Below, piece by piece: positions 1-64,000 of a stretch of 64,000 nt of DNA. A program made the position numbers and the translations under genes. Every line of letters begins with the position of its first letter. The first letter of the stretch is position 1. The DNA is taken from contig CP091241.1 of NCBI GenBank assembly GCA_027627685.1, positions 2,171,191-2,235,190 of the forward strand, written 5' to 3'. A model generated the notes under the pieces. The model worked only from the letters and a program-made list of their open reading frames with translations, ran no database searches and was not told the DNA's origin. This DNA comes from Hyphomonadaceae bacterium ML37. Its GTDB lineage: Bacteria > Pseudomonadota > Alphaproteobacteria > Caulobacterales > Maricaulaceae.

Positions 1-85
1 CAGACCAAGCCTAGCGGCGCCGTCTAGCCAGAGCCAGAGGCGAAGTGCGCCGCTCGGCCCGGGCGGCTGTCACGGAAAAAGCCCC

Positions 86-1273
86 TCAGATCACGCCGCG
101 CGCCTTCATCGCGTCGATCATCTGTGCATCCAGCCCGGCTTCCCGGGCCAGCGATTGGGAATGCTCGCCAAAGCCCGGCGCCGCCGGATCGGGGCGGGCG
201 GGCTCGCGGGCGAAGCGGATGGGCGGGCCGATATGGCGATTGCCGGCGGCGTCCTCAAAGACCAGCCCGCGCTCGCGGGTATGGGGATCATCGAACGCGT
301 CCTTGAGGGTGCGCACCGGCGCCCAGCACACATCGACATCTTTGAGGAAGACCTCCCATTCGGCCAGCGTGCGGCTGGCGAAGGTCTCGGTGAAGAAGGC
401 GCGCAGGGGCTCCTGATCCGGTCCGGGCTCAAGGCGGGCATAGTGGACGAGATCGGGCCGCCCCAGCGCTTCCAGCAAATTTGTGGCGAACTTGATCTCT
501 GATCCACCCAGGACCAGGTGCTTTTCGTCTATGGTTTCATAGACATGATACATCGCCGCGCCGCCGAATGAGCGCATGTCCTTCACCGGCGGGCGGGCGT
601 CCTGGGCGAAGACCGGCCCGGTGACATTGGGCGTCCAGGCCAGGCAGGCATCATACATGGCCAGATCAATGAAATCGCCTTGCCCCGTCGCATGGCGGCG
701 GTACAGCGCCATCAGGATCGCAGACAGCGCCATCAGCGAGGCGGCCATGTCGGCGACCGGCATGTTGGGGCTGGCCGGCTTGCCATCTTCCAGCCCGCGA
801 TTGAGATCCACCAGCCCCGCCAGCGCCTGCACCGTCAGGTCATGGGCGGGCTTCATCGCATAGCCGCCCTCCTGCCCGAAGGCGGAGATGGAGCAGTACA
901 CAAGGCGCGGATTGAGCACGCTCAGGGTCTCATAGTCCGCCGCCAGGCGCCGGGCGACGCCGGGCCGGAACGCCTCCACCACCACATCGGCCTCGCGGGC
1001 GAGCGCATGCAGCAGCGCCTGCCCGTCAGGGTCTTTCAGGTTCAGCTTCAGCGAGCGCTTGCCTCGCGCGATATTGCGAAACCAGACCGAGACGCCGTCA
1101 GCATGGCGCAAGCCGATCTCGCGCGTCGGCTCGCCGGTCCCGTTGGCCGGCTCGATCATCACCACATCGGCGCCGTGATCAGCCATCATCATGGTCAGAT
1201 GCGGACCAGGCAAAAAGGCGGAGAGGTCGAGAACTTTGAGGCCGGAGAGTTTCATGGGGGCAATCTCACTCAT
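86..1273 (-). CDS. CaiB/BaiF (class III) CoA-transferase family protein
   Basis: A 395-residue protein of the CaiB/BaiF family, whose members move CoA between carboxylic acids or racemise 2-methylacyl-CoAs. Family landmarks are the N-terminal GLKVLDLSAFLPGPH segment, the RGKRSLKLNLKDPDG segment near residue 75, and HDLTVQALAG near residue 142, where the catalytic aspartate of the family sits. Length is typical of the single-domain members. The start overlaps the end of the upstream DUF5615 gene by 8 bases; an internal ATG 18 bases downstream is an alternative start. It is the last gene of a minus-strand run of CoA-ester genes that begins at 5718, so a role in the same acid-degradation route is inferred. 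It could equally be an alpha-methylacyl-CoA racemase-like enzyme; the substrate cannot be read from sequence. The 85 bases beyond its stop hold nothing recognisable. Confidence 0.85.
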   Translation of the reverse strand: MSEIAPMKLSGLKVLDLSAFLPGPHLTMMMADHGADVVMIEPANGTGEPTREIGLRHADGVSVWFRNIARGKRSLKLNLKDPDGQALLHALAREADVVVEAFRPGVARRLAADYETLSVLNPRLVYCSISAFGQEGGYAMKPAHDLTVQALAGLVDLNRGLEDGKPASPNMPVADMAASLMALSAILMALYRRHATGQGDFIDLAMYDACLAWTPNVTGPVFAQDARPPVKDMRSFGGAAMYHVYETIDEKHLVLGGSEIKFATNLLEALGRPDLVHYARLEPGPDQEPLRAFFTETFASRTLAEWEVFLKDVDVCWAPVRTLKDAFDDPHTRERGLVFEDAAGNRHIGPPIRFAREPARPDPAAPGFGEHSQSLAREAGLDAQMIDAMKARGVI

Positions 1274-1601
1274 ATTTGCGGCTACGCGCCTGGCGTTGCG
1301 TGATCACGGTCAGGCAGCCAAACAGGGTGTCTTGCTGCTGCTCAACGGCCTGGACGATCAGCGCCTCATCCAGAGTCCGCAACAGGATGATCGCTGGCGG
1401 GTGCACCCCGTGGCGAAAAGCGATATCGCCAAATCCGTTGTCTGTGGTGACGAGGATGCGCGCCGTCCGGATGGCGAGATTCGCGACTTCAAAATCATCC
1501 GCGCCGCGGTGATCAGGCGATACGAATGTGACGTCATGGCCTGCGCGCGCCAGCGCATTCGCGATCTCGCGCGGGACGCATTCGTCTATCAGGAACCGCA
1601 T
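1266..1601 (-). CDS. DUF5615 PIN-like toxin
   Basis: A 111-residue protein starting MRFLIDECVPREIANAL, the hallmark of the DUF5615 (Mut7-C/PIN-like) family. The acidic residues of LIDECVP near the N-terminus and of VTTDNGFGDIAF near residue 75 match the PIN-fold nuclease pattern. Family knowledge says such proteins are usually toxins paired with DUF433 antitoxins. Here the DUF433 gene ends one base before this ATG (TGA then ATG), which is the classic tight coupling of a toxin-antitoxin pair. The C-terminal tail runs into the start of the following CoA-transferase. RNase activity is inferred from the family and cannot be shown from the sequence. Confidence 0.82.
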   Translation of the reverse strand: MRFLIDECVPREIANALARAGHDVTFVSPDHRGADDFEVANLAIRTARILVTTDNGFGDIAFRHGVHPPAIILLRTLDEALIVQAVEQQQDTLFGCLTVITQRQARSRKYE

Positions 1602-1838
1602 TCACTCGGCCGCAGACAGGACATCGCCAGCCATCACGTCCGCGGCGAAGGCCAGCGCAGCCGCCACATCGCCAGGTGAAAGCGACGGGTAGGAGTCAAG
1701 AATCTCCGGCTCCGTGCGGCCCTTGGCGACCTCGCGCACGATCAGATAGACCGGCATGCGCGTGCCTTTGATGCACGGCTTGCCAACCATGATGGCCGGG
1801 TCGGCGCTGATGCGCGGGTGAGCTTCTTCCAGGGTCAT
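1602..1838 (-). CDS. DUF433 antitoxin
   Basis: A 78-residue DUF433 protein. The diagnostic pattern is IMVGKPCIKGTRMPVYLI followed by an SYPSLSPGDVAAALAFA helix-turn-helix-like segment. DUF433 proteins resemble VapB-type DNA-binding antitoxins and lie upstream of DUF5615 toxins, exactly the order seen here. The gene begins 32 bases after the stop of the upstream CoA-transferase, so the pair may share that operon's transcript or have its own short promoter. Autoregulation by the antitoxin is expected from the family, but no operator was identified. Confidence 0.85.
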   Translation of the reverse strand: MTLEEAHPRISADPAIMVGKPCIKGTRMPVYLIVREVAKGRTEPEILDSYPSLSPGDVAAALAFAADVMAGDVLSAAE

Positions 1839-1870
1839 GGCGTCAGCCTATCATATTGCCGGCTGGAATT

Positions 1871-3040
1871 TCACGCTTCAGAATCGAATTTTGATCCCGC
1901 TTTCAGCGGGCCAAGCACCGCTTGCGAATGCTCCCCCAGCTTGGGCGCCCGCGCCTGGCTGGGCCGTTCGCCATTGATGCGGAATGGTTCGCGCAGGAGC
2001 TTCAGCCCGTCCGGGCGATCGGGATGGTCCACCGTTTCGATGAGACCCGCCGCATCCGGCGCATCCAGCGCCTGCGACAGGGAATACACCGGCGCCACCG
2101 GGACCTTGCCCCCCAGCAGCGTCACCCAGTGGGCGGTGGGCCGGGTGCGGAACAGCGCGTCCAGCTCGTCCTGCAGGGCCGCGCGGTTGTCGCCGCGGGC
2201 TGTCGTGTCGGCAAAGCGCGGATCGGCGGCAAGATCGGCGCGCTCCACGGCCTCGCAGAACATGATCCAGAATTTGGGCAGCTGGCACATCAGGAACAGC
2301 CAGCCATCTTCGGTGGGAAAGAGCTGGCTCGGCATCACCGACGGGTGGGCCGAGCGCGCCAGGCGCTTGGTCTCCGCGCCCTCATTGAGATACCAGGTCG
2401 CCGGATAGGACAGCTGGTGCAGGGCGGTATCCAGCAGCGACACATCCACATCACAGCCCTGACCTGAGCGCCGCGCGCCCAGCACCGCCGAGACCAGACC
2501 CAGCGCCATCATGGTGCCGGTCATGAAATCGACCATGGACAGGCCAAAGCGCGCCGGCGGGCCGTCGGGTTCGCCGGTCAGCGACAGAAACCCGGCCTCG
2601 GCCTGCATGAGATAATCATAGCCCGGCCAGGCCTCGCGCGCCCCGCCCCGGCCATAGGCCGACAGATGCGCACACACAATGTCCGGCTTGATAGCTTTCA
2701 GGCCGGCATAGTCCACCTTCAGCCGGGCCGGCAGATCGCCGCGCAGATTATTGGCCACCGCATCGGCGCCCTTCACCAGCGCTTCGAACAGGGCGCGGTC
2801 ATCGTTCTGCTTGAGATCAAGGCAGACCGATTTCTTGCCCCGGTTGAAGGTCTGGAAGAACTGGCTGTCATCCTCGCCCAGGAAGTACGGCCCCGCCGCG
2901 CGCGATGAGTCGCCACCCTCGGCGGTCTCGATCTTGATCACCTCCGCGCCCAGCCCGGCCAGAAGCTGTGTGCCATAGGGTCCCGCCCCATATTGCTCGA
3001 TCGTCAGGATGCGCAGGCCGTCGAGGGGTTTGTGCATCAT
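1871..3040 (-). CDS. CaiB/BaiF (class III) CoA-transferase
   Basis: A 389-residue class III CoA-transferase. The start is placed at the ATGATG pair at 3040/3037 because AGGAG lies just upstream; the open frame continues 11 codons further without a ribosome site. Landmarks are LRILTIEQYGAGPYGTQLLA at the N-terminus, NRGKKSVCLDLKQ near residue 70, and PGYDYLMQAEAG near residue 140, which holds the catalytic Asp of formyl-CoA-transferase-like enzymes. The SMVDFMTGTMMALG segment is typical of dicarboxylate-type members. It lies downstream of an acyl-CoA dehydrogenase, a MaoC hydratase and a CitE-like lyase, so activation of a C4-C5 dicarboxylate to its CoA ester is a reasonable inference. The two transferases in this cluster are only distantly alike and are not a recent duplication. 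Confidence 0.87.
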   Translation of the reverse strand: MMHKPLDGLRILTIEQYGAGPYGTQLLAGLGAEVIKIETAEGGDSSRAAGPYFLGEDDSQFFQTFNRGKKSVCLDLKQNDDRALFEALVKGADAVANNLRGDLPARLKVDYAGLKAIKPDIVCAHLSAYGRGGAREAWPGYDYLMQAEAGFLSLTGEPDGPPARFGLSMVDFMTGTMMALGLVSAVLGARRSGQGCDVDVSLLDTALHQLSYPATWYLNEGAETKRLARSAHPSVMPSQLFPTEDGWLFLMCQLPKFWIMFCEAVERADLAADPRFADTTARGDNRAALQDELDALFRTRPTAHWVTLLGGKVPVAPVYSLSQALDAPDAAGLIETVDHPDRPDGLKLLREPFRINGERPSQARAPKLGEHSQAVLGPLKAGSKFDSEA

Positions 3041-3080
3041 GGGTCTCCTGTCGACGCCTGCGCAGGTGCTCACATCTTTC

Positions 3081-3128
3081 CTCCCCCGCTTGCGGGGGAG
3101 GTGTCAGCGAAGCTGACGGAGGGGGGAG
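3081..3128. repeat. Intergenic double-hairpin repeat
   Basis: CTCCCCC-GCTTG-CGGGGGAG is a perfect hairpin immediately followed by GTCAGC-GAA-GCTGAC, a second one, and then a G-rich run complementary to the start of the element. This layout is that of the short dispersed palindromic repeats common between genes of Caulobacterales and related alphaproteobacteria. It separates the acyl-CoA dehydrogenase from the following CoA-transferase. No second copy was noticed in this window. It could act as a transcript-processing or partial termination site. Confidence 0.7.
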
Positions 3129-3134
3129 CGCCCC

Positions 3135-4331
3135 CTAAACCGGGTTCCGCTTGATCAGCTGCTTGGCGATGATGATGCGTTGCAGCTCGTTGGTGCCTTC
3201 GCCAATGCACATCAGCGGCGCGTCGCGGTAGAGGCGCTCGATCACGTACTCTTTCGAGTAGCCATAGCCGCCATGGATGCGCATGGCTTCGGTGGCGACC
3301 TCCACAGCGGTTTCGCTGGCAAAATACTTGGCCATGCCCGCTTCCATGTCGATGCGCGCGCCGGTGTCGTAGGCGCGCGCGGCGTCCTCTACCAGCAGCT
3401 CGGCGGCGCGGGTGCGCGCGGCCATGTCGCCGAGTTTCAGCTGGATCGCCTGATGCTCGCAGATCGGCTTGCCCATGGTCTTGCGGGTCTGTGAATAGGC
3501 GACGCTTTCGCGCAGCGCCCGCTTGGCGATGCCCACCGAGCGCGCGGCGATATTGATGCGCCCGATCTCGAGCCCGCCCGTGGCCATGAAGAAGCCCTGC
3601 CCCTCCTCGCCGCCGACCAGCGACAGTTCGGCGTCGCAGGCATAGTCCTCAAAGATGAACTCGCCTGAATCGATGCCCTTGTATCCAAGCTTTTCCAGCT
3701 TCTGGCCGTTGCGGATGCCGGGCAGGGCCGCGCCGGTCTCGGGATCGATCTTGGAGACGATCAGCATGCTCATGCCCTTGTAGCGGGGCTCGGCGCCGGT
3801 GTCGGTCTTCACCAGAAGCGCGCAGGCATGGCCTTTAATGGCGTTGGATATCCAGGTCTTGGCGCCGTTGACGATATACTTGCCGCCCTCAAGGCGGGCC
3901 GTGGTGCGGATCGCCTGCAGATCGGTGCCTGCATCCGGCTCGGTCAAGCCGAGGCCGCCGCGCAGCTCGCCGGTTGCGAATTTCGGCAGCCAGTATTCCT
4001 TCTGCCGGTCCGTGCCGAAGCGCTGGACAATCTGCGCCATCATGAGGTGGGAGTTGAAGATGCCGGTCAGGCTCATCCACTCCTCGGCGATCATCATGAC
4101 GATTTTGGAGTAGGTCGTGGCTGACAGGCCCAGCCCGCCATATTCAGGATCGATGAGCGCGCCGAACAGGCCCAGCTCCTTCATGTCCTCCACGAGTTCG
4201 GCGGGCCACTCGTCGGCATGCTCCAGGTCCATCGCCACCGGCGCGACCTTCTTCTCGATCCATTTCGCAATGGCATCGAGCATCTGGCGCTCGTCGGCAT
4301 CGGTCATCTGATAGGTTTCGGCAGCAGCCAT
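3135..4331 (-). CDS. Acyl-CoA dehydrogenase
   Basis: A 398-residue FAD-dependent acyl-CoA dehydrogenase, the usual length. It shows the three-part family fold: an N-terminal helical domain, the GGLGLTEPDAGTDLQAI flavin/substrate motif near residue 123, the ISNAIKGHA strand region, and the C-terminal RIHGGYGYSKEYVIERLYRD signature. The catalytic glutamate is in IGEGTNELQRI near residue 380, the position used by short-chain and glutaryl-type enzymes. AGGAG lies six bases before the ATG. It follows the MaoC gene by 33 bases. In this cluster it would desaturate a (possibly branched or dicarboxylic) acyl-CoA before hydration by MaoC; the exact substrate is not determinable. Confidence 0.92.
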   Translation of the reverse strand: MAAAETYQMTDADERQMLDAIAKWIEKKVAPVAMDLEHADEWPAELVEDMKELGLFGALIDPEYGGLGLSATTYSKIVMMIAEEWMSLTGIFNSHLMMAQIVQRFGTDRQKEYWLPKFATGELRGGLGLTEPDAGTDLQAIRTTARLEGGKYIVNGAKTWISNAIKGHACALLVKTDTGAEPRYKGMSMLIVSKIDPETGAALPGIRNGQKLEKLGYKGIDSGEFIFEDYACDAELSLVGGEEGQGFFMATGGLEIGRINIAARSVGIAKRALRESVAYSQTRKTMGKPICEHQAIQLKLGDMAARTRAAELLVEDAARAYDTGARIDMEAGMAKYFASETAVEVATEAMRIHGGYGYSKEYVIERLYRDAPLMCIGEGTNELQRIIIAKQLIKRNPV

Positions 4332-4364
4332 GTGAGGCTCCTAAGGTTTTGCGCGCATAGCGCC

Positions 4365-4886
4365 CTAGTAATTGCCCACCTTGTCCTCGACCGCATTGCC
4401 GCGGCCGGGGATGAGCATGTTGCGTTTGAAGGTACAGACCATTTCGCCGCGCTGGTTGAAGCCGCGGGTCAGCACCGTGACGATGCCCTGGCCGGGGCGC
4501 GACTGGCTCTCGCGCTTGGCCAGCACTTCGCTCTCGCCATAGATCGTGTCGCCGGCGAAGACCGGCGCGGTGAACTTCACCTCGTCCATGCCCAGATTGG
4601 CGATGGCCTTCTGGGACACGTCCGTCACGCTCATGCCGATCAGGATCGCCAGCGTATAGGGGCTGACCACCAGATTCTGCTTGAACTCCGAGCCCTTGGC
4701 GAACTCTGCGTCGAAATGCATCGGGTGAGTGTTCATCGTCATCAGCGTGAACAGGTGATTGTCGTACTCGGTCACCGTCTTGGCCGGGCGATGCTCATAG
4801 ATATCGCCGACGATGAAATCCTCAAAATAGCGCCCGAAAGTCTCGCGATAGCGCTGCGGACCGATTTCCTTGACGTTCTGAACCAC
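4365..4886 (-). CDS. MaoC-family acyl-CoA hydratase
   Basis: A 173-residue single hot-dog domain MaoC protein, starting with GTG after a GGGG-rich ribosome site. Near residue 40 the TEYDNHLFTLMTMNTHPMH segment contains the Asp and His pair characteristic of R-hydratase 2/MaoC active sites. Members add water to enoyl-CoAs, and close relatives act on mesaconyl- or methylfumaryl-type CoAs. It starts 10 bases after the stop of the CitE-like gene. The pairing with a CitE-type lyase is the recurrent hydratase/lyase combination of itaconate, mesaconate and methylmalyl-CoA routes, which suggests but does not prove that class of substrate. Confidence 0.87.
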   Translation of the reverse strand: MVQNVKEIGPQRYRETFGRYFEDFIVGDIYEHRPAKTVTEYDNHLFTLMTMNTHPMHFDAEFAKGSEFKQNLVVSPYTLAILIGMSVTDVSQKAIANLGMDEVKFTAPVFAGDTIYGESEVLAKRESQSRPGQGIVTVLTRGFNQRGEMVCTFKRNMLIPGRGNAVEDKVGNY

Positions 4887-4896
4887 GAATTTCCCC

Positions 4897-5718
4897 TTAT
4901 CCCTGCCGTGCGGCGGCGAGCGTGCGGCGCGCCGCCCGGATCACCGGCAGTTCGATCAGCTTGCCATTGAACAACGCCGCGCCGCCGTCAGCCTTGGCAA
5001 AGGCCTCCAGAATGGCGCGCGCCCGGGCCAGCTCGTCCTCGCCCGGTGTGAAGGCGGCGGCGACGCCGGCGATCTGTTTTGGATGGATGCAGGCGCGCCC
5101 GGTAAAGCCCAGCGCCTTGGCGCGGGCTGTGGTTTCGGCGAGGCCCGCCTCGTCCTCCACGTCCAGCCAGGGCACGTCCATCAGCTCCACGCCCGAAGCA
5201 GCGGCGGCGGCGGCCAGCACGCCGCGCGCATGCAATAGCGGCTCCCACTCCATTGTGATGGCCAGGTCAGCCGCGTAATCTGCGCCGCCAAACAGCGCGC
5301 CCTCCACGCCGGGCGCTCCCGCAATCTCGTAGGCATGTTTCAGTCCTGCCGCGCTCTCGATCACCGGCCAGAGCGGCGGCGCGTCCGGTCCGCCCAGCGC
5401 CTCGGCGATGATCACCAGCTCCTCTCGGTGAGAGACTTTGGGAATCATCAGGAAATCGGCCCGGCCCTCGCCGTGGGCATAGGCGGCCAGATCAGCCAGC
5501 CCGGCGGCCGTGCGCGGGGAATTGATCCGGAAACCCAGGCGCGGCGCGCCTCCCGTGCGCGGCTCAGCCAGCGCCGCCATCACGGCATGACGCGCCTCGT
5601 CCTTGCCGGCGGGGGGCACCGCGTCTTCCAGATCGATGCATACGCCATCGGCCCCGGCGGCCAGCGCCTTGGCGATGCGGTCAGGGCGCGATCCGGGGAC
5701 AAAAAGCAGGCTGCGCAT
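4897..5718 (-). CDS. HpcH/HpaI aldolase family, CitE-like CoA-ester lyase
   Basis: A 273-residue TIM-barrel lyase of the CitE/malyl-CoA lyase type. Visible motifs are MRSLLFVPGSRPDRIAKAL at the start, CIDLEDAVP near residue 27 with metal-binding acidic residues, PVIESAAGL near residue 118 with a catalytic Glu, FGGADYAADL near residue 143, and RACIHPKQI near residue 210. Such enzymes cleave beta-hydroxyacyl-CoAs, e.g. citramalyl-CoA to pyruvate and acetyl-CoA or malyl-CoA to glyoxylate and acetyl-CoA. It is the first gene of the minus-strand cluster and faces the plus-strand VOC gene across a 112-base divergent region, where its promoter should lie. Confidence 0.88.
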   Translation of the reverse strand: MRSLLFVPGSRPDRIAKALAAGADGVCIDLEDAVPPAGKDEARHAVMAALAEPRTGGAPRLGFRINSPRTAAGLADLAAYAHGEGRADFLMIPKVSHREELVIIAEALGGPDAPPLWPVIESAAGLKHAYEIAGAPGVEGALFGGADYAADLAITMEWEPLLHARGVLAAAAAASGVELMDVPWLDVEDEAGLAETTARAKALGFTGRACIHPKQIAGVAAAFTPGEDELARARAILEAFAKADGGAALFNGKLIELPVIRAARRTLAAARQG

Positions 5719-5830
5719 CGAGTTCCAGTCTGATAGGGTTGTCCGGACAAATTAGGGGTCAGCTCCGGGCCGGTCAAGCCGCGCACGGCGCCGGACGCCC
5801 GCCGATCCACTGCTTTTGAGGAGACCCGCC

Positions 5831-6391
5831 ATGTCCACCCTTGCCGCCCTCGCCGCCGCCCTCAGCGTCCTGTTCGCCAGCACCAGCGCCGCCGCGCAGG
5901 AGCCGGCCGGCGACGCGCCCTATGACGGGACCTACTTCAAGCGTCAGGCCATCATCGTGTCGGACATGGACCGGGCGCTGACGCTGTATCGCGACATTCT
6001 CGGATTTGAGCTGCACTCGCTGACGCAGTCGGGTCCCGACAGCTATTCCTATGAGGTGTTCAATATCCCGCGCGAGGCCTCGATCCGGTTCGCCACGCTG
6101 GACGGCGGCGCAGTTCAGGTGCGCACCCTCGCCCTTATTGAAGTGACCGGCATCGAGCTTCAGCCGCTGACCGGCATCCGCCGCGCGGCCGCCGTCATCG
6201 ACGCCCATGGCCGGTATGAGGCCATTGTAGAGGCCATCGACGCCCTGGGACTGGACCGCGTTGAGCCGCGCGCATTGGGCCGGGCCGACAGTGAGCGCGG
6301 GCAGGGCATTGAGCTCGGCTTCACCGACTGGGACGGCAATCTCATCGTGATCTATGAATTTCCCCGGCCCGAACCGCCCACCCCGCGCTGA
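5831..6391 (+). CDS. Secreted VOC (glyoxalase/bleomycin resistance) family protein
   Basis: A 186-residue protein with a Sec signal peptide (residues 1-22, cleavage near SAAAQE) followed by a vicinal-oxygen-chelate fold. The motif SDMDRALTLYRDILGFEL near residue 45 is the first beta-alpha-beta unit, and TDWDGNLIVIYEF near the C-terminus holds the expected metal-ligand glutamate. The start at 5831 is supported by GAGGAG eight bases upstream. Export to the periplasm is unusual for a glyoxalase-like protein, and the function is unknown. It is transcribed away from the CoA-ester cluster. A link to that cluster is tempting, because VOC genes occur in some itaconate operons, but the signal peptide argues for a separate role. 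Confidence 0.8.
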   Translation: MSTLAALAAALSVLFASTSAAAQEPAGDAPYDGTYFKRQAIIVSDMDRALTLYRDILGFELHSLTQSGPDSYSYEVFNIPREASIRFATLDGGAVQVRTLALIEVTGIELQPLTGIRRAAAVIDAHGRYEAIVEAIDALGLDRVEPRALGRADSERGQGIELGFTDWDGNLIVIYEFPRPEPPTPR

Positions 6392-6510
6392 CCGGGCCGG
6401 GAGGCGCGCCTGTCGCGTACGTGACCGATAATTAAGCTGCTTCAGGCTTGGCCGTAGCCGGTCCATTGGCCTAGTTTAAAGGCTGACCATATTCCGGGGA
6501 GGGAAATTCC

Positions 6511-9096
6511 ATGTTGAATCAGGCAGGCCGCTGGGCCGCGGCGGCGCTTCTTGCGCTTTTCATGAGCGCTGCGGCGTTCGCTGAAACCAAAACCATCGAA
6601 GAGTTTTTTGAAGACGAGACGATCGAAGAGATCGACGGCCTCTTCCCTCTCTACCGCAATACCGAGAACGGTGACCTCTTCATGGAGATCTCCGCCGATC
6701 AGCTCGGCGAGGAGATCATCTATTTCACTTATACCGAGAACGGCGCGCCGCGCGTGGGCCATTTCCGCGGCCAGTTCCGCGCCAACCGCATCCTCACCTT
6801 CGAACACCGCTTCGGCAAGATCGAGATCGAGGCGGTGAACACCAATTTCTCCGTCGATCCGGACAATGCGCTGTCGCGCGCCGCCAACGCCAACATCACC
6901 CGCGCCCTCCTCGCCGTGGTCGATGTGGTCGCCATGACCCCGGCTGGCGAAACGGCGGAAGGCGACGAGGCGTCTGAGGATCCCGCCTCCGCCCGCTACC
7001 TGATCAATGCCGGCCGTCTGCTGCAGTCGGAAGACATGCACCAGATCAAGCCGACCCCGCCCACGGGTCCGGCCGCCGCCAACATGTTCCAGCTCGGCCG
7101 GCTCGACAGCGGCCGCACCCGCGTGCTGGACGCGCGCGGCTATCCTCTGAACCTGGATGTGGTCGTGGAGTACGTGTTCACCAATGACACGCCGCGGGGC
7201 GCCAGCGGGCCGGAAATCACCGACGCGCGCACCATCGCCATTCAGCTGCAGCACTCCTTCATCGCCATGCCCGAAGACGGGTTCACGCCGCGCGAGGATG
7301 ATTTCCGCGTGGGCTATTTCGGCGAGCGCGTCACCAATCTCACCGACACGACAGTCACCCCGTTTGACGACGTGATCAATCGGTGGCGCTTGGTCAAACA
7401 GGACCCGGACGCGGAACTGTCCGACCCGGTCGAGCCCATTGTGTGGTGGATCGAGAACACCACGCCCCACGAGCTGCGCGACACCATTCGCGAGGCGGCG
7501 CTGAGCTGGAATATCGCGTTCGAAGCCGCCGGCTTCTCCAACGCTGTCCAGGTCGAAGTCCAGCCCGATGACGCCGAGTGGGACGCGGGCGATATCCGCT
7601 ACAATGTCCTGCGCTGGACGTCCTCGCCCACGCCGCCATTCGGCGGCTACGGGCCGAGCTTCACCAATCCGCGCACCGGTGAGATCATCGGCGCGGACAT
7701 CATGCTGGAATACGTGTTCCTGACGAACCGCATCCGCTTCTCCGAGCTGTTCGACGTGGCCGGCCTGACCCAATGGCTGCCCGCAGACATGCTGGCGGAG
7801 ATGACCGGCCAGCCCGAGCTGGCGCATGTCCACGACCACGCCGAAGGCGAAATGTGCAATTTCGCCGAACACCTGCAGTTCGAAACCCAGGCCGCCCTGG
7901 CGACCCTGCAAGCGCGCGGCGCCACCGAGGTGGAGGTCGACGAGCTGGTGCGCCAGTCGCTCCACTATCTGGTGATCCACGAGATCGGCCACACGCTGGG
8001 CCTCATGCACAACATGCGCGCCACCTCCGGCGTGCCGCTGGCGGACCTGCATGACGGCCGGGCCGTGACAAACTCGATCATGGATTATCCCGCGCTGAAC
8101 GTCGCTCCGGCGGGCGTGGAGCAGGGCCAGTGGTCCCTTGACGTGCCCGGCCCCTATGACATCTGGGCGATCCAGTACGGCTACACCTCCGACGAGGCCT
8201 CCCTGCCCGCCATCCTGGCCCGCTCCACCGAGTCGGAGCTGGCGTTCGGCAACGACGCCGACGACATGCGCTCGCCCGGCGGCGGCATTGATCCGCGCGT
8301 GATGATCAATGATCTCTCTGACGATCCGGTGGGCTGGGCCGCTGAGCGTGTCCAGCTCATCAATGAGACGCTGGCCACCTTGCCCGAGGTGTTCGAGCGT
8401 GAGGGCGAGACCTATCAGGGCCTGCTGACCAGCTATCAGATCCTGTCCGGCCAGCGTTTCGGCGCGGCCAACGTGGCCACGCGCCATATCGCCGGGGTCT
8501 ATAACAACCGGGCCGTGGTCGGTCAGCCCGGCTCCGAGCGGCCCTTCGTGCCGGTGCCTGAAGCCAAGCAGAAAGAAGCCCTGCGCGTGCTCGAGGCCGC
8601 CATGTTCGGTCCGGAGGCTTTCACCATCGAGGAGGCCTATGCCGACCGCCTGCAGCGTCAGCGCCGCTTCTTTGACCACTTCGGTACGAACGAGGACCCG
8701 TCGCTGCACAGCCGGGCCTTCGGTCAGCAGATGGCGCTACTGGCTCATCTGACCCACCCCAACGTGCTCGACCGCCTGCAGGATTCCCGGCGCTATGGCG
8801 GCACCTACAGCGCGGCCGAATACATGCGCGACCTGACCCGCATCATGTATGCAGCCGACGTGGGCGGCGAGCCCAACACCTACCGCCAGAACCTGCAGGT
8901 GGCCTATCTGCAGCGCCTGATCGCGCTGACCAGCGAAGCGGGCCTCTCGCCGGCGGGCCGTTCGGCGGCGCTGGCGGCGATCAATGACGTCAAGGGCCGG
9001 GTCGGTCCGGCCTGGCTGCCCGATCTGTTCGGGTCGGCGGAGGCGCGCGCTCACCGCGCCCATCTGCGCCGCCTGATCGCGGCGTTCGAGGCCTGA
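6511..9096 (+). CDS. Secreted zinc-dependent metalloprotease (metzincin-like)
   Basis: An 861-residue exported protein with a signal peptide (residues 1-25, ending AAAFAET). The zinc site HEIGHTLGLMH is at residues 490-500 and fits HExxHxxGxxH. A Met-turn (NSIMDY, residues 521-526) follows about 24 residues later, the metzincin arrangement. The overall pattern matches large alphaproteobacterial zinc-dependent metalloproteases with DUF5117/DUF5118 flanks. Thus the middle third is catalytic and the ends are family-specific domains of unknown role. GGGGAGGG lies upstream of the ATG. It is a single transcription unit followed by a strong hairpin at 9108. Substrate unknown; a periplasmic or secreted protein-degrading role is inferred. 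Confidence 0.85.
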   Translation: MLNQAGRWAAAALLALFMSAAAFAETKTIEEFFEDETIEEIDGLFPLYRNTENGDLFMEISADQLGEEIIYFTYTENGAPRVGHFRGQFRANRILTFEHRFGKIEIEAVNTNFSVDPDNALSRAANANITRALLAVVDVVAMTPAGETAEGDEASEDPASARYLINAGRLLQSEDMHQIKPTPPTGPAAANMFQLGRLDSGRTRVLDARGYPLNLDVVVEYVFTNDTPRGASGPEITDARTIAIQLQHSFIAMPEDGFTPREDDFRVGYFGERVTNLTDTTVTPFDDVINRWRLVKQDPDAELSDPVEPIVWWIENTTPHELRDTIREAALSWNIAFEAAGFSNAVQVEVQPDDAEWDAGDIRYNVLRWTSSPTPPFGGYGPSFTNPRTGEIIGADIMLEYVFLTNRIRFSELFDVAGLTQWLPADMLAEMTGQPELAHVHDHAEGEMCNFAEHLQFETQAALATLQARGATEVEVDELVRQSLHYLVIHEIGHTLGLMHNMRATSGVPLADLHDGRAVTNSIMDYPALNVAPAGVEQGQWSLDVPGPYDIWAIQYGYTSDEASLPAILARSTESELAFGNDADDMRSPGGGIDPRVMINDLSDDPVGWAAERVQLINETLATLPEVFEREGETYQGLLTSYQILSGQRFGAANVATRHIAGVYNNRAVVGQPGSERPFVPVPEAKQKEALRVLEAAMFGPEAFTIEEAYADRLQRQRRFFDHFGTNEDPSLHSRAFGQQMALLAHLTHPNVLDRLQDSRRYGGTYSAAEYMRDLTRIMYAADVGGEPNTYRQNLQVAYLQRLIALTSEAGLSPAGRSAALAAINDVKGRVGPAWLPDLFGSAEARAHRAHLRRLIAAFEA

Positions 9097-9107
9097 GACT
9101 GACGGAT

Positions 9108-9142
9108 GAGGCGCAGGCTGCGGTTCGCCGCGCCTGCGCCTC
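9108..9142 (+). terminator. GC-rich hairpin with TTCG loop after the metalloprotease gene
   Basis: GAGGCGCAGGC-T-GCGG-TTCG-CCGC-GCCTGCGCCTC: a 15-bp stem with one bulged T and a UUCG tetraloop, beginning 12 bases after the stop codon. There is no T-run after it (AAATCCG follows), so it is either a non-canonical terminator or an mRNA 3'-end stabiliser. Confidence 0.55.
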
Positions 9143-9205
9143 AAATCCGCCCCAGGCCTTGGCTCTTCTGAAGGCAGGACACACCCGTCTGCCGGAGCCT
9201 CCCCC

Positions 9206-10012
9206 ATGCGCCTGATCACCCGCCTCGCCGCCGTCATCCTGACGGCCGCCGCCCTGACTGCACCCGGCTTGGCGGACAACGCCACGCAGGCCGCCGCGCC
9301 CGCCGGGGCGATGACGCTGTCGGCGCGCTATTCGGGCAGCGTGCTGGCCATACCGGTGGGGCGCGTGGAGCTGAGCGCGCGTCTGGGCCAGGACAGCTAC
9401 ACCGCCAGCGCCACGGCGGTCGCGACCGGTCTGGCCGCCCTGTTCACCGATGTGCGCATTGATTCCGAGGTCAGCGGCGCCATCACGCGCGGCCGCGCCC
9501 GGCCTGTCTCCTATGCCCATGACGAGCGCACCGGGCGCAAGCACCGGCGCATTGATATGAGCTTTGACAACCGCATCGCACGCGCCACCGCCGTGCCCAA
9601 TTTCTCCACCTGGGGCGATCCGCCCGCCACCGACTCCGACCGCGCGGGCGCCATCGACCCCATGACGGCGGTGCTGATGCTGTCCCAATCCATGACCGGG
9701 CGGCGCGAATGTTCAGGGCTCCTGCCCGTGTTTGACGGCCGCCACCGCTATAGTCTGCGCCTGCAGGCGCGCGGGCGCGAACACGTGCGCACGCCCGCCT
9801 GGCAGGGCGAAGCCATTGTGTGCGACGCCTTCTACGAGCCGATTTCGGGCTATACCGACCGCCAGCGCCCCAGCCCTCGCGATTTGCGCCACCCGCTGAC
9901 CCTCTGGCTGGCCCCGCTGGACAATGGCCATCACCTGCCCGTGCGCCTGCAGACCCGCGCCGGGTTTGGCGTGCTCATCGAGCTCAATTCACTGGAGATG
10001 AGCCCGGCGTAA
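9206..10012 (+). CDS. DUF3108 domain-containing exported protein
   Basis: A 268-residue protein with a signal peptide (residues 1-23, ending GLADNA) and a body matching DUF3108, an outer-membrane/periplasm-associated family of unknown function. Typical features are the early repeat of beta strands (LSARYSGSVLAIPVGRVELS), the central DPMTAVLMLSQS segment and the final RTRAGFGVLIELNSLEM-like strand. Starts with ATG after CCGGAGCC. Convergent with the gene ending at 10018, five bases apart, so both 3' ends share the gap. Confidence 0.75.
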   Translation: MRLITRLAAVILTAAALTAPGLADNATQAAAPAGAMTLSARYSGSVLAIPVGRVELSARLGQDSYTASATAVATGLAALFTDVRIDSEVSGAITRGRARPVSYAHDERTGRKHRRIDMSFDNRIARATAVPNFSTWGDPPATDSDRAGAIDPMTAVLMLSQSMTGRRECSGLLPVFDGRHRYSLRLQARGREHVRTPAWQGEAIVCDAFYEPISGYTDRQRPSPRDLRHPLTLWLAPLDNGHHLPVRLQTRAGFGVLIELNSLEMSPA

Positions 10013-10017
10013 GGGGG

Positions 10018-10545
10018 TCACTCCTCCTTCCCGCCCTTGATCACCTTGAACACCGGACGCGCCGCCTTTGCAGGGGCGGGCGCTGGTGCGGGTGGTCGGG
10101 GCGGTGACGGGTCGGGTGATCGTCCGGCCGCCTCCCGGGCGGGGGGCGGCGCGTCCACATCCTCGTGAATGTCGCGGCTGCGCGCGCGCGTCGGCTGCGT
10201 TTTTGACCTAAAGCTGGAGCGCTTCTGGGTGAAGCCGCCGCGCGGCTTGCCGCGGGCCTTGGCCTCGATCTCTTTCAGCTTGACCAGCTGCAAGCGCGAG
10301 AGCGCCTCGCCCGGCGCGCCCTTGGCGGGATCGGCGAAGGCAGACCCGTATTCGTTCAGACGCGCCTCCACCGAGGCCATGAACTCGTCTTCCCAGTCGG
10401 TCAGTTCGGCCCGGGCGGTCTCAGCCGCATCCGCATCGCCGGATTCAGCGATGGCGCGGCTCACCGCATCGCGGGCCCGGCGGATACGGGCGAGCGCCTT
10501 GCGCGTCGCCCGCTCTGCAGCTTTGTCGTCCGTGTCGCGCGCCAT
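10018..10545 (-). CDS. Hypothetical protein with charged helical N-half and Pro/Ala-rich C-half
   Basis: A 175-residue protein of unknown function, starting at ATG 10545 (the open frame extends further upstream but through the gapR gene). Residues 1-95 are charged and helical (coiled-coil-like). Residues 96-155 are rich in Arg, Pro and Ala and probably disordered. It ends PVFKVIKGGKEE, a terminal VIKGG tail seen in several small alphaproteobacterial proteins. It lies 28 bases downstream of gapR in the same direction, so co-transcription with a nucleoid protein gene is likely. No domain recognised. Confidence 0.6.
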   Translation of the reverse strand: MARDTDDKAAERATRKALARIRRARDAVSRAIAESGDADAAETARAELTDWEDEFMASVEARLNEYGSAFADPAKGAPGEALSRLQLVKLKEIEAKARGKPRGGFTQKRSSFRSKTQPTRARSRDIHEDVDAPPPAREAAGRSPDPSPPRPPAPAPAPAKAARPVFKVIKGGKEE

Positions 10546-10573
10546 GGCGCCTCCGCGCCGGGCGTGCAGCGGA

Positions 10574-10855
10574 TCAGAATTCGCCGACAGCGCCCAGATA
10601 CAGCTCCAGAAGCGCTTCCTGCTCCTGGCGCTCATTGCGATCCTGCTTGCGGATAGAGATGACCTTGCGCAGCACCTTGGTGTCAAATCCAAAGCTCTTG
10701 GCCTCGGCGTAGACTTCCTTGATGTCGGCGGCGAGGCCGGCCTTTTCCTCTTCCAGACGCTCGATGCGCGCCACGAAACTTTTCAGCTGGTCGCGGGCGG
10801 CGGCGCCGATGGCGTCGGATTCGTCTCGTTCAGGGGTGGCGGCGAAGTCAGCCAT
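10574..10855 (-). CDS. gapR: GapR-family nucleoid-associated protein (DUF2312)
   Basis: A 93-residue DUF2312 protein. The core [39 protein letters not shown] and [20 protein letters not shown] matches GapR, the essential Caulobacter protein that clamps overtwisted AT-rich DNA ahead of forks and RNA polymerase. Family size is about 90 residues, as here. ATG 10855 is chosen because the family begins with MADF-like residues; the frame upstream adds eight unconserved residues. It is followed by an unknown helical gene at 28 bases. The presence of gapR is one of the reasons for assigning the window to Alphaproteobacteria. Confidence 0.9.
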
Positions 10856-10948
10856 GGTCCGTATCCTTGTCTCGGTCAAACAGGTGTTGCGATGGGGATA
10901 GGCATGGCGGCCCGTCAGGGCAAGCGCGCGGTCAGCGCGCCATGCGCC

Positions 10949-11929
10949 CTATGGCAGACGCGCCCGTACATCACCCGCTGCCTCGGCCACCGCAGCCCGC
11001 CCGCGCTCGCTGTGATGGGGATTGTGTCCGGCGCCCTCAATGAGGCGCAGCTCGCCAGCGGGCAGGGTTTCAGACACCGGCTCGGCGTGGCGGTGGGTGA
11101 ACACCACCGTGTCATCAGGCCCGGCGATCAGGATCACCGGCTGGGTGATCTGGTCATAGCGCTCTTCCTGGGCGGCCAGATGCTCGTTCACGCGGGCCAT
11201 GTCGTCCGCATTCGCGCGCCACGGGCCGGGGCGCAGGATCAATGGCAGCTGCGTGCGCTCCACATAGCCCTCCGGCATGGTTTCAGGCTGGAACGCGCTG
11301 CGCGCGCCGCTCTCCAGCTGGCCCGGCCCGACGATGGGGATGACGGCATGGGTCATCAGCGGCCCGATCACCGGCCAGGTGCTGGCGCGATTATACATCG
11401 CCGCCTCGCCGACCCAGGCGCGTATGGCGGGCGCGATCAGCACTGCCCCGGCGGTGCGGTCAGGGTGATCCATCAACAGGCGCAGCGTGATCGCCGCGCC
11501 CCAGGAATGACCGATCACGGTCACCGGCGGCTGGTCCAGCGCTTCAAGGAAGGACGCAATCAGCACCGCCTCGCGCTCAGGGCTCCAGGACCCGCCCGGA
11601 CGCTGGCTCCAGCCCAGGCCCGGGCGGTCCAGCCAGATTACACGATACGCGCCCAGCGCCGGCTCCAGCCCGGTCTTGATCTCATGCAGATTGGCCGACG
11701 CGCCATGAAGCGCCAGCACCGCCGGCGCACCCTCGGGGCCGGTGACGTGATAATGCAGGCGCGCGCCATCCACGGTGATAAACTGGCCGTCTGGTGGATA
11801 TCGCTCGGCCAGTTCGCCGGTCCGCCCGGCGCCGGCGGCGCAGGCGCCCAGAACGGTCAGCGCGAGGAGCGCCACGCATGCCGCTGCGATGACCACCGGT
11901 GCAGGCAGGCTCATCTCTGTCAGGTTCAC
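10949..11929 (-). CDS. Alpha/beta hydrolase
   Basis: A 326-residue alpha/beta-hydrolase fold enzyme with an N-terminal membrane or signal segment (about residues 9-30, ending in GACAAG, a possible lipobox-like site). The oxyanion region is LHGASANLHE, the nucleophile elbow is VIGHSWGAA with Ser near residue 168, the acid is in AGPDDTVV, and the catalytic His is in GAGHNPHH near residue 302. Substrate unknown. Its ATG overlaps the stop of the upstream TPR gene by four bases (ATGA), indicating translational coupling. Confidence 0.85.
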   Translation of the reverse strand: MNLTEMSLPAPVVIAAACVALLALTVLGACAAGAGRTGELAERYPPDGQFITVDGARLHYHVTGPEGAPAVLALHGASANLHEIKTGLEPALGAYRVIWLDRPGLGWSQRPGGSWSPEREAVLIASFLEALDQPPVTVIGHSWGAAITLRLLMDHPDRTAGAVLIAPAIRAWVGEAAMYNRASTWPVIGPLMTHAVIPIVGPGQLESGARSAFQPETMPEGYVERTQLPLILRPGPWRANADDMARVNEHLAAQEERYDQITQPVILIAGPDDTVVFTHRHAEPVSETLPAGELRLIEGAGHNPHHSERGRAAVAEAAGDVRARLP

Positions 11930-12501
11930 AGGGCGCGCCCCGCCAGATCACGCGTCAGCCGGGCGCGGGCCGGGCCGGCGGTGTGATGGTGGGGATGAAT
12001 GGCCAGCGCTTCTTCATAGGCTTCCAGCGCCGCCGCGCGCGCATCGGCCCGCTCCAGCGCCTGAGCCAGCATGACCCAGGCGTCAAAGCGCCGCGGCTCG
12101 CGCTCCACCGCCTCACTGAGCGCTTCAAGCGCGAAGCTCCAGTCGCCGGCCTCCGCCGCCAGCCGCGCCGACGCCACCCAGCCCTCCGCGAAGTCGGGCT
12201 CCAGCCGGCGCAAATGGTCCAGCGCGCGCTGCGCCGTGGCGTCGTCGCCGCGCTCGTCCGCGTCTGCCGCCCGGCTCAGGAGGAGGTCGGCGGCCGGGCC
12301 GGCCTGCTGGCGCCAGAGCGACAGCACCTCGTCGGCGATGACATCCGCCTCGGCGGGCGTGGCCGCCTCGCGCAATGACGCCAGACGCGCCTCCAGCCGC
12401 TCGTCCAGGGACTGGCGCACGGGCGCGGTGTCCAGCCGGATCACCGGGTCGGCGTCGGCCTGGGCCAAGGTGAGAAGCAGTTCGATCATGCCAATGAGCA
12501 T
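11926..12501 (-). CDS. Tetratricopeptide-repeat protein
   Basis: A 191-residue alanine/leucine-rich helical protein with TPR-like repeats between residues 75 and 180 (for example HLRRLEPDFAEGWVASARLA, then ALSEAVEREPRRFDAWVMLA, then AYEEALAIHPHHHTAGPAR). The N-terminus is hydrophobic (IELLLTLAQADA), suggesting export or membrane association. The start is uncertain: ATG at 12501 or 12489. Coupled by a four-base overlap to the following alpha/beta hydrolase. Probably a protein-protein interaction module; no specific partner can be named. Confidence 0.72.
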   Translation of the reverse strand: MLIGMIELLLTLAQADADPVIRLDTAPVRQSLDERLEARLASLREAATPAEADVIADEVLSLWRQQAGPAADLLLSRAADADERGDDATAQRALDHLRRLEPDFAEGWVASARLAAEAGDWSFALEALSEAVEREPRRFDAWVMLAQALERADARAAALEAYEEALAIHPHHHTAGPARARLTRDLAGRAL

Positions 12502-12935
12502 AGGCGTCCGCAGGCGGGAGACAAGCCGCAGCGCCGCAGCGCCGCAGCGTGCTGTGACACGCCCGTCTATGGCGCATCACAGTCTTGTGACCGCGCCGAT
12601 ACCGCCGGACTGCCCACGGCGCGCAGATAGCAAAGATGTCGCATCCCAATCGCGCGAAGCGGGTATTGAATAAGAAAAATCAGACCCTTGACCGGAGCGC
12701 CTTGTCGATGATCAGATCATCTGGCGCTGATCGGGGAGGGTGATCGGGCAGAACCTGACCGAATACAGCGCTTGCACCGGGCGCTGCGGTGTCTACATCA
12801 CAAGCCAAGCTGAGTCGCTTCAGCAAACGCACACATCGAACAGGCCTCAGAGTGCGTCCCCCCAGCCTGCCCGATGAGGCCTGCAGGCGCCGCCGGACAT
12901 GCCTGTCCCCCGTTCGGCGGCGCCGACCCCATAGA
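12502..12935. other. Intergenic region without a recognisable gene
   Basis: No convincing coding frame on either strand. It contains three exact copies of the 8-mer GCCGCAGC in tandem (12525-12548), which may be upstream sequence of the TPR gene, and an AT-richer patch around 12665-12685. The rest is unremarkable. The promoter of the minus-strand TPR/hydrolase operon should lie near its left edge. Confidence 0.5.
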
Positions 12936-12969
12936 AAAACGCCCCGCACAGCGTGTGCGGGGCGTTTTG
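12936..12969 (-). terminator. Intrinsic terminator of the short-chain dehydrogenase gene
   Basis: Perfect 11-bp stem CGCCCCGCACA / TGTGCGGGGCG with a 3-base loop, flanked by AAAAA on one side and TTTT on the other. Read on the minus strand it follows the SDR stop codon by 46 bases and ends in a U5 tract. The A/T runs on both sides make it usable in either direction. It is the clearest canonical intrinsic terminator in the window. Confidence 0.9.
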
Positions 12970-13015
12970 CATTTCAACACAGGGGCTTATCGGACCTGCA
13001 GGCGCACCAGCCGCG

Positions 13016-13699
13016 CTACCAAGGCAGATCCTGGCCGTTGGAATGGAAAAACCGCCCGCTCATGGCCGGGTTGGCGCGCGCGATAAGATCAAGCTGCGCC
13101 TCCACCGCTTCGGTCACGGTCAGGTTGCCGCGCGGCCCGCCCATATTGGTCTTCACCCATCCTGGATGCAGGACCATCACGACCACGCCCTTGGCCTTGA
13201 GGTCCTGGCTGAGCGACTTGCCCACCGCGTTGAGCGCCGCCTTGGAGGCGCGATAGGCGTACATGCCGCCTGAATCATTGTCGGCGATGGAGCCCATGCG
13301 CGAGGACTGAAGCGCAATCACCTTCATCTGGCTGGCCGCCACCTGATCGGCGAAGGCTTCAGCCAGCGCCAGCGGCGCCAGCGCATTCACCCGCATGGAG
13401 GCGATGAACTCTTCGCTGGCGCCCGAGCCGAAGCCGTCGCGGTGCATCATGCCGGCATTGGCGAACAGGATGTCGACCGGACCGGTCACGCGCTTTTTCA
13501 GCGCGGCGGCTGACGCCATATCAGCCGCGTCATAGGCTTCGATCCGCAGCCGGCCATCGCCAGGATCGAGCGCTTTGAGGTCAGCCGCCGCGCCGGGATC
13601 ACGCACAGCGGCGGTGACCGTCCATTCGCGCGCCAGCAGGTGTTTTGTGTGTTCCAGGCCAAGGCCGCGATTGGCGCCGGTGATCAGGGCGTGGGGCAT
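13016..13699 (-). CDS. Short-chain dehydrogenase/reductase
   Basis: A 227-residue classical SDR. The cofactor motif TGANRGLGLEH is at residues 7-17, LFANAGMMH near residue 78 replaces the usual NNAG, and the catalytic Tyr-Lys pair is in YAYRASKAALN near residue 150. The final part is typical of the small C-factor/YciK-like SDRs. NAD(P) dependence is expected; substrate unknown. Monocistronic, ending in a strong terminator at 12936-12969. Confidence 0.85.
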   Translation of the reverse strand: MPHALITGANRGLGLEHTKHLLAREWTVTAAVRDPGAAADLKALDPGDGRLRIEAYDAADMASAAALKKRVTGPVDILFANAGMMHRDGFGSGASEEFIASMRVNALAPLALAEAFADQVAASQMKVIALQSSRMGSIADNDSGGMYAYRASKAALNAVGKSLSQDLKAKGVVVMVLHPGWVKTNMGGPRGNLTVTEAVEAQLDLIARANPAMSGRFFHSNGQDLPW

Positions 13700-13884
13700 G
13701 AGGCCTCCCGAGGGTGTGTAAGGGGTGATGACATGTTGAGGCGCACCTCACCACAGCCCCGAAGTCAGGTCCAGCCGCCGCGCAGCGCTTGAACGGCGCG
13801 CGCGGCGCAGTAGTGTGCGGCCATAAATTTCAATCTGCGGCGCGCCGCACACGCGCGCGCCGCGCCATTGCGGAGCCACCGGTC

Positions 13885-16800
13885 ATGAACGCTGTCATCA
13901 GCGTCGCCTATGCGTTCGATCAAGACACCTTCCTCAAAGCCGGACGCGCGTTGTTCAAGGCGCGGCTCAAGGCCTGCGGGCCCGACGCGGAAAGCTATCT
14001 GCAGCAGGTGTGGAGCGACGCGCTGGCCGACGACATGGCCGGACTGACCATGGACGACGCCCTCGCCCTGGCCGCCGAATTCTGGGAGTACGCCGCCGCC
14101 CGGCCGGGCGAGAAAATCAAGGTGCGCGTGCGCCGGGCCAACGGCGCTGACGGGCGCGAGCTGGATCGCGACGTGCTCGAAGTGATCGGTCAGGACCGGC
14201 CTTTCCTGGTTGATTCGGTCATGGGCGAGATCGCGGTTTTGGGTCTCGACGTGCTGGCCATGTTCCACCCCATCGTCAAAGTGCACCGTGACGGCAATGC
14301 CGACCGGGTCGAGGCGGGCGATCGGGCCATCACCGAATCCATGATCCAGGTCCATGTCGACCGGATGTCGGCCGAAGCGCGCGCCAGGCTGGAACAGGAA
14401 GTCACGGCGACCCTGGCCGATGTGCGCGATGCGGTGGATGACTGGAAGGGCATGCTCGCCCAGATGGACGAGGTGATCGGCCATATCGAGACCGCGCCCA
14501 CCAATGCGCCCAAGGAAGAGCTGGACGAGGCGCTGGCCTTCCTGCGCTGGCTGCGGGCGGGTCAGTTCACTTTCCTGGGCTGCCGCGACTATCGCTATAT
14601 CGTCGGCGCGGACGGCAAGCTGGAGCGCAAGGAGCCCGATATCGTCGACGGCTCCGGCCTGGGCGTGCTGCGCGATCCCGACCGCAACGTGCTGCGCTCC
14701 ACCGCCGAGCCGCTGCTGCTGAGCCCGGCCATCGAGGCGTATCTGCGCGCGCCATCGCCGGTGATCGTGGCCAAGGCCAATATGAAAAGCCGCGTCCACC
14801 GGCGCGTCTACATGGATTATATCGGCGTCAAACGCTATCGCGAGGACGGTTCGGTGATCGGGGAAACCCGGTTTGTCGGCCTGTTCACCTCCGACGCCTA
14901 TGACCAGATGGCGCGCGAAGTGCCGCTGATCCGGCGCAAGGTGCGCCGGGTGATAGAGCGCTCGGGCAAGCAGCCCGGCTCGCACTCCTACAAAAAGCTC
15001 CAGAACATCGTGGAGACCTATCCGCGCGACGAGCTGTTCCAGACCGAGGAGAACGATCTCCTGCAGCTGGCGCTGGGGATTCTCCATCTCTATGACCGGC
15101 CGCGCACCAAGCTGTTCATGCGCCGCGACCAGTTCGACCGCTTCGTCTCCTGCCTGCTGTTCGTGCCGCGCGAGCGCTATAACTCGAAAGTGCGCGAGCT
15201 GGCCGGCGAACTCATCCGCGAGGCGTTCAACGGGCGGCTCTCGGCCTTCTACCCCAATTTCGGCGATGGCCCGCTGGCCCGGGTCCATTTCATCGTCGGG
15301 CTCAACCCGTTCAACCACCCCGAACCCGATCCGGCCGAGCTGGAGCGCCGGATCGCCGCGCTGGCGCGCACTTGGGAGGACGAGCTGAACGCCGCCGCGC
15401 GCGCCGCCGTGGACACCGCCCTGCGCCGCGCTGTGCTGACTTATGTGGACGGGTTCTCCGCCGGCTATCGCGAGCGCTTCACGCCGGATGACGCGCTGGC
15501 GGATGTGCGGCGCATGGAGACGGTGAGCGGGTATCAGCCATTGGCTGCGCGCGCCTACGCCGCGCCGGGCGATGGCCCGGGCCGGCTGCGCGTCAAGCTG
15601 TACCGCCATGGCGAGCAGATCGCCCTGTCTGAGGTCCTGCCGGTGCTGGAAAATCTCGGCCTGCATGTGCAGGCAGAGGCCGGCTTCCCGGTGCGCCGTC
15701 AGGGCGCGGATGGCGCAGGCGAGACGATCTGGGTGCACGAGTTCGAAGCCCGCATGGCTGCAAGCACGGCCAGGGACGTCGCCAGCGTGGCGGACGCCTT
15801 CGAAGACGCCTTGCTCGCCGTATTGTCGGGCCAGGGCGAGGATGACGGGTTCAACAAGCTGGTGCTGGCTATCGGCGTCACCTGGCGCCAGGCGGCATTC
15901 CTGCGCACCTGCGCGCGCTATCGCCAGCAATCGGGTCTCGATCCGTCACAGACTCTGCAGGAAGAGGCTTTCGCGGCCAATCCGGAGATTGCGCTGGGCC
16001 TGTTGCGTCTGGCCGAGACACGCTTTGATCCGGCGCTGGATCTGGACATGAAGACGCGCGAGTCCCATGCCAAGGCTATCGCCGCCGACATCCGCACCCG
16101 TCTGGACGCCGTCGAGAGCCTGGACCATGACCGCGCTCTGCGCCGGATCCTGCGCCTGATCGAGGCGGTGCTGCGCACCAATTTCTACCAGACTTGCGCC
16201 GATGGTTCGCCCAAGCCCTGGATCTCGCTCAAAATCGCCAGCCGCAAGCTGCGCGACCTGCCGGCGCCCAAGCCCTATCGCGAGATTTTCGTGTGGAGCC
16301 CTCGCGTCGAGGGCGTGCATTTGCGCTTCGGCCCGGTGGCGCGCGGCGGCCTGCGCTGGTCCGATCGGCGCGAGGATTTCCGCACCGAGGTGCTGGGTCT
16401 GGTCAAGGCCCAGCAGGTGAAGAACGCCGTCATCGTGCCGGTGGGCTCCAAGGGCGGGTTCTACGCCAAGCAGCTGCCCGACCGCTCCGACCGCGAAGCC
16501 TGGCTGGCCGAAGGTCAGGAAGCCTACAAGGTCTACCTGCGCGGCCTGCTCGATATCACCGACAATCTGGCTGAGGACGCGGTGAAGCGCCCCGAAAACG
16601 TCGTGTGCTGGGATGGCGAAGACCCGTATCTCGTGGTCGCCGCCGACAAGGGCACGGCCACCTTCTCTGACATGGCCAATGGCGTGGCCCAGAGCGAGTA
16701 TGATTTCTGGCTCGGCGACGCCTTCGCGTCGGGCGGATCGGCGGGTTATGACCACAAGAAGATGGGCATCACCGCGCGCGGCGCCTGGGTGTCGGTGCAG

Positions 16801-18822
16801 CGCCATTTCCGCGAAATGGGCAAGGATATCCAGACCGAGCCCTTCACCGTCATCGGCGTGGGCGACATGTCCGGCGACGTGTTCGGCAATGGCATGCTGC
16901 TGTCGAAGACGATCAAGCTGCTGGCTGCGTTTGACCACCGCGACATCTTTATCGACCCCGATCCGGCCGACATGGACGCCGCCTGGAATGAGCGCAACCG
17001 CCTGTTCCAGCTGCCGCGTTCCAGCTGGCAGGATTATGACAAAAGCCTGATCTCCAAAGGCGGCGGCGTGTTCCCGCGCAGCGCCAAGGCGATCCCGCTG
17101 AGCGATGAAATCCGCGCCCTGACCGGGCTGGAGGGCAAGACCGCTGCGCCCAACGATCTGATGCGCGCCCTGCTCAAGGCCGAGGTGGAACTGATCTGGT
17201 TTGGCGGCATCGGGACCTACATGAAAGCCAGTCACGAACAGGACTGGGAGGTGGGCGACCGGGCCAATGATCCGCTGCGCATCAACGGCAACGAGATGAA
17301 CGCCGCCGTCATCGGCGAAGGCGCCAATCTGGGCGTCACCCAGGCCGCGCGCATCGAGTACGCGCGCCATGGCGGCCGCTGCAATGCCGACTTCGTGGAC
17401 AATTCGGCCGGGGTCGACAGCTCCGACCATGAGGTCAATATCAAGATCTTGCTCAACCCCATGGTCCGCGACGGCCAGATGGACATCCCGGCGCGCAATG
17501 TGTTGCTGGAATCCATGACCGATGCGGTCGCCGAGCACGTGCTGCAGCACAATTATGATCAGAGCCTGGCGCTGACCATCGCGCGCGAACACGCCGCCGA
17601 AGACATCGACGCCCACGAGCGCCTGATGGACCGTCTGGAGAAAGCCGGCCAGCTTGACCGCAAGGTGGAGGGCCTGCCCGCCGCCGAACAATTGCGCGAG
17701 CTGAAGGAGCAGGGCCTGGGCCTGACCCGGCCCGAGATCGCGGTGCTGGCCAGCTATGCCAAGATCACGCTCTTTGACGCGCTGGTGGCGTCCAGCGCGC
17801 CGGATGATCCGCATTTCTCCGGCATGCTGGTCACCTACTTCCCCGATCATCTCGCCAGTCATGCCGAGGCCATGCACGGCCACAGGCTGAAGCGCGAAAT
17901 CATCGCCACGCGTCTGGCCAATGACATGGTCAATCTGGGCGGGCCGACCTTCCTGTCGCGCGCCATCGAGAGCACCGGGGCGAATGTGGACGCCATCGCC
18001 CGCGCCTTCGAGGCGGGCCGGCGGATATTCCGCTTCAAGGACTTCACCGACCGCATCAATGCGCTGGACAACAAGGCCCCCGCCAGCGTCCAGACCGCCC
18101 TGCATGACGAGGTGATCCGCCTCCTGCGCCGCCAGACTTACTGGCTCGCCCGCCGGGCCATGGGCCGAGACGCGGCGCCCATCGCCGAGGTCATCGCCGC
18201 CTACCAGCCCGGCGTGGACGCGCTCAAGACGCTGGTGGACACGGTCGTCTCGCCTCACGACGCCGATGGCATCGCCAGCCGCATGCAGGCCTATGTGGAC
18301 CAGGGCGCGCCGGTGGACCTAGCGTCCGACGTGGCGCGGCTCAAACCGCTCACCTCCTCGTCCGACGTCATCGATCTGGCGCGCGAATCCGCCTGGCCGC
18401 TGGCGGCGGCCGCCGCGCTCTATCACGCGGTCGGCGCGCGTTTCCGCTTTGATGTTCTGCGCGGGGCGGGCGGGCAGCTGTCCTCCAGCCTGCACTGGGA
18501 CCGGCTGGCCATGCGCCGCCTGATTGAGGACCTCTACGCCAGCCAGTACGCGCTCACCACGCAGGTTTCGGCCTATGCCGCCAAAGCCGGCGGGGCGCTG
18601 GCGGCCGGGGTGGAGAACCCCGACCGCGACTGGGCCGTGCATTTGGTGGAAAGCTGGACCTCCCAGCACAGCGCCGAGGTGGACCGGGCCGACCGGACGC
18701 TGGAGGAGCTGGGAAGCTCGGGTGTTTGGGCGCTGTCAAAAGTGGCCATCGCCTCCACCCAGCTGCGCGAGCTGGCGGGGTGTCAGACCGCAAACCAGAC
18801 GGCAAGCTGGCCGGAAAGCTAA
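13885..18822 (+). CDS. gdhZ: NAD-specific glutamate dehydrogenase, large (L_180) type
   Basis: A 1645-residue NAD-glutamate dehydrogenase, converting glutamate to 2-oxoglutarate and ammonium. The size is that of the very large bacterial enzymes. The N-terminal half carries the ACT-like regulatory region (DRPFLVDSVMGEIAVLGL near residue 107). The catalytic core holds VARGGLRWSDRREDFRTE, the substrate Lys in VGSKGGFYAKQ near residue 855, and later GVGDMSGDVFGNGML, the dinucleotide-binding region. The ATG at 13885 follows CGGAG and matches the family start; the upstream extension is unsupported. The gene is convergent with btuD, sharing four bases at the stops. In Caulobacter this enzyme (GdhZ) also influences cell division; that role here is only by analogy. 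Confidence 0.95.
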   Translation: MNAVISVAYAFDQDTFLKAGRALFKARLKACGPDAESYLQQVWSDALADDMAGLTMDDALALAAEFWEYAAARPGEKIKVRVRRANGADGRELDRDVLEVIGQDRPFLVDSVMGEIAVLGLDVLAMFHPIVKVHRDGNADRVEAGDRAITESMIQVHVDRMSAEARARLEQEVTATLADVRDAVDDWKGMLAQMDEVIGHIETAPTNAPKEELDEALAFLRWLRAGQFTFLGCRDYRYIVGADGKLERKEPDIVDGSGLGVLRDPDRNVLRSTAEPLLLSPAIEAYLRAPSPVIVAKANMKSRVHRRVYMDYIGVKRYREDGSVIGETRFVGLFTSDAYDQMAREVPLIRRKVRRVIERSGKQPGSHSYKKLQNIVETYPRDELFQTEENDLLQLALGILHLYDRPRTKLFMRRDQFDRFVSCLLFVPRERYNSKVRELAGELIREAFNGRLSAFYPNFGDGPLARVHFIVGLNPFNHPEPDPAELERRIAALARTWEDELNAAARAAVDTALRRAVLTYVDGFSAGYRERFTPDDALADVRRMETVSGYQPLAARAYAAPGDGPGRLRVKLYRHGEQIALSEVLPVLENLGLHVQAEAGFPVRRQGADGAGETIWVHEFEARMAASTARDVASVADAFEDALLAVLSGQGEDDGFNKLVLAIGVTWRQAAFLRTCARYRQQSGLDPSQTLQEEAFAANPEIALGLLRLAETRFDPALDLDMKTRESHAKAIAADIRTRLDAVESLDHDRALRRILRLIEAVLRTNFYQTCADGSPKPWISLKIASRKLRDLPAPKPYREIFVWSPRVEGVHLRFGPVARGGLRWSDRREDFRTEVLGLVKAQQVKNAVIVPVGSKGGFYAKQLPDRSDREAWLAEGQEAYKVYLRGLLDITDNLAEDAVKRPENVVCWDGEDPYLVVAADKGTATFSDMANGVAQSEYDFWLGDAFASGGSAGYDHKKMGITARGAWVSVQRHFREMGKDIQTEPFTVIGVGDMSGDVFGNGMLLSKTIKLLAAFDHRDIFIDPDPADMDAAWNERNRLFQLPRSSWQDYDKSLISKGGGVFPRSAKAIPLSDEIRALTGLEGKTAAPNDLMRALLKAEVELIWFGGIGTYMKASHEQDWEVGDRANDPLRINGNEMNAAVIGEGANLGVTQAARIEYARHGGRCNADFVDNSAGVDSSDHEVNIKILLNPMVRDGQMDIPARNVLLESMTDAVAEHVLQHNYDQSLALTIAREHAAEDIDAHERLMDRLEKAGQLDRKVEGLPAAEQLRELKEQGLGLTRPEIAVLASYAKITLFDALVASSAPDDPHFSGMLVTYFPDHLASHAEAMHGHRLKREIIATRLANDMVNLGGPTFLSRAIESTGANVDAIARAFEAGRRIFRFKDFTDRINALDNKAPASVQTALHDEVIRLLRRQTYWLARRAMGRDAAPIAEVIAAYQPGVDALKTLVDTVVSPHDADGIASRMQAYVDQGAPVDLASDVARLKPLTSSSDVIDLARESAWPLAAAAALYHAVGARFRFDVLRGAGGQLSSSLHWDRLAMRRLIEDLYASQYALTTQVSAYAAKAGGALAAGVENPDRDWAVHLVESWTSQHSAEVDRADRTLEELGSSGVWALSKVAIASTQLRELAGCQTANQTASWPES

Positions 18823-19571
18823 ACCGGCTCGTAACCGCCCTGCGGGCGACGGCGCACGCCGAACACGCCCGCCAGAAGCTCTTCGCTGAGCGCTGCGGCG
18901 GGCGCGGCGTCGGCGGCGACGCGGCCCTGATTGAGCACGATCACCCGGTCAGCCCAGCGCGCCGCGGCGTCGAGATCGTGCAGCGCCGCGATCACCGCCG
19001 CGCCCCGGTCCGCTTCGGCGCGCAGCACGGCCATGGCCTCATGCTGGTGGCGCAAATCCAGCGCATTGGCTGGTTCATCCACCGCCAGCACCGGCGCCCG
19101 GGCGGCAAGAGCACGAGCCAGATGCGCGCGCGCCTGCTCCCCGCCGGACAGGGCGTCCAGTGGCCGGTCCGCCAGCGCCGCCGCGCCCGCCCGCTCAAGC
19201 GCGTCATCCACGATGGCGCGGTCCTCCTCAGCCAGCCGCTCATAGGGCGCGCCCGACCAGGCGAAGCGCCCCAGCGCAGCCAGATCCTTCACCCTTATCG
19301 CCCACGCGCTGGACCGGTCCTGCGCCAGCCACGCCGCGCGCCGTCCGCGCTCGGACGGCGACAGCGACTGCACTGGGTCACCGCCCAGCCGGGCCTCGCC
19401 CGCGCTCAAGGGGACGAGCCCGAGCAGAGCGCGAATAGCCGTCGACTTGCCCGCGCCATTGGGACCGGTCAGCGCCACGAACTCGCCCGGCTCAATACTG
19501 AACGAAACTCCATCCAGCGCCGGACGCCCGGCCAGCACGACGCTGGCGTTGATCAGGGCGGCGGCGCTCAT
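18819..19571 (-). CDS. btuD: Cobalamin/iron-type ABC transporter ATP-binding protein
   Basis: A 250-residue ABC ATPase of the FecE/BtuD family. Walker A is LTGPNGAGKSTAIRALL near residue 33, the Q-loop follows, the signature is LSGGEQARAHLARAL near residue 137, and Walker B is VLAVDEPANALD near residue 159 with the H-loop AALHDLDAAARW. Last gene of the riboswitch-led btuB-btuF-btuC-btuD operon; its ATG overlaps the btuC stop by four bases. The operon's riboswitch makes cobalamin (or a corrinoid) the likely substrate, rather than siderophore iron. Confidence 0.9.
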   Translation of the reverse strand: MSAAALINASVVLAGRPALDGVSFSIEPGEFVALTGPNGAGKSTAIRALLGLVPLSAGEARLGGDPVQSLSPSERGRRAAWLAQDRSSAWAIRVKDLAALGRFAWSGAPYERLAEEDRAIVDDALERAGAAALADRPLDALSGGEQARAHLARALAARAPVLAVDEPANALDLRHQHEAMAVLRAEADRGAAVIAALHDLDAAARWADRVIVLNQGRVAADAAPAAALSEELLAGVFGVRRRPQGGYEPV

Positions 19572-20557
19572 CGGCCAATGCTCGCGCTGCGCGCCGCGAT
19601 CCAGATAAAGGCCGGGGCGCCGATCAAGGCCGCGGCGACGCCCAGCTTAAGTTCCTGCGTGAATGGCGCGAGCCGGATCGCCAGGTCCGCCAGCGCCAGC
19701 AACGCCCCGGCGGCCAGTGCGCTCGGCAAGATGAGATCGCCCGGATCATGGCGCACAAGCGGGCGCACCAGATGCGGCGCGACAATGCCGACAAAGCCGA
19801 TCATCCCCGCCACCGCCACCGCCCCGCCGGTGAGGAGCGCGCTGGCCAGGATCGCCAGCAGGCGGGTGCGCGACACGTTCGCGCCCAGGCTCAGCGCCGT
19901 GTCCTCGCCCAGCGTCAGGGCGCGCAGGCCCGGCAGGGCCAGCGCCGCCAGAGCGGCGCCAACGATCCAGAACGGCGCGGCCAGCGCCAGATCGGTGAAG
20001 GAGCGGTTGGCCACCGAACCCAGCAGCCAGTTAACCAGATCACTCAAGGTGAAGGGCGTGGGCGCCAGATTCATCGCCAGCGCGCTCAAGGCGCCGGCAA
20101 AGCTCGACAGGCCGACCCCCGCCAATATGAGCTGCACCACCGACAGGCGCGCGGCGGCGAGGCCGGCCAGGATCGCTGCGGCCAGCGCGGCAAAGGCGAT
20201 GGCCATGAGGGGAACCGCGAAAGCGCTGATGGCGGCGAGACCAAACCAGATCGCGATCACCGCGCCCAGCGCCGCCATGGCGCTAACCCCCAGCACGCCG
20301 GGATCGGCCAGCGGATTGCGCAAGAGACCCTGCAACAGCGCGCCCGACGCCCCCAATGCCGCGCCGGTCAGAAACGCCGCCAGCACGCGCGGCAGGCGGA
20401 TTTCCTGAACAATCAGGCGGGCCCCCTCCGGCCCGGCGCCCACAAGCCCGGCCAGCGTGTCGGCAAAGCTCAGAGGCGCGCTGCCCGCCATGAGACCGGC
20501 GAGGATCGCGGCGAGACCGGCGAGCGCCAGCAATGCGTTGAGCTGAAGTCGGGTCAT
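19568..20557 (-). CDS. btuC: Cobalamin ABC transporter permease (FecCD/BtuC family)
   Basis: A 329-residue FecCD-family permease with about nine or ten hydrophobic helices. Family landmarks are RLPRVLAAFLTGAALGASG near residue 52, the LLRNPLADPGVLGVS segment near residue 78, and VGIVAPHLVRPLVRHDP near residue 243, which contacts the ATPase. It would form the inner-membrane channel for corrinoid uptake with the products of its two neighbours. The start overlaps the btuF stop by four bases and the stop overlaps btuD likewise, so the three are translationally coupled. Confidence 0.92.
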   Translation of the reverse strand: MTRLQLNALLALAGLAAILAGLMAGSAPLSFADTLAGLVGAGPEGARLIVQEIRLPRVLAAFLTGAALGASGALLQGLLRNPLADPGVLGVSAMAALGAVIAIWFGLAAISAFAVPLMAIAFAALAAAILAGLAAARLSVVQLILAGVGLSSFAGALSALAMNLAPTPFTLSDLVNWLLGSVANRSFTDLALAAPFWIVGAALAALALPGLRALTLGEDTALSLGANVSRTRLLAILASALLTGGAVAVAGMIGFVGIVAPHLVRPLVRHDPGDLILPSALAAGALLALADLAIRLAPFTQELKLGVAAALIGAPAFIWIAARSASIGR

Positions 20558-21393
20558 GAGTCCGGTCCCAGCAGGATATTGGTTTCTTCACGCAGGATGC
20601 GCGCGGCTGTCGCCAGACCCCAGTCGCTGCACCCGATCAGCGCCCCGTCCAGATGGATGGCCGGCGTGTGCGCAAGCAAATCCGTGAGCACGCGGTGGCG
20701 CGTCAGGCTCCACTGGTCGGCGAGAATATCGGGCTGGTTGAAGAAGCCGGTGATGATCAGCTCGGGCGGGTCGAGCACCAGCGTCTCCAGCGGCACGCTG
20801 ACCCAGCCGCTCGCCCCGTCTGCGGCCGCCGCATTCTCCAGCCCCGCCGCCTCGATCATGGCGTGGATCAGCGTGCCGGACCCCGACGTCACCCCGCCCG
20901 GGGTCAGATACAGGGCGCGGGCGCGCACGCCGGGGGCGGCGGCTGCGTCGAGATCGGCCTGCATGGCCGCGATCAGCTCAGCGGCGCGCGCGTCCTGACC
21001 CAGCGCGTCACCGGCGCGGGCGATGGTGGCGGCGATGTCGGCAAAGCTGCGCGGGAAGCCCAGATCATGCACCTCAAGCCCGGTGCGCGCGTAGAAAGCC
21101 TGCGCCCGCACCCCGCCGCCAAAGCTGCGCACGATCAGGTCCGGCGCCAGCGCCAGCACGTCCTCGGCGCTGTCACGCACCCGGGGCAGGCCCGCCGCCC
21201 TGGCCCGCAATGCCGAGTGGGCGTCATCGGGGCCGGTGGCGATGGCGGCGATCTGGTCACGGTCCGCCAGCGCCAGCGCATACTGGTCGGCGCAATAATC
21301 CAGCGATACGACGCGCGGACGCTCCGCCCCGCCGGCAAGACCGGCGAGACAAGCGACGGCCAGAGCCGCCAGAGCGCCCGCGCGCAACATCAT
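20554..21393 (-). CDS. btuF: Periplasmic cobalamin-binding protein
   Basis: A 279-residue substrate-binding protein of the helical-backbone (BtuF/FecB) class, with a signal peptide (MMLRAGALAALAVACLAGL, cleaved near AGGAE). The mature N-terminus RVVSLDYCADQYALAL and DSAEDVLALAPDLIV are characteristic of BtuF-like proteins. Start chosen at ATG 21393 (or the adjacent ATG 21390) because GAGGG lies seven bases upstream; the longer frame has no support. Placed between the receptor btuB and the permease btuC, it would hand corrinoids across the periplasm. Confidence 0.88.
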   Translation of the reverse strand: MMLRAGALAALAVACLAGLAGGAERPRVVSLDYCADQYALALADRDQIAAIATGPDDAHSALRARAAGLPRVRDSAEDVLALAPDLIVRSFGGGVRAQAFYARTGLEVHDLGFPRSFADIAATIARAGDALGQDARAAELIAAMQADLDAAAAPGVRARALYLTPGGVTSGSGTLIHAMIEAAGLENAAAADGASGWVSVPLETLVLDPPELIITGFFNQPDILADQWSLTRHRVLTDLLAHTPAIHLDGALIGCSDWGLATAARILREETNILLGPDS

Positions 21394-21403
21394 GGCGTCA
21401 CCC

Positions 21404-23239
21404 TCATCGCGACAACCTGACCCCGGCCCAGGCCGAGCGGCCCGGCGTGCCATAGCCGAAGACCTGCTGGTAGTGACGGTCCAGAAGGTTCTCCACCCAG
21501 CCATACACCTGCAGGCGCGAGGTCAGCTGGTAGTGGGCGTTCAGGTCAAGCCGCGTCCAGGCGGGAACCGTGCCATTGGCGTCGAATTCCTCGCTGTTAT
21601 AGCGGCCCGACACGGTCGCGCCCCAGCGGTCCGACTCATAGCTCAGCGCCGCATCAGCGGTATGGCGCGGCAGGCGCGCGAGCCGCGCTCCGGTCCCGTC
21701 CTCAGCCTCCAGCCAGGCATAGCTGGCGCTGACGCTCCACTGATCGGACAGCGCTGCGCGCGCCGCCAGCTCTGCCCCGTACGTATCGGCGCGCGCAATA
21801 TTCTCATACCCGCCAGCGGCAAAGGAGAAGTCTATGAGGTCGGTGATGTCCTGGGCAAACCAGGTGGCTTCGAGCATGATCCGCCCGCCCGCCAGCGTGA
21901 CGTCGGCGCCGATATCATAGCCGATGCTCTCTTCGGCCCTCAGGTCTGCATTCGGGGCCGTGGCGCCGCAACAGAAGAAACTGGTCTGGAAAATGCTCGG
22001 CGCCCGGAAACCGGTCCCGGCATTGGCGCGCAGACGCACCGCCTCCGATACCTGGGCGGAGGCGCCGACACGGCCCGTGGTCGCCCCGCCATAGCGGTCG
22101 GATTCGTCCCGGCGCACGCCCGCCGACAGCACCATGCCGGCGGCGGGCCGCAGCTCGGCCAGCACGAACACGCCTTCCTGGCGCGAGCTGACGCCATCGG
22201 CTTGCGACCGCTCCAGATCCAGCCCCGCCGCCAGCCTGTGGCCAGCCTCTAGCGTCCAGGCGCCGTCCACGCGGGCAATGGTGCGCTCGCCGCGCGCGCT
22301 GAAGGGGAAGGCGCTGAACACATCGCGCTCGATATCGCTATAGCCGATCAGCGCCTGAGCGGTGATGGCGTCGCCGGCGAAGCTGTTGGACCACCGCAAG
22401 GAGGCTGACCGATCGCGCGTCTTGTCAAAATCATCGCTGTCGATGACGCCCGTGGGCAGGCCGAACCCGTCATACTCGGTGCGCGCGCGGGTCTGGCGCG
22501 CAGCCAGGTCCAGCGCCCCGGCGCCGCCCAGCTCCAGCCGGCCGCTGGCGTGCAGGGTCAGGGCGTCATAGCCGTCCCGCTCGGTATTGCCGTCGCGCTC
22601 ATCGGCCTTGGAAATGCCGCCGGTGTTGAACGTGCTGGCGCCGATGCGCAGCGCGCCCGCGTCACCAGACGCCTCGAACGCCGCACCGGCGCGCACCGTG
22701 TCGAACGATCCGGCTTCGGCGAACCCGCTGACGCCCGTCCCCGGCGCCGCGCGCCGCGTCTGGATCGAGACCACCCCGCCAATGGCGTCCGATCCCCAGA
22801 TCACCGACTGGGCGCCGCGCAGAATCTCGATGCGCTCCACCGCGTCCGGGTCCAGCGCCGCGAAATTATAGGCGCCGCCGGGCGACGTCGCGTCATTGAC
22901 CGGCACGCCATCGACCAGCACCAGCGTCTGGCCGCCCGAGGCGCCGCGAATGCGCACCGCCGACGCGCCGCCAAAGGCGCCGCTCTGATTGATGGTCACG
23001 CCCGGCGCCGCGGCCAGCGCATCGACCACGAACGCCGCCCGGTCCAGCTCGGCCCGGCCGATCAGCGTGATCGCGGCGGCGCTTTCGCTGACCAGGGCGG
23101 GCAGGCGCACCGCCGTGACTTCAATCACGTCGGCAGGGTTGGAGGTTTCGGTTCCGGTTTCTGTTTCGGTGGCCGTGTCAGCCGCCGCCGCGCTGTGCGC
23201 CAGCGCCAGGGCCGCAAGGCCCGCTAAAGTGAAACTCAT
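21404..23239 (-). CDS. btuB: TonB-dependent vitamin B12 receptor
   Basis: A 611-residue outer-membrane TonB-dependent receptor with a signal peptide (residues 1-19). A TonB box-like stretch DVIEVTAVRLP follows at about residue 35, then the plug domain (residues 50-160, with VRIRGASGGQTLVLVDGVPV and the VERIEILRGAQSVIWGSDA element), then a 22-strand barrel ending in a C-terminal aromatic-rich strand (YGTPGRSAWAGVRLSR). Size and the short extracellular loops match BtuB. It is the first gene of the operon, 186 bases downstream of a cobalamin riboswitch, which strongly supports corrinoid as ligand. Confidence 0.93.
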   Translation of the reverse strand: MSFTLAGLAALALAHSAAAADTATETETGTETSNPADVIEVTAVRLPALVSESAAAITLIGRAELDRAAFVVDALAAAPGVTINQSGAFGGASAVRIRGASGGQTLVLVDGVPVNDATSPGGAYNFAALDPDAVERIEILRGAQSVIWGSDAIGGVVSIQTRRAAPGTGVSGFAEAGSFDTVRAGAAFEASGDAGALRIGASTFNTGGISKADERDGNTERDGYDALTLHASGRLELGGAGALDLAARQTRARTEYDGFGLPTGVIDSDDFDKTRDRSASLRWSNSFAGDAITAQALIGYSDIERDVFSAFPFSARGERTIARVDGAWTLEAGHRLAAGLDLERSQADGVSSRQEGVFVLAELRPAAGMVLSAGVRRDESDRYGGATTGRVGASAQVSEAVRLRANAGTGFRAPSIFQTSFFCCGATAPNADLRAEESIGYDIGADVTLAGGRIMLEATWFAQDITDLIDFSFAAGGYENIARADTYGAELAARAALSDQWSVSASYAWLEAEDGTGARLARLPRHTADAALSYESDRWGATVSGRYNSEEFDANGTVPAWTRLDLNAHYQLTSRLQVYGWVENLLDRHYQQVFGYGTPGRSAWAGVRLSR

Positions 23240-23424
23240 CTCGGTTTCGTCCCGGTGATGCGCAGGCCATCCGGGGGTGAGCGCCCCGCCGCCTGCGTCT
23301 TTTCAAACACCGCGCCCCGGGACGGACGCAAGGACGCCGGCCCGGCGCTCACGCGCCTTTACGGTGTCGTTTCACGCGGGATAAACCCTCGCCGGCCATG
23401 GTGTTTGCCCGCACCCGGTCCGCA

Positions 23425-23615
23425 CGACGCGACGGCAGGTCTCCTGGCTTGCAGATCATCGCGCGTCCGCCGCCTTCCCGAAGCCTTGCGGCCCAGTGGC
23501 GATACTGGCGGACGCCCTCCCTGCTCACAGTTGCGGGTACAGCCCCGGACCTGAAGGCTCTAAAGCCCTCTCACCGGTGTTCCCTTTTCACCCGCTCGCG
23601 CGGGACCGTCACCTC
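23425..23615 (-). promoter_or_regulatory. Cobalamin riboswitch
   Basis: On the minus strand the conserved parts appear in order. GGGAA-CACCGGTGAGAG comes first, then GGGGCTGTACCCGCAACTGT (the B12-box-proximal core), a CCACTGGGCCGCAAGGCTTCGGGAAGG arm given here in two pieces CCACTGGGCCGCAAG and GCTTCGGGAAGG, and finally AGCCAGGAGACCTGCC near 23434-23449. This is the standard cobalamin-riboswitch layout. It lies upstream of btuB and should repress expression of the four-gene uptake operon when adenosylcobalamin binds. Boundaries are approximate by about 15 bases. Confidence 0.95.
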
Positions 23616-23668
23616 CATCCCTACGCCCGCGATGCCGGGCGGGTCAAGATCGGCGGGGGACGCAGCGC

Positions 23669-24112
23669 CTAGTCCTGACGCGTCCAGCTCCAGCTGAAGG
23701 TGCGTTCGCGATCCATAGTGGAGATAGTCGCGGTCAGAGTGTCGCCCGCGCGCGCGTATTCGATGCGCTGGGGGAAATCATGGTCCGGGTTTTCAAACAC
23801 GGCGCGCTCGCCGTCCTGCGCCACCAGGCCGAAGCGCACGGGCGCCCGCCCGCCCGGCTGGGCGAAATAGGCCGCGTCCTCGCCGGTGGTGATGTAAAGA
23901 AACTCAAAGCTCACCGCCCGGCCGTCGCGGATGGTGCGGCCCATCCCGGTCATCAGCCCGCCTTCGGGCGCCATCCAGATTTCTTCGGAGATGCGGTCGT
24001 CATTCTCGCTGCGCCAGTGACCGGCGAGCCAGCCAAACGCCGGCTCATCGGCCAGGGCGGGCGAGGCCATACCGGTCAGCGCAAGACAAAGGGCGATCAG
24101 GGTGGCGCGCAT
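23669..24112 (-). CDS. DUF6265-like exported protein
   Basis: A 147-residue protein with a signal peptide (residues 1-21, ending PALADE). The mature part matches DUF6265: FGWLAGHWRSEND near the start, EEIWMAPEGGLMTGMGRTI, then FENPDHDFPQRIEYAR. This is a calycin/lipocalin-like small beta-barrel family of unknown function. It lies between the btu operon and mdh, reading away from mdh, and does not belong to the riboswitch unit because it is upstream of it. Confidence 0.75.
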   Translation of the reverse strand: MRATLIALCLALTGMASPALADEPAFGWLAGHWRSENDDRISEEIWMAPEGGLMTGMGRTIRDGRAVSFEFLYITTGEDAAYFAQPGGRAPVRFGLVAQDGERAVFENPDHDFPQRIEYARAGDTLTATISTMDRERTFSWSWTRQD

Positions 24113-24274
24113 GGGCGGGACTCCGTCTGGAAACGCCTTTCACATTGCATCCGGAGCCCGGCGCGGCGCAAGACGGCGGGGCCTTGCTTGGCCAGGACCC
24201 TCGCGTCGGGTCTGGCGGCGCTGCGCCCTCCTCGCCCAGCACCCCCGATTGCCTTCGCCCGCGTCCGGCGCTAG

Positions 24275-25312
<1,038 letters not shown>

Positions 25313-25322
25313 TCGCTTTAGC

Positions 25323-25337
25323 CCCCCGTCGCGGGGG
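25323..25337 (+). terminator. Short GC hairpin between mdh and asd
   Basis: CCCCCG-TCG-CGGGGG, a 6-bp stem followed by TTG only. Too short a T-run for a confident terminator; it may partly uncouple mdh from asd. Confidence 0.3.
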
Positions 25338-25364
25338 TTGCACCCGCACCAAGGACATTGGCCC

Positions 25365-26393
25365 ATGCCCCTCAATATCGCCGTTCTGGGCGCCACCGGC
25401 GCGGTTGGCGCGGAAATGCTCACCATTCTGGCCGAGCGTCTGTTCCCGGCCGGCGAGGTCCATGCGCTGGCCAGCCGCAAATCCATGGGGCGCGAGCTGT
25501 CCTATGGCGACAAGACGCTGAAAGTGAAGGACGCCGACAATTTTGATTATTCCACCGTCGACCTGGTGCTGATGAGCGCGGGCGGCGATGTGTCGAAAGT
25601 CATGGCGCCGAAAATCGCCGCGGCCGGCGCGCTGGTGATCGACAATTCCTCAGCCTGGCGCATGGATCCGGACGTGCCGCTGGTGGTGCCGGAGGTGAAC
25701 CCGCAAGTGCTGGCGGCGCGCCCGAAGAAGAACATCATCGCCAATCCCAATTGCTCGACCATCCAGACCGTGGTGGCGCTCAAACCCATCCATGATCTGG
25801 CCGGGATCGTGCGCGCCAGCGTGGCGACCTATCAGTCAGTGTCTGGCGCGGGCAAGGAGGGCATGGACGAGCTGTGGACCCAGACGCGCGGCATTTTCGT
25901 CAATGACGAGGTCACACCCGAGCACTTCCCCAAGCAGATCGCCTTCAACGTGATTCCCAAAATCGACGACTTCATGGAGGACGGCGCCACGAAGGAAGAG
26001 TGGAAGATGATGGTCGAGACCAAGAAAATCCTCGATCCGAAAATCCGCCTCTTCGCCACCTGCGCGCGCGTGCCGGTCTTTGTCGGCCATTGCGTCGCCG
26101 CCCATCTGGAGCTCGAACGCCCCTTGAGCGCAGCCAAGGCCCGCAGCGTGCTGCGCGAGGCGCCCGGCCTGATGGTCATCGACCGCGCCGATGATGACGA
26201 CCCGCAATTCATCACCCCGGTGGAGAGCGTGGGCGAGTTCGCCACCTTCGTCAGCCGCATCCGCACTGACCCCACGGTGGAAAACGGCCTGGCCATGTGG
26301 ATCGTCGCCGACAATCTGCGCAAGGGCGCAGCCCTCAACGCGGTCCAGATCGCCGAGGTCTGCGTCAATGCCGGCTGGCTGAAGGGCCGGTAG
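25365..26393 (+). CDS. asd: Aspartate-semialdehyde dehydrogenase
   Basis: A 342-residue enzyme that reduces aspartyl phosphate to aspartate semialdehyde for lysine (diaminopimelate), threonine and methionine. NADP motif AVLGATGAVGAEMLTIL is at the N-terminus. The nucleophilic Cys is in IANPNCSTIQTV near residue 131, the SVSGAGKEGMDEL segment follows, and the catalytic His is in RVPVFVGHCVAAHLE near residue 240. ATG 25365 follows AAGGA and gives the family start MPLNIAVLG. Confidence 0.95.
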   Translation: MPLNIAVLGATGAVGAEMLTILAERLFPAGEVHALASRKSMGRELSYGDKTLKVKDADNFDYSTVDLVLMSAGGDVSKVMAPKIAAAGALVIDNSSAWRMDPDVPLVVPEVNPQVLAARPKKNIIANPNCSTIQTVVALKPIHDLAGIVRASVATYQSVSGAGKEGMDELWTQTRGIFVNDEVTPEHFPKQIAFNVIPKIDDFMEDGATKEEWKMMVETKKILDPKIRLFATCARVPVFVGHCVAAHLELERPLSAAKARSVLREAPGLMVIDRADDDDPQFITPVESVGEFATFVSRIRTDPTVENGLAMWIVADNLRKGAALNAVQIAEVCVNAGWLKGR

Positions 26394-26471
26394 GCGCGGC
26401 GGCCTCTTTTCGCGATTGCCCAGCCCGCACGGGCGTCCTAGGCTCGCGCATCGCGCGAATGGAGGCGCTTC

Positions 26472-27059
26472 ATGCTGGCCGCTTTGATGCTTTTGATTGC
26501 GGGCGCCGATGCCAGCGCGTGCGAGATCCGTTTCAATCCAGGCGAACGCCACCCCCAGGCGGTCTGCGCCGATGCCGGCGCCCAGGCTGCCCTCGCCTCG
26601 CGCCTGTCGGGTATCAACCTGCCGCGCGATCTGCAGGGCGCGCCGCCTGTCGCGGCGGCGCTGACGCCTGACGAGGCTGGCGGCTGGCGCATCCCGACGC
26701 AGGTTCTCGCCGGTCCGCCGCCTCAGCCAGCCTTTGAGGCTATCGAGCGCGGCTGGCATCCGGCCGCCTGCGCCGTAGCGGGCGATGTCGGATCGGACGG
26801 ACGGGCGTCCAATGTGCGCGTCGCCTGCGCGTTCGGCACGCCACCCGGCGAAATGAGCGAACGGCATGTGCAGCTGGCCAACAGATATTATGATCGCGCC
26901 ATGACCAATTGGCTCCGCGCCCAGGCCCTCCTGCCCGGCGATGACGGCGCGTGCTTCTCCACCCTTCTGGTGATTGTGATCAACGACTTCACCTGGACCG
27001 AAGCGCTTGAAAACGGCTGGGCCGAGGAGCCCGACCCGGCGGCGCTCTGCGCACGCTGA
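26472..27059 (+). CDS. Hypothetical exported protein
   Basis: A 195-residue protein of unknown function with a short signal peptide (MLAALMLLIAGADASA, cleaved before CEIRF; a lipoprotein is possible because Cys follows). GGAGG lies seven bases before the ATG. The middle has a TonB-C-like flavour (WHPAACAVAGDVGSDGRASNVRVAC), which could be a small periplasmic domain related to energy-transducer C-termini; this is tentative. Several cysteines could form disulfides. It stands alone downstream of asd, 79 bases away. Confidence 0.65.
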   Translation: MLAALMLLIAGADASACEIRFNPGERHPQAVCADAGAQAALASRLSGINLPRDLQGAPPVAAALTPDEAGGWRIPTQVLAGPPPQPAFEAIERGWHPAACAVAGDVGSDGRASNVRVACAFGTPPGEMSERHVQLANRYYDRAMTNWLRAQALLPGDDGACFSTLLVIVINDFTWTEALENGWAEEPDPAALCAR

Positions 27060-27085
27060 CGGGGGAGTGAAGGCCTAAATTCCAT

Positions 27086-27200
27086 GCTTTCCCGGCCGAC
27101 CGAAGGGAGTGCCGGGACCCATCCACTGATCATTCCCACCCGCAATGCGGTTGAGACTTCCAGGGATGGATCCCGGATCGGCTGCGCCGTCCGGGAAGGC
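27086..27200. repeat. Large intergenic palindromic repeat
   Basis: An imperfect composite inverted repeat. The left arm (27086-27127) contains TTTCCCGG...GCCGGGACCCATCC, and its reverse complement is matched by GGATGGATCCCGGA...TCCGGGAAGG in the right arm (27163-27200). Each arm is itself a small hairpin around TCCCGG/CCGGGA. The pattern (CCGGGAC-CCAT arms around an AT-richer centre) is like dispersed intergenic repeats of Hyphomonadaceae/Caulobacterales chromosomes. It lies between a plus-strand gene and the 3' end of the truncated rpiA. Confidence 0.6.
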
Positions 27201-27258
27201 AGTTTTGGGCTTGGTTCCCTATCACCTGCCGCGAGCGCTGGACTGGCTGCGCCCCCCC

Positions 27259-27801
27259 CTAAATCTCCAGCACCTGCGCGCCGTCTTCCTCGCCGACGAT
27301 CACCGTGCGGGCCAGGCCAATGAACAGGCCGTGCTCCACCACGCCGGGGATGGCGACGAGGCGCCGCGCGGCGCCTTCGGGGTCGGGCAGTTCGCCGCAG
27401 GCGCAGTCCAGAATGTAGTGGCCGCCATCGGTGACGAAGGGCTCCAGCCCGTCGCCGCGGCGGCGCAGGGCGACATCGCAGCGCGGCGCGCCCGACGCGC
27501 GCAGGGCGTCGAAGACTTTCTTGGCAGTGATGGTGAAGCCGAACGGATCCACCTCCACCGGCAGCGGGAACGCGCCCAGGCTTTCGACCAGCTTGGTCTC
27601 GTCGATCACCACGACCATGCGGTCAGAGGCGTGGGCGATGATCTTTTCGCGTAACAGGCACCCGCCCCCGCCCTTGATCAGGCGGAAGCGACCGTCCACC
27701 TCGTCGGCCCCGTCCACGGTCAGATCGATGCGCACCGCCTGGTCCACCGGGATCAGCGGCACGCCGGCGGCCTTGGCCGCGCGCGCTGTTGTTTTGGACA
27801 A
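27259..27801 (-). pseudogene. rpiA: 5'-truncated ribose-5-phosphate isomerase A
   Basis: About 180 residues matching the C-terminal three quarters of RpiA. SKTTARAAKAAGVPLIPVD continues straight into DLTVDGADEVDG (the two catalytic Asp), LIKGGGGCLLREKI (Lys and Glu) and the end [12 protein letters not shown]. The usual first 50-60 residues, including the GTGSTA phosphate-binding loop, are absent. The only possible start is a TTG at 27801, in the middle of the conserved TSK-T segment, and an in-frame TGA lies four codons further upstream. Homology ends exactly where base composition shifts to the AT-richer segment on the right. The remnant keeps the GC-rich codon use of the chromosome, so it is the resident gene. 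It is very probably inactive, and a divergent intact homologue lies 200 bases away. Confidence 0.85.
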
Positions 27802-28001
27802 TAAGATCCGTCATTTGCTGGCGTAATTTGAACGCACGATCATGCTGAGCGGGTTAGGAGAAGCCCGGCGTCTGACTGGCGACAGCTGCTCACGCGACCC
27901 GTAGAATATGCACCCAGCCATCCGCGCATAAGCCATTACCCCTTGCTCGATAGACGACTCCCGATATTAAGGTTTGCAATAGGATCAATTGGAGCCACGC
28001 C

Positions 28002-28739
28002 ATGCTTGACCGTGACGCGGTCTTTAGTACCGAAGTCCCCCTGACAGAACAAGAAGAGAATTTAACGCGATTCTGGGGGAAGCCGATTTCGAATTATAGC
28101 GCGAAATGCGCTATAGCCGAATTTATTGCCAGCAACCTTTTTAAAGACGAAGTCATTGGAGCCGGCTCGGGCACGACATCATTTCTAACACTCGCAGCAA
28201 TCGCGCAAAAGCAAGCGCGCTCGAAACAGAAAAACATATTCGTGCCAACATCTGATGAGATCACTTTGGCCTGTCGCTTCTTCGGGCTTCACCAAACCTC
28301 TCCACTTTCAATGAGCCCCGATTGGGGGTTTGATGGAGCCGATGAAATTGATCTCGAGGGATCTATGATTAAGGGCCGAGGCGGCGCCCTCGTGCTTGAA
28401 AAAATTATCATGTCTATGTCAAAGAAGACGCTGATCGTCGCTGACTCAAGTAAATTTCAGGAGAGGCTTGGAGCAACGTTTTCCGTTCCCGTCGAAATAA
28501 TTCCAGATTCTTATTCACTAGTCAGAAGCCAACTTGAAAATGAAGGGATTAGTGAGTTCAAATTACGCGGCAATAGCAGGAGCGATGGACCAGCAGTGAC
28601 CCGGTATGGGAACTGGACCATCGATGTCAGATTCGAGGCGCCGACGCGAGAAAGCCTACGCTATCTCAAACAAATCCCAGGGGTAATCGAGGCCGGACTC
28701 TTTTTTGACTATCCAATTGAAATAGTACGAGCGAACTAA
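28002..28739 (+). CDS. Divergent ribose-5-phosphate isomerase A homologue in AT-rich segment
   Basis: A 245-residue RpiA-family protein that would interconvert ribose-5-phosphate and ribulose-5-phosphate or a related sugar phosphate. Motifs in order: VIGAGSGTTSFLTLA at residues 52-66 (phosphate loop), VPTSDEIT at 81-88, GFDGADEID at 109-117 with both catalytic Asp, IKGRGGALVLEKI at 123-135 with Lys and Glu, and IPGVIEAGLFF near the C-terminus. GGAG precedes the ATG. Codon use and base composition are clearly AT-richer than the resident genes, and it is only distantly similar to the truncated rpiA at 27259-27801, with a longer N-terminus. The stop overlaps the convergent membrane-protein gene by three bases. 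It may replace the broken rpiA or act on a special sugar phosphate. Confidence 0.85.
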   Translation: MLDRDAVFSTEVPLTEQEENLTRFWGKPISNYSAKCAIAEFIASNLFKDEVIGAGSGTTSFLTLAAIAQKQARSKQKNIFVPTSDEITLACRFFGLHQTSPLSMSPDWGFDGADEIDLEGSMIKGRGGALVLEKIIMSMSKKTLIVADSSKFQERLGATFSVPVEIIPDSYSLVRSQLENEGISEFKLRGNSRSDGPAVTRYGNWTIDVRFEAPTRESLRYLKQIPGVIEAGLFFDYPIEIVRAN

Positions 28740-29446
28740 AAGGTCTGCCCTTTGTCCTGCCTTGCGATCACAAACGACTGGTCAAAACGATCAATGAACG
28801 AGCGAATTAGTGCGCGGCCAGATTCTGTGTCTGACGTTGCGAAAAGCGGCTCGCCCACCTCGACGAAAGACCAAATAACAGGATTCGGTACATAATTTCC
28901 GAATATAACGCATCGTTCGTCGAAAACGACAAAATAGTCAGATGGGAGGCTAGCGTATCTTTCTACCGATACAAGTTCGAACAGGTGACGCTCCGTCATG
29001 GCTCTCCATTGCGCAATCATATGCTCGATATGATCAGCAAAGCCCACGAGAGATTCGAAACGAGACCATTGATCTGCTCGCGGATTCCACAACAAAATTT
29101 CAATGGACTTTGCTCTCAGACCAGCTCCTTCAAATATAGGTTGCAGCTTTCCAGTCGAAATTGCATAAATTCTTATCTTTTTAAAAACCTTGCCGGATTT
29201 CATTGCAGTGCTTACTGCTTCATTTAGATTTGATACGGCAAATGATCCTTGCTCGTTCCGGCTTCGTCTCAACTCCCAAGAATAGTACAGATTCGAAAGT
29301 GTCGATGCCGCAACCAAAGCCCCCAGCACACCTACGACCTGTATTATGTCAAATTCAATAAAGTTAGAAATTTGCTGAAAGAAAAGCAATATGATTGCTG
29401 TTGCCAAGATCAGCGCCAGCTCCAGTACTCGTAAAGCCTTAAGCAT
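28736..29446 (-). CDS. Two-helix membrane protein with C-terminal domain of unknown function
   Basis: A 236-residue protein. Residues 8-27 and 35-54 are hydrophobic helices, followed by a soluble domain of about 180 residues. That domain runs IRIYAISTGKLQPIF (86-100), SIEILLWNPRAD (114-125), a helical stretch with HIEHMIAQWRAMTERH, then SDYFVVFDERCVIFGNYVPN (159-178). Alternating strands that end in a VFDER/IFGNY pair recall phospholipase-D-like or DUF5919-like domains, but no HKD catalytic motif is present, so the assignment is weak. The ATG directly follows the stop of the methyltransferase gene, so the two were an operon before the IS insertion. AT-rich like its neighbours. No function is assigned; a membrane-anchored sensor or effector is possible. 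Confidence 0.7.
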   Translation of the reverse strand: MLKALRVLELALILATAIILLFFQQISNFIEFDIIQVVGVLGALVAASTLSNLYYSWELRRSRNEQGSFAVSNLNEAVSTAMKSGKVFKKIRIYAISTGKLQPIFEGAGLRAKSIEILLWNPRADQWSRFESLVGFADHIEHMIAQWRAMTERHLFELVSVERYASLPSDYFVVFDERCVIFGNYVPNPVIWSFVEVGEPLFATSDTESGRALIRSFIDRFDQSFVIARQDKGQTF

Positions 29447-29914
29447 CTAATGACCACTCTCACAGATGGTTAGAGTCATTCTCATATCTCTTTCGACCCA
29501 TTGCCTACCATGCATCTTAATCGTTAGATGCTCAAGGCCGCTGTCGAACTCAGCCGCGTCAAGCAGAGCTAGCGTTGAGTAACACTGATCGCGATGAATA
29601 TCGGCATAATCTTGGCCCGACAAGACGCTCGAATCATCAATCAAAATATGACGAACCTTCTTGAATCCTGCGGTTTCGAGCGCATCTTGAAGCAACGGTG
29701 TACTTGGGTGCCGCTCGAGGTCGATCCTGCGAGCACGCGGAAAAAAAGCGTACCAATCTCGATCAATCAGTTGCTGATGCGACGATGTACGTATTGCGAA
29801 AATTCCACCAGGGCGAAGGATAGTCGCTGCCGACTTAGCAAGTTTATACACATCCTCAACCAAATGGATGCTTTCTGAACTCCATATAATGTCTGAGGGC
29901 TCCAAGTCAGCGAG
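29447..29914 (-). pseudogene. SAM methyltransferase, 3' part (interrupted by IS element)
   Basis: C-terminal 154 codons of a class I SAM-dependent methyltransferase. Visible are DLEPSDIIWSSESIHLV (the strand-4 region), then TILRPGGIFAIRTSSHQQL (the strand-5/LRPGG motif), and the ending MRMTLTICESGH. The beginning lies at 31183-31522 on the other side of the IS. Joining the two parts and counting the CGAG target repeat once gives ...DFSDL-ADLEPSD... with no frame break, 804 bases in all. A new open frame enters from the IS end (MVHPLLDG...), but it is not the native start. The membrane-protein gene follows immediately. Confidence 0.88.
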
Positions 29915-29960
29915 TGACCCAGCCCCGTGAATTCCGGCCATTGAATGGTAGAGTCCATCG
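29915..29960 (+). repeat. Left inverted repeat of the IS3-family element
   Basis: Begins TGACCCAGCCCCGTGAATTC. The first 12 bases are identical to the inverted right end, with further blocks TGA, CCGG and GTAGAGTC in common. Confidence 0.9.
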
Positions 29961-29975
29961 AGGAGAGGATGGACC

Positions 29976-30242
29976 ATGCGAAAGAGCCGTTATTCGGAAG
30001 AGCAGATTATCGGCATGCTGCGCGAGCACGACGCCGGTGTGAGCACGAAGGAGGTCTGCCGCAAGTACGGCATCTCCGACGCAACCTTTTACAAATACAA
30101 GGCCAAGTTCGGCGGGATGTCGGTGTCCGATGCCCAGCGTCTGAAGGTGCTGGAGCTGGAGAACAGCCGGCTGAAGCGGCTTCTGGCCGATGCCATGCTG
30201 GACAATGCAGCACTGAAGGACATCGCAGCAAAAAACTTCTGA
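29976..30242 (+). CDS. IS3-family transposase OrfA
   Basis: An 88-residue helix-turn-helix protein: [20 protein letters not shown], then [20 protein letters not shown] is the DNA-binding part, and the [20 protein letters not shown] leucine-rich coiled coil serves for multimerisation. It binds the IS ends. It ends in TGA just after the A AAA AAC slippery heptamer at 30230-30236, where a -1 shift would give the OrfAB fusion transposase. Confidence 0.95.
30230..30236 (+). promoter_or_regulatory. Programmed -1 frameshift site (A AAA AAC)
   Basis: The heptamer A AAA AAC is in the correct phase with orfA (codons AAA AAC) six bases before its TGA. Slipping one base back enters the orfB frame (AAA CTT CTG). 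This is the canonical way IS3 elements make the OrfAB transposase. Confidence 0.85.
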
Positions 30243-30274
30243 CGCCCGACGTTAAGCGCCAGGCCGTGCACCAC

Positions 30275-31153
30275 ATGGTGACCCGGCACGGTCTGAGCGA
30301 ACGTCGGGCCTGCGCCCTTGCAGAGCTGGACCGATCGACCTTCCAGTATCAGAAGCGCTCAAGCGACGATGACGTCTTGCGCACGCGCCTGCGAGATATC
30401 GCCGGCGAGCGTCGCCGGTTCGGCTATCGCCGGCTGGGCATACTGCTCGAGCGCGAGGGCCTTTATGCGAACCACAAGAAGATCTACCGGCTCTACCGAG
30501 AGGAAGGGCTGGCGGTCCGGCGGCGGCGTGGCCGCAAGCGGGCCGTGGGAACCCGGCGCCCGATCCTGTTGCCCGTGGCGGCGAACCATCGCTGGAGCCT
30601 GGACTTCGTCTCTGACGCGCTGTCAGACGGGCGGCGCTTCCGGACGCTATGCGTGGTCGACGACTTTACGCGGGAGGCCTTGGCCGTCGTGGTCGATACC
30701 TCGCTGTCTGGGATGCGCGTGGCCCGTGAGCTTGATCGTCTGATCGAGCAGCGAGGAACGCCGCGCATGATCGTGAGCGACAACGGCACCGAACTGACCA
30801 GTCACGCGCTTCTGCGCTGGCAGAAAGAGAGCGGCGTGGAATGGCACTATATCGCACCTGGAAAGCCTACCCAGAATGCCTTCGTGGAGAGCTTCAACGG
30901 TCGGTTCCGCGATGAGTGCCTGAACGAGCACCTGTTCTCGTCGCTACACGAAGCACGCGGCCTGATCGAGGCGTGGAGGATCGACTACAACACCCAGCGT
31001 CCGCACACCGCGCTTGGTGGGCTTGCGCCCTGTGTCTACGCCGAGCGAACCCGTCACCCCCGGCCCGGCTCGCTTGAGCTACGCGCAAGCTCCGCTCACC
31101 GGGCCTTGACCAACCACATCAACCCAGAAAGAAAGGCGAACAGACTCTACTAA
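30275..31153 (+). CDS. IS3-family transposase OrfB (DDE integrase core)
   Basis: The orfB frame, given from its first plausible internal ATG; the functional protein is probably OrfAB made by frameshifting from 29976. HTH_21-like region [20 protein letters not shown] comes first. The rve integrase core has catalytic Asp in [11 protein letters not shown], Asp in [12 protein letters not shown] and Glu in [14 protein letters not shown], spaced as D-D-35-E. The C-terminus has the [12 protein letters not shown] signature. The frame is open from before the IS start to 31153, with no stops or shifts, indicating an intact transposase. Confidence 0.95.
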
Positions 31154-31182
31154 CTCACGGCCCGGATCAGGGGGCTGGGTCA
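31137..31182 (-). repeat. Right inverted repeat of the IS3-family element
   Basis: Read inward on the minus strand it begins TGACCCAGCCCCCTGATCC, matching the left end. The CGAG at 31183-31186 outside it is the target duplication. Confidence 0.9.
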
Positions 31183-31522
31183 CGAGGTCTGAGAAATCAG
31201 CACGCAACGCCTTTATGGATAACGACTCATCCATGGCTGATTGCGTGAGTTGTTCGCACATGGCTTGGGACGCATCGAGGGCAATTACATGACCGCCTTC
31301 GCCCACCGCACGCGCGAAGGGCCTCGCAAACCGCCCAACGCCAGCGCCAAGATCAACAATGCGCTTGCTTTGTAAGGTCCGGTCAGGTGATGCATCTTCG
31401 AGCGCTGCGACGTATCGCGCGATCTGCTCATTCCTCAAATGCCTTGATCGATAAAATGCATCTACATATCCCGCACGCTCGAAGATGCTAGCGGCCTTTT
31501 GGGTGTTTTCGCCTCTGCTCAT
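31183..31522 (-). pseudogene. SAM methyltransferase, 5' part (interrupted by IS element)
   Basis: N-terminal 113 codons of the methyltransferase completed at 29447-29914. SAM motif I is VDLGAGVGRFARPFA at residues 56-70, followed by VIALDASQAM (acidic ribose-binding residue) and ALRADFSDL just before the break. The native ATG at 31522 overlaps the gabD stop in an ATGA, so the gene was translationally coupled to gabD. Composition is AT-richer than gabD. The intact protein would be 267 residues. After insertion this half runs about 35 codons into the IS before stopping. Confidence 0.88.
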
Positions 31523-32994
31523 CTGTCCACGCCTCCCAACATGACGAATTTCAGCTCGGTGAATTCCTCCACACCCCATTTACCGCCCTCGCGGCCAATG
31601 CCCGATTCCTTCATCCCGCCAAAGGGTGTGGAGGGCGAGCCGACCATGGGCGCGTTGACGCCTACCATGCCGAACTCCAGCGCCTCGCTCATGCGGTGCA
31701 CCCGGCCCACATCATTGGTGTAGAGATACGCGGCCAGCCCGTGGCGCGTGTCATTGGCCAGGCGGATCATCTCCGCCTCGTCAGCGGCGCGGTAGACCGT
31801 GGCCACGGGGCCGAAAATCTCGTTTGACGCCATGTCCAGCCCCTGATCGTCGCCCGCCTCGATCAGGGTCGGCGCGTAGAACGCCCCGCCCATCTTGGCC
31901 GACAAAGACTGGCCGCCGACCAGCACCTTGGCGCCGCGCGTGCGCGCATCCTCCACCAGGGCGGAGACGTGTTCGACGGCCTCTTCATGGATCAACGGGC
32001 CGACATTGGTGCGCTCGTCAAAGCCGGAGCCGACTTTCAGCTTCTCCACCCGGCGCTTGAGCGCCTTGATCAGGGCGTCGGCGATGGCGTCCTGGGCGAT
32101 GATCCGGTTGGCCGACACGCAGGTCTGGCCCGCCGCACGGAACTTGCTGGCCATCACGCCATCGGCGGCGAGCTCCACATCGGCGTCGTCCATCACCAGA
32201 AAGGGCGCATTGCCGCCCAGCTCCAGCGAGACGCGCTTGATGCCGTCAGCGGCCTGACGCATCAACAGCTTGCCGACTTCCGTCGAGCCGGTGAAGCCGA
32301 TCATGCGCACCGCCGGCGCGCCGGTCATGACCGGGCCCAGCACCTCGGCCTTGCCATTGATCACATTGAACACGCCCGCCGGGAAGCCGGCCCGCTTGGC
32401 AAGCTCGGCCAACGCCAACGCCGACAGCGGGGTTTCCGGCGCGGGCTTGACCACCACCGTGCAGCCCGCCGCCAGCGCCGGGGCGCATTTGCGGGTGATC
32501 ATGGCGGAGGGGAAATTCCACGGCGTGATGCAGGCGACCACACCCACCGGCTGGCGCAGCGTCCAGCCGCGCGTGCCCGGCGCCTGGGTCGGCAGGGTCT
32601 CGCCATGCAGGCGCATGGCTTCTTCGGCTGACCAGCTCACGAAACCGGCGCCGTAGACCACCTCGCCGCGCGCTTCCTTATAGGGCTTGCCCATTTCAGC
32701 CGTGATGATGGCGCCCAGATCCGAGGCGTGCTCCACGATCAGCTCATGCCAACGCCGCACGATGCGGGCGCGCTCGAACACCGAGGTCTTCTTCCAAGTC
32801 TGGAAGGCGCGGGCCGCCGCGTCGATCGCCCGGTGCGCGCCGCCGGCGCCCACATCGGCCACCTTGGCCACCACCGAGCGGTCGGCGGGGTTGCGCACCT
32901 CGAAGCTGTCAGAGCTGTCCACCCAGCCGCCATCAATGAAAGAGGCGCTCTTGAGGAGGGTGGGATCGGTGAGGCGGCTTTTCAGATCGGTCAT
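31519..32994 (-). CDS. gabD: NAD(P)-dependent succinate-semialdehyde dehydrogenase
   Basis: A 491-residue aldehyde dehydrogenase of the GabD/SSADH branch. Signatures are ACITPWNFPSAMITRK near residue 155 (cofactor pocket with the catalytic Asn), GFTGSTEVGKLLM near 232, the base Glu in SLELGGNAPFLV near 258, and the nucleophile in AGQTCVSANR near 292. SSADH motif GMKESGIGREGG is near the C-terminus. ATG 32994 matches the family start (MTDLKSRLTD). It sits two bases after the glmU stop and overlaps the next gene's ATG by four bases, so it is in the middle of a coupled operon. Oxidises succinate semialdehyde to succinate; a close glutarate-semialdehyde role is possible. Confidence 0.9.
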   Translation of the reverse strand: MTDLKSRLTDPTLLKSASFIDGGWVDSSDSFEVRNPADRSVVAKVADVGAGGAHRAIDAAARAFQTWKKTSVFERARIVRRWHELIVEHASDLGAIITAEMGKPYKEARGEVVYGAGFVSWSAEEAMRLHGETLPTQAPGTRGWTLRQPVGVVACITPWNFPSAMITRKCAPALAAGCTVVVKPAPETPLSALALAELAKRAGFPAGVFNVINGKAEVLGPVMTGAPAVRMIGFTGSTEVGKLLMRQAADGIKRVSLELGGNAPFLVMDDADVELAADGVMASKFRAAGQTCVSANRIIAQDAIADALIKALKRRVEKLKVGSGFDERTNVGPLIHEEAVEHVSALVEDARTRGAKVLVGGQSLSAKMGGAFYAPTLIEAGDDQGLDMASNEIFGPVATVYRAADEAEMIRLANDTRHGLAAYLYTNDVGRVHRMSEALEFGMVGVNAPMVGSPSTPFGGMKESGIGREGGKWGVEEFTELKFVMLGGVDR

Positions 32995-32996
32995 GC

Positions 32997-34349
32997 TCAG
33001 TCCTTGCTTTTGGTCTTTTTCGCGCTCATGGCTGCGCGGAATCTGGCGGCCCATCCGGGCTTGGTCTCCTGACGCGCCCGGGCGAGGCCCAGCCCGTCGG
33101 CCGGCACGTCGCCGGTGATCACCGAGCCTGACCCGGTCATCGCCCCGGCCCCGATCTCCACCGGCGCCACAAGCGAGGAGTTCGACCCGATGAAGGCGCC
33201 CTCCCCGATCACCGTGCGGTGCTTGAAGAACCCGTCATAATTGCAGGTGATCGTCCCGGCGCCGATATTGGCCTTCGCGCCCACATCGCTATCTCCGATA
33301 TAGGACAGGTGATTGGCTTTTGCGCCCTCCCCCAGGCGGGATTTTTTCACCTCGACAAAATTGCCCACTTTCGCCCCCGCCTCCAGCACCGCGCCGGGGC
33401 GCAGCCGGGCGTAAGGTCCGACCTCGCAGTCCGGGCCGACATAAGCGCCTTCAAGATGGCTGAATGCCCGGATCACCGCGCCGCCCGCCACCGAAACGCC
33501 CGGGCCGAACACCACATGGGGCTCGATCACCACGTCGGCTTCAATTTGCGTGTCATGGCTGAAGAAGACGGTTTCGGGCGCGGTCAGCGTCACCCCGGCG
33601 GTCATCGCCTCTGCGCGGCGGCGCGTCTGGAAGGCGGCCTCGGCGGCGGCCAGATCGGCCCGGTCATTGACGCCCAGCACCTCGCGCTCATCGGCCCGCA
33701 CGACGCGCGCGTCCAGCCCGTCCGCGCGCGCCATGGCGACAATGTCGGTCAGATAGTATTCGCCCTTGGCGTTGTCGTTTTTCAGCGCCGCCAGCCAGCC
33801 CCAGAGGTGCTCCGCCCGGCAGGCGATCACACCCGAATTGCACAGGCGCACCGCGCGCTGCTGCTCGCTCGCGTCCTTGGCCTCCACGATCGCTTCCAGC
33901 ACGCCGGGCGCCGATTCGATCAGGCGGCCATATCCGCCCGGCGCGTCCGGCTCGAAGCCCAGCACCGCCACCGCCGCCTCATCCAGCGCCGCGAACACCG
34001 CCTCGACGGTTTCCGGCCGGATCAGCGGCGTGTCGGCGTAAAGCACGATCACATCGCCCTCAAACCCCGCGAGCGCGGCTTGCGCTTGGCGCACCGCATG
34101 CCCGGTGCCCGAAGGCGGGTCTTGCAGCACGGTCACGGCGCCGGCGGCTGCGGCCCGGTCACGCACGGCCGGGCTGTGGGCGCCCCAGACGGTCACGATC
34201 CGCTCGGCTCCGGCGGCGCGCGCCAGATCCAGGCTCCAGTCCAGCATGGCGCGTCCGGCGACCGCGTGCAGCGGTTTGGCCAGAGCCGATTTCATGCGGG
34301 TGCCCTGTCCGGCGGCGAGTATCACGGCGGCGCGCGCTCGGTGTGTCAT
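32997..34349 (-). CDS. glmU: Bifunctional UDP-N-acetylglucosamine pyrophosphorylase / glucosamine-1-phosphate acetyltransferase
   Basis: A 450-residue GlmU making UDP-GlcNAc for peptidoglycan and LPS. The N-terminal uridyltransferase shows ILAAGQGTRMKSALAKPLH and the DTPLIRPETV metal region. The C-terminal left-handed beta-helix acetyltransferase (about residue 245 on) shows NFVEVKKSRLGEGAKANH, SYIGDSDVGAKANIGAGT and NYDGFFKHRT. Start at ATG 34349, which follows a GGAG site; longer frames are unsupported. First gene of the glmU-gabD unit; its promoter lies in the 215-base gap opposite gph. Confidence 0.95.
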   Translation of the reverse strand: MTHRARAAVILAAGQGTRMKSALAKPLHAVAGRAMLDWSLDLARAAGAERIVTVWGAHSPAVRDRAAAAGAVTVLQDPPSGTGHAVRQAQAALAGFEGDVIVLYADTPLIRPETVEAVFAALDEAAVAVLGFEPDAPGGYGRLIESAPGVLEAIVEAKDASEQQRAVRLCNSGVIACRAEHLWGWLAALKNDNAKGEYYLTDIVAMARADGLDARVVRADEREVLGVNDRADLAAAEAAFQTRRRAEAMTAGVTLTAPETVFFSHDTQIEADVVIEPHVVFGPGVSVAGGAVIRAFSHLEGAYVGPDCEVGPYARLRPGAVLEAGAKVGNFVEVKKSRLGEGAKANHLSYIGDSDVGAKANIGAGTITCNYDGFFKHRTVIGEGAFIGSNSSLVAPVEIGAGAMTGSGSVITGDVPADGLGLARARQETKPGWAARFRAAMSAKKTKSKD

Positions 34350-34564
34350 CACGTCTCCTGTCCCGGGTCTGGGCGCCAGATCGGCGGCGCGCCGCCTGTG
34401 AGCCGCCCTATAGCGCACCTGCGCGCGCTGTGCGACCACATCGCCGGGGTGATGTGCCTTGGGACCTGATTTATGTCCCCGTCCGGCCGGCTCATGTGCC
34501 CGTCACGGGCTTTGAGGACCCGCAAATTGCGGGGATAGTCTGGGCGCATAAAGGGGGGATAGCC

Positions 34565-35275
34565 ATGAATCGCCATCCATCGCTATCCGGCGCCCGAATC
34601 GCCTTCGACCTTGACGGCACGCTGGTGGATACCGCGCCGGACCTGGTGCGCGCCCTCAACGCCGCCATCGCGCCGGCGGGCCTCGACCCTGTCCCCCTGT
34701 CAGACGTGCGCGCCATGGTGGGCCGCGGCGCGCGCGCCCTCATCGAACGCGCCTTCGCCAATGCCGGCCGCGCCGCGCCGCCCGAAGACGAATTGTCTGG
34801 CGCGCTTGAGCTTTTCCTGTCGGTGTATCGCGAGGGGATCGCCGATCTGTCGCGGCCTTTCCCCGGCGTCGAGGCGGCGCTGGATGAGCTGGCCGATGCG
34901 GGCGCCCGCCTGTCTGTCTGCACCAACAAGCCGGGCTGGCTGGCGGTCCCGCTTCTGCAGGCGCTGGACCTGGCGGATCGCTTCGAACGCATTGTCGGGG
35001 CTGAAGATTCGCCGGCCAAGAAGCCTGATCCGGCTCATGTTCTGATGGCGCTGGGCGGCGCCCCGGTTGAGGCGGGCGACATCCTGGTGGGCGATTCGCG
35101 CGTCGACTTCGAGGCCGCGCGGGCTGCGGGCGCCGGCATCATCCTGTTTGAAAACGGCTATGACGAAAAACCGGTCCGCACGCTGGGCGCGGACCGGCTT
35201 TTCAATTCATACAAGGATCTGCCGGCGCTGACCGCCGGGCTGATCACGCAGCGTCAGGCGCTGCGGCGTTCCTGA
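34565..35275 (+). CDS. gph: HAD-family phosphoglycolate phosphatase
   Basis: A 236-residue HAD hydrolase. Motif I is FDLDGTLVDTAPDLV, with both Asp of DxD, at residues 14-28. Motif II lies in SVCTNKPGWLA, motif III Lys in SPAKKPDPAHV, and motif IV is DILVGDSRVDFEAARAA. This matches Gph, which removes phosphoglycolate formed in DNA repair or photorespiration-like reactions; other small phosphatase substrates are possible. ATG 34565 follows GGGGGGA. The end overlaps the convergent small gene at 35254 by 22 bases. Confidence 0.88.
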   Translation: MNRHPSLSGARIAFDLDGTLVDTAPDLVRALNAAIAPAGLDPVPLSDVRAMVGRGARALIERAFANAGRAAPPEDELSGALELFLSVYREGIADLSRPFPGVEAALDELADAGARLSVCTNKPGWLAVPLLQALDLADRFERIVGAEDSPAKKPDPAHVLMALGGAPVEAGDILVGDSRVDFEAARAAGAGIILFENGYDEKPVRTLGADRLFNSYKDLPALTAGLITQRQALRRS

Positions 35276-35472
35276 CCGCGGTCATTGGCAGGCCGGGGCA
35301 TGCCGTTGACCATGTTGGAGCGCACATCAGTGCGCGCCGAACGCATCGCCGGCATGAAGCCAGCTTCCTGCAGCTCGACGGACACGTCGTAGCCACGTTC
35401 TTTCCAGTACGCTTCGATGCGCTCTTTGAGACGGAGAGCACCTTCGCGGGTGCAAAAATCATTGCTGGCCAT
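35254..35472 (-). CDS. Small conserved hypothetical protein
   Basis: A 72-residue protein starting MASNDFCTREGALRLKERIE, with an excellent AAGGAGG eight bases before ATG 35472. The first half is an amphipathic helix-rich segment with YWKERGYDVSVELQEAGF, and the rest is polar (RTDVRSNMVNGMPRP). Proteins of this sort are frequent in alphaproteobacteria as single-copy unknowns. Monocistronic; its 3' end overlaps gph. The very strong ribosome site argues it is a real, well expressed gene. Confidence 0.75.
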   Translation of the reverse strand: MASNDFCTREGALRLKERIEAYWKERGYDVSVELQEAGFMPAMRSARTDVRSNMVNGMPRPANDRGQERRSA

Positions 35473-35706
35473 GGGGAGGACCTCCTTATCCACGCGTCAC
35501 CAGTCACGCGCGGCGGGTTCGTTGTTGAAAAGGAAACGACCGGAACAGACCTGTGTCGTTCAGGCGCTGCATGGGTCTATAGGTGATATTTCTTCTTGAC
35601 GGAAGTGTGACGAGGCCAAGGCGGTAAATATTTTTATCCCCCCCTGCGTCTGCGTCCGTCCGCTTGACCGCGCAGAGGCGCCAACGTATACGACCAGCCT
35701 CTTTTC

Positions 35707-35781
35707 GGGCGGCTAGCTCAGCGGTAGAGCACTTCGTTCACACCGAAGGGGTCACAAGTTCGATCCTTGTGCCGCCCACCA
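35707..35781 (+). tRNA. tRNA-Val (anticodon CAC)
   Basis: Full cloverleaf: acceptor GGGCGGC/GCCGCCC (perfect 7 bp), D-arm GCTC...GAGC, anticodon stem CTTCG/CGAAG with loop TTCACAC (anticodon CAC, reads GUG), T-arm ACAAG-TTCGATC-CTTGT, discriminator A and encoded CCA. No truncated copy or direct repeat of its 3' end was noticed nearby, so there is no sign that it serves as an integration site here. Confidence 0.97.
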
Positions 35782-35980
35782 CTCCCTCCCGCCACCCGTT
35801 TCGCTCACGCGATTGTGATGTCAATCGGCAGATCGAAGCGGGCCATGGGCGCACGGGCCGCGTCCCGGCGCCGCAGCTGCGTCCCATGCTCTTGCGAAGC
35901 GTTCTCAAAAATGCCACACAGATAGCATGCGCATGGCGAAGGGCTATGCGCCCTGTCATCTGTTCCGGGGACTGCCCGCC

Positions 35981-37033
35981 ATGTTGAAACGCCTTTTCGC
36001 CGCTGGCGCCATCGCCGCCCTCTCCCTGTCCGCCTGCGCGCCCGAGGCCGCAGAGGTCTCCAGCGCCGCTGACGCGGGCGAGATCAACTTGTTCACCGCC
36101 CGCCACTACGCCTCGGATGCGGCCGTCTACGCGGCCTTCACCGAAGAAACCGGCATTCGCGTCAACGTCCTGGAGGCGCCCGCCGACCAGCTGATCGAAC
36201 GCATGCGCGCCGAGGGCGCCCGCTCCCAGGCCGATGTGGTCATCACCGTGGACGCGGGCCGGCTCTGGCGCGCCGATCAGGCCGGACTGTTCCAGCCTGC
36301 GCCCGAGCTCGCCGATACACTCAACGCCGTGCCGGCCAATCTGCGCCATCCCGACGGCCACTGGTTCGGCTTCGCCAGCCGGGTGCGTGTCGTGGTCTTC
36401 GCCCGGGATCGTGTGAACGCCTCGGAAATCACCGACTTCCTCGATGTCGCCGGCGAGCGCTGGCGCGGCCGCCTGTGCGTGCGTTCGTCGAACAATGTGT
36501 ATAATCAATCGCTTCTCGCCGGTCTGATCGATGCGGTGGGCCCTGAGCAGGCCGAAACCTGGGCCGCCGGTGTCGCGGCCAACATCGCTCGCGCGCCGCA
36601 GGGCGGGGATACCGACCAGATCCGCGCCGTGGCCGCAGGCGAATGCGACATCGCCATTGTGAACCACTATTACCTCGCCCGGCTCCAGCGCACCGAGGAT
36701 CCGGCTGACCGCGCCGTGGCCGAGGCGGTCGACATTGTCTTCCCCTCGCTGGCCGGACGCGGCGCCCCGTTCAACATTTCCGGCGCAGGTCTGGCGGCGA
36801 ACGCCCCCAACCGCGACAACGCCCTAGCGTTCCTCGCCTTTCTGCTGACCGAGCACGGCCAGCGCCAGTTCGCCGAGTTGACCAATGAATTCCCGGTCGT
36901 GGCGGGCGTCACCTACGACAATGATGTGCTCGCCGCCTATCCGCAGATCACGCCGGACCCGGTGAACGTCAACCGGCTGGGCGAGAACGCCACTGCCGCA
37001 CAACGCATCTTTGACCGCGTCGGATGGCCGTAA
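35981..37033 (+). CDS. fbpA: Ferric iron ABC transporter substrate-binding lipoprotein
   Basis: A 350-residue periplasmic binding protein with a lipoprotein signal (LSLSAC, Cys 19). The mature protein INLFTARHYASDAAVYAAF is the FbpA/FutA start, with a YN-like ferric-binding pair later: NVYNQSL near residue 170 and NHYYLARL near residue 227. Such proteins deliver Fe(III) to an FbpBC permease, and the permease and ATPase follow with overlapping starts. ATG 35981 was chosen since it begins the signal peptide. No Fur box was identified by eye upstream. Confidence 0.9.
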   Translation: MLKRLFAAGAIAALSLSACAPEAAEVSSAADAGEINLFTARHYASDAAVYAAFTEETGIRVNVLEAPADQLIERMRAEGARSQADVVITVDAGRLWRADQAGLFQPAPELADTLNAVPANLRHPDGHWFGFASRVRVVVFARDRVNASEITDFLDVAGERWRGRLCVRSSNNVYNQSLLAGLIDAVGPEQAETWAAGVAANIARAPQGGDTDQIRAVAAGECDIAIVNHYYLARLQRTEDPADRAVAEAVDIVFPSLAGRGAPFNISGAGLAANAPNRDNALAFLAFLLTEHGQRQFAELTNEFPVVAGVTYDNDVLAAYPQITPDPVNVNRLGENATAAQRIFDRVGWP

Positions 37034-38649
37034 GCCCGCGTCTGCGCCAGGCCTATCCGGTCTGGCCCGCCCTGATCGCCGCCATCGCCTGCGCCGCCCC
37101 GCTTGTTGCGGTGGCGGCGCTGGCCGTTTCGGGCGAGTGGTCAGGCTATCTGGCCCATCTCTGGTCAACCCGCCTGCCGGTCTATCTCCTGAACACGCTG
37201 CAGGTGACGGTCATCTCCGGCGGCCTGGCGGTCGTGCTGGGGTCGGGCCTGGCCTGGCTGGTGGCGCGCTATGAGTTTGCCGGGCGCGGCGTGTTTGAAT
37301 GGCTGCTGGCCCTGCCGCTGGCGGTGCCCGCCTACGCCGCCGCCTATGGCTGGTTTGACCTGACCCAGGCTGCCGGACCGCTGGGCATGCTGCCAACGGT
37401 GCGCGGCGCCACCGGCGCAGGGCTGGTGCTGGGCCTGACGCTCTACCCATATGTCTATCTCCTGGCGCGCGAAGCGTTCGCCGGTCAATCCTCAGACGCT
37501 TATGAAGCCGCCCGCACGCTCGGCGCCCGTCCGCGCGAGGCATTCCTGCGCGCCGCCATGCCCATGGCCCGCCCCGCCATCGCCGCCGGTCTGGCGCTGG
37601 TGGTCATGGAGACGTTGGCCGATTTCGGCGCGGTGGCCCATCTGGGCGCGCCGACCCTGACCGTGGGTCTGATCCGCGCCTGGGCCGGTGAAGGCGCGAC
37701 GGCGGACGCCGCGCGCCTGGCCCTCATTCTGGTCGCCATCGCCTTCCTGATCTTCGCCCTGGAGCGCGCCCAGCGCGCCCGCGCCCGCCAGACCAGCGCG
37801 TCGGGCCGCCGGCGTCCGTCGCGCCGGATCGTCCTGTCGCCGATTCGCGGTCTGGCGGCAGCGGCGCTCTGCCTGTCCCCGGTCCTTCTGGGCATGGTGA
37901 TCCCGTTGGGACGCCTCACCTACCGGGCCTTGAATGCGCCCGTGACCCGCGACCTTGCCAGCGCCGCCCAGAACGCCGTTCTGCTCGCCGTCATCGCGGG
38001 CGTGCTCGCGGCGATGCTGGGCCTTGCCGCCGCTTACGCGCTTCGAACCGGCACGCGCCGGGGCGCAGTGGCGGCGCGCGTCGCCGGGCTTGGCTACGCG
38101 GTGCCGGGCGCTGTGGCCGCCATGGGCGTATTGGCGATCCTTGGCGTCATGCAGACCTGGATCGATGCGGCCTGGACCGGGCTGTTCGGCGCCGTCTTCC
38201 CGGTCATGCTCACAGGCGGGATCGCCGCGCTGATCTTCGCCTATCTGTCGCGCTTCGCCGCAGCCGCCATCGGTCCGGCCGACAGCGCCCTGTCGCGCGT
38301 CACGCCCACTCTGGACGGCGCGGCGCGCACGCTGGGCGCCAGCGCGCGCGAGACCGCGCGGCGCGTGCACTGGCCGCTGATCACACAAGGCGCGCTGCTG
38401 GCCGCCCTTCTGGTTTTCGTTGAAGTGCTTAAAGAACTGCCCGCAACGATGATCCTGAGACCCTTCAATTTCGACACCCTGGCTGTGATTGCGCACAATT
38501 ACGCATCTGATGAACGCCTTGGCGAAGCGGCCCTGCCCGCCTTGCTGATCGCGGCTGTGGCCCTGCCTCCGATGATCTGGATCGCCCGGCGCATCGTGCG
38601 TGCAGAAGGCGTGCGTGCCGAAGCTGTGCGGCCGGAGGCGGGCCATTGA
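37024..38649 (+). CDS. fbpB: Ferric iron ABC transporter permease (two fused permease domains)
   Basis: A 541-residue FbpB/ThiP-type permease with about twelve hydrophobic helices in two homologous halves. Each half carries an EAA-loop: DAYEAARTLGARPREAFLRA near residue 160 and DGAARTLGASARETARRVHW near 432. It forms the whole inner-membrane channel for Fe(III). Its ATG is ten bases inside the end of fbpA, and the stop TGA overlaps the TTG start of fbpC. Confidence 0.92.
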   Translation: MAVSPRLRQAYPVWPALIAAIACAAPLVAVAALAVSGEWSGYLAHLWSTRLPVYLLNTLQVTVISGGLAVVLGSGLAWLVARYEFAGRGVFEWLLALPLAVPAYAAAYGWFDLTQAAGPLGMLPTVRGATGAGLVLGLTLYPYVYLLAREAFAGQSSDAYEAARTLGARPREAFLRAAMPMARPAIAAGLALVVMETLADFGAVAHLGAPTLTVGLIRAWAGEGATADAARLALILVAIAFLIFALERAQRARARQTSASGRRRPSRRIVLSPIRGLAAAALCLSPVLLGMVIPLGRLTYRALNAPVTRDLASAAQNAVLLAVIAGVLAAMLGLAAAYALRTGTRRGAVAARVAGLGYAVPGAVAAMGVLAILGVMQTWIDAAWTGLFGAVFPVMLTGGIAALIFAYLSRFAAAAIGPADSALSRVTPTLDGAARTLGASARETARRVHWPLITQGALLAALLVFVEVLKELPATMILRPFNFDTLAVIAHNYASDERLGEAALPALLIAAVALPPMIWIARRIVRAEGVRAEAVRPEAGH

Positions 38650-39707
38650 TCCTGGATGACCGTGTCCTGGATGTGCGCGCCGCCACAGTCCGTTTCGCGC
38701 CCGGCCGCCCGGCGGTGGACGGCGCCGATCTGCGCCTGACCTGCGGGCGGGTTACGGCGCTGCTGGGCCCGTCCGGCTCGGGCAAATCCTCGCTTCTGCG
38801 CGCCATCGCCGGACTGGAGCGGCTCGACGGCGGCGATATCCGTTTCGAGAACAAGATGTGGAGCGGACCGGGCGTCCACGTCCCGCCTGAAGAGCGCCGC
38901 TGCGGCGTGGTGTTTCAGGACTACGCGCTGTTTCCCCACCTGTCGGCGCTGGACAACACGGCCTTCGGTCTGCGCGATGGCGACCGCGCCCACCGGCGCA
39001 CACAGGCGATGGCGCGCCTCAGGTCCGTTGAGCTGGAGGGGAGAGCGCACGCCTTCCCCCACCAGCTATCCGGCGGCGAGCAGCAGCGCGTGGCCCTCGC
39101 CCGGGCGCTGGCGCCCCATCCTGACGTCGTTCTGATGGACGAGCCCTTCTCCGGGCTTGACCGGCGCCTGCGCGCTGAGTTGCGCGAAACCACCGCCCGC
39201 GCCCTGCGCGAGAGCGAGGCCGCCACCTTGCTGGTCACCCATGACGCGGAAGAGGCGCTGGCGCTGGCCGACACGATCGCGCTGATGAGCGAGGGCCGCA
39301 TCATCCAGACCGGCGCGCCCGACGCGCTCTACCTGCGCCCGAACTCGCTCACCGCCGCCCGGCTTCTGGGCGAGGTGGAGGTGTTTGACGCGGTGGTGTC
39401 GAATGGCCGCGCGCAAACGCTTCTGGGTGATGCGCCTGCGCCGGGATTTGCGGACGGAGCGAAAGTCTGCGTGCTGGCGCGCCCTGAATCGATCCAGGTC
39501 GGGCGCGCTGACTCTGAAGGGGCGCTGGCGACCATCGCCGAGCGCCGGGCGGGCGTAGGCCAGCTGCGTCTGGTGTGCCATCTGGCCGACGGCGACCGCG
39601 AGGTCATGGCGCGCACGCTGCTCTCGGCGCGTCACCGTCAGGGCGACGCTGTGCGCCTCTCCCTCGATCCGGACGCCGTCCACGTCATTGCCGCCGACGC
39701 CGCCTGA
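38646..39707 (+). CDS. fbpC: Ferric iron ABC transporter ATP-binding protein
   Basis: A 353-residue ABC ATPase of the FbpC/PotA type with a C-terminal TOBE-like domain (from about residue 250). Walker A is LLGPSGSGKSSLLRAI, the signature is LSGGEQQRVALARAL near residue 140, Walker B is VVLMDEPFSGLD, and the H-loop is LLVTHDAEEALA. It starts with TTG, overlapping the fbpB stop as TTGA. Powers the importer formed with the two preceding gene products. Confidence 0.92.
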   Translation: MILDDRVLDVRAATVRFAPGRPAVDGADLRLTCGRVTALLGPSGSGKSSLLRAIAGLERLDGGDIRFENKMWSGPGVHVPPEERRCGVVFQDYALFPHLSALDNTAFGLRDGDRAHRRTQAMARLRSVELEGRAHAFPHQLSGGEQQRVALARALAPHPDVVLMDEPFSGLDRRLRAELRETTARALRESEAATLLVTHDAEEALALADTIALMSEGRIIQTGAPDALYLRPNSLTAARLLGEVEVFDAVVSNGRAQTLLGDAPAPGFADGAKVCVLARPESIQVGRADSEGALATIAERRAGVGQLRLVCHLADGDREVMARTLLSARHRQGDAVRLSLDPDAVHVIAADAA

Positions 39708-39780
39708 TCCCGATTGCAGTGCGCAGCAGCGCACCCTACCTCTTTCGTCCCGTCCACACCCTCACATACCGGTCCGCGCC

Positions 39781-40650
39781 ATGACCCTTGCCCTCGAGCC
39801 TGCCCCAAAGCCTGAAGGCCCCATCGCCCGGTTTGTGGCCAGCGCGGGCTTTCGCAACACCATCACCACGCTGATCCTGATCAACGCGGCGATCCTGGGC
39901 CTAATGACCTATGACCTGCCCGCCAGTGCGGTCACCGTGCTCCACTGGGCGGACCGCGCGATCATCGCGGTGTTCGTCATCGAGATCGCCCTCAAGCTGA
40001 TCGTCCAGCGCCAGAATTTCTTCCGCTCGGGCTGGAACTGGTTCGACTTTTCGGTAGTGGCCCTGTCGCTCGTTCCGGACGCAGGCGCGTTCACCGTGCT
40101 GCGGGCGCTGCGGGTGCTGCGCCTGTTCCGCCTGTTCTCGGTCGTGCCCGAAATGCGCCGGGTGGTGGAAGCGCTGGGCAAGGCGATCCCCGGCATGGGC
40201 GCCATCATCCTGGTGCTCACCGTGATCTTCTATGTCGGCGCGGTGATGGGCTCGATGATGTTCGCGGGCACCCACCCGCAATTCTTTGAAAATCTGGGCG
40301 CGTCGGCCTTCACCCTGTTCCAGGTGATGACGCTGGAAAGCTGGTCCATGGGCGTGGCCCGCCCGGTGATCGCCGAGCATCCGTTCGCCTGGATATTCTT
40401 TGTCGGCTTTATCGTGCTGACCAGCTTCGCGGTGCTCAACCTGTTCATCGCGGTGATCGTGGACTCCATGCAGTCCAAGCATTTCGACGCCGAGGACGAG
40501 CGTCAGCAGCTCGCCCATGACGAGCGCGTCCAGCTGCTCGACGAGGTTCGCGCGCTGCGCATAGAGCTGGCTGAATTGCGCTCCGAGCTGCGCATTCAGC
40601 CGCCCGAGGCGTCCAGTTCGGCGTCAAAGCGTGACGCCAGCGAGGAATAG
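39781..40650 (+). CDS. Bacterial voltage-gated sodium channel (NavBac type)
   Basis: A 289-residue single-domain six-helix ion channel. S1-S3 span residues 27-100. S4 (106-129) has gating arginines at every third position in VLRALRVLRLFRLF. S5 is about 138-162 and the pore loop contains TLESWSM (184-190), the glutamate-bearing filter of NaChBac-type sodium channels. S6 is about 203-228, followed by an acidic linker and a heptad coiled coil (RVQLLDEVRALRIELAEL, 249-266) that would tetramerise the channel. The ATG at 39781 gives the family-like start; the upstream frame is unsupported. The 3' end overlaps the convergent PBP gene by 55 bases. Homologues in marine bacteria couple sodium entry to motility or pH; the role here is inferred. 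Confidence 0.93.
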   Translation: MTLALEPAPKPEGPIARFVASAGFRNTITTLILINAAILGLMTYDLPASAVTVLHWADRAIIAVFVIEIALKLIVQRQNFFRSGWNWFDFSVVALSLVPDAGAFTVLRALRVLRLFRLFSVVPEMRRVVEALGKAIPGMGAIILVLTVIFYVGAVMGSMMFAGTHPQFFENLGASAFTLFQVMTLESWSMGVARPVIAEHPFAWIFFVGFIVLTSFAVLNLFIAVIVDSMQSKHFDAEDERQQLAHDERVQLLDEVRALRIELAELRSELRIQPPEASSSASKRDASEE

Positions 40651-42575
40651 AACGCCGCCAGCCGCTCGTCGCGTTCGCTGCGGCGGCGCGGGGCGGGCGC
40701 GGTCAGTGGCGCGGGCTCGACCCCTTCATGGGCCGCAATCATGAACCGGCTCCAGATCTCGGCCGGCAGCTGCCCCCCGGTCACCCCCTCCATCGGCGTA
40801 TCGTCGTCATTGCCGACCCACACCCCGGCGGTGAGGTGGGCGGTATAGCCGAGGAACCAGGCGTCGCGGCTGTTCTGGCTGGTGCCGGTCTTGCCCGCCG
40901 CCGTATGGCCGGGCACCCGCGCCCGCGTGCCGGTGCCGTCGATGATTACGCTCTGCAGCATCGTGCTGACCCAGCGGGCATGTTCGACCGTGAGCACCGA
41001 TTCGCCGTCGTCCGCAGGGTCCACTTCCCAGATCAGCTCGCCTCGGGCGCTGCGGATCTCGCGCACCAGATAGGGGTCGCGCCGCCAGCCATCGCGGGCG
41101 AACACTGCGTACGCGCCGGTCAGCTCCAGTAGCTGCACCTCGCCCGCCCCCAGCGTCATGGCGGGCACAGGCAGCATCGGCGTGCTCAACCCCATGCGCG
41201 CGGCCAGCGCGGTGACATTGGTCATCCCTGCGCGCACGCCCGCCTGCGCCGCCACGGTGTTGACCGAGCGCTTCAGGGCGTCGGCGATGGTGATGCGTCC
41301 CAGAAACCGTCCGCCGAAATTCACCGGGCTCCATCCGTCAATATCGATGGGGCCGTCATTGAAGGTCGTGGCCGGGCTCATGCCCGCCTCGAACGCCGCA
41401 GCGAACACGATGGGCTTGAAGGCCGATCCCGGCTGACGGCGCGCCTGGGTGGCGCGGTTGAACTGGCTCAGGCGGTAATCGCGCCCGCCCACCAGCGCGC
41501 GCACCTGACCGTCGGGGCCCAGCGCCACCAGCGCGCCCTCGCCCGCCTGACGCGCTTCACCCTGCTCGTCCAGCACCGCGTTGAGCGCGGCTTGGGCCGC
41601 GCGCTGCAGCGCCAGGTCGATGGTCGTCGTGATGACCAGATCAGGAATGGCCCGGTCCTCGCCCAGAATCGCCAGAGCTTCGGCGACGGCCGCGTCGAAC
41701 GGGTGGCCGGAGGCCTGCGCGTCACCGGGCGCCAGCAGCGCTTCGGCCACTTCGGCCGGGATCGCCGACGCGGTCATGTACGCGATGGGATCGATGAAAC
41801 CCTCGTCCAGCATGGACGTCAGCACCAGACGCGTGCGCGCCAGCGCCGCTTCCATGTTGTCGGTCGGGGCGAGACGCGTGGGCGCCTTGGGCAGGGAAGC
41901 GAGCAGCGCCGACTCCTGCAAGGTGAGCTCAGCGGTGGTGGTCTGGAAATAGCGCCGTGCCGCCGCTTCCACGCCATAGGCCTGTTCGCCCAGGTAAACC
42001 CGGTTGAGGTAGAGTTCGAGAATTTCCTGCTTGCTCAGCCGCCGCTCCAGCTGGCGCGCCAGGCGCATTTCCTGAAGCTTGCGGCGCAGGCTGCGCTCAG
42101 GGCTAAGCACCAGGTTTTTCACCAGCTGCATGGTCAGGGTGGAGCCGCCCTGCTCGGTGCGGCCGGCGCGCAGATTGACCCACAAGGACCGCGCCAGCCC
42201 GTGCAGATCCACGCCGTCATGCTCGAAGAATCGCCGGTCCTCGATGGCCAGGAAGGCTTGCGGCAAATGAGCGGGCATCTCTTCCAGACGCACACGGCGT
42301 CCGTATAGCGGGCCACGCACCGCCATCACCGTCCCGTCATTGGCCAGGACCGTCACCGACGGCTCCATGCGCACGTCCCACAGCGCGCCAATGTCTTCGG
42401 GCAGCTCGGGCAGATCATGGAACGCCCAGCGCCAGGTGACGCCGCCGGCGACGGCTCCGAGACAGACCAGCAATAGCAGGACGCCGCCCAGAATCGGCAG
42501 CGCGGCGCGCCGCAGGCGCGCGCCGAACGGCGCAGTATGGTCGGCCCGGTACGTGATCGTGCGCTCCTGTGTCAC
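40596..42575 (-). CDS. Class A penicillin-binding protein (PBP1A family)
   Basis: A bifunctional peptidoglycan synthase of about 659 residues. One N-terminal membrane helix (about residues 29-50) is followed by the GT51 glycosyltransferase with AIEDRRFFEHDG (catalytic Glu), GGSTLTMQLVKN and LELYLNRVYLG. The transpeptidase follows, with SxxK nucleophile in RQPGSAFKPIVFA, SVN in LKRSVNTVAA and KTG in AAGKTGTSQNSRDAWF. Start taken as GTG 42575; longer frames run into the divergent gene's control region, and no ideal ribosome site is visible. The region between this and the divergent ycgN-like gene contains a 16-bp palindrome. The C-terminal tail is Pro/Arg-rich. Confidence 0.92.
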   Translation of the reverse strand: MTQERTITYRADHTAPFGARLRRAALPILGGVLLLLVCLGAVAGGVTWRWAFHDLPELPEDIGALWDVRMEPSVTVLANDGTVMAVRGPLYGRRVRLEEMPAHLPQAFLAIEDRRFFEHDGVDLHGLARSLWVNLRAGRTEQGGSTLTMQLVKNLVLSPERSLRRKLQEMRLARQLERRLSKQEILELYLNRVYLGEQAYGVEAAARRYFQTTTAELTLQESALLASLPKAPTRLAPTDNMEAALARTRLVLTSMLDEGFIDPIAYMTASAIPAEVAEALLAPGDAQASGHPFDAAVAEALAILGEDRAIPDLVITTTIDLALQRAAQAALNAVLDEQGEARQAGEGALVALGPDGQVRALVGGRDYRLSQFNRATQARRQPGSAFKPIVFAAAFEAGMSPATTFNDGPIDIDGWSPVNFGGRFLGRITIADALKRSVNTVAAQAGVRAGMTNVTALAARMGLSTPMLPVPAMTLGAGEVQLLELTGAYAVFARDGWRRDPYLVREIRSARGELIWEVDPADDGESVLTVEHARWVSTMLQSVIIDGTGTRARVPGHTAAGKTGTSQNSRDAWFLGYTAHLTAGVWVGNDDDTPMEGVTGGQLPAEIWSRFMIAAHEGVEPAPLTAPAPRRRSERDERLAAFYSSLASRFDAELDASGG

Positions 42576-42586
42576 TGTGCTGCGGT

Positions 42587-42602
42587 GCGCTGTTAACAGC
42601 GC
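42587..42602. promoter_or_regulatory. 16-bp perfect palindrome in divergent promoter region
   Basis: GCGCTGTTAACAGCGC lies in the roughly 50-base gap between the start of the PBP gene (minus) and the YcgN-like gene (plus). The position and perfect symmetry suggest an operator for a dimeric regulator of one or both genes. No factor can be named. Confidence 0.4.
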
Positions 42603-42625
42603 GCTTTCGCGGCTAAATTCGGGCG

Positions 42626-43069
42626 ATGGCCCCCAATGACCCGTTTTACGAAACAAAGACGCTGGCGCAAATGACGCAAGCCGAGTGGGAATCGCTGTGC
42701 GACGGGTGCGGGCGTTGCTGCACCCTGCTTCTGGAGGATGACGACGGATCGGTCTGGCGCACCTCGCTCGCCTGCCGACTGCTCGATCTGAAGACCGTGC
42801 GCTGCCGTGACTACGCCAACCGCCATGCAAAAGTTCCAGGCTGCGTGAAGCTGACGCCCGACCGGATCGGCCAGCTGGGCTGGATGCCGGACACCTGCGC
42901 CTACCGGCTGATTGATGAAGGCAAACCCCTGCCCGACTGGCACCCCTTGCGCACCGGCGATCCGGCCAGCGTCATCGCCGCAGGCATCAGCGTGAAAGGC
43001 GCGCTGATCAGCGAAGCGCTGGTCGATGAGGATGAGCAGGAAGACTACATCACCAACCAGGTGCTCTGA
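42626..43069 (+). CDS. YcgN/UPF0260 cysteine-cluster protein
   Basis: A 147-residue UPF0260 protein. The cysteine cluster CDGCGRCCTLLLEDDD near residue 25, CRLLDLKTVRCRDYANR near 50, and GCVKLTP and DTCAYRL further on follow the family pattern of a probable metal- or iron-sulfur-binding protein. Length and motif order match E. coli YcgN. Cellular function is unknown in the family. Divergent from the PBP gene. Confidence 0.92.
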   Translation: MAPNDPFYETKTLAQMTQAEWESLCDGCGRCCTLLLEDDDGSVWRTSLACRLLDLKTVRCRDYANRHAKVPGCVKLTPDRIGQLGWMPDTCAYRLIDEGKPLPDWHPLRTGDPASVIAAGISVKGALISEALVDEDEQEDYITNQVL

Positions 43070-43079
43070 CCCATCTGGA

Positions 43080-43931
43080 TCAGTCTGTGTCCGGCGCGCT
43101 TCGCCCCATGCGCCGCACCGGCGCCAGCGCCTGATAGGCGCCCTCGCGCTTTTCTGCCCGGGCGGTGATCGCCTCCATGATGTCAGCCGGGTTCCACAGG
43201 CTCGCCTGCAGCACCATGGCCTGTTCCAGCGCGTCACTTACCGCATGGTCGCGCGCATAGAGGAAGGAGCGCTTCACGCCGCTGATGGCCAGCGGCGCCT
43301 TGGCGGCGATCTCGCGCGCCACCGCATCTACATGGGTGCGCAGGGCGTCAGCCGTGTCGAGCACCGCGTTATAGAGGCCCAGCCGTTCAGCCCGCTGCGC
43401 GTCCAGCCTGGCGCCGGTATAGGCCAGCTCGCGCGCCACGCCTTCAGGGATCAGCTTGGGCAAGCGCTGCAGCGTGCCCACATCGGCGAACATGGCGATA
43501 TTGGTTTCCTCGATGCTCAGCCACGCCACATCCGTCCCGTAACGCAGATCGCAGGCCGTGATCATGTCCACCGCCCCGCCCACGCAGGGCCCCTGCACGG
43601 CGGCTATGACGGGAAAGCGCGCGCGCTCGAACGCCGTGAAGGCGTCCTGCAGGGCGGTGGCGGCGGTCAGGAAAGCTTCGCGCGCCGCCGCGCTGCCGGT
43701 CGACAGGGCGCCGGGATCAGTAAACACCGAGATATCCATACCGGCGCTGAACACCGGGCCTTCGGCGTCCACGATCAGCACCCGGGTGCGCCCTGCGTCC
43801 GACAGCGCCATCACCGCCTCGGGCAGCTCGCGCCAGAAGGCCGGCGTCATGGTGTTGCGCTTGTCCGGGCGGTTCAGCGTGAGACGGGCGATCGGGCCGT
43901 CCTGTGTGACGGCGAAGCTGGTCCAGGCCAT
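43080..43931 (-). CDS. Crotonase/enoyl-CoA hydratase-isomerase family protein
   Basis: A 283-residue crotonase-fold protein. [18 protein letters not shown] is the usual first conserved region, [11 protein letters not shown] the first oxyanion strand near residue 64, and [20 protein letters not shown] the second, near residue 108. The acidic residue expected in [18 protein letters not shown] is present. ATG 43931 follows AGGAG at five bases. Acts on an acyl-CoA, probably a cytosolic hydratase or isomerase; the exact substrate is undetermined. Not part of the CoA cluster at the window start. Confidence 0.87.
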
Positions 43932-44098
43932 GGGGGCTCCTGAGCTGGGACGTGTATCAGCGCCGAGCTTTGTCCGGTCCGGCGCAGGTTTCAAGCGTGC
44001 ATGCGGGCGCCCGCGCCATTGGACCAGGCCATGATTATCCTCTAGAAATTAGGAGAGCGCGCTGCAGCGCGCGGACCGGGTGTCAAGGAGACGTCTTC

Positions 44099-44344
44099 AT
44101 GGGTGCGCACTGGACAGGACTTATCGTCGTGGCGCTGCTGCTGCTCGTGCTGTTTGGCGGGCGCGGCAAGATATCCGCGCTGATGGGCGACATGGCCAAG
44201 GGCATAACCGCCTTCCGCAAGGGCCTCAAGGACGAGGACGAATCCGCCGGCGCGGACGAAACCCCCACCCCCTCCGGCGCCCTCGGCTCGGAGGCGGGTC
44301 GCACGGCCGAGCCGCGCCGCGAGGACGAACGTACCGGGAGCTAG
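44099..44344 (+). CDS. tatA: Twin-arginine translocase subunit TatA
   Basis: An 81-residue TatA. A single N-terminal membrane helix [18 protein letters not shown] and the [18 protein letters not shown] amphipathic helix are followed by an acidic, disordered tail. AAGGAG lies upstream of ATG 44099. First gene of tatABC, three bases before tatB. TatA oligomers form the conduit for folded, twin-arginine-tagged proteins such as the flavoprotein encoded at 54152. Confidence 0.93.
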
Positions 44345-44347
44345 GCG

Positions 44348-44734
44348 ATGAACCCGGGTATCGGCGCTCCCGAGCTGCTGATCATCGTCATCCTCGCCCT
44401 TGTGGTGGTTGGCCCCAAAGACCTGCCGCTCATGGTGCGCAAGGCGGGCCGCTTCATGGGCAAGATGCGTGCGATGGCGCGTGATTTTCAGCGCAGTTTT
44501 GACGAGCTGGGCCGCGAGGCGGAGCTGTCCGAACTGCGCCAGGAAATCGAAGCCTTGAAGAAATCCAACCCGGTCAACGAGATTCGCGCCGAGCTGAAAA
44601 AGGCCGAAGCTGAAGCCATGGCCGAGGTCGATCCGCCGGCTGAGCCGCGCCCCGCCGATATTCGCGAGCATCCGCGCCTGGCCGGCCGCGCCCGGCCCCC
44701 GGCCCCGGCGCAAGACCCCGGACAGACGGACTAG
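44348..44734 (+). CDS. tatB: Twin-arginine translocase subunit TatB
   Basis: A 128-residue TatB. Hydrophobic N-terminus with GIGAPELLIIVILALVVVGP (the conserved Glu and GP hinge), then KDLPLMVRKAGRFMGKMRAM and a long charged helix with DFQRSFDELGREAELSELRQ. With TatC it forms the receptor that recognises the twin-arginine signal. Longer than TatA and with a Pro-rich tail, as usual. Separated from tatA by 3 bases and tatC by 4 bases. Confidence 0.93.
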   Translation: MNPGIGAPELLIIVILALVVVGPKDLPLMVRKAGRFMGKMRAMARDFQRSFDELGREAELSELRQEIEALKKSNPVNEIRAELKKAEAEAMAEVDPPAEPRPADIREHPRLAGRARPPAPAQDPGQTD

Positions 44735-44738
44735 CATC

Positions 44739-45539
44739 ATGGGCGCGCAGACGGACCCTGAAGACGAGGTTGAAGCCTCGCGCGCGCCGCTGATGGCGCA
44801 CCTTGAAGAGCTGCGCTCGCGCCTGATTGTGACCCTGGGCGCGCTGGCGGTGGGCTTCGTGATCTGCTTCATCGCCGCCGAGGCGATCTATAATTTCCTC
44901 CTTGTCCCGTTCGAGAACGCAGCCCGGCAGGTGCGCGGCGACGACCTCGCCCTCCAACTAATCTTCACTGCGCCGCTGGAATTCTTCTTCGTCAAGCTGA
45001 AGCTCGCCTTGTTCGGCGCCATCGTGCTGGCCTTCCCGGTCATGGCCTATCAGGTCTGGGCCTTCGTGCGGCCGGGCCTGTACAAGAATGAGCGCCTGGC
45101 GTTTGCGCCCTTCCTCGTCGCCGCCCCGGTGCTGTTCACGGCGGGCATGGCCTTCGTCTACTACATCATCCTGCCCTTCGTCATGAGCTTCGCGCTGGGC
45201 CAGGAACAGGCGCCGGTCGAGGGGCGCGCCAGTATACAACTGCTGACCCGGGTGTCGGAGTATCTCAATCTCGTCACCACGCTGATCCTTGCCTTCGGCA
45301 TCAGCTTCCAGCTGCCCGTGCTCCTGTCCCTGCTGGGGAAGGCGGGGCTGCTGACCAGTGAAACACTGATCAAATCCTGGAAATATGCCCTGGTAGGCAT
45401 CGCCGCCTTCGCCGCCTTCGTGACGCCGCCCGATCCGATCAGCCAGATCTTCCTGGGCGCGGCGATGTTCGGGCTCTATGGGATATCCATCATTGCGGTG
45501 AAAATGGTCGAACCCAAACCGCTCGACGACGAGGCCTGA
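44739..45539 (+). CDS. tatC: Twin-arginine translocase subunit TatC
   Basis: A 266-residue TatC with six membrane helices. PLMAHLEELRSRLIVTLGAL is the conserved cytoplasmic N-terminal motif with the signal-binding Glu, and FVRPGLYKNERLAF is the loop between helices 2 and 3. FGISFQLPVLLSLLGKAGLL and FVTPPDPISQIFLGAAM are further signatures. It is the core receptor of the Tat system. End of the tatABC operon; no clear terminator follows, and the next gene is convergent. Confidence 0.95.
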   Translation: MGAQTDPEDEVEASRAPLMAHLEELRSRLIVTLGALAVGFVICFIAAEAIYNFLLVPFENAARQVRGDDLALQLIFTAPLEFFFVKLKLALFGAIVLAFPVMAYQVWAFVRPGLYKNERLAFAPFLVAAPVLFTAGMAFVYYIILPFVMSFALGQEQAPVEGRASIQLLTRVSEYLNLVTTLILAFGISFQLPVLLSLLGKAGLLTSETLIKSWKYALVGIAAFAAFVTPPDPISQIFLGAAMFGLYGISIIAVKMVEPKPLDDEA

Positions 45540-45572
45540 CTCGGGCGCATCGCCTCAACAACGTCAGCCGCT

Positions 45573-46868
45573 TCAGCGCTCGCTTTCGCCGCTTTCCGCT
45601 TCGCCCGAAACCGTCTCGCTTGTGCCGGCTTCATTGGCGTCGGCGCCGCCGCGGGCGACTGAATCGGGCAATGGCGCCGTGCCGGCTGGGTCGCCCGCAT
45701 GGGCGCGCACGGCGGGCGGGACGAAGATTTCTGCGCCGTCATCCATATAGACGCTGGTCGACGGGAAGGCGAAGGCTGTGCCCGCCTCCTCCACGATCTT
45801 CTTGAGCTCGAACGCCAGCTCTTCCTTGATCCTGAGCCACTCGCCCCAATTGGTCGTGATCGTGAAGCAGTACAGAAGGTAATCGATTGAGGACGGCCCG
45901 AAACTGTCCACATGCATGAAGGTCGGCACTTCAGGCGGCCTGGCGAATTCGGGATTGTTCTGGATATAGTCCAGCACCTTGTCGCGGATGTACTGCAGCT
46001 GCGCGGTGGTGGTCTTGTACTCCACGCCAATGATCCACCGGATGCGGCGGTGACTCATCCGCGTGAAATTGGTCACCGCGTTGTCGGCAAGCTTGGAGTT
46101 GGGCACATAGACCGGGCTGCGGTCAAACCGGCGCACGAGGGTGGAGCGGAAATTGATCTCCACCACCGTACCCTCCACCACGCCGTCCACCAGAATCCAT
46201 TCGCCCGGCACGAAGCGCTTTTCGGTCAGGATCAGAATGCCTGCGATGAGATTGCGGAACAAATCCTGCGCGCCCAGACCAATAGCGACGCCCAGAAGCC
46301 CGAGCCCCCCGATCACCGGCGCGACCGGTATGCCCCAGATCTGCAGGACGGCGGCTGCGCCGATCACAACGAACAGGATGCGCAGAAACTTGGCCAGCCA
46401 GTCGACCATCACCGGCGTCAGCGCCTTGCGCAGCCGGGTCATCAGAAAGGCGACCGGCACAACCACATTGTGAAGCGCCCAGAACAGGGCGATCACCACA
46501 AGGGATTCCACCACTTGCGTGCCGTTCACCGGCGCCGTCTCGGCATGAAAATCCACGATCGTGAACGCGATATAGACGCCGATAATCACCGGGATCAGCT
46601 TGACCGGCCCTTTCAGGGCGTTGATCACCTTGCCGTCGAGACTGTTGTCGCTGCGGTCGGCGAACGCGATCAGGCGCCGCAGCACCAGATGGGAGAACAG
46701 GCCGCGCACCAGAAACGCGAGCGCCAGTACGACAAGCGCGACCAGCCCGTCGCCGACATTGTAGCCCACGAAGCTCGTATTCCAGACGCGGACGACGATC
46801 TCCCAGAGCGTTTCGGCCCGGTCGAGCAGCGCGTCGCCCGCACCGTTGGCTGGCGCGTTGGCGGTCAT
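45573..46868 (-). CDS. MscS-family mechanosensitive channel
   Basis: A 431-residue small-conductance mechanosensitive channel with several N-terminal hydrophobic helices (residues 25-190). The pore helix and beta-domain core is GLGLLGVAIGLGAQDLFRNL near residue 200, continuing LTEKRFVPGEWILVDGVVEG. The C-terminal alpha/beta domain (residues 290-390) and an acidic tail follow. It would release solutes upon hypo-osmotic shock. Its ATG overlaps the stop of prfC by four bases, so the two are translationally coupled. Confidence 0.9.
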   Translation of the reverse strand: MTANAPANGAGDALLDRAETLWEIVVRVWNTSFVGYNVGDGLVALVVLALAFLVRGLFSHLVLRRLIAFADRSDNSLDGKVINALKGPVKLIPVIIGVYIAFTIVDFHAETAPVNGTQVVESLVVIALFWALHNVVVPVAFLMTRLRKALTPVMVDWLAKFLRILFVVIGAAAVLQIWGIPVAPVIGGLGLLGVAIGLGAQDLFRNLIAGILILTEKRFVPGEWILVDGVVEGTVVEINFRSTLVRRFDRSPVYVPNSKLADNAVTNFTRMSHRRIRWIIGVEYKTTTAQLQYIRDKVLDYIQNNPEFARPPEVPTFMHVDSFGPSSIDYLLYCFTITTNWGEWLRIKEELAFELKKIVEEAGTAFAFPSTSVYMDDGAEIFVPPAVRAHAGDPAGTAPLPDSVARGGADANEAGTSETVSGEAESGESER

Positions 46869-48463
46869 GTCGCGCGCTCGCGTGTCTTGGCGAAGATCAC
46901 GTCAGGATATTTTTCCTGCGAGTAACCGACCTCCCACGACGATTTGGCGAGGAATACGACGGCGCCGTCGATATCCTCGGCGATGGCGGTCTTGTGGCGG
47001 TCGATGAAGGCGTCGATCTTGTCCTGCGGACCCTGCAGCCAGCGAGCGGTCTCGAACGGGCAGGTTTCGAACACCACCTCGATGCCATATTCGTCCGCCA
47101 CGCGCTGCGCCATCACGTCGATCTGCAGCGCGCCCACCGCGCCAATCACGAACTCGCCGCCCACTTGCTGGCGGAACAGCTGCGTGACGCCTTCCTCGGC
47201 CAGCGATTCCAGCGCCTTTTTCAGGTGCTTGGCTTTGAGCGGGTCCTTCAGGCGCGCCCGGCGCAGCATTTCGGGCGCAAAGTTGGGAATGCCCGCCACC
47301 CGCCACTTGCCGCTTTCAGACAAGGTATCCCCAACGCGCAGGACGCCGTGGTTCGGCACGCCCATCACATCGCCGGCAAACGCCTCATCCGCGATCTCGC
47401 GATCGGACGCGAAGAACAGGATCGGGTTGGACACGGTCAGCTGCTTTCCGTGGTCGGTCTTCAGCTTCATGCCGCGACGGAACGAGCCCGAGACCAGGCG
47501 CACGAACGCCACACGGTCGCGGTGATTGGGATCCATATTCGCCTGCACCTTGAACACGAAGCCCGCCACTTCCTTGCCGCTCGGCTCCAGCCGGTCCGCC
47601 GGACCGGTCGCGGCCTGGGGCTGGGGTCCGGGGGCGATTTCGGCGACGGCGTCGAGCAATTCACGCACCCCGAACCGGCGCAGGGCCGACCCGAAATAGA
47701 CCGGCGTCAGATGGCCCTCGCGGAAGCTCTGCTCGATGAAGGGCGGGCACAGCTCGCGGGCCATCTCGACCCCTTCGCGCACCTCGGCAAGCTCGTCCGC
47801 GGCCAGCTCAGACGTGATCGAATTGCCGGTCAGCGAAAACCGCTCGGACGCCACCGGGTCCTGATCGTCGGCCGAGGGGCGGCGGTAGAGGATGAACTCA
47901 TCACGCGCCATGTCCGCCACGCCGCGAAAGCGCTGGCCGGACCCGCAGGGCCACTGCATGGGCGTGGCGTCCAGCGCCAGCTTGTCCTGGATATCGTCGA
48001 GGAGATCGGTCACCTCCATCGCCTCACGGTCCATCTTGTTGATGAAGGTGATGATCGGGATATCGCGCAATCTGCACACCTCGACGAGCTTCAGCGTGCG
48101 CGGCTCCACGCCCTTGGCGGCGTCGAGCACCATGATGGCGCAGTCAGCCGCGGTCAGGGTGCGATAGGTGTCTTCGGAGAAGTCCTCGTGGCCCGGCGTG
48201 TCGAGAAGGTTGAACAACAGACCCTTGTAGTCATAGGTCATCACCGAGGCCGACACCGAGATGCCGCGCTCGCGCTCGATCTTCATCCAGTCCGATTGGG
48301 TGCGCCGGTTCTGGCCGCGCGCCTTCACCTGACCGGCCAGGCGGATAGCGCCCGCTTCCAGCAGCAGGGTTTCGGTCAGCGTCGTCTTGCCGGCATCGGG
48401 GTGGGAGATGATGGCGTAGGTGCGCCGGCGCGCCCATTCGGGCCCAGCAGGTTCGGCGGTCAT
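46865..48463 (-). CDS. prfC: Peptide chain release factor 3
   Basis: A 532-residue translational GTPase. P-loop AIISHPDAGKTTLTETLLL, switch I QSDWMKIERERGISVSASVM, switch II DTPGHEDFSED and the NKMD motif in ITFINKMDREAME all match RF3, which recycles RF1/RF2 after termination. C-terminal RF3 domains III-IV follow; length is that of the family. First gene of the prfC-mscS pair. Confidence 0.95.
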   Translation of the reverse strand: MTAEPAGPEWARRRTYAIISHPDAGKTTLTETLLLEAGAIRLAGQVKARGQNRRTQSDWMKIERERGISVSASVMTYDYKGLLFNLLDTPGHEDFSEDTYRTLTAADCAIMVLDAAKGVEPRTLKLVEVCRLRDIPIITFINKMDREAMEVTDLLDDIQDKLALDATPMQWPCGSGQRFRGVADMARDEFILYRRPSADDQDPVASERFSLTGNSITSELAADELAEVREGVEMARELCPPFIEQSFREGHLTPVYFGSALRRFGVRELLDAVAEIAPGPQPQAATGPADRLEPSGKEVAGFVFKVQANMDPNHRDRVAFVRLVSGSFRRGMKLKTDHGKQLTVSNPILFFASDREIADEAFAGDVMGVPNHGVLRVGDTLSESGKWRVAGIPNFAPEMLRRARLKDPLKAKHLKKALESLAEEGVTQLFRQQVGGEFVIGAVGALQIDVMAQRVADEYGIEVVFETCPFETARWLQGPQDKIDAFIDRHKTAIAEDIDGAVVFLAKSSWEVGYSQEKYPDVIFAKTRERAT

Positions 48464-48546
48464 GGCGGGTCCTTAGTGCTTCAGCCGACGCGAGGTAGCC
48501 GAGCAGGCGCCCGCTGGCAAGGTTGCCGGGCGTCAGACGTTCGCCG

Positions 48547-49632
48547 CTAGGCCGCTTGCGCATCCTTGCGCAGCTTCATGAAGCGCAGCGCGCGCCGCGC
48601 GCTTTCAGGGTCGAGCGCGTCGTAAATCTTGCCCAGATCACGCGCCTCGGCGAAAGCGTGATCCCCGGCGCCGCCGCGCAGAACTGCAACGGTGACGAAC
48701 AGCGCCTTGTCGAGCCCTGCAGCCTTGCAGATCATCGCCAGGCCGTCGGCGCACTCATGGTCCAGCGCACGGCGCGCCGCGACGTAGTCGACGCCCGTCA
48801 TCTCGGCGAAGCCCGCGCAGAAGTGCACGCGCTTCTTCTCGCGAAGCAGACGCACCAGCAGCGCGCCATCAAGCTCCTTGCGCATGCGTTTGGCGGCGAT
48901 GAACCGGCGCGCTTCGGCCAGTTCGCCATCCTCGGCCATGCGCGCGGCCAGCCGCTGATGCGACGCGGCCAGCGCCGCCTCCAGAACGCCCGGCTCCAGC
49001 GATTCAAACCGCGCCGTAATCTGCTCGCGCAGATGAGTTTCGACCACGGTCATGAGATCGCTCAGAAGGTCAGCCGGCGTATCCTTGCGCTGCACCAGCG
49101 GCGCCTGCAATACCGGGCTGGCCTCAGCGCGCTGGGCGACGGCTTCGAATGTCTGACGGCTGAGGCGCGAGCCGGGATTGCTCACCAGGCGGGCCACGGC
49201 CGTGTCATCGCCGCGCTCCACAATGGCGCTGGACAGGCGCTCGCCGACCTGGCTGCGCTGCGCGATGGCGCGAATATGGTCCTGACCGCGCTCGTGCACG
49301 ATGGCGACCAGATCCTCGTCCTTCAGCGCGGTGGAGCGCGACAGGATCGGCGCGGCGACTTCAATGGCGTCGAGCGCCAGCTGCAGCAACAGCCCGCGCG
49401 GCGCCACCGCGCTGTCGGCGAAGCGTTCGGCCAGCTCAGCGCGCGCGCTCGTGGCGGTCTGGGCGGCCAGGGTCTGCAGCACCGAATCAAATTCGGCCTG
49501 GGTGCGGCTTGCCGCTGCTGGAGGCGCTTCGAAAAACAGGTCGGTCACCTCGCGCAGCAACTGGCGGCGGCGTTCGGATGACTTTTCGCGCGCCAGCTCG
49601 GCCAGCTTGTGCAATTGGGACGAGGCGGACAT
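48547..49632 (-). CDS. DUF2336 domain-containing protein
   Basis: A 361-residue, almost wholly helical protein of the DUF2336 family, common in Caulobacter relatives and of unknown function. Repeated short helices (for example EKSSERRRQLLREVTDLFF near the start and ERGDDTAVARLVSNPGSRLS near residue 125) resemble HEAT-type repeats. ATG 49632 begins MSASSQLHKLAELARE; a longer frame lacks support. Stands alone between prfC and a PAN-domain gene. Confidence 0.82.
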   Translation of the reverse strand: MSASSQLHKLAELAREKSSERRRQLLREVTDLFFEAPPAAASRTQAEFDSVLQTLAAQTATSARAELAERFADSAVAPRGLLLQLALDAIEVAAPILSRSTALKDEDLVAIVHERGQDHIRAIAQRSQVGERLSSAIVERGDDTAVARLVSNPGSRLSRQTFEAVAQRAEASPVLQAPLVQRKDTPADLLSDLMTVVETHLREQITARFESLEPGVLEAALAASHQRLAARMAEDGELAEARRFIAAKRMRKELDGALLVRLLREKKRVHFCAGFAEMTGVDYVAARRALDHECADGLAMICKAAGLDKALFVTVAVLRGGAGDHAFAEARDLGKIYDALDPESARRALRFMKLRKDAQAA

Positions 49633-49748
49633 GCGTGAAAAGGCTCCGTGACACGAGAAAAGAGACTGCCACTTTGGCATGAGCAGGTAAAGAATCCGTG
49701 GCGGAACCGCCTCGGCCAGCGGTTTTGCAGGTCACGCTTGCCCAGACG

Positions 49749-50174
49749 TTAACCGCCGGCCAATCCGGGCTCACGGTCCCGCGCCCGCAGGGTCGGGCGG
49801 CGGCTGTCAGCGGTGTCCAGAGCCTCCAGCGCAGCGCGTTCGCGGGCATTGGGCGCGCGGTTGCCCGCCGCCTCGATCTGCGCGGCCAGGGCGGGCGACA
49901 GGCCAGTCACTGAACCGGGCGAAGGGGTCGCCGGGCGCACCGCGCCGAGCAACGCGCAGCTGCCGGGCCGTGCGCCCGCCAGAGGCCGCCAGCTCCAGGC
50001 CATGCAGCCCTCACGCAGGCCGCAAATCGATGCGCAGGCATTGGCGCTGGCCTCGGCCAACCCGTGCGGGCGCTCGATCACAGCGCCGCGGCGTTCATGA
50101 TCGCTCAAAATCGCCCCCGCCGGGATTGCCGGCGCGGCGATCAAAAGCAAAAGGGGCAGGATGAGACCGTTCAT
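49749..50174 (-). CDS. PAN/Apple-domain exported protein
   Basis: A 141-residue protein with a signal peptide (LILPLLLLIAAPAIPAGA) and a PAN/Apple-like domain. The cysteine pattern C-x3-C in ANACASICGLREGCMAWSW, followed by SCALL, fits the disulfide core of bacterial PAN domains, which bind proteins or carbohydrates. The C-terminus is Arg/Ala-rich. A long inverted repeat covers the start codon region (50152-50191). Function unknown. Confidence 0.72.
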   Translation of the reverse strand: MNGLILPLLLLIAAPAIPAGAILSDHERRGAVIERPHGLAEASANACASICGLREGCMAWSWRPLAGARPGSCALLGAVRPATPSPGSVTGLSPALAAQIEAAGNRAPNARERAALEALDTADSRRPTLRARDREPGLAGG

Positions 50175-50191
50175 GGTCCAATCCTGCCCCT
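50152..50191 (-). promoter_or_regulatory. Inverted repeat enclosing a start codon
   Basis: AGGGGCAGGAT pairs perfectly with ATCCTGCCCCT eleven bases each, and an inner GACC/GGTC pair surrounds the ATG of the PAN-domain gene. In the mRNA the start codon would be in the loop and its upstream purines in the stem. It could limit translation; coding constraint alone could also explain part of it. Confidence 0.4.
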
Positions 50192-50246
50192 CAACTCATT
50201 GCGATTGTGTTGCCGGTGCTGGCTGGCCAGCGCGACGTCAGTCGTT

Positions 50247-51311
50247 TCAGGCCGCCTGCTTGCGCGCCTGCGCCGCCTCGGCCAGGCGCTCGCGCGCCAG
50301 CTGGTCGGCGGCCATGTTGGCGGGACGGCCTTCGCTGGCCGCCGCGTCGATGATCTCGCCCAGCGTCTGTTTGAGCGTAAGCAGCTTGCCTTCGACCCAT
50401 TTGGCGTCGAAGCGTGAATCCAGCTCGCCCATCACATTGATGATGCCGCCGGCATTGATCACGTAATCGGGCGCATAGAGAATGCCGCGATCCATCAACG
50501 CCTGACCCATATCGCGGGTCTCCAGCTGATTATTGGCCGCGCCGGCCACGATCTTCACCTTCAGCCGCCCGATGGTGGACGGATTGATCACGGCGCCCAG
50601 CGCGCACGGCGCGAACACGTCGGCGTCCACGTCATAGATGGCGCCCGGGTCAGAGACGACCGTCGCGCCCAGCTCACGCGCCAGCTCGGCCAGCGGCTCG
50701 GCCTTGATGTCCGCCAGGAACAGCTCGGCGCCCGCTTCAGCGAGGTGACGGCACAGATAACCGCCGACATGGCCCGTGGCGCCCTGGACGGCGATCCGCA
50801 CGCCGTTCAGGTCCGACTTTCCCAGGCCGCGCTCGACGCAGGCCTGTATGCCCAGGAACACGCCCTTGGCCGTGATCGGCGAGGGATCGCCGGTACCGTC
50901 CGGCAGGCCGACCACGTGGCGCGTGGCGCGCCGCGCCGCGACCATGTCCGCAGGCGACACGCCCACGTCTTCAGCGGAGATGTATTGGCCGTTGAGCGAT
51001 TCCAGCGCGCGCCCGAAGGCTTCGAACAACGCTTCGCGGTCAAACTCGCCCTCAGGACGGATGATCACGCTCTTGCCGCCGCCAATGGGCAGATCGGCCA
51101 TGATGTTTTTGTAGCTCATGCCCTGGGACAGGCGCAGCACGTCGGTCAGCGCCTCGACCGAGCTGGGATAGGTCCACATGCGGCAGCCGCCGACGGCGGG
51201 ACCGCGGGCGGTGGAGTGCACCGCCAGAATGGCTTTCAGCCCGGTCTCCGGGTCGGTGGCGAACAGGACTTTTTCATGATCGTCGAATGCGGAATGCTCG
51301 AACACGCTCAT
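50247..51311 (-). CDS. Leucine/valine/phenylalanine-type dehydrogenase
   Basis: A 354-residue NAD-dependent amino-acid dehydrogenase of the Glu/Leu/Phe/Val family. HSTARGPAVGGCRMW near residue 30 comes first, then the catalytic Lys region LPIGGGKSVIIRPEG near residue 74 and SAEDVGVSPADM near 110. The nucleotide-binding segment is VAVQGATGHVGGYL-like (IAVQGATGHVGGYLCRHL) near 173, and NAGGIINVMGEL near 288. Leucine dehydrogenase is the most likely activity, giving 2-oxoacids for branched-chain amino-acid breakdown. ATG 51311 is preferred to the TTG 18 bases upstream. Confidence 0.87.
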   Translation of the reverse strand: MSVFEHSAFDDHEKVLFATDPETGLKAILAVHSTARGPAVGGCRMWTYPSSVEALTDVLRLSQGMSYKNIMADLPIGGGKSVIIRPEGEFDREALFEAFGRALESLNGQYISAEDVGVSPADMVAARRATRHVVGLPDGTGDPSPITAKGVFLGIQACVERGLGKSDLNGVRIAVQGATGHVGGYLCRHLAEAGAELFLADIKAEPLAELARELGATVVSDPGAIYDVDADVFAPCALGAVINPSTIGRLKVKIVAGAANNQLETRDMGQALMDRGILYAPDYVINAGGIINVMGELDSRFDAKWVEGKLLTLKQTLGEIIDAAASEGRPANMAADQLARERLAEAAQARKQAA

Positions 51312-51467
51312 ATGGGGGGAGTCCTTCAAGCGGCCTCAGGAACAAGAGCCGGACGCGCCGCCGGTCTTGGCTCGCCGGGTGGAAATGCGCGTCTGGAAAG
51401 TGCGCGGGCGGGATACAAGGCGGGGCGCCTGCACGCAAGCCTTGGAAACCGCTGGCGATTTGTCCGG

Positions 51468-52088
51468 TCAATCGCTCTGGTCGAGAATGCTGCGCACGCG
51501 CGCCCTCAGCCAGGGCAAAAGCTCTTGCGCGAACAACGGGTTACGCGCCAGCCACGCATTGTTGCGCCAGCTCGGGTGCGGCAGCGCAACAAACGCAGGC
51601 GCATGCTTTCGCCAGTGCAAAACCGTCTCTGTGAGCGTCTTCTCCGCCGCCGCGCCCAGATGCCAGCGCTGGGCGTGGGCGCCCACCAGAAGCGTCAGGC
51701 GGACATCAGGCAGCGCAGCCGAGAACCGGTCCTGCCAGAGCGGTGCGCATTCGCGGCGCGGCGGCTTGTCGGCGCCTTTGGCGTCGAGACCGGGAAAGCA
51801 CAGTCCCATGGGCGTGACAGCGATGCACGCCGGGTCATAAAACTCGGCTTCATCCACACCCATCCAGTCGCGCAGCCGGACGCCGGACGGATCGGTGAAG
51901 GGCCGCCCGCTGGCCTGGACCCGCGTCCCCGGCGCCTGGCCGATGATGCGGATGCGCGCGGTGGATTGCGCCTGCGCGACGGGCCGGCAGGGATGGGCCA
52001 ACGCACCCTGGCAGACCCGGCAGGCCCGCGCTGCGGCCAGCACGGCCTCGACGGATTCAGGCGGAGGATTGTCTTCAGCCGGGCTCAT
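51468..52088 (-). CDS. Uracil-DNA glycosylase superfamily protein
   Basis: A 206-residue protein of the UDG fold. Visible are RACRVCQGALAHPCRPV with two or three cysteines near residue 20 and IIGQAPGTRVQASGRPF near residue 47 (motif 1 with the GQAPG loop). CIAVTPMGLCFPGLDAKG follows, with LPHPSWRNNAWLARNP near residue 168 (motif 2, His). This resembles the YcdR/UDG-like family that probably removes damaged or misincorporated bases, though activity in this subgroup is not established. The start overlaps the end of the DUF3253 gene by 14 bases. Confidence 0.82.
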   Translation of the reverse strand: MSPAEDNPPPESVEAVLAAARACRVCQGALAHPCRPVAQAQSTARIRIIGQAPGTRVQASGRPFTDPSGVRLRDWMGVDEAEFYDPACIAVTPMGLCFPGLDAKGADKPPRRECAPLWQDRFSAALPDVRLTLLVGAHAQRWHLGAAAEKTLTETVLHWRKHAPAFVALPHPSWRNNAWLARNPLFAQELLPWLRARVRSILDQSD

Positions 52089-52341
52089 CGCCCTTCACCG
52101 GCGCGATGGCGACTCGGTAGACGCCTTTGAAAGTCTCCGGATCCACCGGCTTGCCCTTGCGCAGGATCACCACCTGCCCCTGGCGCGCCAGATGCACGGC
52201 TGCGGCACGGACATGGCGCATGCGCGCCTGCCAGTCCTCGGGGAAGGCTTCGCGCGCGGCCTCGGACGGGCAAATCGATTTGCCAGCTCCGCGCTGCTCG
52301 GCGAGGGTGAGAATCGCGTTTTCAATCAGATCGTCGCTCAT
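52075..52341 (-). CDS. DUF3253 domain-containing protein
   Basis: An 88-residue DUF3253 protein: DLIENAILTLAEQRGAGKSI, then CPSEAAREAFPEDWQARM, then QVVILRKGKPVDPETFKGVY. This is a winged-helix-like small family of unknown role. ATG 52341 is chosen to match the family start; the frame runs on upstream over the opposite gene. Directly followed by and overlapping the UDG-like gene, so they form a two-gene operon. Starts 23 bases from the divergent acyltransferase. Confidence 0.85.
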   Translation of the reverse strand: MSDDLIENAILTLAEQRGAGKSICPSEAAREAFPEDWQARMRHVRAAAVHLARQGQVVILRKGKPVDPETFKGVYRVAIAPVKGDEPG

Positions 52342-52364
52342 GCCTGAAACGGATAGCCCGCCCC

Positions 52365-53087
52365 ATGCGCCGTGACCACCGCCCATACTGGATGCACTCG
52401 TTGTGGGAGGCGTTCGAGAATGCCTGGGCGAAGCACTTTCTCGCCCCGCATTTCGAGGCGCTGGGCCCCCACCCCAAGATCGTACGCCCGTGGAATGTGG
52501 AAGTGTTCGGACCCAATGTCCGCGCCGGGCGCGCCATCCACATCATCAGCCGGCGCGACCAGCCGGTCAGCTTCACCGTCTGGTCGCCGCAGGATGCGCC
52601 CGGGCAGATCGAGATCGGCGATTGCTGCTTCTTTGCGGGCGGGGTTCGGGTGCTGGCCGCGCAGGCGATCACGATCGGCGACGGGGCGCTGATCGCGCGC
52701 AACGTCACCCTGTCCGACAGCGACTGGCATGATCTCTATGACCGCATCGATCCGCGCCCGGCCAGCGCCCCTATCGTGATCGGACGCAATGTCTGGATTG
52801 GCGACGGCGCCTTTGTGGGCAAGGGCGTGACCATTGGCGACAATGCCGTAATCGCCGCCCGCGCCGTCGTCACCAAAGACATTCCCGCCAACACGGTCGC
52901 CGCCGGCATTCCCGCCGCGCCGGTCAAGGACCTGGACCCGGACGGCCCGTTCAAGACCCGCATGGACATGCTGGGCGACCCCGAAGGCCTCAACGCCTTT
53001 ATGGAAAACGCCTACAAGGACGCGCTGAAAGGCAATTCCACGTTCGGGTGGCTGAGGAGCAAGATCATTCCCCGTATAGGCGACTAA
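52365..53087 (+). CDS. Hexapeptide-repeat acyltransferase
   Basis: A 240-residue left-handed beta-helix protein. Hexapeptide repeats run from about residue 70 to 185 (for example IVIGRNVWIGDGAFVGKGVT and IGDNAVIAARAVVTKDIPAN). The ending NTVAAGIPAAPVKDLDPDGP is the acyltransferase C-cap of the LbetaH/WbbJ type. The His usually used in catalysis is in LSDSDWHDLYD. It likely O-acetylates or N-acetylates a sugar-like acceptor; no glycan cluster surrounds it, so the target is unknown. Divergent from DUF3253. Confidence 0.87.
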   Translation: MRRDHRPYWMHSLWEAFENAWAKHFLAPHFEALGPHPKIVRPWNVEVFGPNVRAGRAIHIISRRDQPVSFTVWSPQDAPGQIEIGDCCFFAGGVRVLAAQAITIGDGALIARNVTLSDSDWHDLYDRIDPRPASAPIVIGRNVWIGDGAFVGKGVTIGDNAVIAARAVVTKDIPANTVAAGIPAAPVKDLDPDGPFKTRMDMLGDPEGLNAFMENAYKDALKGNSTFGWLRSKIIPRIGD

Positions 53088-53166
53088 TTAATCCCCCTCG
53101 ACATTTCTTGGGTTGCACAATATCTTCAGGTTGCGCGCATTGGCGCTGACAACCATGGAGTTTGAT

Positions 53167-53628
53167 ATGAAAGCTCTGCTCGCCTGCGGAATTGCTGCCG
53201 CCGCCCTCGCCTCGGCCCCGGCCGCCATGGCCGAAACCGGCACGACGGACGTCCAGCTGACCCTGCTTTATGCGGTCATGCAGAACGCCTCGCCGGCGCC
53301 GCAATACGACGCTTACTGCCAGTCCCGGTTCCAAAGCTATCTGGGAACGGAGACTTCAACGCAGTGGAACATCAATCCCCAGAGCCTGATCATGTGGGCC
53401 GACACCACAGTGTTCGGCGCCACCGCCTCGCTCACGCCGATGGGGCTTTACGGGACGTACGCCTTTATCTCGGGACAGCTGCCCCCGGCGCTGACAGAGC
53501 GCAATGTCGACCGGGTCGTCTTCGTGCTCAACGAGTCATTCGAGGACCCCGAAGTCGACTTGCTGCTCACCTTCGGGGCGCCGTTCAACTGCGTTCTGTC
53601 GAACAAGCCGCTGCACCAAGACAGTTAG
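53167..53628 (+). CDS. Small exported hypothetical protein
   Basis: A 153-residue protein with a clear signal peptide (ALLACGIAAAALASAPAAMA, cleaved before ETGTT). ATG 53167 has GGAG six bases upstream. The mature part is rich in Gln, Thr and Phe, with two cysteines (DAYCQSRFQ and FNCVLSNK) that could pair. No family recognised. Followed by a strong hairpin at 53633, so it is a single-gene unit. Confidence 0.7.
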   Translation: MKALLACGIAAAALASAPAAMAETGTTDVQLTLLYAVMQNASPAPQYDAYCQSRFQSYLGTETSTQWNINPQSLIMWADTTVFGATASLTPMGLYGTYAFISGQLPPALTERNVDRVVFVLNESFEDPEVDLLLTFGAPFNCVLSNKPLHQDS

Positions 53629-53632
53629 GCGC

Positions 53633-53660
53633 TCAGGCGGCGGCCCAAGCCGCCGCCTGA
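53633..53660. terminator. Perfect 12-bp hairpin after the small exported protein gene
   Basis: TCAGGCGGCGGC-CCAA-GCCGCCGCCTGA starts four bases after the stop codon. It is a perfect palindromic stem with a 4-base loop but no T-run. Probably marks the 3' end for the plus-strand gene and faces the end of the minus-strand gene at 53734. Confidence 0.6.
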
Positions 53661-53733
53661 CGTCACCCGAACAGAGCCACAGGCAGGGCGGCCAATCACG
53701 GCGGCGCTCGCCGCCTGACCGGCGCACCGGACA

Positions 53734-54135
53734 TCAGCGCGACGAGCGGACAGTCTGTTTGCGCGCCGCGATCGCCGCCAGCCACGCTCGCCCGGGCAAA
53801 AGCGGCCACAGCCCGATCGCCGCGTAGAGCAATATCGTGCCTCCAGCCCACCCTGCGGCGAAGATCACACCGATCAACAGCCAGTCCACCGGCCCGCCGG
53901 CATCGGTGAATCCGGATCGGGTCACATGAGCCATCAGCACAAGAGCGCCCGCTCCGGCCAGCAGCGCAAACGCCTGGGCGCGCACAAGACGGCCGCTGGA
54001 CACGGTGCGTTCGCGCCACACGACCCAGCCGAAACCGCCCAGGCCGGCCAGCGCCAGCAGCAGCAGCAACCAGAACCACGCCCCCATCATCTCAAGCAAT
54101 ACCGCTAGCAAAACCGCCGGATCGAGTTCCTGCAT
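53734..54135 (-). CDS. Small membrane protein (DUF5368-like)
   Basis: A 133-residue protein with three or four hydrophobic helices: about residues 5-40 (two close helices around MMGAWFWLLLLLALAGLG), 53-72 and 82-104. It resembles DUF5368, a small inner-membrane family reported next to sulfide:quinone-reductase genes; the assignment is from memory of the pattern and is moderate. Start at ATG 54135, 16 bases after the upstream flavoprotein gene. Probably co-transcribed with it and acting with it in the membrane. Confidence 0.65.
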   Translation of the reverse strand: MQELDPAVLLAVLLEMMGAWFWLLLLLALAGLGGFGWVVWRERTVSSGRLVRAQAFALLAGAGALVLMAHVTRSGFTDAGGPVDWLLIGVIFAAGWAGGTILLYAAIGLWPLLPGRAWLAAIAARKQTVRSSR

Positions 54136-54151
54136 CGCCCTCGCGCCTCCC

Positions 54152-55513
54152 TCAAGCGTCGCCGCGCAGCATCGCCACATAGGTCGGCTTGAGCGCGATG
54201 GTCTTCATAACCCACGAAATCCAGAGTTCTTCCAGCGGCGCGATCACGCCCGGGAAAGACGGGGTCAGATTGTTCTGGTAGTCGAACTCCACCAACATGG
54301 CCCGGCCCAGCCGGGTGATCAGCGGGCAAGAAGTGTAGCCATTGAACTGGCTATCGCTGGTCCCGCCCGCCAGATCCGCTGCAATGTGATCAGCGGCCAC
54401 GGGCGCCTGCCATTTGACGCTGGCTGCAGTCTTGCCCTTTGGCACGCCGGCCGCATCGCCGATGGCGAAAACATTGGGATAGCGCACATGGCGCAGGGTG
54501 TGGCGATCCACTTCCGCCCAGCCATCTGCTGCCCATGGGCCGCTGCTCCACGCCAGAGGGCTGTCGCGCAGGGCGCGCGCGGCGCGCATGGGCGGGATGA
54601 CATTGATGAAGTCATAGCCAAGCTCGGTTTCGCCGCCGGGTGTGTCAAACACCGCCCTGCGCGCATCGATATCGATGGACTTGAGGACGTGATGATACAC
54701 CGTATCCACGCCTCGATCCTGATACAGCATGCGCACTTTTTCCGACACGATCGGCACGCTGAACAGTTCTTGATTATGCGCCGCATAGGTCAGCCGGGCG
54801 CGGCCGCGATTGCCGCGACGCCTCAGCACGTCGTCGGTGATGAAGGTGTATTTGAGCGGCGCGCCCGCGCATTTCATTTCCGTGGCGGGGCGCATGAATA
54901 ACGCGTCACCGCCGGCGTCGGCGAAACCAGACATCGCCTGCCACGTCGCCTGCGCGGCTTCAGGACTGTGATAGACGCTGCCCAGCCCGTTTTCACCAAT
55001 CCGGGCGACATCCATGCCGTCGATGGCGTCATAGTCGAGATCAATGCCGACCGCCGCGACAAGATAGTCGTAGGCCACCCGCCGTCCCGAGCTGGTGACG
55101 ACAGCGTTGGAATCGGGATCGAAAGCGGCGACCCCCTCCTCGATCCAGTCAGCGTCGCGGGGAATGTAATCGCCCGTCCGGCTGACCGGGTAACTGGCAG
55201 GCTCCAGCCCGGCCGCGACCAGGGTGAAGCCGGGTTGATAAAGATGGCGAGCGCGCGGGTCGATCAGGGTGATGCGCGCGCCGTCCAGGCGCTGCGCGAG
55301 CTGGTTGGCAACCGTCAGGCCGGCAGCGCCCGCCCCGGCGATGACAATATGGGCCCGGGTCGGAACCTTGGCGAAACGGGGCGAACAGGCCGCCAGAGCT
55401 GCCGCAGCCGCGAGCCCGCCCGCCCCCAATGTCAGGAAACCCCGGCGGGACGGGCTCGCCGCGACCGCGCGCACCGAAGGGCAATCGCCAACGGAGGCTA
55501 GAGGATCACGCAT
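54152..55513 (-). CDS. Tat-exported sulfide:quinone oxidoreductase-like flavoprotein
   Basis: A 453-residue FAD-dependent oxidoreductase with a twin-arginine signal (SRRGFLTLGAGGLAAAAALA near residues 22-41). FAD motif HIVIAGAGAAGLTVANQL is near residue 55. The two redox cysteines expected for sulfide:quinone reductase appear as EMKCAGAPLKYTF near 211 and GYTSCPLITRLGRAM near 396. FAIGDAAGVPKGKTAAS near 348 closes the flavin site. It would oxidise sulfide in the periplasm, passing electrons to quinone (SQR) or to a cytochrome (FCSD-like); the missing cytochrome gene favours SQR. Export needs TatABC (44099-45539). Followed by a small membrane protein gene. Confidence 0.87.
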   Translation of the reverse strand: MRDPLASVGDCPSVRAVAASPSRRGFLTLGAGGLAAAAALAACSPRFAKVPTRAHIVIAGAGAAGLTVANQLAQRLDGARITLIDPRARHLYQPGFTLVAAGLEPASYPVSRTGDYIPRDADWIEEGVAAFDPDSNAVVTSSGRRVAYDYLVAAVGIDLDYDAIDGMDVARIGENGLGSVYHSPEAAQATWQAMSGFADAGGDALFMRPATEMKCAGAPLKYTFITDDVLRRRGNRGRARLTYAAHNQELFSVPIVSEKVRMLYQDRGVDTVYHHVLKSIDIDARRAVFDTPGGETELGYDFINVIPPMRAARALRDSPLAWSSGPWAADGWAEVDRHTLRHVRYPNVFAIGDAAGVPKGKTAASVKWQAPVAADHIAADLAGGTSDSQFNGYTSCPLITRLGRAMLVEFDYQNNLTPSFPGVIAPLEELWISWVMKTIALKPTYVAMLRGDA

Positions 55514-55614
55514 CACAGGGCCTCGCTCACAACACCCACAAAATATATGAGGTTACTCACCCAGGGCGCAAGGCAAACTATGAAGCCATATTGCCGCAGT
55601 CTGAGGCCAGCCGA

Positions 55615-56898
55615 TCAGGCGGCGAACAACGCCATCGGCAGGGCGCCAATCACCGCGCCGGTCATCAGCGTGGCCAGCGTGCCAGACACCAGCGCGCGCG
55701 GGGCGAGCTTGAGGATGTCCTCGCGCCGGCTGGGCGCCACGGCGATCAGGCCGCCGATCAGAATGCCGACTGACGAGAAGTTGGCGAAGCCGCACACCGC
55801 ATAGGTCATGATCAGCCGGGTGCGCGGGCTCATCTCTTCTGCAAAGCGCGCCAGGGCGTCATAGGCGAAAATCTCGTTCAGCGCGGTCTTGAAGCCCATC
55901 ACCGACCCGGCCACCTGGGATTCGGCCCACGGCACGCCGGCGAGCCACACCAGCGGGGCGAACAGCCAGCCCAGCGCACGCTCCACTGTCAGCGGCGCGC
56001 CGAGCACGTCGGGAAAGCCGCCCAGCATGAAGTTGATCAGCGCGATCAGCGCTGTGAAGACCAGCAGCATTGCAATGATATTGATAAACAGCCGCACCCC
56101 GTCCGACACGCCGGTGGTCAGCGCGTCCATGGAGGAATGGTAGAGATTGACCGGGATCTTCTCAGTCCCCGCAACGCCCTCTTCCTCGTCTTGCGGATGC
56201 ATCAGACGGGCCAGCACTACCGCCGCCGGCACCGAGATCAGCGAGGCGGTCAGGATGTGGCCCGCAGCGTCGGGCAGAATGCCGGTGAGCTGGCTGACAT
56301 AGATCGCCATCACCGAGCCTGCGACGGTGGAGAAGCCCACGGTCATGATCAGGAACAGATCTGATTTTGAAATGGTGGGCAGGCGCGGCCGGATCAGCAC
56401 CGGGCTTTCGGTCATGCCCAGGAAAATATTCGCCGCCGCGCCCAGCGACGCTGCGCCGGAGAGATTGAGGATGCGCCGGAACATCAGCGCGAACCCACGC
56501 ACCGCGAACTCCAGAATGCGCCAGCGCCACATCAAGGCCGACAGCGCCGACAGAACGATCACCATGGGCAGGGCCTGGAAGGCGAAGGAAAACAGGAAGC
56601 GCTCCCCGCCCTCACGCACCACGAACGGGCTTTCGCCGCCACCCAGATAGCCGAACACGAAGCTGGTGCCCTGGGTAGTGGCCGCCTGCAGCACTTCCAC
56701 CACGCCCGTCAGCGAGGACAGGAAGGCGCGCGTGGGCGCAAAGCTGAAAAGCGCCACGGCGATCACATACTGCACCGCCACCGCGCCGGCGATGAGCGCC
56801 CAGGGAATCGATTTGCGCGGTCCCAGCACCCAGGCAAGAGCCAGGAAGGCGAACACGCCCAGAAAACTGCGCAGCTGCAGGCCGAAATCTTCGATCAT
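55615..56898 (-). CDS. nupC: Concentrative nucleoside transporter (NupC/CNT family)
   Basis: A 427-residue membrane protein with about ten helices. The CNT signatures are GYLGGGESPF near residue 85 (GGxxPF-like hairpin), NIFLGMTESPVLIRP near 155 (nucleoside-binding ESxxL segment), and the Q-rich hairpin partner ESQVAGSVMGFKTALNEIFA near 325. It couples nucleoside uptake to a proton or sodium gradient. The ATG at 56898 is preferred over 56910 because the latter has no space for a ribosome site. Single gene. Confidence 0.9.
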   Translation of the reverse strand: MIEDFGLQLRSFLGVFAFLALAWVLGPRKSIPWALIAGAVAVQYVIAVALFSFAPTRAFLSSLTGVVEVLQAATTQGTSFVFGYLGGGESPFVVREGGERFLFSFAFQALPMVIVLSALSALMWRWRILEFAVRGFALMFRRILNLSGAASLGAAANIFLGMTESPVLIRPRLPTISKSDLFLIMTVGFSTVAGSVMAIYVSQLTGILPDAAGHILTASLISVPAAVVLARLMHPQDEEEGVAGTEKIPVNLYHSSMDALTTGVSDGVRLFINIIAMLLVFTALIALINFMLGGFPDVLGAPLTVERALGWLFAPLVWLAGVPWAESQVAGSVMGFKTALNEIFAYDALARFAEEMSPRTRLIMTYAVCGFANFSSVGILIGGLIAVAPSRREDILKLAPRALVSGTLATLMTGAVIGALPMALFAA

Positions 56899-57025
56899 GC
56901 CCGGACACATCCCCGATCACGGCGCGCCATGGCGCGCTCCCCGTCATGAGATCGCAACATACCGAAACACGCGCGCTTGGCCAGACGCCCTTGCGTCCCG
57001 TGCGCAGGCAGGTCATCTAGCGGCC

Positions 57026-57217
57026 ATGACCGCCCGGATCTGGACGCCCTGCATCAAGGTCTGCTTTGTCGATCCGGCGCAGAATATCTGCGTGGGCTGC
57101 TTCCGCACGATGGAAGAGCTGGGCCGCTGGACGCGCATGAGCGATGCGCAGCGCGAGGCGGTCAAGCCGAAGCTGGAAGCAAGGCGCGCCGCCTATGAGG
57201 CGGGCCATAAGGTCTGA
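57026..57217 (+). CDS. DUF1289 domain-containing protein
   Basis: A 63-residue DUF1289 protein: TPCIKVCFVDPAQNICVGCF carries the four cysteines of the family, followed by RTMEELGRWTRMSDAQREAV. A likely small metal- or iron-sulfur-binding protein. ATG 57026 is the only start giving the family size. Function unknown. Lies alone between nupC and a toxin-antitoxin pair. Confidence 0.85.
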   Translation: MTARIWTPCIKVCFVDPAQNICVGCFRTMEELGRWTRMSDAQREAVKPKLEARRAAYEAGHKV

Positions 57218-57266
57218 CCCTTCCCCCAGATCGCCGAAACGGCATGTTGGCCGGGATTGATCCCGC

Positions 57267-57554
57267 TCAGGCGGCGCCATCCAGCGCGCGGGCCACGGCA
57301 TCAGGCATGGAGGCGATGACACGCAGATAATTGCGTGTCGCCGAATCGGGCTTGCGCCTGCCCTGCTCCCAGTCGCGCAAGCTCGCAACCGGGACGCCGT
57401 AGCGCCTGGCGAAATCCGGCTGACTCAATCCGGTCGCAGCCCGCGCCGAGCGGGCCAGCACCGCGAAACGTCCCCGCTGGAATTCCTCATCGGACAGCGG
57501 GGCATCGGGATCAGGGGCGGTTTTCGCCTTCATATCTTTGGGTTTCGCGCTCAT
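57267..57554 (-). CDS. Helix-turn-helix antitoxin of BrnT pair
   Basis: A 95-residue protein whose residues 40-90 form an XRE/HTH domain (ATGLSQPDFARRYGVPVASL, then RDWEQGRRKPDSATRNYL). It follows and overlaps the BrnT toxin by 44 bases, typical of BrnT operons in which the antitoxin is an HTH protein rather than the ribbon-helix-helix BrnA. It should bind BrnT and the shared promoter. An internal ATG at 57533 gives a 23-base overlap instead. Confidence 0.82.
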   Translation of the reverse strand: MSAKPKDMKAKTAPDPDAPLSDEEFQRGRFAVLARSARAATGLSQPDFARRYGVPVASLRDWEQGRRKPDSATRNYLRVIASMPDAVARALDGAA

Positions 57555-57804
57555 CGGCTTTCCTGACCGAAATAATGCGGGCTGCGCCGCTGCGTGGTGC
57601 ATGGACGCAAACCCAGACCCGTCCTTCAGCGAACCCGTATGTCACGAAGCGCTCCTCGCCATAGTCAAACCGGGTGTCGAGAACATCGACCCGGCCGGGG
57701 TCAGCCAGAACCTCCAACTCAAAGCCAAGCGACACGCCATGCTTGTCGCAGTTCGCGTCATCCTTCTCAGGATCGAATTCCAACTTGAGCTGAATATACG
57801 GCAA
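57511..57804 (-). CDS. brnT: BrnT-family toxin
   Basis: A 97-residue BrnT ribonuclease toxin. LEFDPEKDDANCDKHGVSLG near the start, then RFDYGEERFVTYGFAEGRVW and IISVRKADERETQRYE are the three family segments with the conserved His, Arg and Glu residues. The first usable start is TTG at 57804. Toxin gene first and antitoxin second, as usual for BrnT systems. Role as a translation-inhibiting stress module is from family knowledge. Confidence 0.87.
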   Translation of the reverse strand: MPYIQLKLEFDPEKDDANCDKHGVSLGFELEVLADPGRVDVLDTRFDYGEERFVTYGFAEGRVWVCVHAPRSGAARIISVRKADERETQRYEGENRP

Positions 57805-57848
57805 TGCCGCACCCCCTTCAACCCTACACCGGCCAGAAGGCCTGACCC

Positions 57849-58664
57849 CTAACCCCAGATCGCCGAGCGGATCATGTTGGCGGCCACCAGCGCCAGCCCG
57901 ATCGCGAACGCCTGGCGCAGCCGCGCGGCGTTGAGACGGTGAGCCAGCGCGGCGCCGATAGGCGCCACGAACACTGCCGCAGCAGCGAGGATCACGAAGC
58001 CGGGCATGCTGACAAAGCCCAGGGAGAGCGGCGCCCGCCCCTCCACCGCCCAGCCGGTGATGACAAAGCCCAGCGCGGCCGGCGCGCCGATGGCCACGCC
58101 GAACCCCGCCGCCGTGGCCACGGCGGTATGGATGGGGCGTCCGAACACGGTCAGCAGCGTCACGCCGAACACGCCGCCGCCAATGCCCATCAGCGCCGAC
58201 AGGACGCCGATAAACCCGGCAAGGCCCGCGCGCCAGGGCTGGCCGGGCAGATCATCGCCCAGACGCCAGTCGGCCCGTCCGAAGAAAAACTGAAGGCTCA
58301 ATATAAAGGCCGTGACCGCGAACACGATCACCAGTCCACGCGTCGGGATCGCGCCCGCCAGCGCCGATCCGCCGAGCGCGCCCAGCACGATCCAGGGCGC
58401 CCACTGGCGCAGCACCTTGAAATCCACCGCGCCCCGGCCCGCATGGGCCGCGACCGAACGCAACGAGGTGACGACGATCACCGCCAGTGACGTGCCCACG
58501 GCCGCATGCATGGCGTAGTCGGGATAGCCCAGGAGCTTCAGCGTGTAATACATGGCCGGGACCATCACGACCCCGCCGCCAATGCCGAACAGCCCGGCGA
58601 TCAGCCCGGCGAAGGCGCCCACAAAGATCAGCGCCAGGATGAACAGGCCATAGGTCTCGATCAT
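57849..58664 (-). CDS. Sulfite exporter TauE/SafE family permease
   Basis: A 271-residue membrane protein with about eight helices. The first family half is FAGLIAGLFGIGGGVVMVPA near residue 18, and the second is GLAGFIGVLSALMGIGGGVF near residue 145, the duplicated GxGGG motif of TauE/SafE. It exports sulfite, organosulfonates or related anions; it could be linked to the sulfide oxidase at 54152, though they are in separate units. The ATG overlaps the dusA stop by four bases. Confidence 0.9.
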   Translation of the reverse strand: MIETYGLFILALIFVGAFAGLIAGLFGIGGGVVMVPAMYYTLKLLGYPDYAMHAAVGTSLAVIVVTSLRSVAAHAGRGAVDFKVLRQWAPWIVLGALGGSALAGAIPTRGLVIVFAVTAFILSLQFFFGRADWRLGDDLPGQPWRAGLAGFIGVLSALMGIGGGVFGVTLLTVFGRPIHTAVATAAGFGVAIGAPAALGFVITGWAVEGRAPLSLGFVSMPGFVILAAAAVFVAPIGAALAHRLNAARLRQAFAIGLALVAANMIRSAIWG

Positions 58665-59668
58665 GCCGCTGCGCGCGCCTCCGCCACGGCGTGCATCGCC
58701 GCCTCCACCACCGTCCAGTCAGCGCCTGGCCGGTGGGCATTCTCTGACAGGACGCGGCGCCACTGGCGCGCGCCGGGCAGGCCTGCGAACAAGCCCAGCA
58801 TATGGCGGGTCATGGCGTTGAGGCGTACGCCGTCGGCCAGGCGCGCCTCGACATAGGGGCGGTAGGCCTCCAGCGCCGCAACCGGATCCAGGTCCCGCGC
58901 AGGCTCGCCATAAAAGCGCGCATCCACCTCGCTCAAAATCCACGGCGTGTGATAGGCGGCGCGCCCGAGCATCACCCCGTCCAGCCCGGCGCCTTCAACC
59001 AGAGCGTGATCGAGATCGGCCAGCCCGCCGTTCAGGATGATCTCCAGATCCGGCCGCGCCGCCTTGAGCGCGCGCACCAGATCATAGTCCAGCGGCGGAA
59101 TGTCCCGGTTTTCCTTCGGGCTGAGCCCGTCGAGCCAGGCCTTGCGGGCATGGACGATGAATGTTGTCACGTCAGACTGCGCCACTGTATCGACAAAGCC
59201 GAACAACGACTCGCGCGGGTCCTGATTATCCACGCCCAGGCGGTGCTTCACCGTCACCGGAACCGACACCGCCTCGCGCATCGCGATCAGGCAGTCGCGC
59301 ACCAGTTCGGGCTCGCGCATCAGGCAGGCGCCAAACCGGCCCGATTGAACCCGGTCTGACGGGCAGCCCACATTCAGATTAATCTCAATATAGCCAAAGC
59401 CTTGCGCGATCCGCGCCGCCCGCGCCAGCAGATCCGGGTCCGATCCGCCCAGCTGGATCGCCACAGGCTGCTCGGCCGGATCAAACCCGATCAGGCGCGG
59501 CGCATCACCGTGAAGCACCGCCTGATCCACCGCCATTTCGGTGTAGAGAAGCGCCCGGCGCGTCAGCACACGGTGAAACGCCCGGCAATGCCGGTCGGTC
59601 CAGTCCATCATCGGCGCGACGCAAAAGCGCCGGTCGGGGGCGGGGGACATGTCTCGGCTCTCGCTCAT
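58661..59668 (-). CDS. dusA: tRNA-dihydrouridine synthase A
   Basis: A 335-residue DusA flavoprotein that reduces uridines in the D-loop of tRNA. FCVAPMMDWTDRHCRAF is the FMN-binding start. NLNVGCPSDRVQSGRFGACL near residue 92 holds the catalytic Cys, followed by VTVKHRLGVD and IILNGGLADLD. VMLGRAAYHTPW closes the barrel. ATG 59668 is used; an ATG 18 bases on is equally possible. Coupled to the TauE/SafE gene by a four-base overlap. Confidence 0.93.
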   Translation of the reverse strand: MSESRDMSPAPDRRFCVAPMMDWTDRHCRAFHRVLTRRALLYTEMAVDQAVLHGDAPRLIGFDPAEQPVAIQLGGSDPDLLARAARIAQGFGYIEINLNVGCPSDRVQSGRFGACLMREPELVRDCLIAMREAVSVPVTVKHRLGVDNQDPRESLFGFVDTVAQSDVTTFIVHARKAWLDGLSPKENRDIPPLDYDLVRALKAARPDLEIILNGGLADLDHALVEGAGLDGVMLGRAAYHTPWILSEVDARFYGEPARDLDPVAALEAYRPYVEARLADGVRLNAMTRHMLGLFAGLPGARQWRRVLSENAHRPGADWTVVEAAMHAVAEARAAA

Positions 59669-59832
59669 GGCGCGCGATGTACGCCGGACGGGTGACCAGC
59701 GCAAATCCGCCTTTGCTGCGGTAGAGTCACGCCGGATGCAACCTGGCTTGTCTATAATTTAATTTATTCGCGCATGGAGGATAAGGTGAGCGGCTGGTAC
59801 ACTTCAGACACATTTGGAAAAGGGAGACCGCC

Positions 59833-60315
59833 ATGCGCCTTCGCTTCTCTGCCTTCGCCGCGCTTGCGACACTCGCCGTCTGCGCCGCCAGCCCGGTCCA
59901 CGCAGCCCAGCCCGGCCTTCAGTCACAGGCCGGCCTCGCCGGCGACCCGCGCTTCGGCGAGCAGGTTGACCGCATCTGCACGGGGCGGTCGATCACCGGG
60001 TTCGGTGACGTTTCTGAGCACTCCCTCGTTGTGCGTGCGGGCCGCGACCGCCATTACCTGCTTGAAACTGCGGGTGCGTGCGAAGGCCAGGAGCAGACGC
60101 GCCGCCTCGCCTTTGATCAGTTTTCCACCTGCCTGGCGCCCGGCGACAGAATCCTGTCGTCGAACACGACGCCTCAGACGCCGCGCAGCCTGCAGTTTGA
60201 GCCGCGTGAAATGCGCCGGCCCGGACATGGCTGCCAGATCACGGCGATCTATAACTGGAACCCCGACGCCGCCCGGGCGCCTGCCGAGGCCGCCGCAGCG
60301 CCGGCCCAGCGTTGA
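59833..60315 (+). CDS. Small exported hypothetical protein
   Basis: A 160-residue protein with a signal peptide (residues 1-24, cleaved near VHAAQP). The mature part has four cysteines in an even pattern (RICTGRS, AGACEGQ, FSTCLAPGD, GHGCQIT), likely disulfide-bonded, and an Ala/Pro-rich end. DUF6491-like appearance, but not certain. A TATAAT-like hexamer at 59753 may be part of its promoter. Followed at six bases by a perfect 13-bp hairpin. Confidence 0.68.
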   Translation: MRLRFSAFAALATLAVCAASPVHAAQPGLQSQAGLAGDPRFGEQVDRICTGRSITGFGDVSEHSLVVRAGRDRHYLLETAGACEGQEQTRRLAFDQFSTCLAPGDRILSSNTTPQTPRSLQFEPREMRRPGHGCQITAIYNWNPDAARAPAEAAAAPAQR

Positions 60316-60621
60316 TCAGGGGGAGATCGGCGGTGCGCCGCCGATCTCCCACACGCCTGAACTGAAACGCCAAAGCGCCCGGATGTCCTGCCAGGGCACG
60401 CCCAAAGCGGCGCGCCTTTGAGGTGTTTCTGACACGGCATCGGCCAGAGCGAGCCGCTCGGCCTGCCCTGGCTCGCACGCCCGAACGGCATAGCGCGAGT
60501 GCGCCAGCCCGCAACTCATCAAGATTGAGAGATGTCGCGCCTGTTTGAGGCGCTGTGCCCGTCCATGCGCCAGGCCCGCACCGGCGCTGGTGCGCGGGCG
60601 GCCCTCATTCGCGCGGCGCAA
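60316..60621 (-). CDS. Doubtful small open reading frame
   Basis: A 101-codon frame, overlapping the preceding small gene by 17 bases in the same direction. Its middle (AERLALADAVSETPQRRAAL and GVPWQDIRALWR) could be protein-like, and the frame has no stops. Its last codons lie inside the hairpin at 60321-60350, and the N-terminus is Arg/Ala-rich as in chance frames of GC-rich DNA. Listed because the alternative is a 289-base gap without a gene; not recognised. Confidence 0.3.
   Translation of the reverse strand: MRRANEGRPRTSAGAGLAHGRAQRLKQARHLSILMSCGLAHSRYAVRACEPGQAERLALADAVSETPQRRAALGVPWQDIRALWRFSSGVWEIGGAPPISP
60321..60350. terminator. Perfect 13-bp hairpin
   Basis: GGGAGATCGGCGG-TGCG-CCGCCGATCTCCC begins five bases after the stop of the exported-protein gene (59833-60315). 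Perfect stem, 4-base loop, no T-run. A probable 3' end signal of that gene. Confidence 0.65.
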
Positions 60622-60871
60622 AGCCCTCGGGCCAGGCGATATCCACCCCTTCGCGAAATTCCGGCGGTCCGTCTGTGCGCAGGCGGCATTCCTGCCAGAC
60701 CAGTATGGCGGCCGCGTTGAGGAAGACCGAGCTATTGCTTAGGTTGCTCTTGTGCGCAAACGCAGCCATAGAGTTGAGCATCTCGATCAGATACCCCGCC
60801 GCCTCATCCGCTGGCGCAGGCTCGATCATGAGCGAGTAGCTATCTGGAAACGCTTCGGAATCATCGGACAT
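60605..60871 (-). CDS. Small hypothetical protein
   Basis: An 88-residue protein beginning MSDDSEAFPDSYSLMIEPAP (ATG 60871; nine more upstream codons are open). It has a helical centre (EAAGYLIEMLNSMAAFAHKS) and a Trp-rich end (ILVWQECRL and VDIAWPEGF). No family recognised. The composition is more balanced than chance frames here, so it is probably real. It faces topA across a 180-base region that must contain the topA promoter. Confidence 0.55.
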   Translation of the reverse strand: MSDDSEAFPDSYSLMIEPAPADEAAGYLIEMLNSMAAFAHKSNLSNSSVFLNAAAILVWQECRLRTDGPPEFREGVDIAWPEGFAPRE

Positions 60872-61053
60872 GCCAGCTGCGCCGTATCGAGAAAACAACC
60901 CTTAGGCGTACTATTCGCACATACTACCCCTAAATGCAAGCTGGCGCGGTCAGCGCGCTCTTGTTGACTCCATGGAGGCCATCACCCACTTTCCGCCGCC
61001 GCTGCGCCGGATGATCCGCGCATCGCCCCCGCGCTGTGAGTCGCCCTGATCCC

Positions 61054-63698
<2,645 letters not shown>

Positions 63699-63702
<4 letters not shown>

Positions 63703-64000
63703 GCCGCGACCCCTATGAAGAACACGGGTTCACCCGCAAGGGCTTGATCGAGGCGATCAGGCTGGGCGAAGGCCGCTTCACCAAGCGGGAGCTGGCCCGG
63801 GCGCTGGGGATTTCAGGCGATCAGCGGATCGGGCTCAAGGATGCCTTGCGGGCCCTGGAGGCCGAAGGCGCGATCCGCAAGACCGGGGCGAAAGCCTACG
63901 ATATCGCAGGCGGATTGCCGCCGGTGAGCGTGCTGGAAGTCTATGACCGCGATGTGGACGGCGAGTTTTTGTGCCGGCCCGTGAAAAAAGAGCTGCAGGG
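63699..64000 (+). CDS. rnr: Ribonuclease R, N-terminal part (runs off the window)
   Basis: The first 100 codons of RNase R, cut by the window end. It begins with TTG overlapping the topA stop (TTGA). HGFTRKGLIEAIRLGEGRFT and KRELARALGISGDQRIGLKD are the N-terminal helix-turn-helix of RNase R, followed by ALEAEGAIRKTGAKAYDI and LPPVSVLEVYDRDVDGEFL, the first cold-shock-like strands. The catalytic RNB domain lies outside. Coupled with topA, an arrangement common in alphaproteobacteria. Confidence 0.85.

What the first reader, a model, noticed from the sequence alone, without database searches (positions are those of the whole stretch)
27259..28739. Resident rpiA broken at the edge of an AT-rich segment that carries a second, divergent RpiA in reverse
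Seen: the resident RpiA starts in the middle of a conserved motif (SKTTARAAKAAG), has an in-frame stop four codons upstream, and lacks the GTGST loop. Two hundred bases away, in opposite orientation and with AT-richer codon use, lies a complete 245-residue RpiA homologue with all catalytic residues. Known: rpiA is a near-essential pentose-phosphate gene. Inferred: a mobile or recombining segment replaced the 5' end of rpiA and brought its own isomerase, so the cell survives on the foreign one, or the foreign one has a special substrate and a third rpiA exists elsewhere. Cargo that replaces the function of the gene it destroys, rather than regenerating the same gene, is unusual.
Basis: partly seen in the sequence, partly recalled or inferred. 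Interest (0 to 1): 0.75.

Follow-up and report, generated by a model that had tools for sequence, protein, structure and literature searches.

The report
Foreign sugar isomerase replaced resident copy
In one bacterium the normal gene for a core sugar-phosphate enzyme has lost its beginning to a small piece of foreign DNA, and that same piece carries a distant but complete version of the enzyme that now appears to be the cell's only copy.

Summary
All 14 same-genus genomes examined have an intact rpiA directly after gabD. Here about 170 bp of rpiA (codon 3 to about 58, with the phosphate loop) is replaced by a 3.7-kb AT-rich insert: a methyltransferase gene starting on rpiA's own ATGAGC, an orphan hydrophobic-start protein gene and, in reverse, a complete divergent rpiA (28002-28739). 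The host's IS3 element later split the methyltransferase. The single-contig genome shows no third RpiA and no RpiB above cutoff, so the foreign gene is probably the only ribose-5-phosphate isomerase. Its model has an RpiA fold (pLDDT 90), it keeps the aligned catalytic residues, and it groups with a distinct RpiA subfamily from scattered Bacillota, Bacteroidota and an actinobacterium; in 5 of 11 searched genomes of that subfamily it is the sole isomerase found. Low GC and an undecayed remnant point to a recent event. No integrase, long flanking repeats or related cassette was found, so mobility is not shown. Best reading: in-situ xenologous gene displacement caught with the broken resident gene still in place, a clean example of a known process. 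Enzyme function is untested.

The parts
31519..33054 (-). gabD-like aldehyde dehydrogenase, intact; its stop codon overlaps the next start (ATGA)
31517..31522 (-). left junction: ATGAGC, shared by the rpiA start of the three nearest relatives and the start of the methyltransferase gene
31183..31522 (-). 5' part of the inserted methyltransferase gene (class I SAM-dependent), using rpiA's start codon
29915..31182 (+). IS3-family element inside the methyltransferase gene; 4-bp duplication CGAG at 29911-29914 and 31183-31186
29447..29914 (-). 3' part of the methyltransferase gene
28736..29446 (-). orphan 236-aa protein with a hydrophobic N-terminus (by eye); its ATG directly follows the methyltransferase stop (TAGATG)
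   Evidence: no relatives
28002..28739 (+). rpiA2: complete foreign ribose-5-phosphate isomerase A, 245 aa; its stop overlaps the stop of the 236-aa gene
27802..28001 (.). 200-bp spacer (GC 0.54) with rpiA2's likely ribosome-binding site (TGGAG, by eye) and presumably its promoter
   Evidence: one 9-of-12 promoter-like match at 27879-27907, but matches in the scanned region are no more than shuffles give
27789..27801 (-). right junction: homology to relatives' rpiA resumes here (about codon 58-60)
27259..27801 (-). remnant of resident rpiA, without the first roughly 58 codons

Best explanation
A horizontally acquired cassette of about 2.45 kb (methyltransferase, 236-aa protein and, convergent to them, rpiA2) was joined into the gabD-rpiA boundary. 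The left joint lies in ATGAGC, present both at rpiA's start and at the methyltransferase start; the right joint lies near rpiA codon 58. This removed about 170 bp and inactivated resident rpiA. The cell survived because the cassette brought its own RpiA, of a different subfamily, read from its own leader on the other strand; it is now probably the only ribose-5-phosphate isomerase. The methyltransferase took over rpiA's start codon and its overlap with gabD, and was later split by an IS3 element resident in this genome. Shown: the anatomy, the empty site in relatives, no other isomerase found, predicted fold and active-site conservation, signs of recency. Inferred: single-step illegitimate (microhomology) joining, expression of rpiA2, and that rpiA2 carries the pentose-phosphate function.
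For: Empty site: 14 of 14 same-genus genomes have gabD directly followed by complete rpiA; breakpoints at 31517 and 27789-27794 against the three nearest. Sole isomerase: 2 RpiA matches only, the remnant and rpiA2; RpiB best E 0.51, under cutoff; the genome is one contig, listed 100% complete. Each of the 60 relatives searched has exactly one RpiA match. Competence: AlphaFold2 model pLDDT 89.9, with RpiA chains holding ranks 1-36 in PDB (best 3ixq, TM 0.82/0.89); residues aligned to E. coli K7, D81, D84, K94, E103, K121 present. Subfamily: 13-row clade, SH-aLRT 99 (quick tree), with W108 invariant in 13 of 13; 5 of 11 searched genomes with it have one RpiA and no RpiB match. Foreignness: GC3 0.45-0.55; the best match in 136 other family genomes has E 2.5e-24, and none of 384 other class or 298 other phylum genomes (overlapping sets) has one at E<=1e-26. 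Recency: remnant-specific codon changes 4 synonymous, 0 nonsynonymous. IS3 is later: 5 full copies, this one included, and 1 partial at 99-100% in the genome, with a 4-bp duplication here.
Against: No enzyme assay or expression data. Promoter-like matches in 27600-29000 are no more than shuffles give (2 found, mean 1.3; one lies in the spacer, one inside rpiA2). rpiA2 scores 140.3 bits against the 192 cutoff of NF001924 and sits on a very long branch (2.37), so changed specificity is possible; its plain identity to its subfamily (36-42%) is only a little above that to other RpiA (28-37%). The remnant shows no relaxed selection, which fits recency but would also fit a retained role. One genome only; reads were not available. 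The donor was not found.
Confidence: 0.8

Rival explanations
1. The cassette is a genuinely mobile element that captures a near-essential gene site and holds its place by supplying the replacement enzyme (metabolic addiction).
For: Compact gene arrangement with overlapping or abutting ends; replacement of a conserved single-copy gene in what looks like one event; foreign composition.
Against: No integrase or transposase other than the later IS3 among the insert's proteins; no direct repeat of 14 bp or more spanning the two junctions, and the longest exact direct match between 35- and 40-bp stretches around them is 6 bp; no relative of the 236-aa protein in 288 other class or 136 other family genomes, plasmids or phages; only generic RpiA in phages (15 of 15 records seen), plasmids (40 of 87 records seen) and viral contigs; 0 of 12 subfamily loci encode a relative of the methyltransferase pieces or the 236-aa protein at E<=1e-3.
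Confidence: 0.08
2. rpiA2 is a specialised isomerase (another sugar phosphate, or resistance to an inhibitor made with the methyltransferase), and ribose-5-phosphate is made some other way.
For: Long branch; below the NF001924 cutoff; phosphate loop GSGTT, against GTGST in E. coli and GSGST in the resident type.
Against: No other RpiA found and no RpiB above cutoff in the genome; catalytic residues kept; same-subfamily proteins are the only isomerase found in 5 of 11 searched genomes.
Confidence: 0.07
3. The truncated rpiA is a misassembly or sequencing artefact.
For: Only one genome carries it; no reads could be checked.
Against: 40-bp stretches over each junction occur once in the window and the flanking remnant and rpiA2 are the only RpiA matches in the genome; a genome-wide repeat search of the junctions was not made. 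The multi-copy IS3 is internal to the insert, and the insert carries this genome's own IS with a target duplication. Single-contig genome with 0.65% contamination.
Confidence: 0.05

Closest known systems
Xenologous gene displacement in situ (defined in PMC1274311, passages read; Omelchenko et al. 2003, seen only in its reference list, paper not held)
   Same: A foreign homologue takes over at the same chromosomal place and the ancestral orthologue is lost.
   Different: Here the ancestral gene is still present as a truncated remnant, the new gene is in opposite orientation with its own leader, and passenger genes came along.
RpiA family (PF06026 / TIGR00021)
   Same: Predicted fold, profile scores and catalytic residues.
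   Different: At most 41% identity in any aligned stretch to the resident-type RpiA of 136 family genomes; about 28 residues longer at the N-terminus than E. coli RpiA; Trp two residues before the [FV]DGADE motif.
Trp-type RpiA subfamily of Halobacillus, Pontibacillus, Bacteroides, Algoriphagus, Clostridia MAGs and Conexibacter (name mine)
   Same: W108 in 13 of 13, IKGRGGA-like motif in most; 13-row clade with SH-aLRT 99.
   Different: 36-42% identity to its members and a long branch; their loci hold none of our insert's other genes.
Phage phi3T thyP3 (PMC8270828, passages read)
   Same: A mobile element supplies a metabolic enzyme that can cover a host deficiency.
   Different: thyP3 is described there as host conversion, not as replacing a gene that the element itself destroys.

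Membership tests
RpiA enzyme family | Profile score above curated cutoff | tested here: met
   PF06026 146.8 bits (cutoff 26); TIGR00021 154.7 (cutoff 126.4); but NF001924 140.3, below its 192 cutoff
RpiA enzyme family | RpiA fold and active-site residues | tested here: met
   predicted model and alignment; residue roles recalled
RpiA enzyme family | Ribose-5-phosphate isomerase activity | not testable with these tools
   no assay possible
Trp-type RpiA subfamily | Monophyly apart from other RpiA and invariant W before the DGADE motif | tested here: met
Xenologous gene displacement in situ | Resident orthologue lost or inactivated | tested here: met
   truncated, phosphate loop gone; loss of activity itself not assayed
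Xenologous gene displacement in situ | Foreign homologue at the same locus and no other copy | tested here: met
Xenologous gene displacement in situ | Foreign gene performs the lost function | not testable with these tools
   supported indirectly
Integrative mobile element | Own integrase or transposase | tested here: not met
   only the later IS3, itself multi-copy in the genome
Integrative mobile element | Flanking direct repeats or attachment sites | tested here: not met
   none of 14 bp or more across the two junctions; longest exact match around the joints 6 bp
Anti-phage defence system | Profile matches of the cassette genes | tested here: not met
   only partial matches of the 113-aa methyltransferase piece (mad2 E 8.8e-08, MTase_II E 0.0017), read as the common methyltransferase fold

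The most novel reading that the evidence does not exclude
The methyltransferase, 236-aa protein and rpiA2 form a small self-retaining cassette that inserts at the start of a near-essential gene, destroys it and supplies a distant substitute, so that the host can no longer lose the cassette: essential-gene substitution as an addiction strategy.
Probability: 0.08. Interest if true: 0.75.

Novelty: new member of a known kind. Interest (0 to 1): 0.42.

Why it matters
Replacement of core metabolic genes by distant homologues is usually inferred from trees long after the event (recalled). Here the empty site, the breakpoints, the broken resident gene, the passengers and a later IS hit are all still readable, in a genus with many intact relatives. 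It makes a testable case of how a central metabolic gene can be swapped without an intermediate lacking the enzyme, and it points to a Trp-type RpiA subfamily that seems to serve as sole isomerase elsewhere.

Tried and rejected
A third isomerase in the genome: none found.

Phage or plasmid source of rpiA2: generic RpiA only (40 of 87 plasmid records seen). A W-x-F-DGADE pattern scan of viral contigs gave 43 stretches, 0 of 43 related to any of 11 window proteins at E<=0.01; 33 of 43 belong to one unrelated phage protein family.

Function of the 236-aa protein: no Pfam match even at E<=10, no NCBIfam, PADLOC or PHROGs match, single-sequence fold pLDDT 40.6, not used further. Methyltransferase: relatives of the C-terminal piece in 4 of 384 other class genomes, 26-31% identity, none with a relative of rpiA2 or the 236-aa protein in the fetched stretch; one weak plasmid match of the N-terminal piece, none of the C-terminal piece. 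No Rfam match in 27000-32000.

Literature: in the listings seen (open-access library only, lists capped) no title described an rpiA replaced this way; this is not proof that none exists.

Rows dropped: L040 and L041 (repeats of L007 and L025) from the tree, 128 to 126 rows; the first 12 codons after the junction from the codon comparison; L100 was not held, so 11 of 12 genomes were searched. A first motif script returned nothing because of a wrong pattern and was repeated corrected. The careful tree search did not finish; the quick tree is reported. In the script my mdh frame was wrong and its value is not used.

Full report
The window lies in a single-contig genome of 3,038,461 bases. Around the finding the order is glmU (-), gabD (-), insert, remnant of rpiA (-). 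The remnant, 27259-27801 (-), matches PF06026 over 174 residues but has no N-terminus; the reading frame is closed by TGA four codons upstream of the TTG.

Comparison with relatives fixes what happened. In 14 of 14 same-genus genomes gabD is followed directly by a complete rpiA (12 loci, G004 and G005, completeness); in the three nearest the gabD stop overlaps the rpiA start (ATGA). Of 12 relative loci aligned, the five nearest match the window up to 31517, that is through gabD and the bases of ATGAGC, and again from 27784-27794; the other seven, more diverged, end and resume within about 25 bases of these points. The difference is about 170 bp of rpiA lost (codon 3 to about 58) and 3.7 kb gained, of which 1.27 kb is an IS3 element.

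The insert is compact. A class I methyltransferase gene starts on the ATGAGC that is rpiA's start in the three nearest relatives, so it may sit on rpiA's old coupled start. Its stop abuts the ATG of a 236-aa protein (TAGATG), whose own stop overlaps the stop of rpiA2. The methyltransferase is split by IS3 at 29915-31182 with CGAG on both sides; the genome holds five full copies, this one included, and one partial at 99-100% identity, so that hit probably came from the host's own IS after the insert arrived. Third codon positions are 0.45-0.55 GC in the insert genes (IS excluded) and 0.83-0.89 in the rpiA remnant, gabD, glmU and asd. Remnant-specific changes against three agreeing relatives are 4 synonymous and 0 nonsynonymous: there has been little time for decay, or, less likely, the fragment is still constrained.

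Is rpiA2 the cell's isomerase? The genome has two RpiA matches, rpiA2 and the remnant, and no RpiB above cutoff (best E 0.51). rpiA2 aligns to E. coli RpiA with K7, D81, D84, K94, E103 and K121 kept and the loop GSGTT where E. coli has GTGST (roles recalled). A model from 13 sequences has pLDDT 89.9 and matches RpiA structures best (3ixq, TM 0.82 and 0.89). The remnant lacks the loop and the first lysine.

Where is it from? Among 137 family genomes, this one included, nothing beyond the resident type appears (next best E 2.5e-24). In class and phylum samples of 385 and 299 genomes, which overlap and include this one, only this genome passes E 1e-26. The next hit, L106, has E 4e-34, so the line is drawn by the tree, not by a gap in score: these 12 and rpiA2 form a clade with SH-aLRT 99 in a quick tree of 126 rows, and share a Trp two residues before [FV]DGADE, invariant in 13 of 13. 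rpiA2 has an end branch of 2.37, so its exact place is unsure. Of 11 such genomes that could be searched, 10 have one RpiA (one has two) and 5 have no RpiB match; four of the five are MAGs, which may be incomplete, and one is a chromosome titled complete. So proteins of this subfamily probably serve as sole isomerase. 0 of the 12 loci encode a relative of the methyltransferase pieces or the 236-aa protein at E<=1e-3.

Mechanism. No integrase was found in the insert, no direct repeat of 14 bp or more spans the joints (longest exact match around them 6 bp), and no relative of the 236-aa protein turned up in 288 other class genomes, 136 other family genomes, plasmids or phages, nor in viral contigs by a search limited to near-identical peptides. 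The simplest reading is illegitimate recombination with short shared sequence (ATGAGC) at one side. Because rpiA2 came in on the same piece, no isomerase-free intermediate is needed. This is inference; a two-step path (insertion, then deletion) is equally compatible.

Known frame. [quoted passage not shown] Our case fits, with the remnant still in place.

Noticed in passing
31519-34349 and loci L004-L033: gabD itself may be an earlier arrival between glmU and rpiA: of 30 relative loci, 14 (12 same genus, 2 of genus g7) have gabD next to rpiA and 16 have glmU directly next to rpiA. The start of rpiA may be a repeatedly used insertion point; the direction of the gabD change is inferred.
   Followed up: partly
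27821-27837 and 28552-28568: The spacer holds a 16-of-17 inverted copy of a stretch inside rpiA2; 0 of 200 single-base shuffles of the spacer reach this. Possibly a template-switch trace, possibly chance.
   Followed up: partly
29915-31182: IS3-family element with five full copies (this one included) and one partial copy at 99-100% identity in the genome; flanking 4-bp duplications visible at two of the four copies whose both ends were read. Probably recently active.
   Followed up: partly
28736-29446: Orphan 236-aa protein with a hydrophobic N-terminus and no match in any library or genome set tried.
   Followed up: partly
L045-L087 (viral contigs): A phage protein family (33 of 43 pattern hits) carries a WxFDGADE motif that mimics the RpiA signature but shows no tblastn relation to it.
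   Followed up: no
G807 (genome of L096, Pontibacillus): Has two RpiA matches plus an RpiB, possibly both isomerase types side by side.
   Followed up: no
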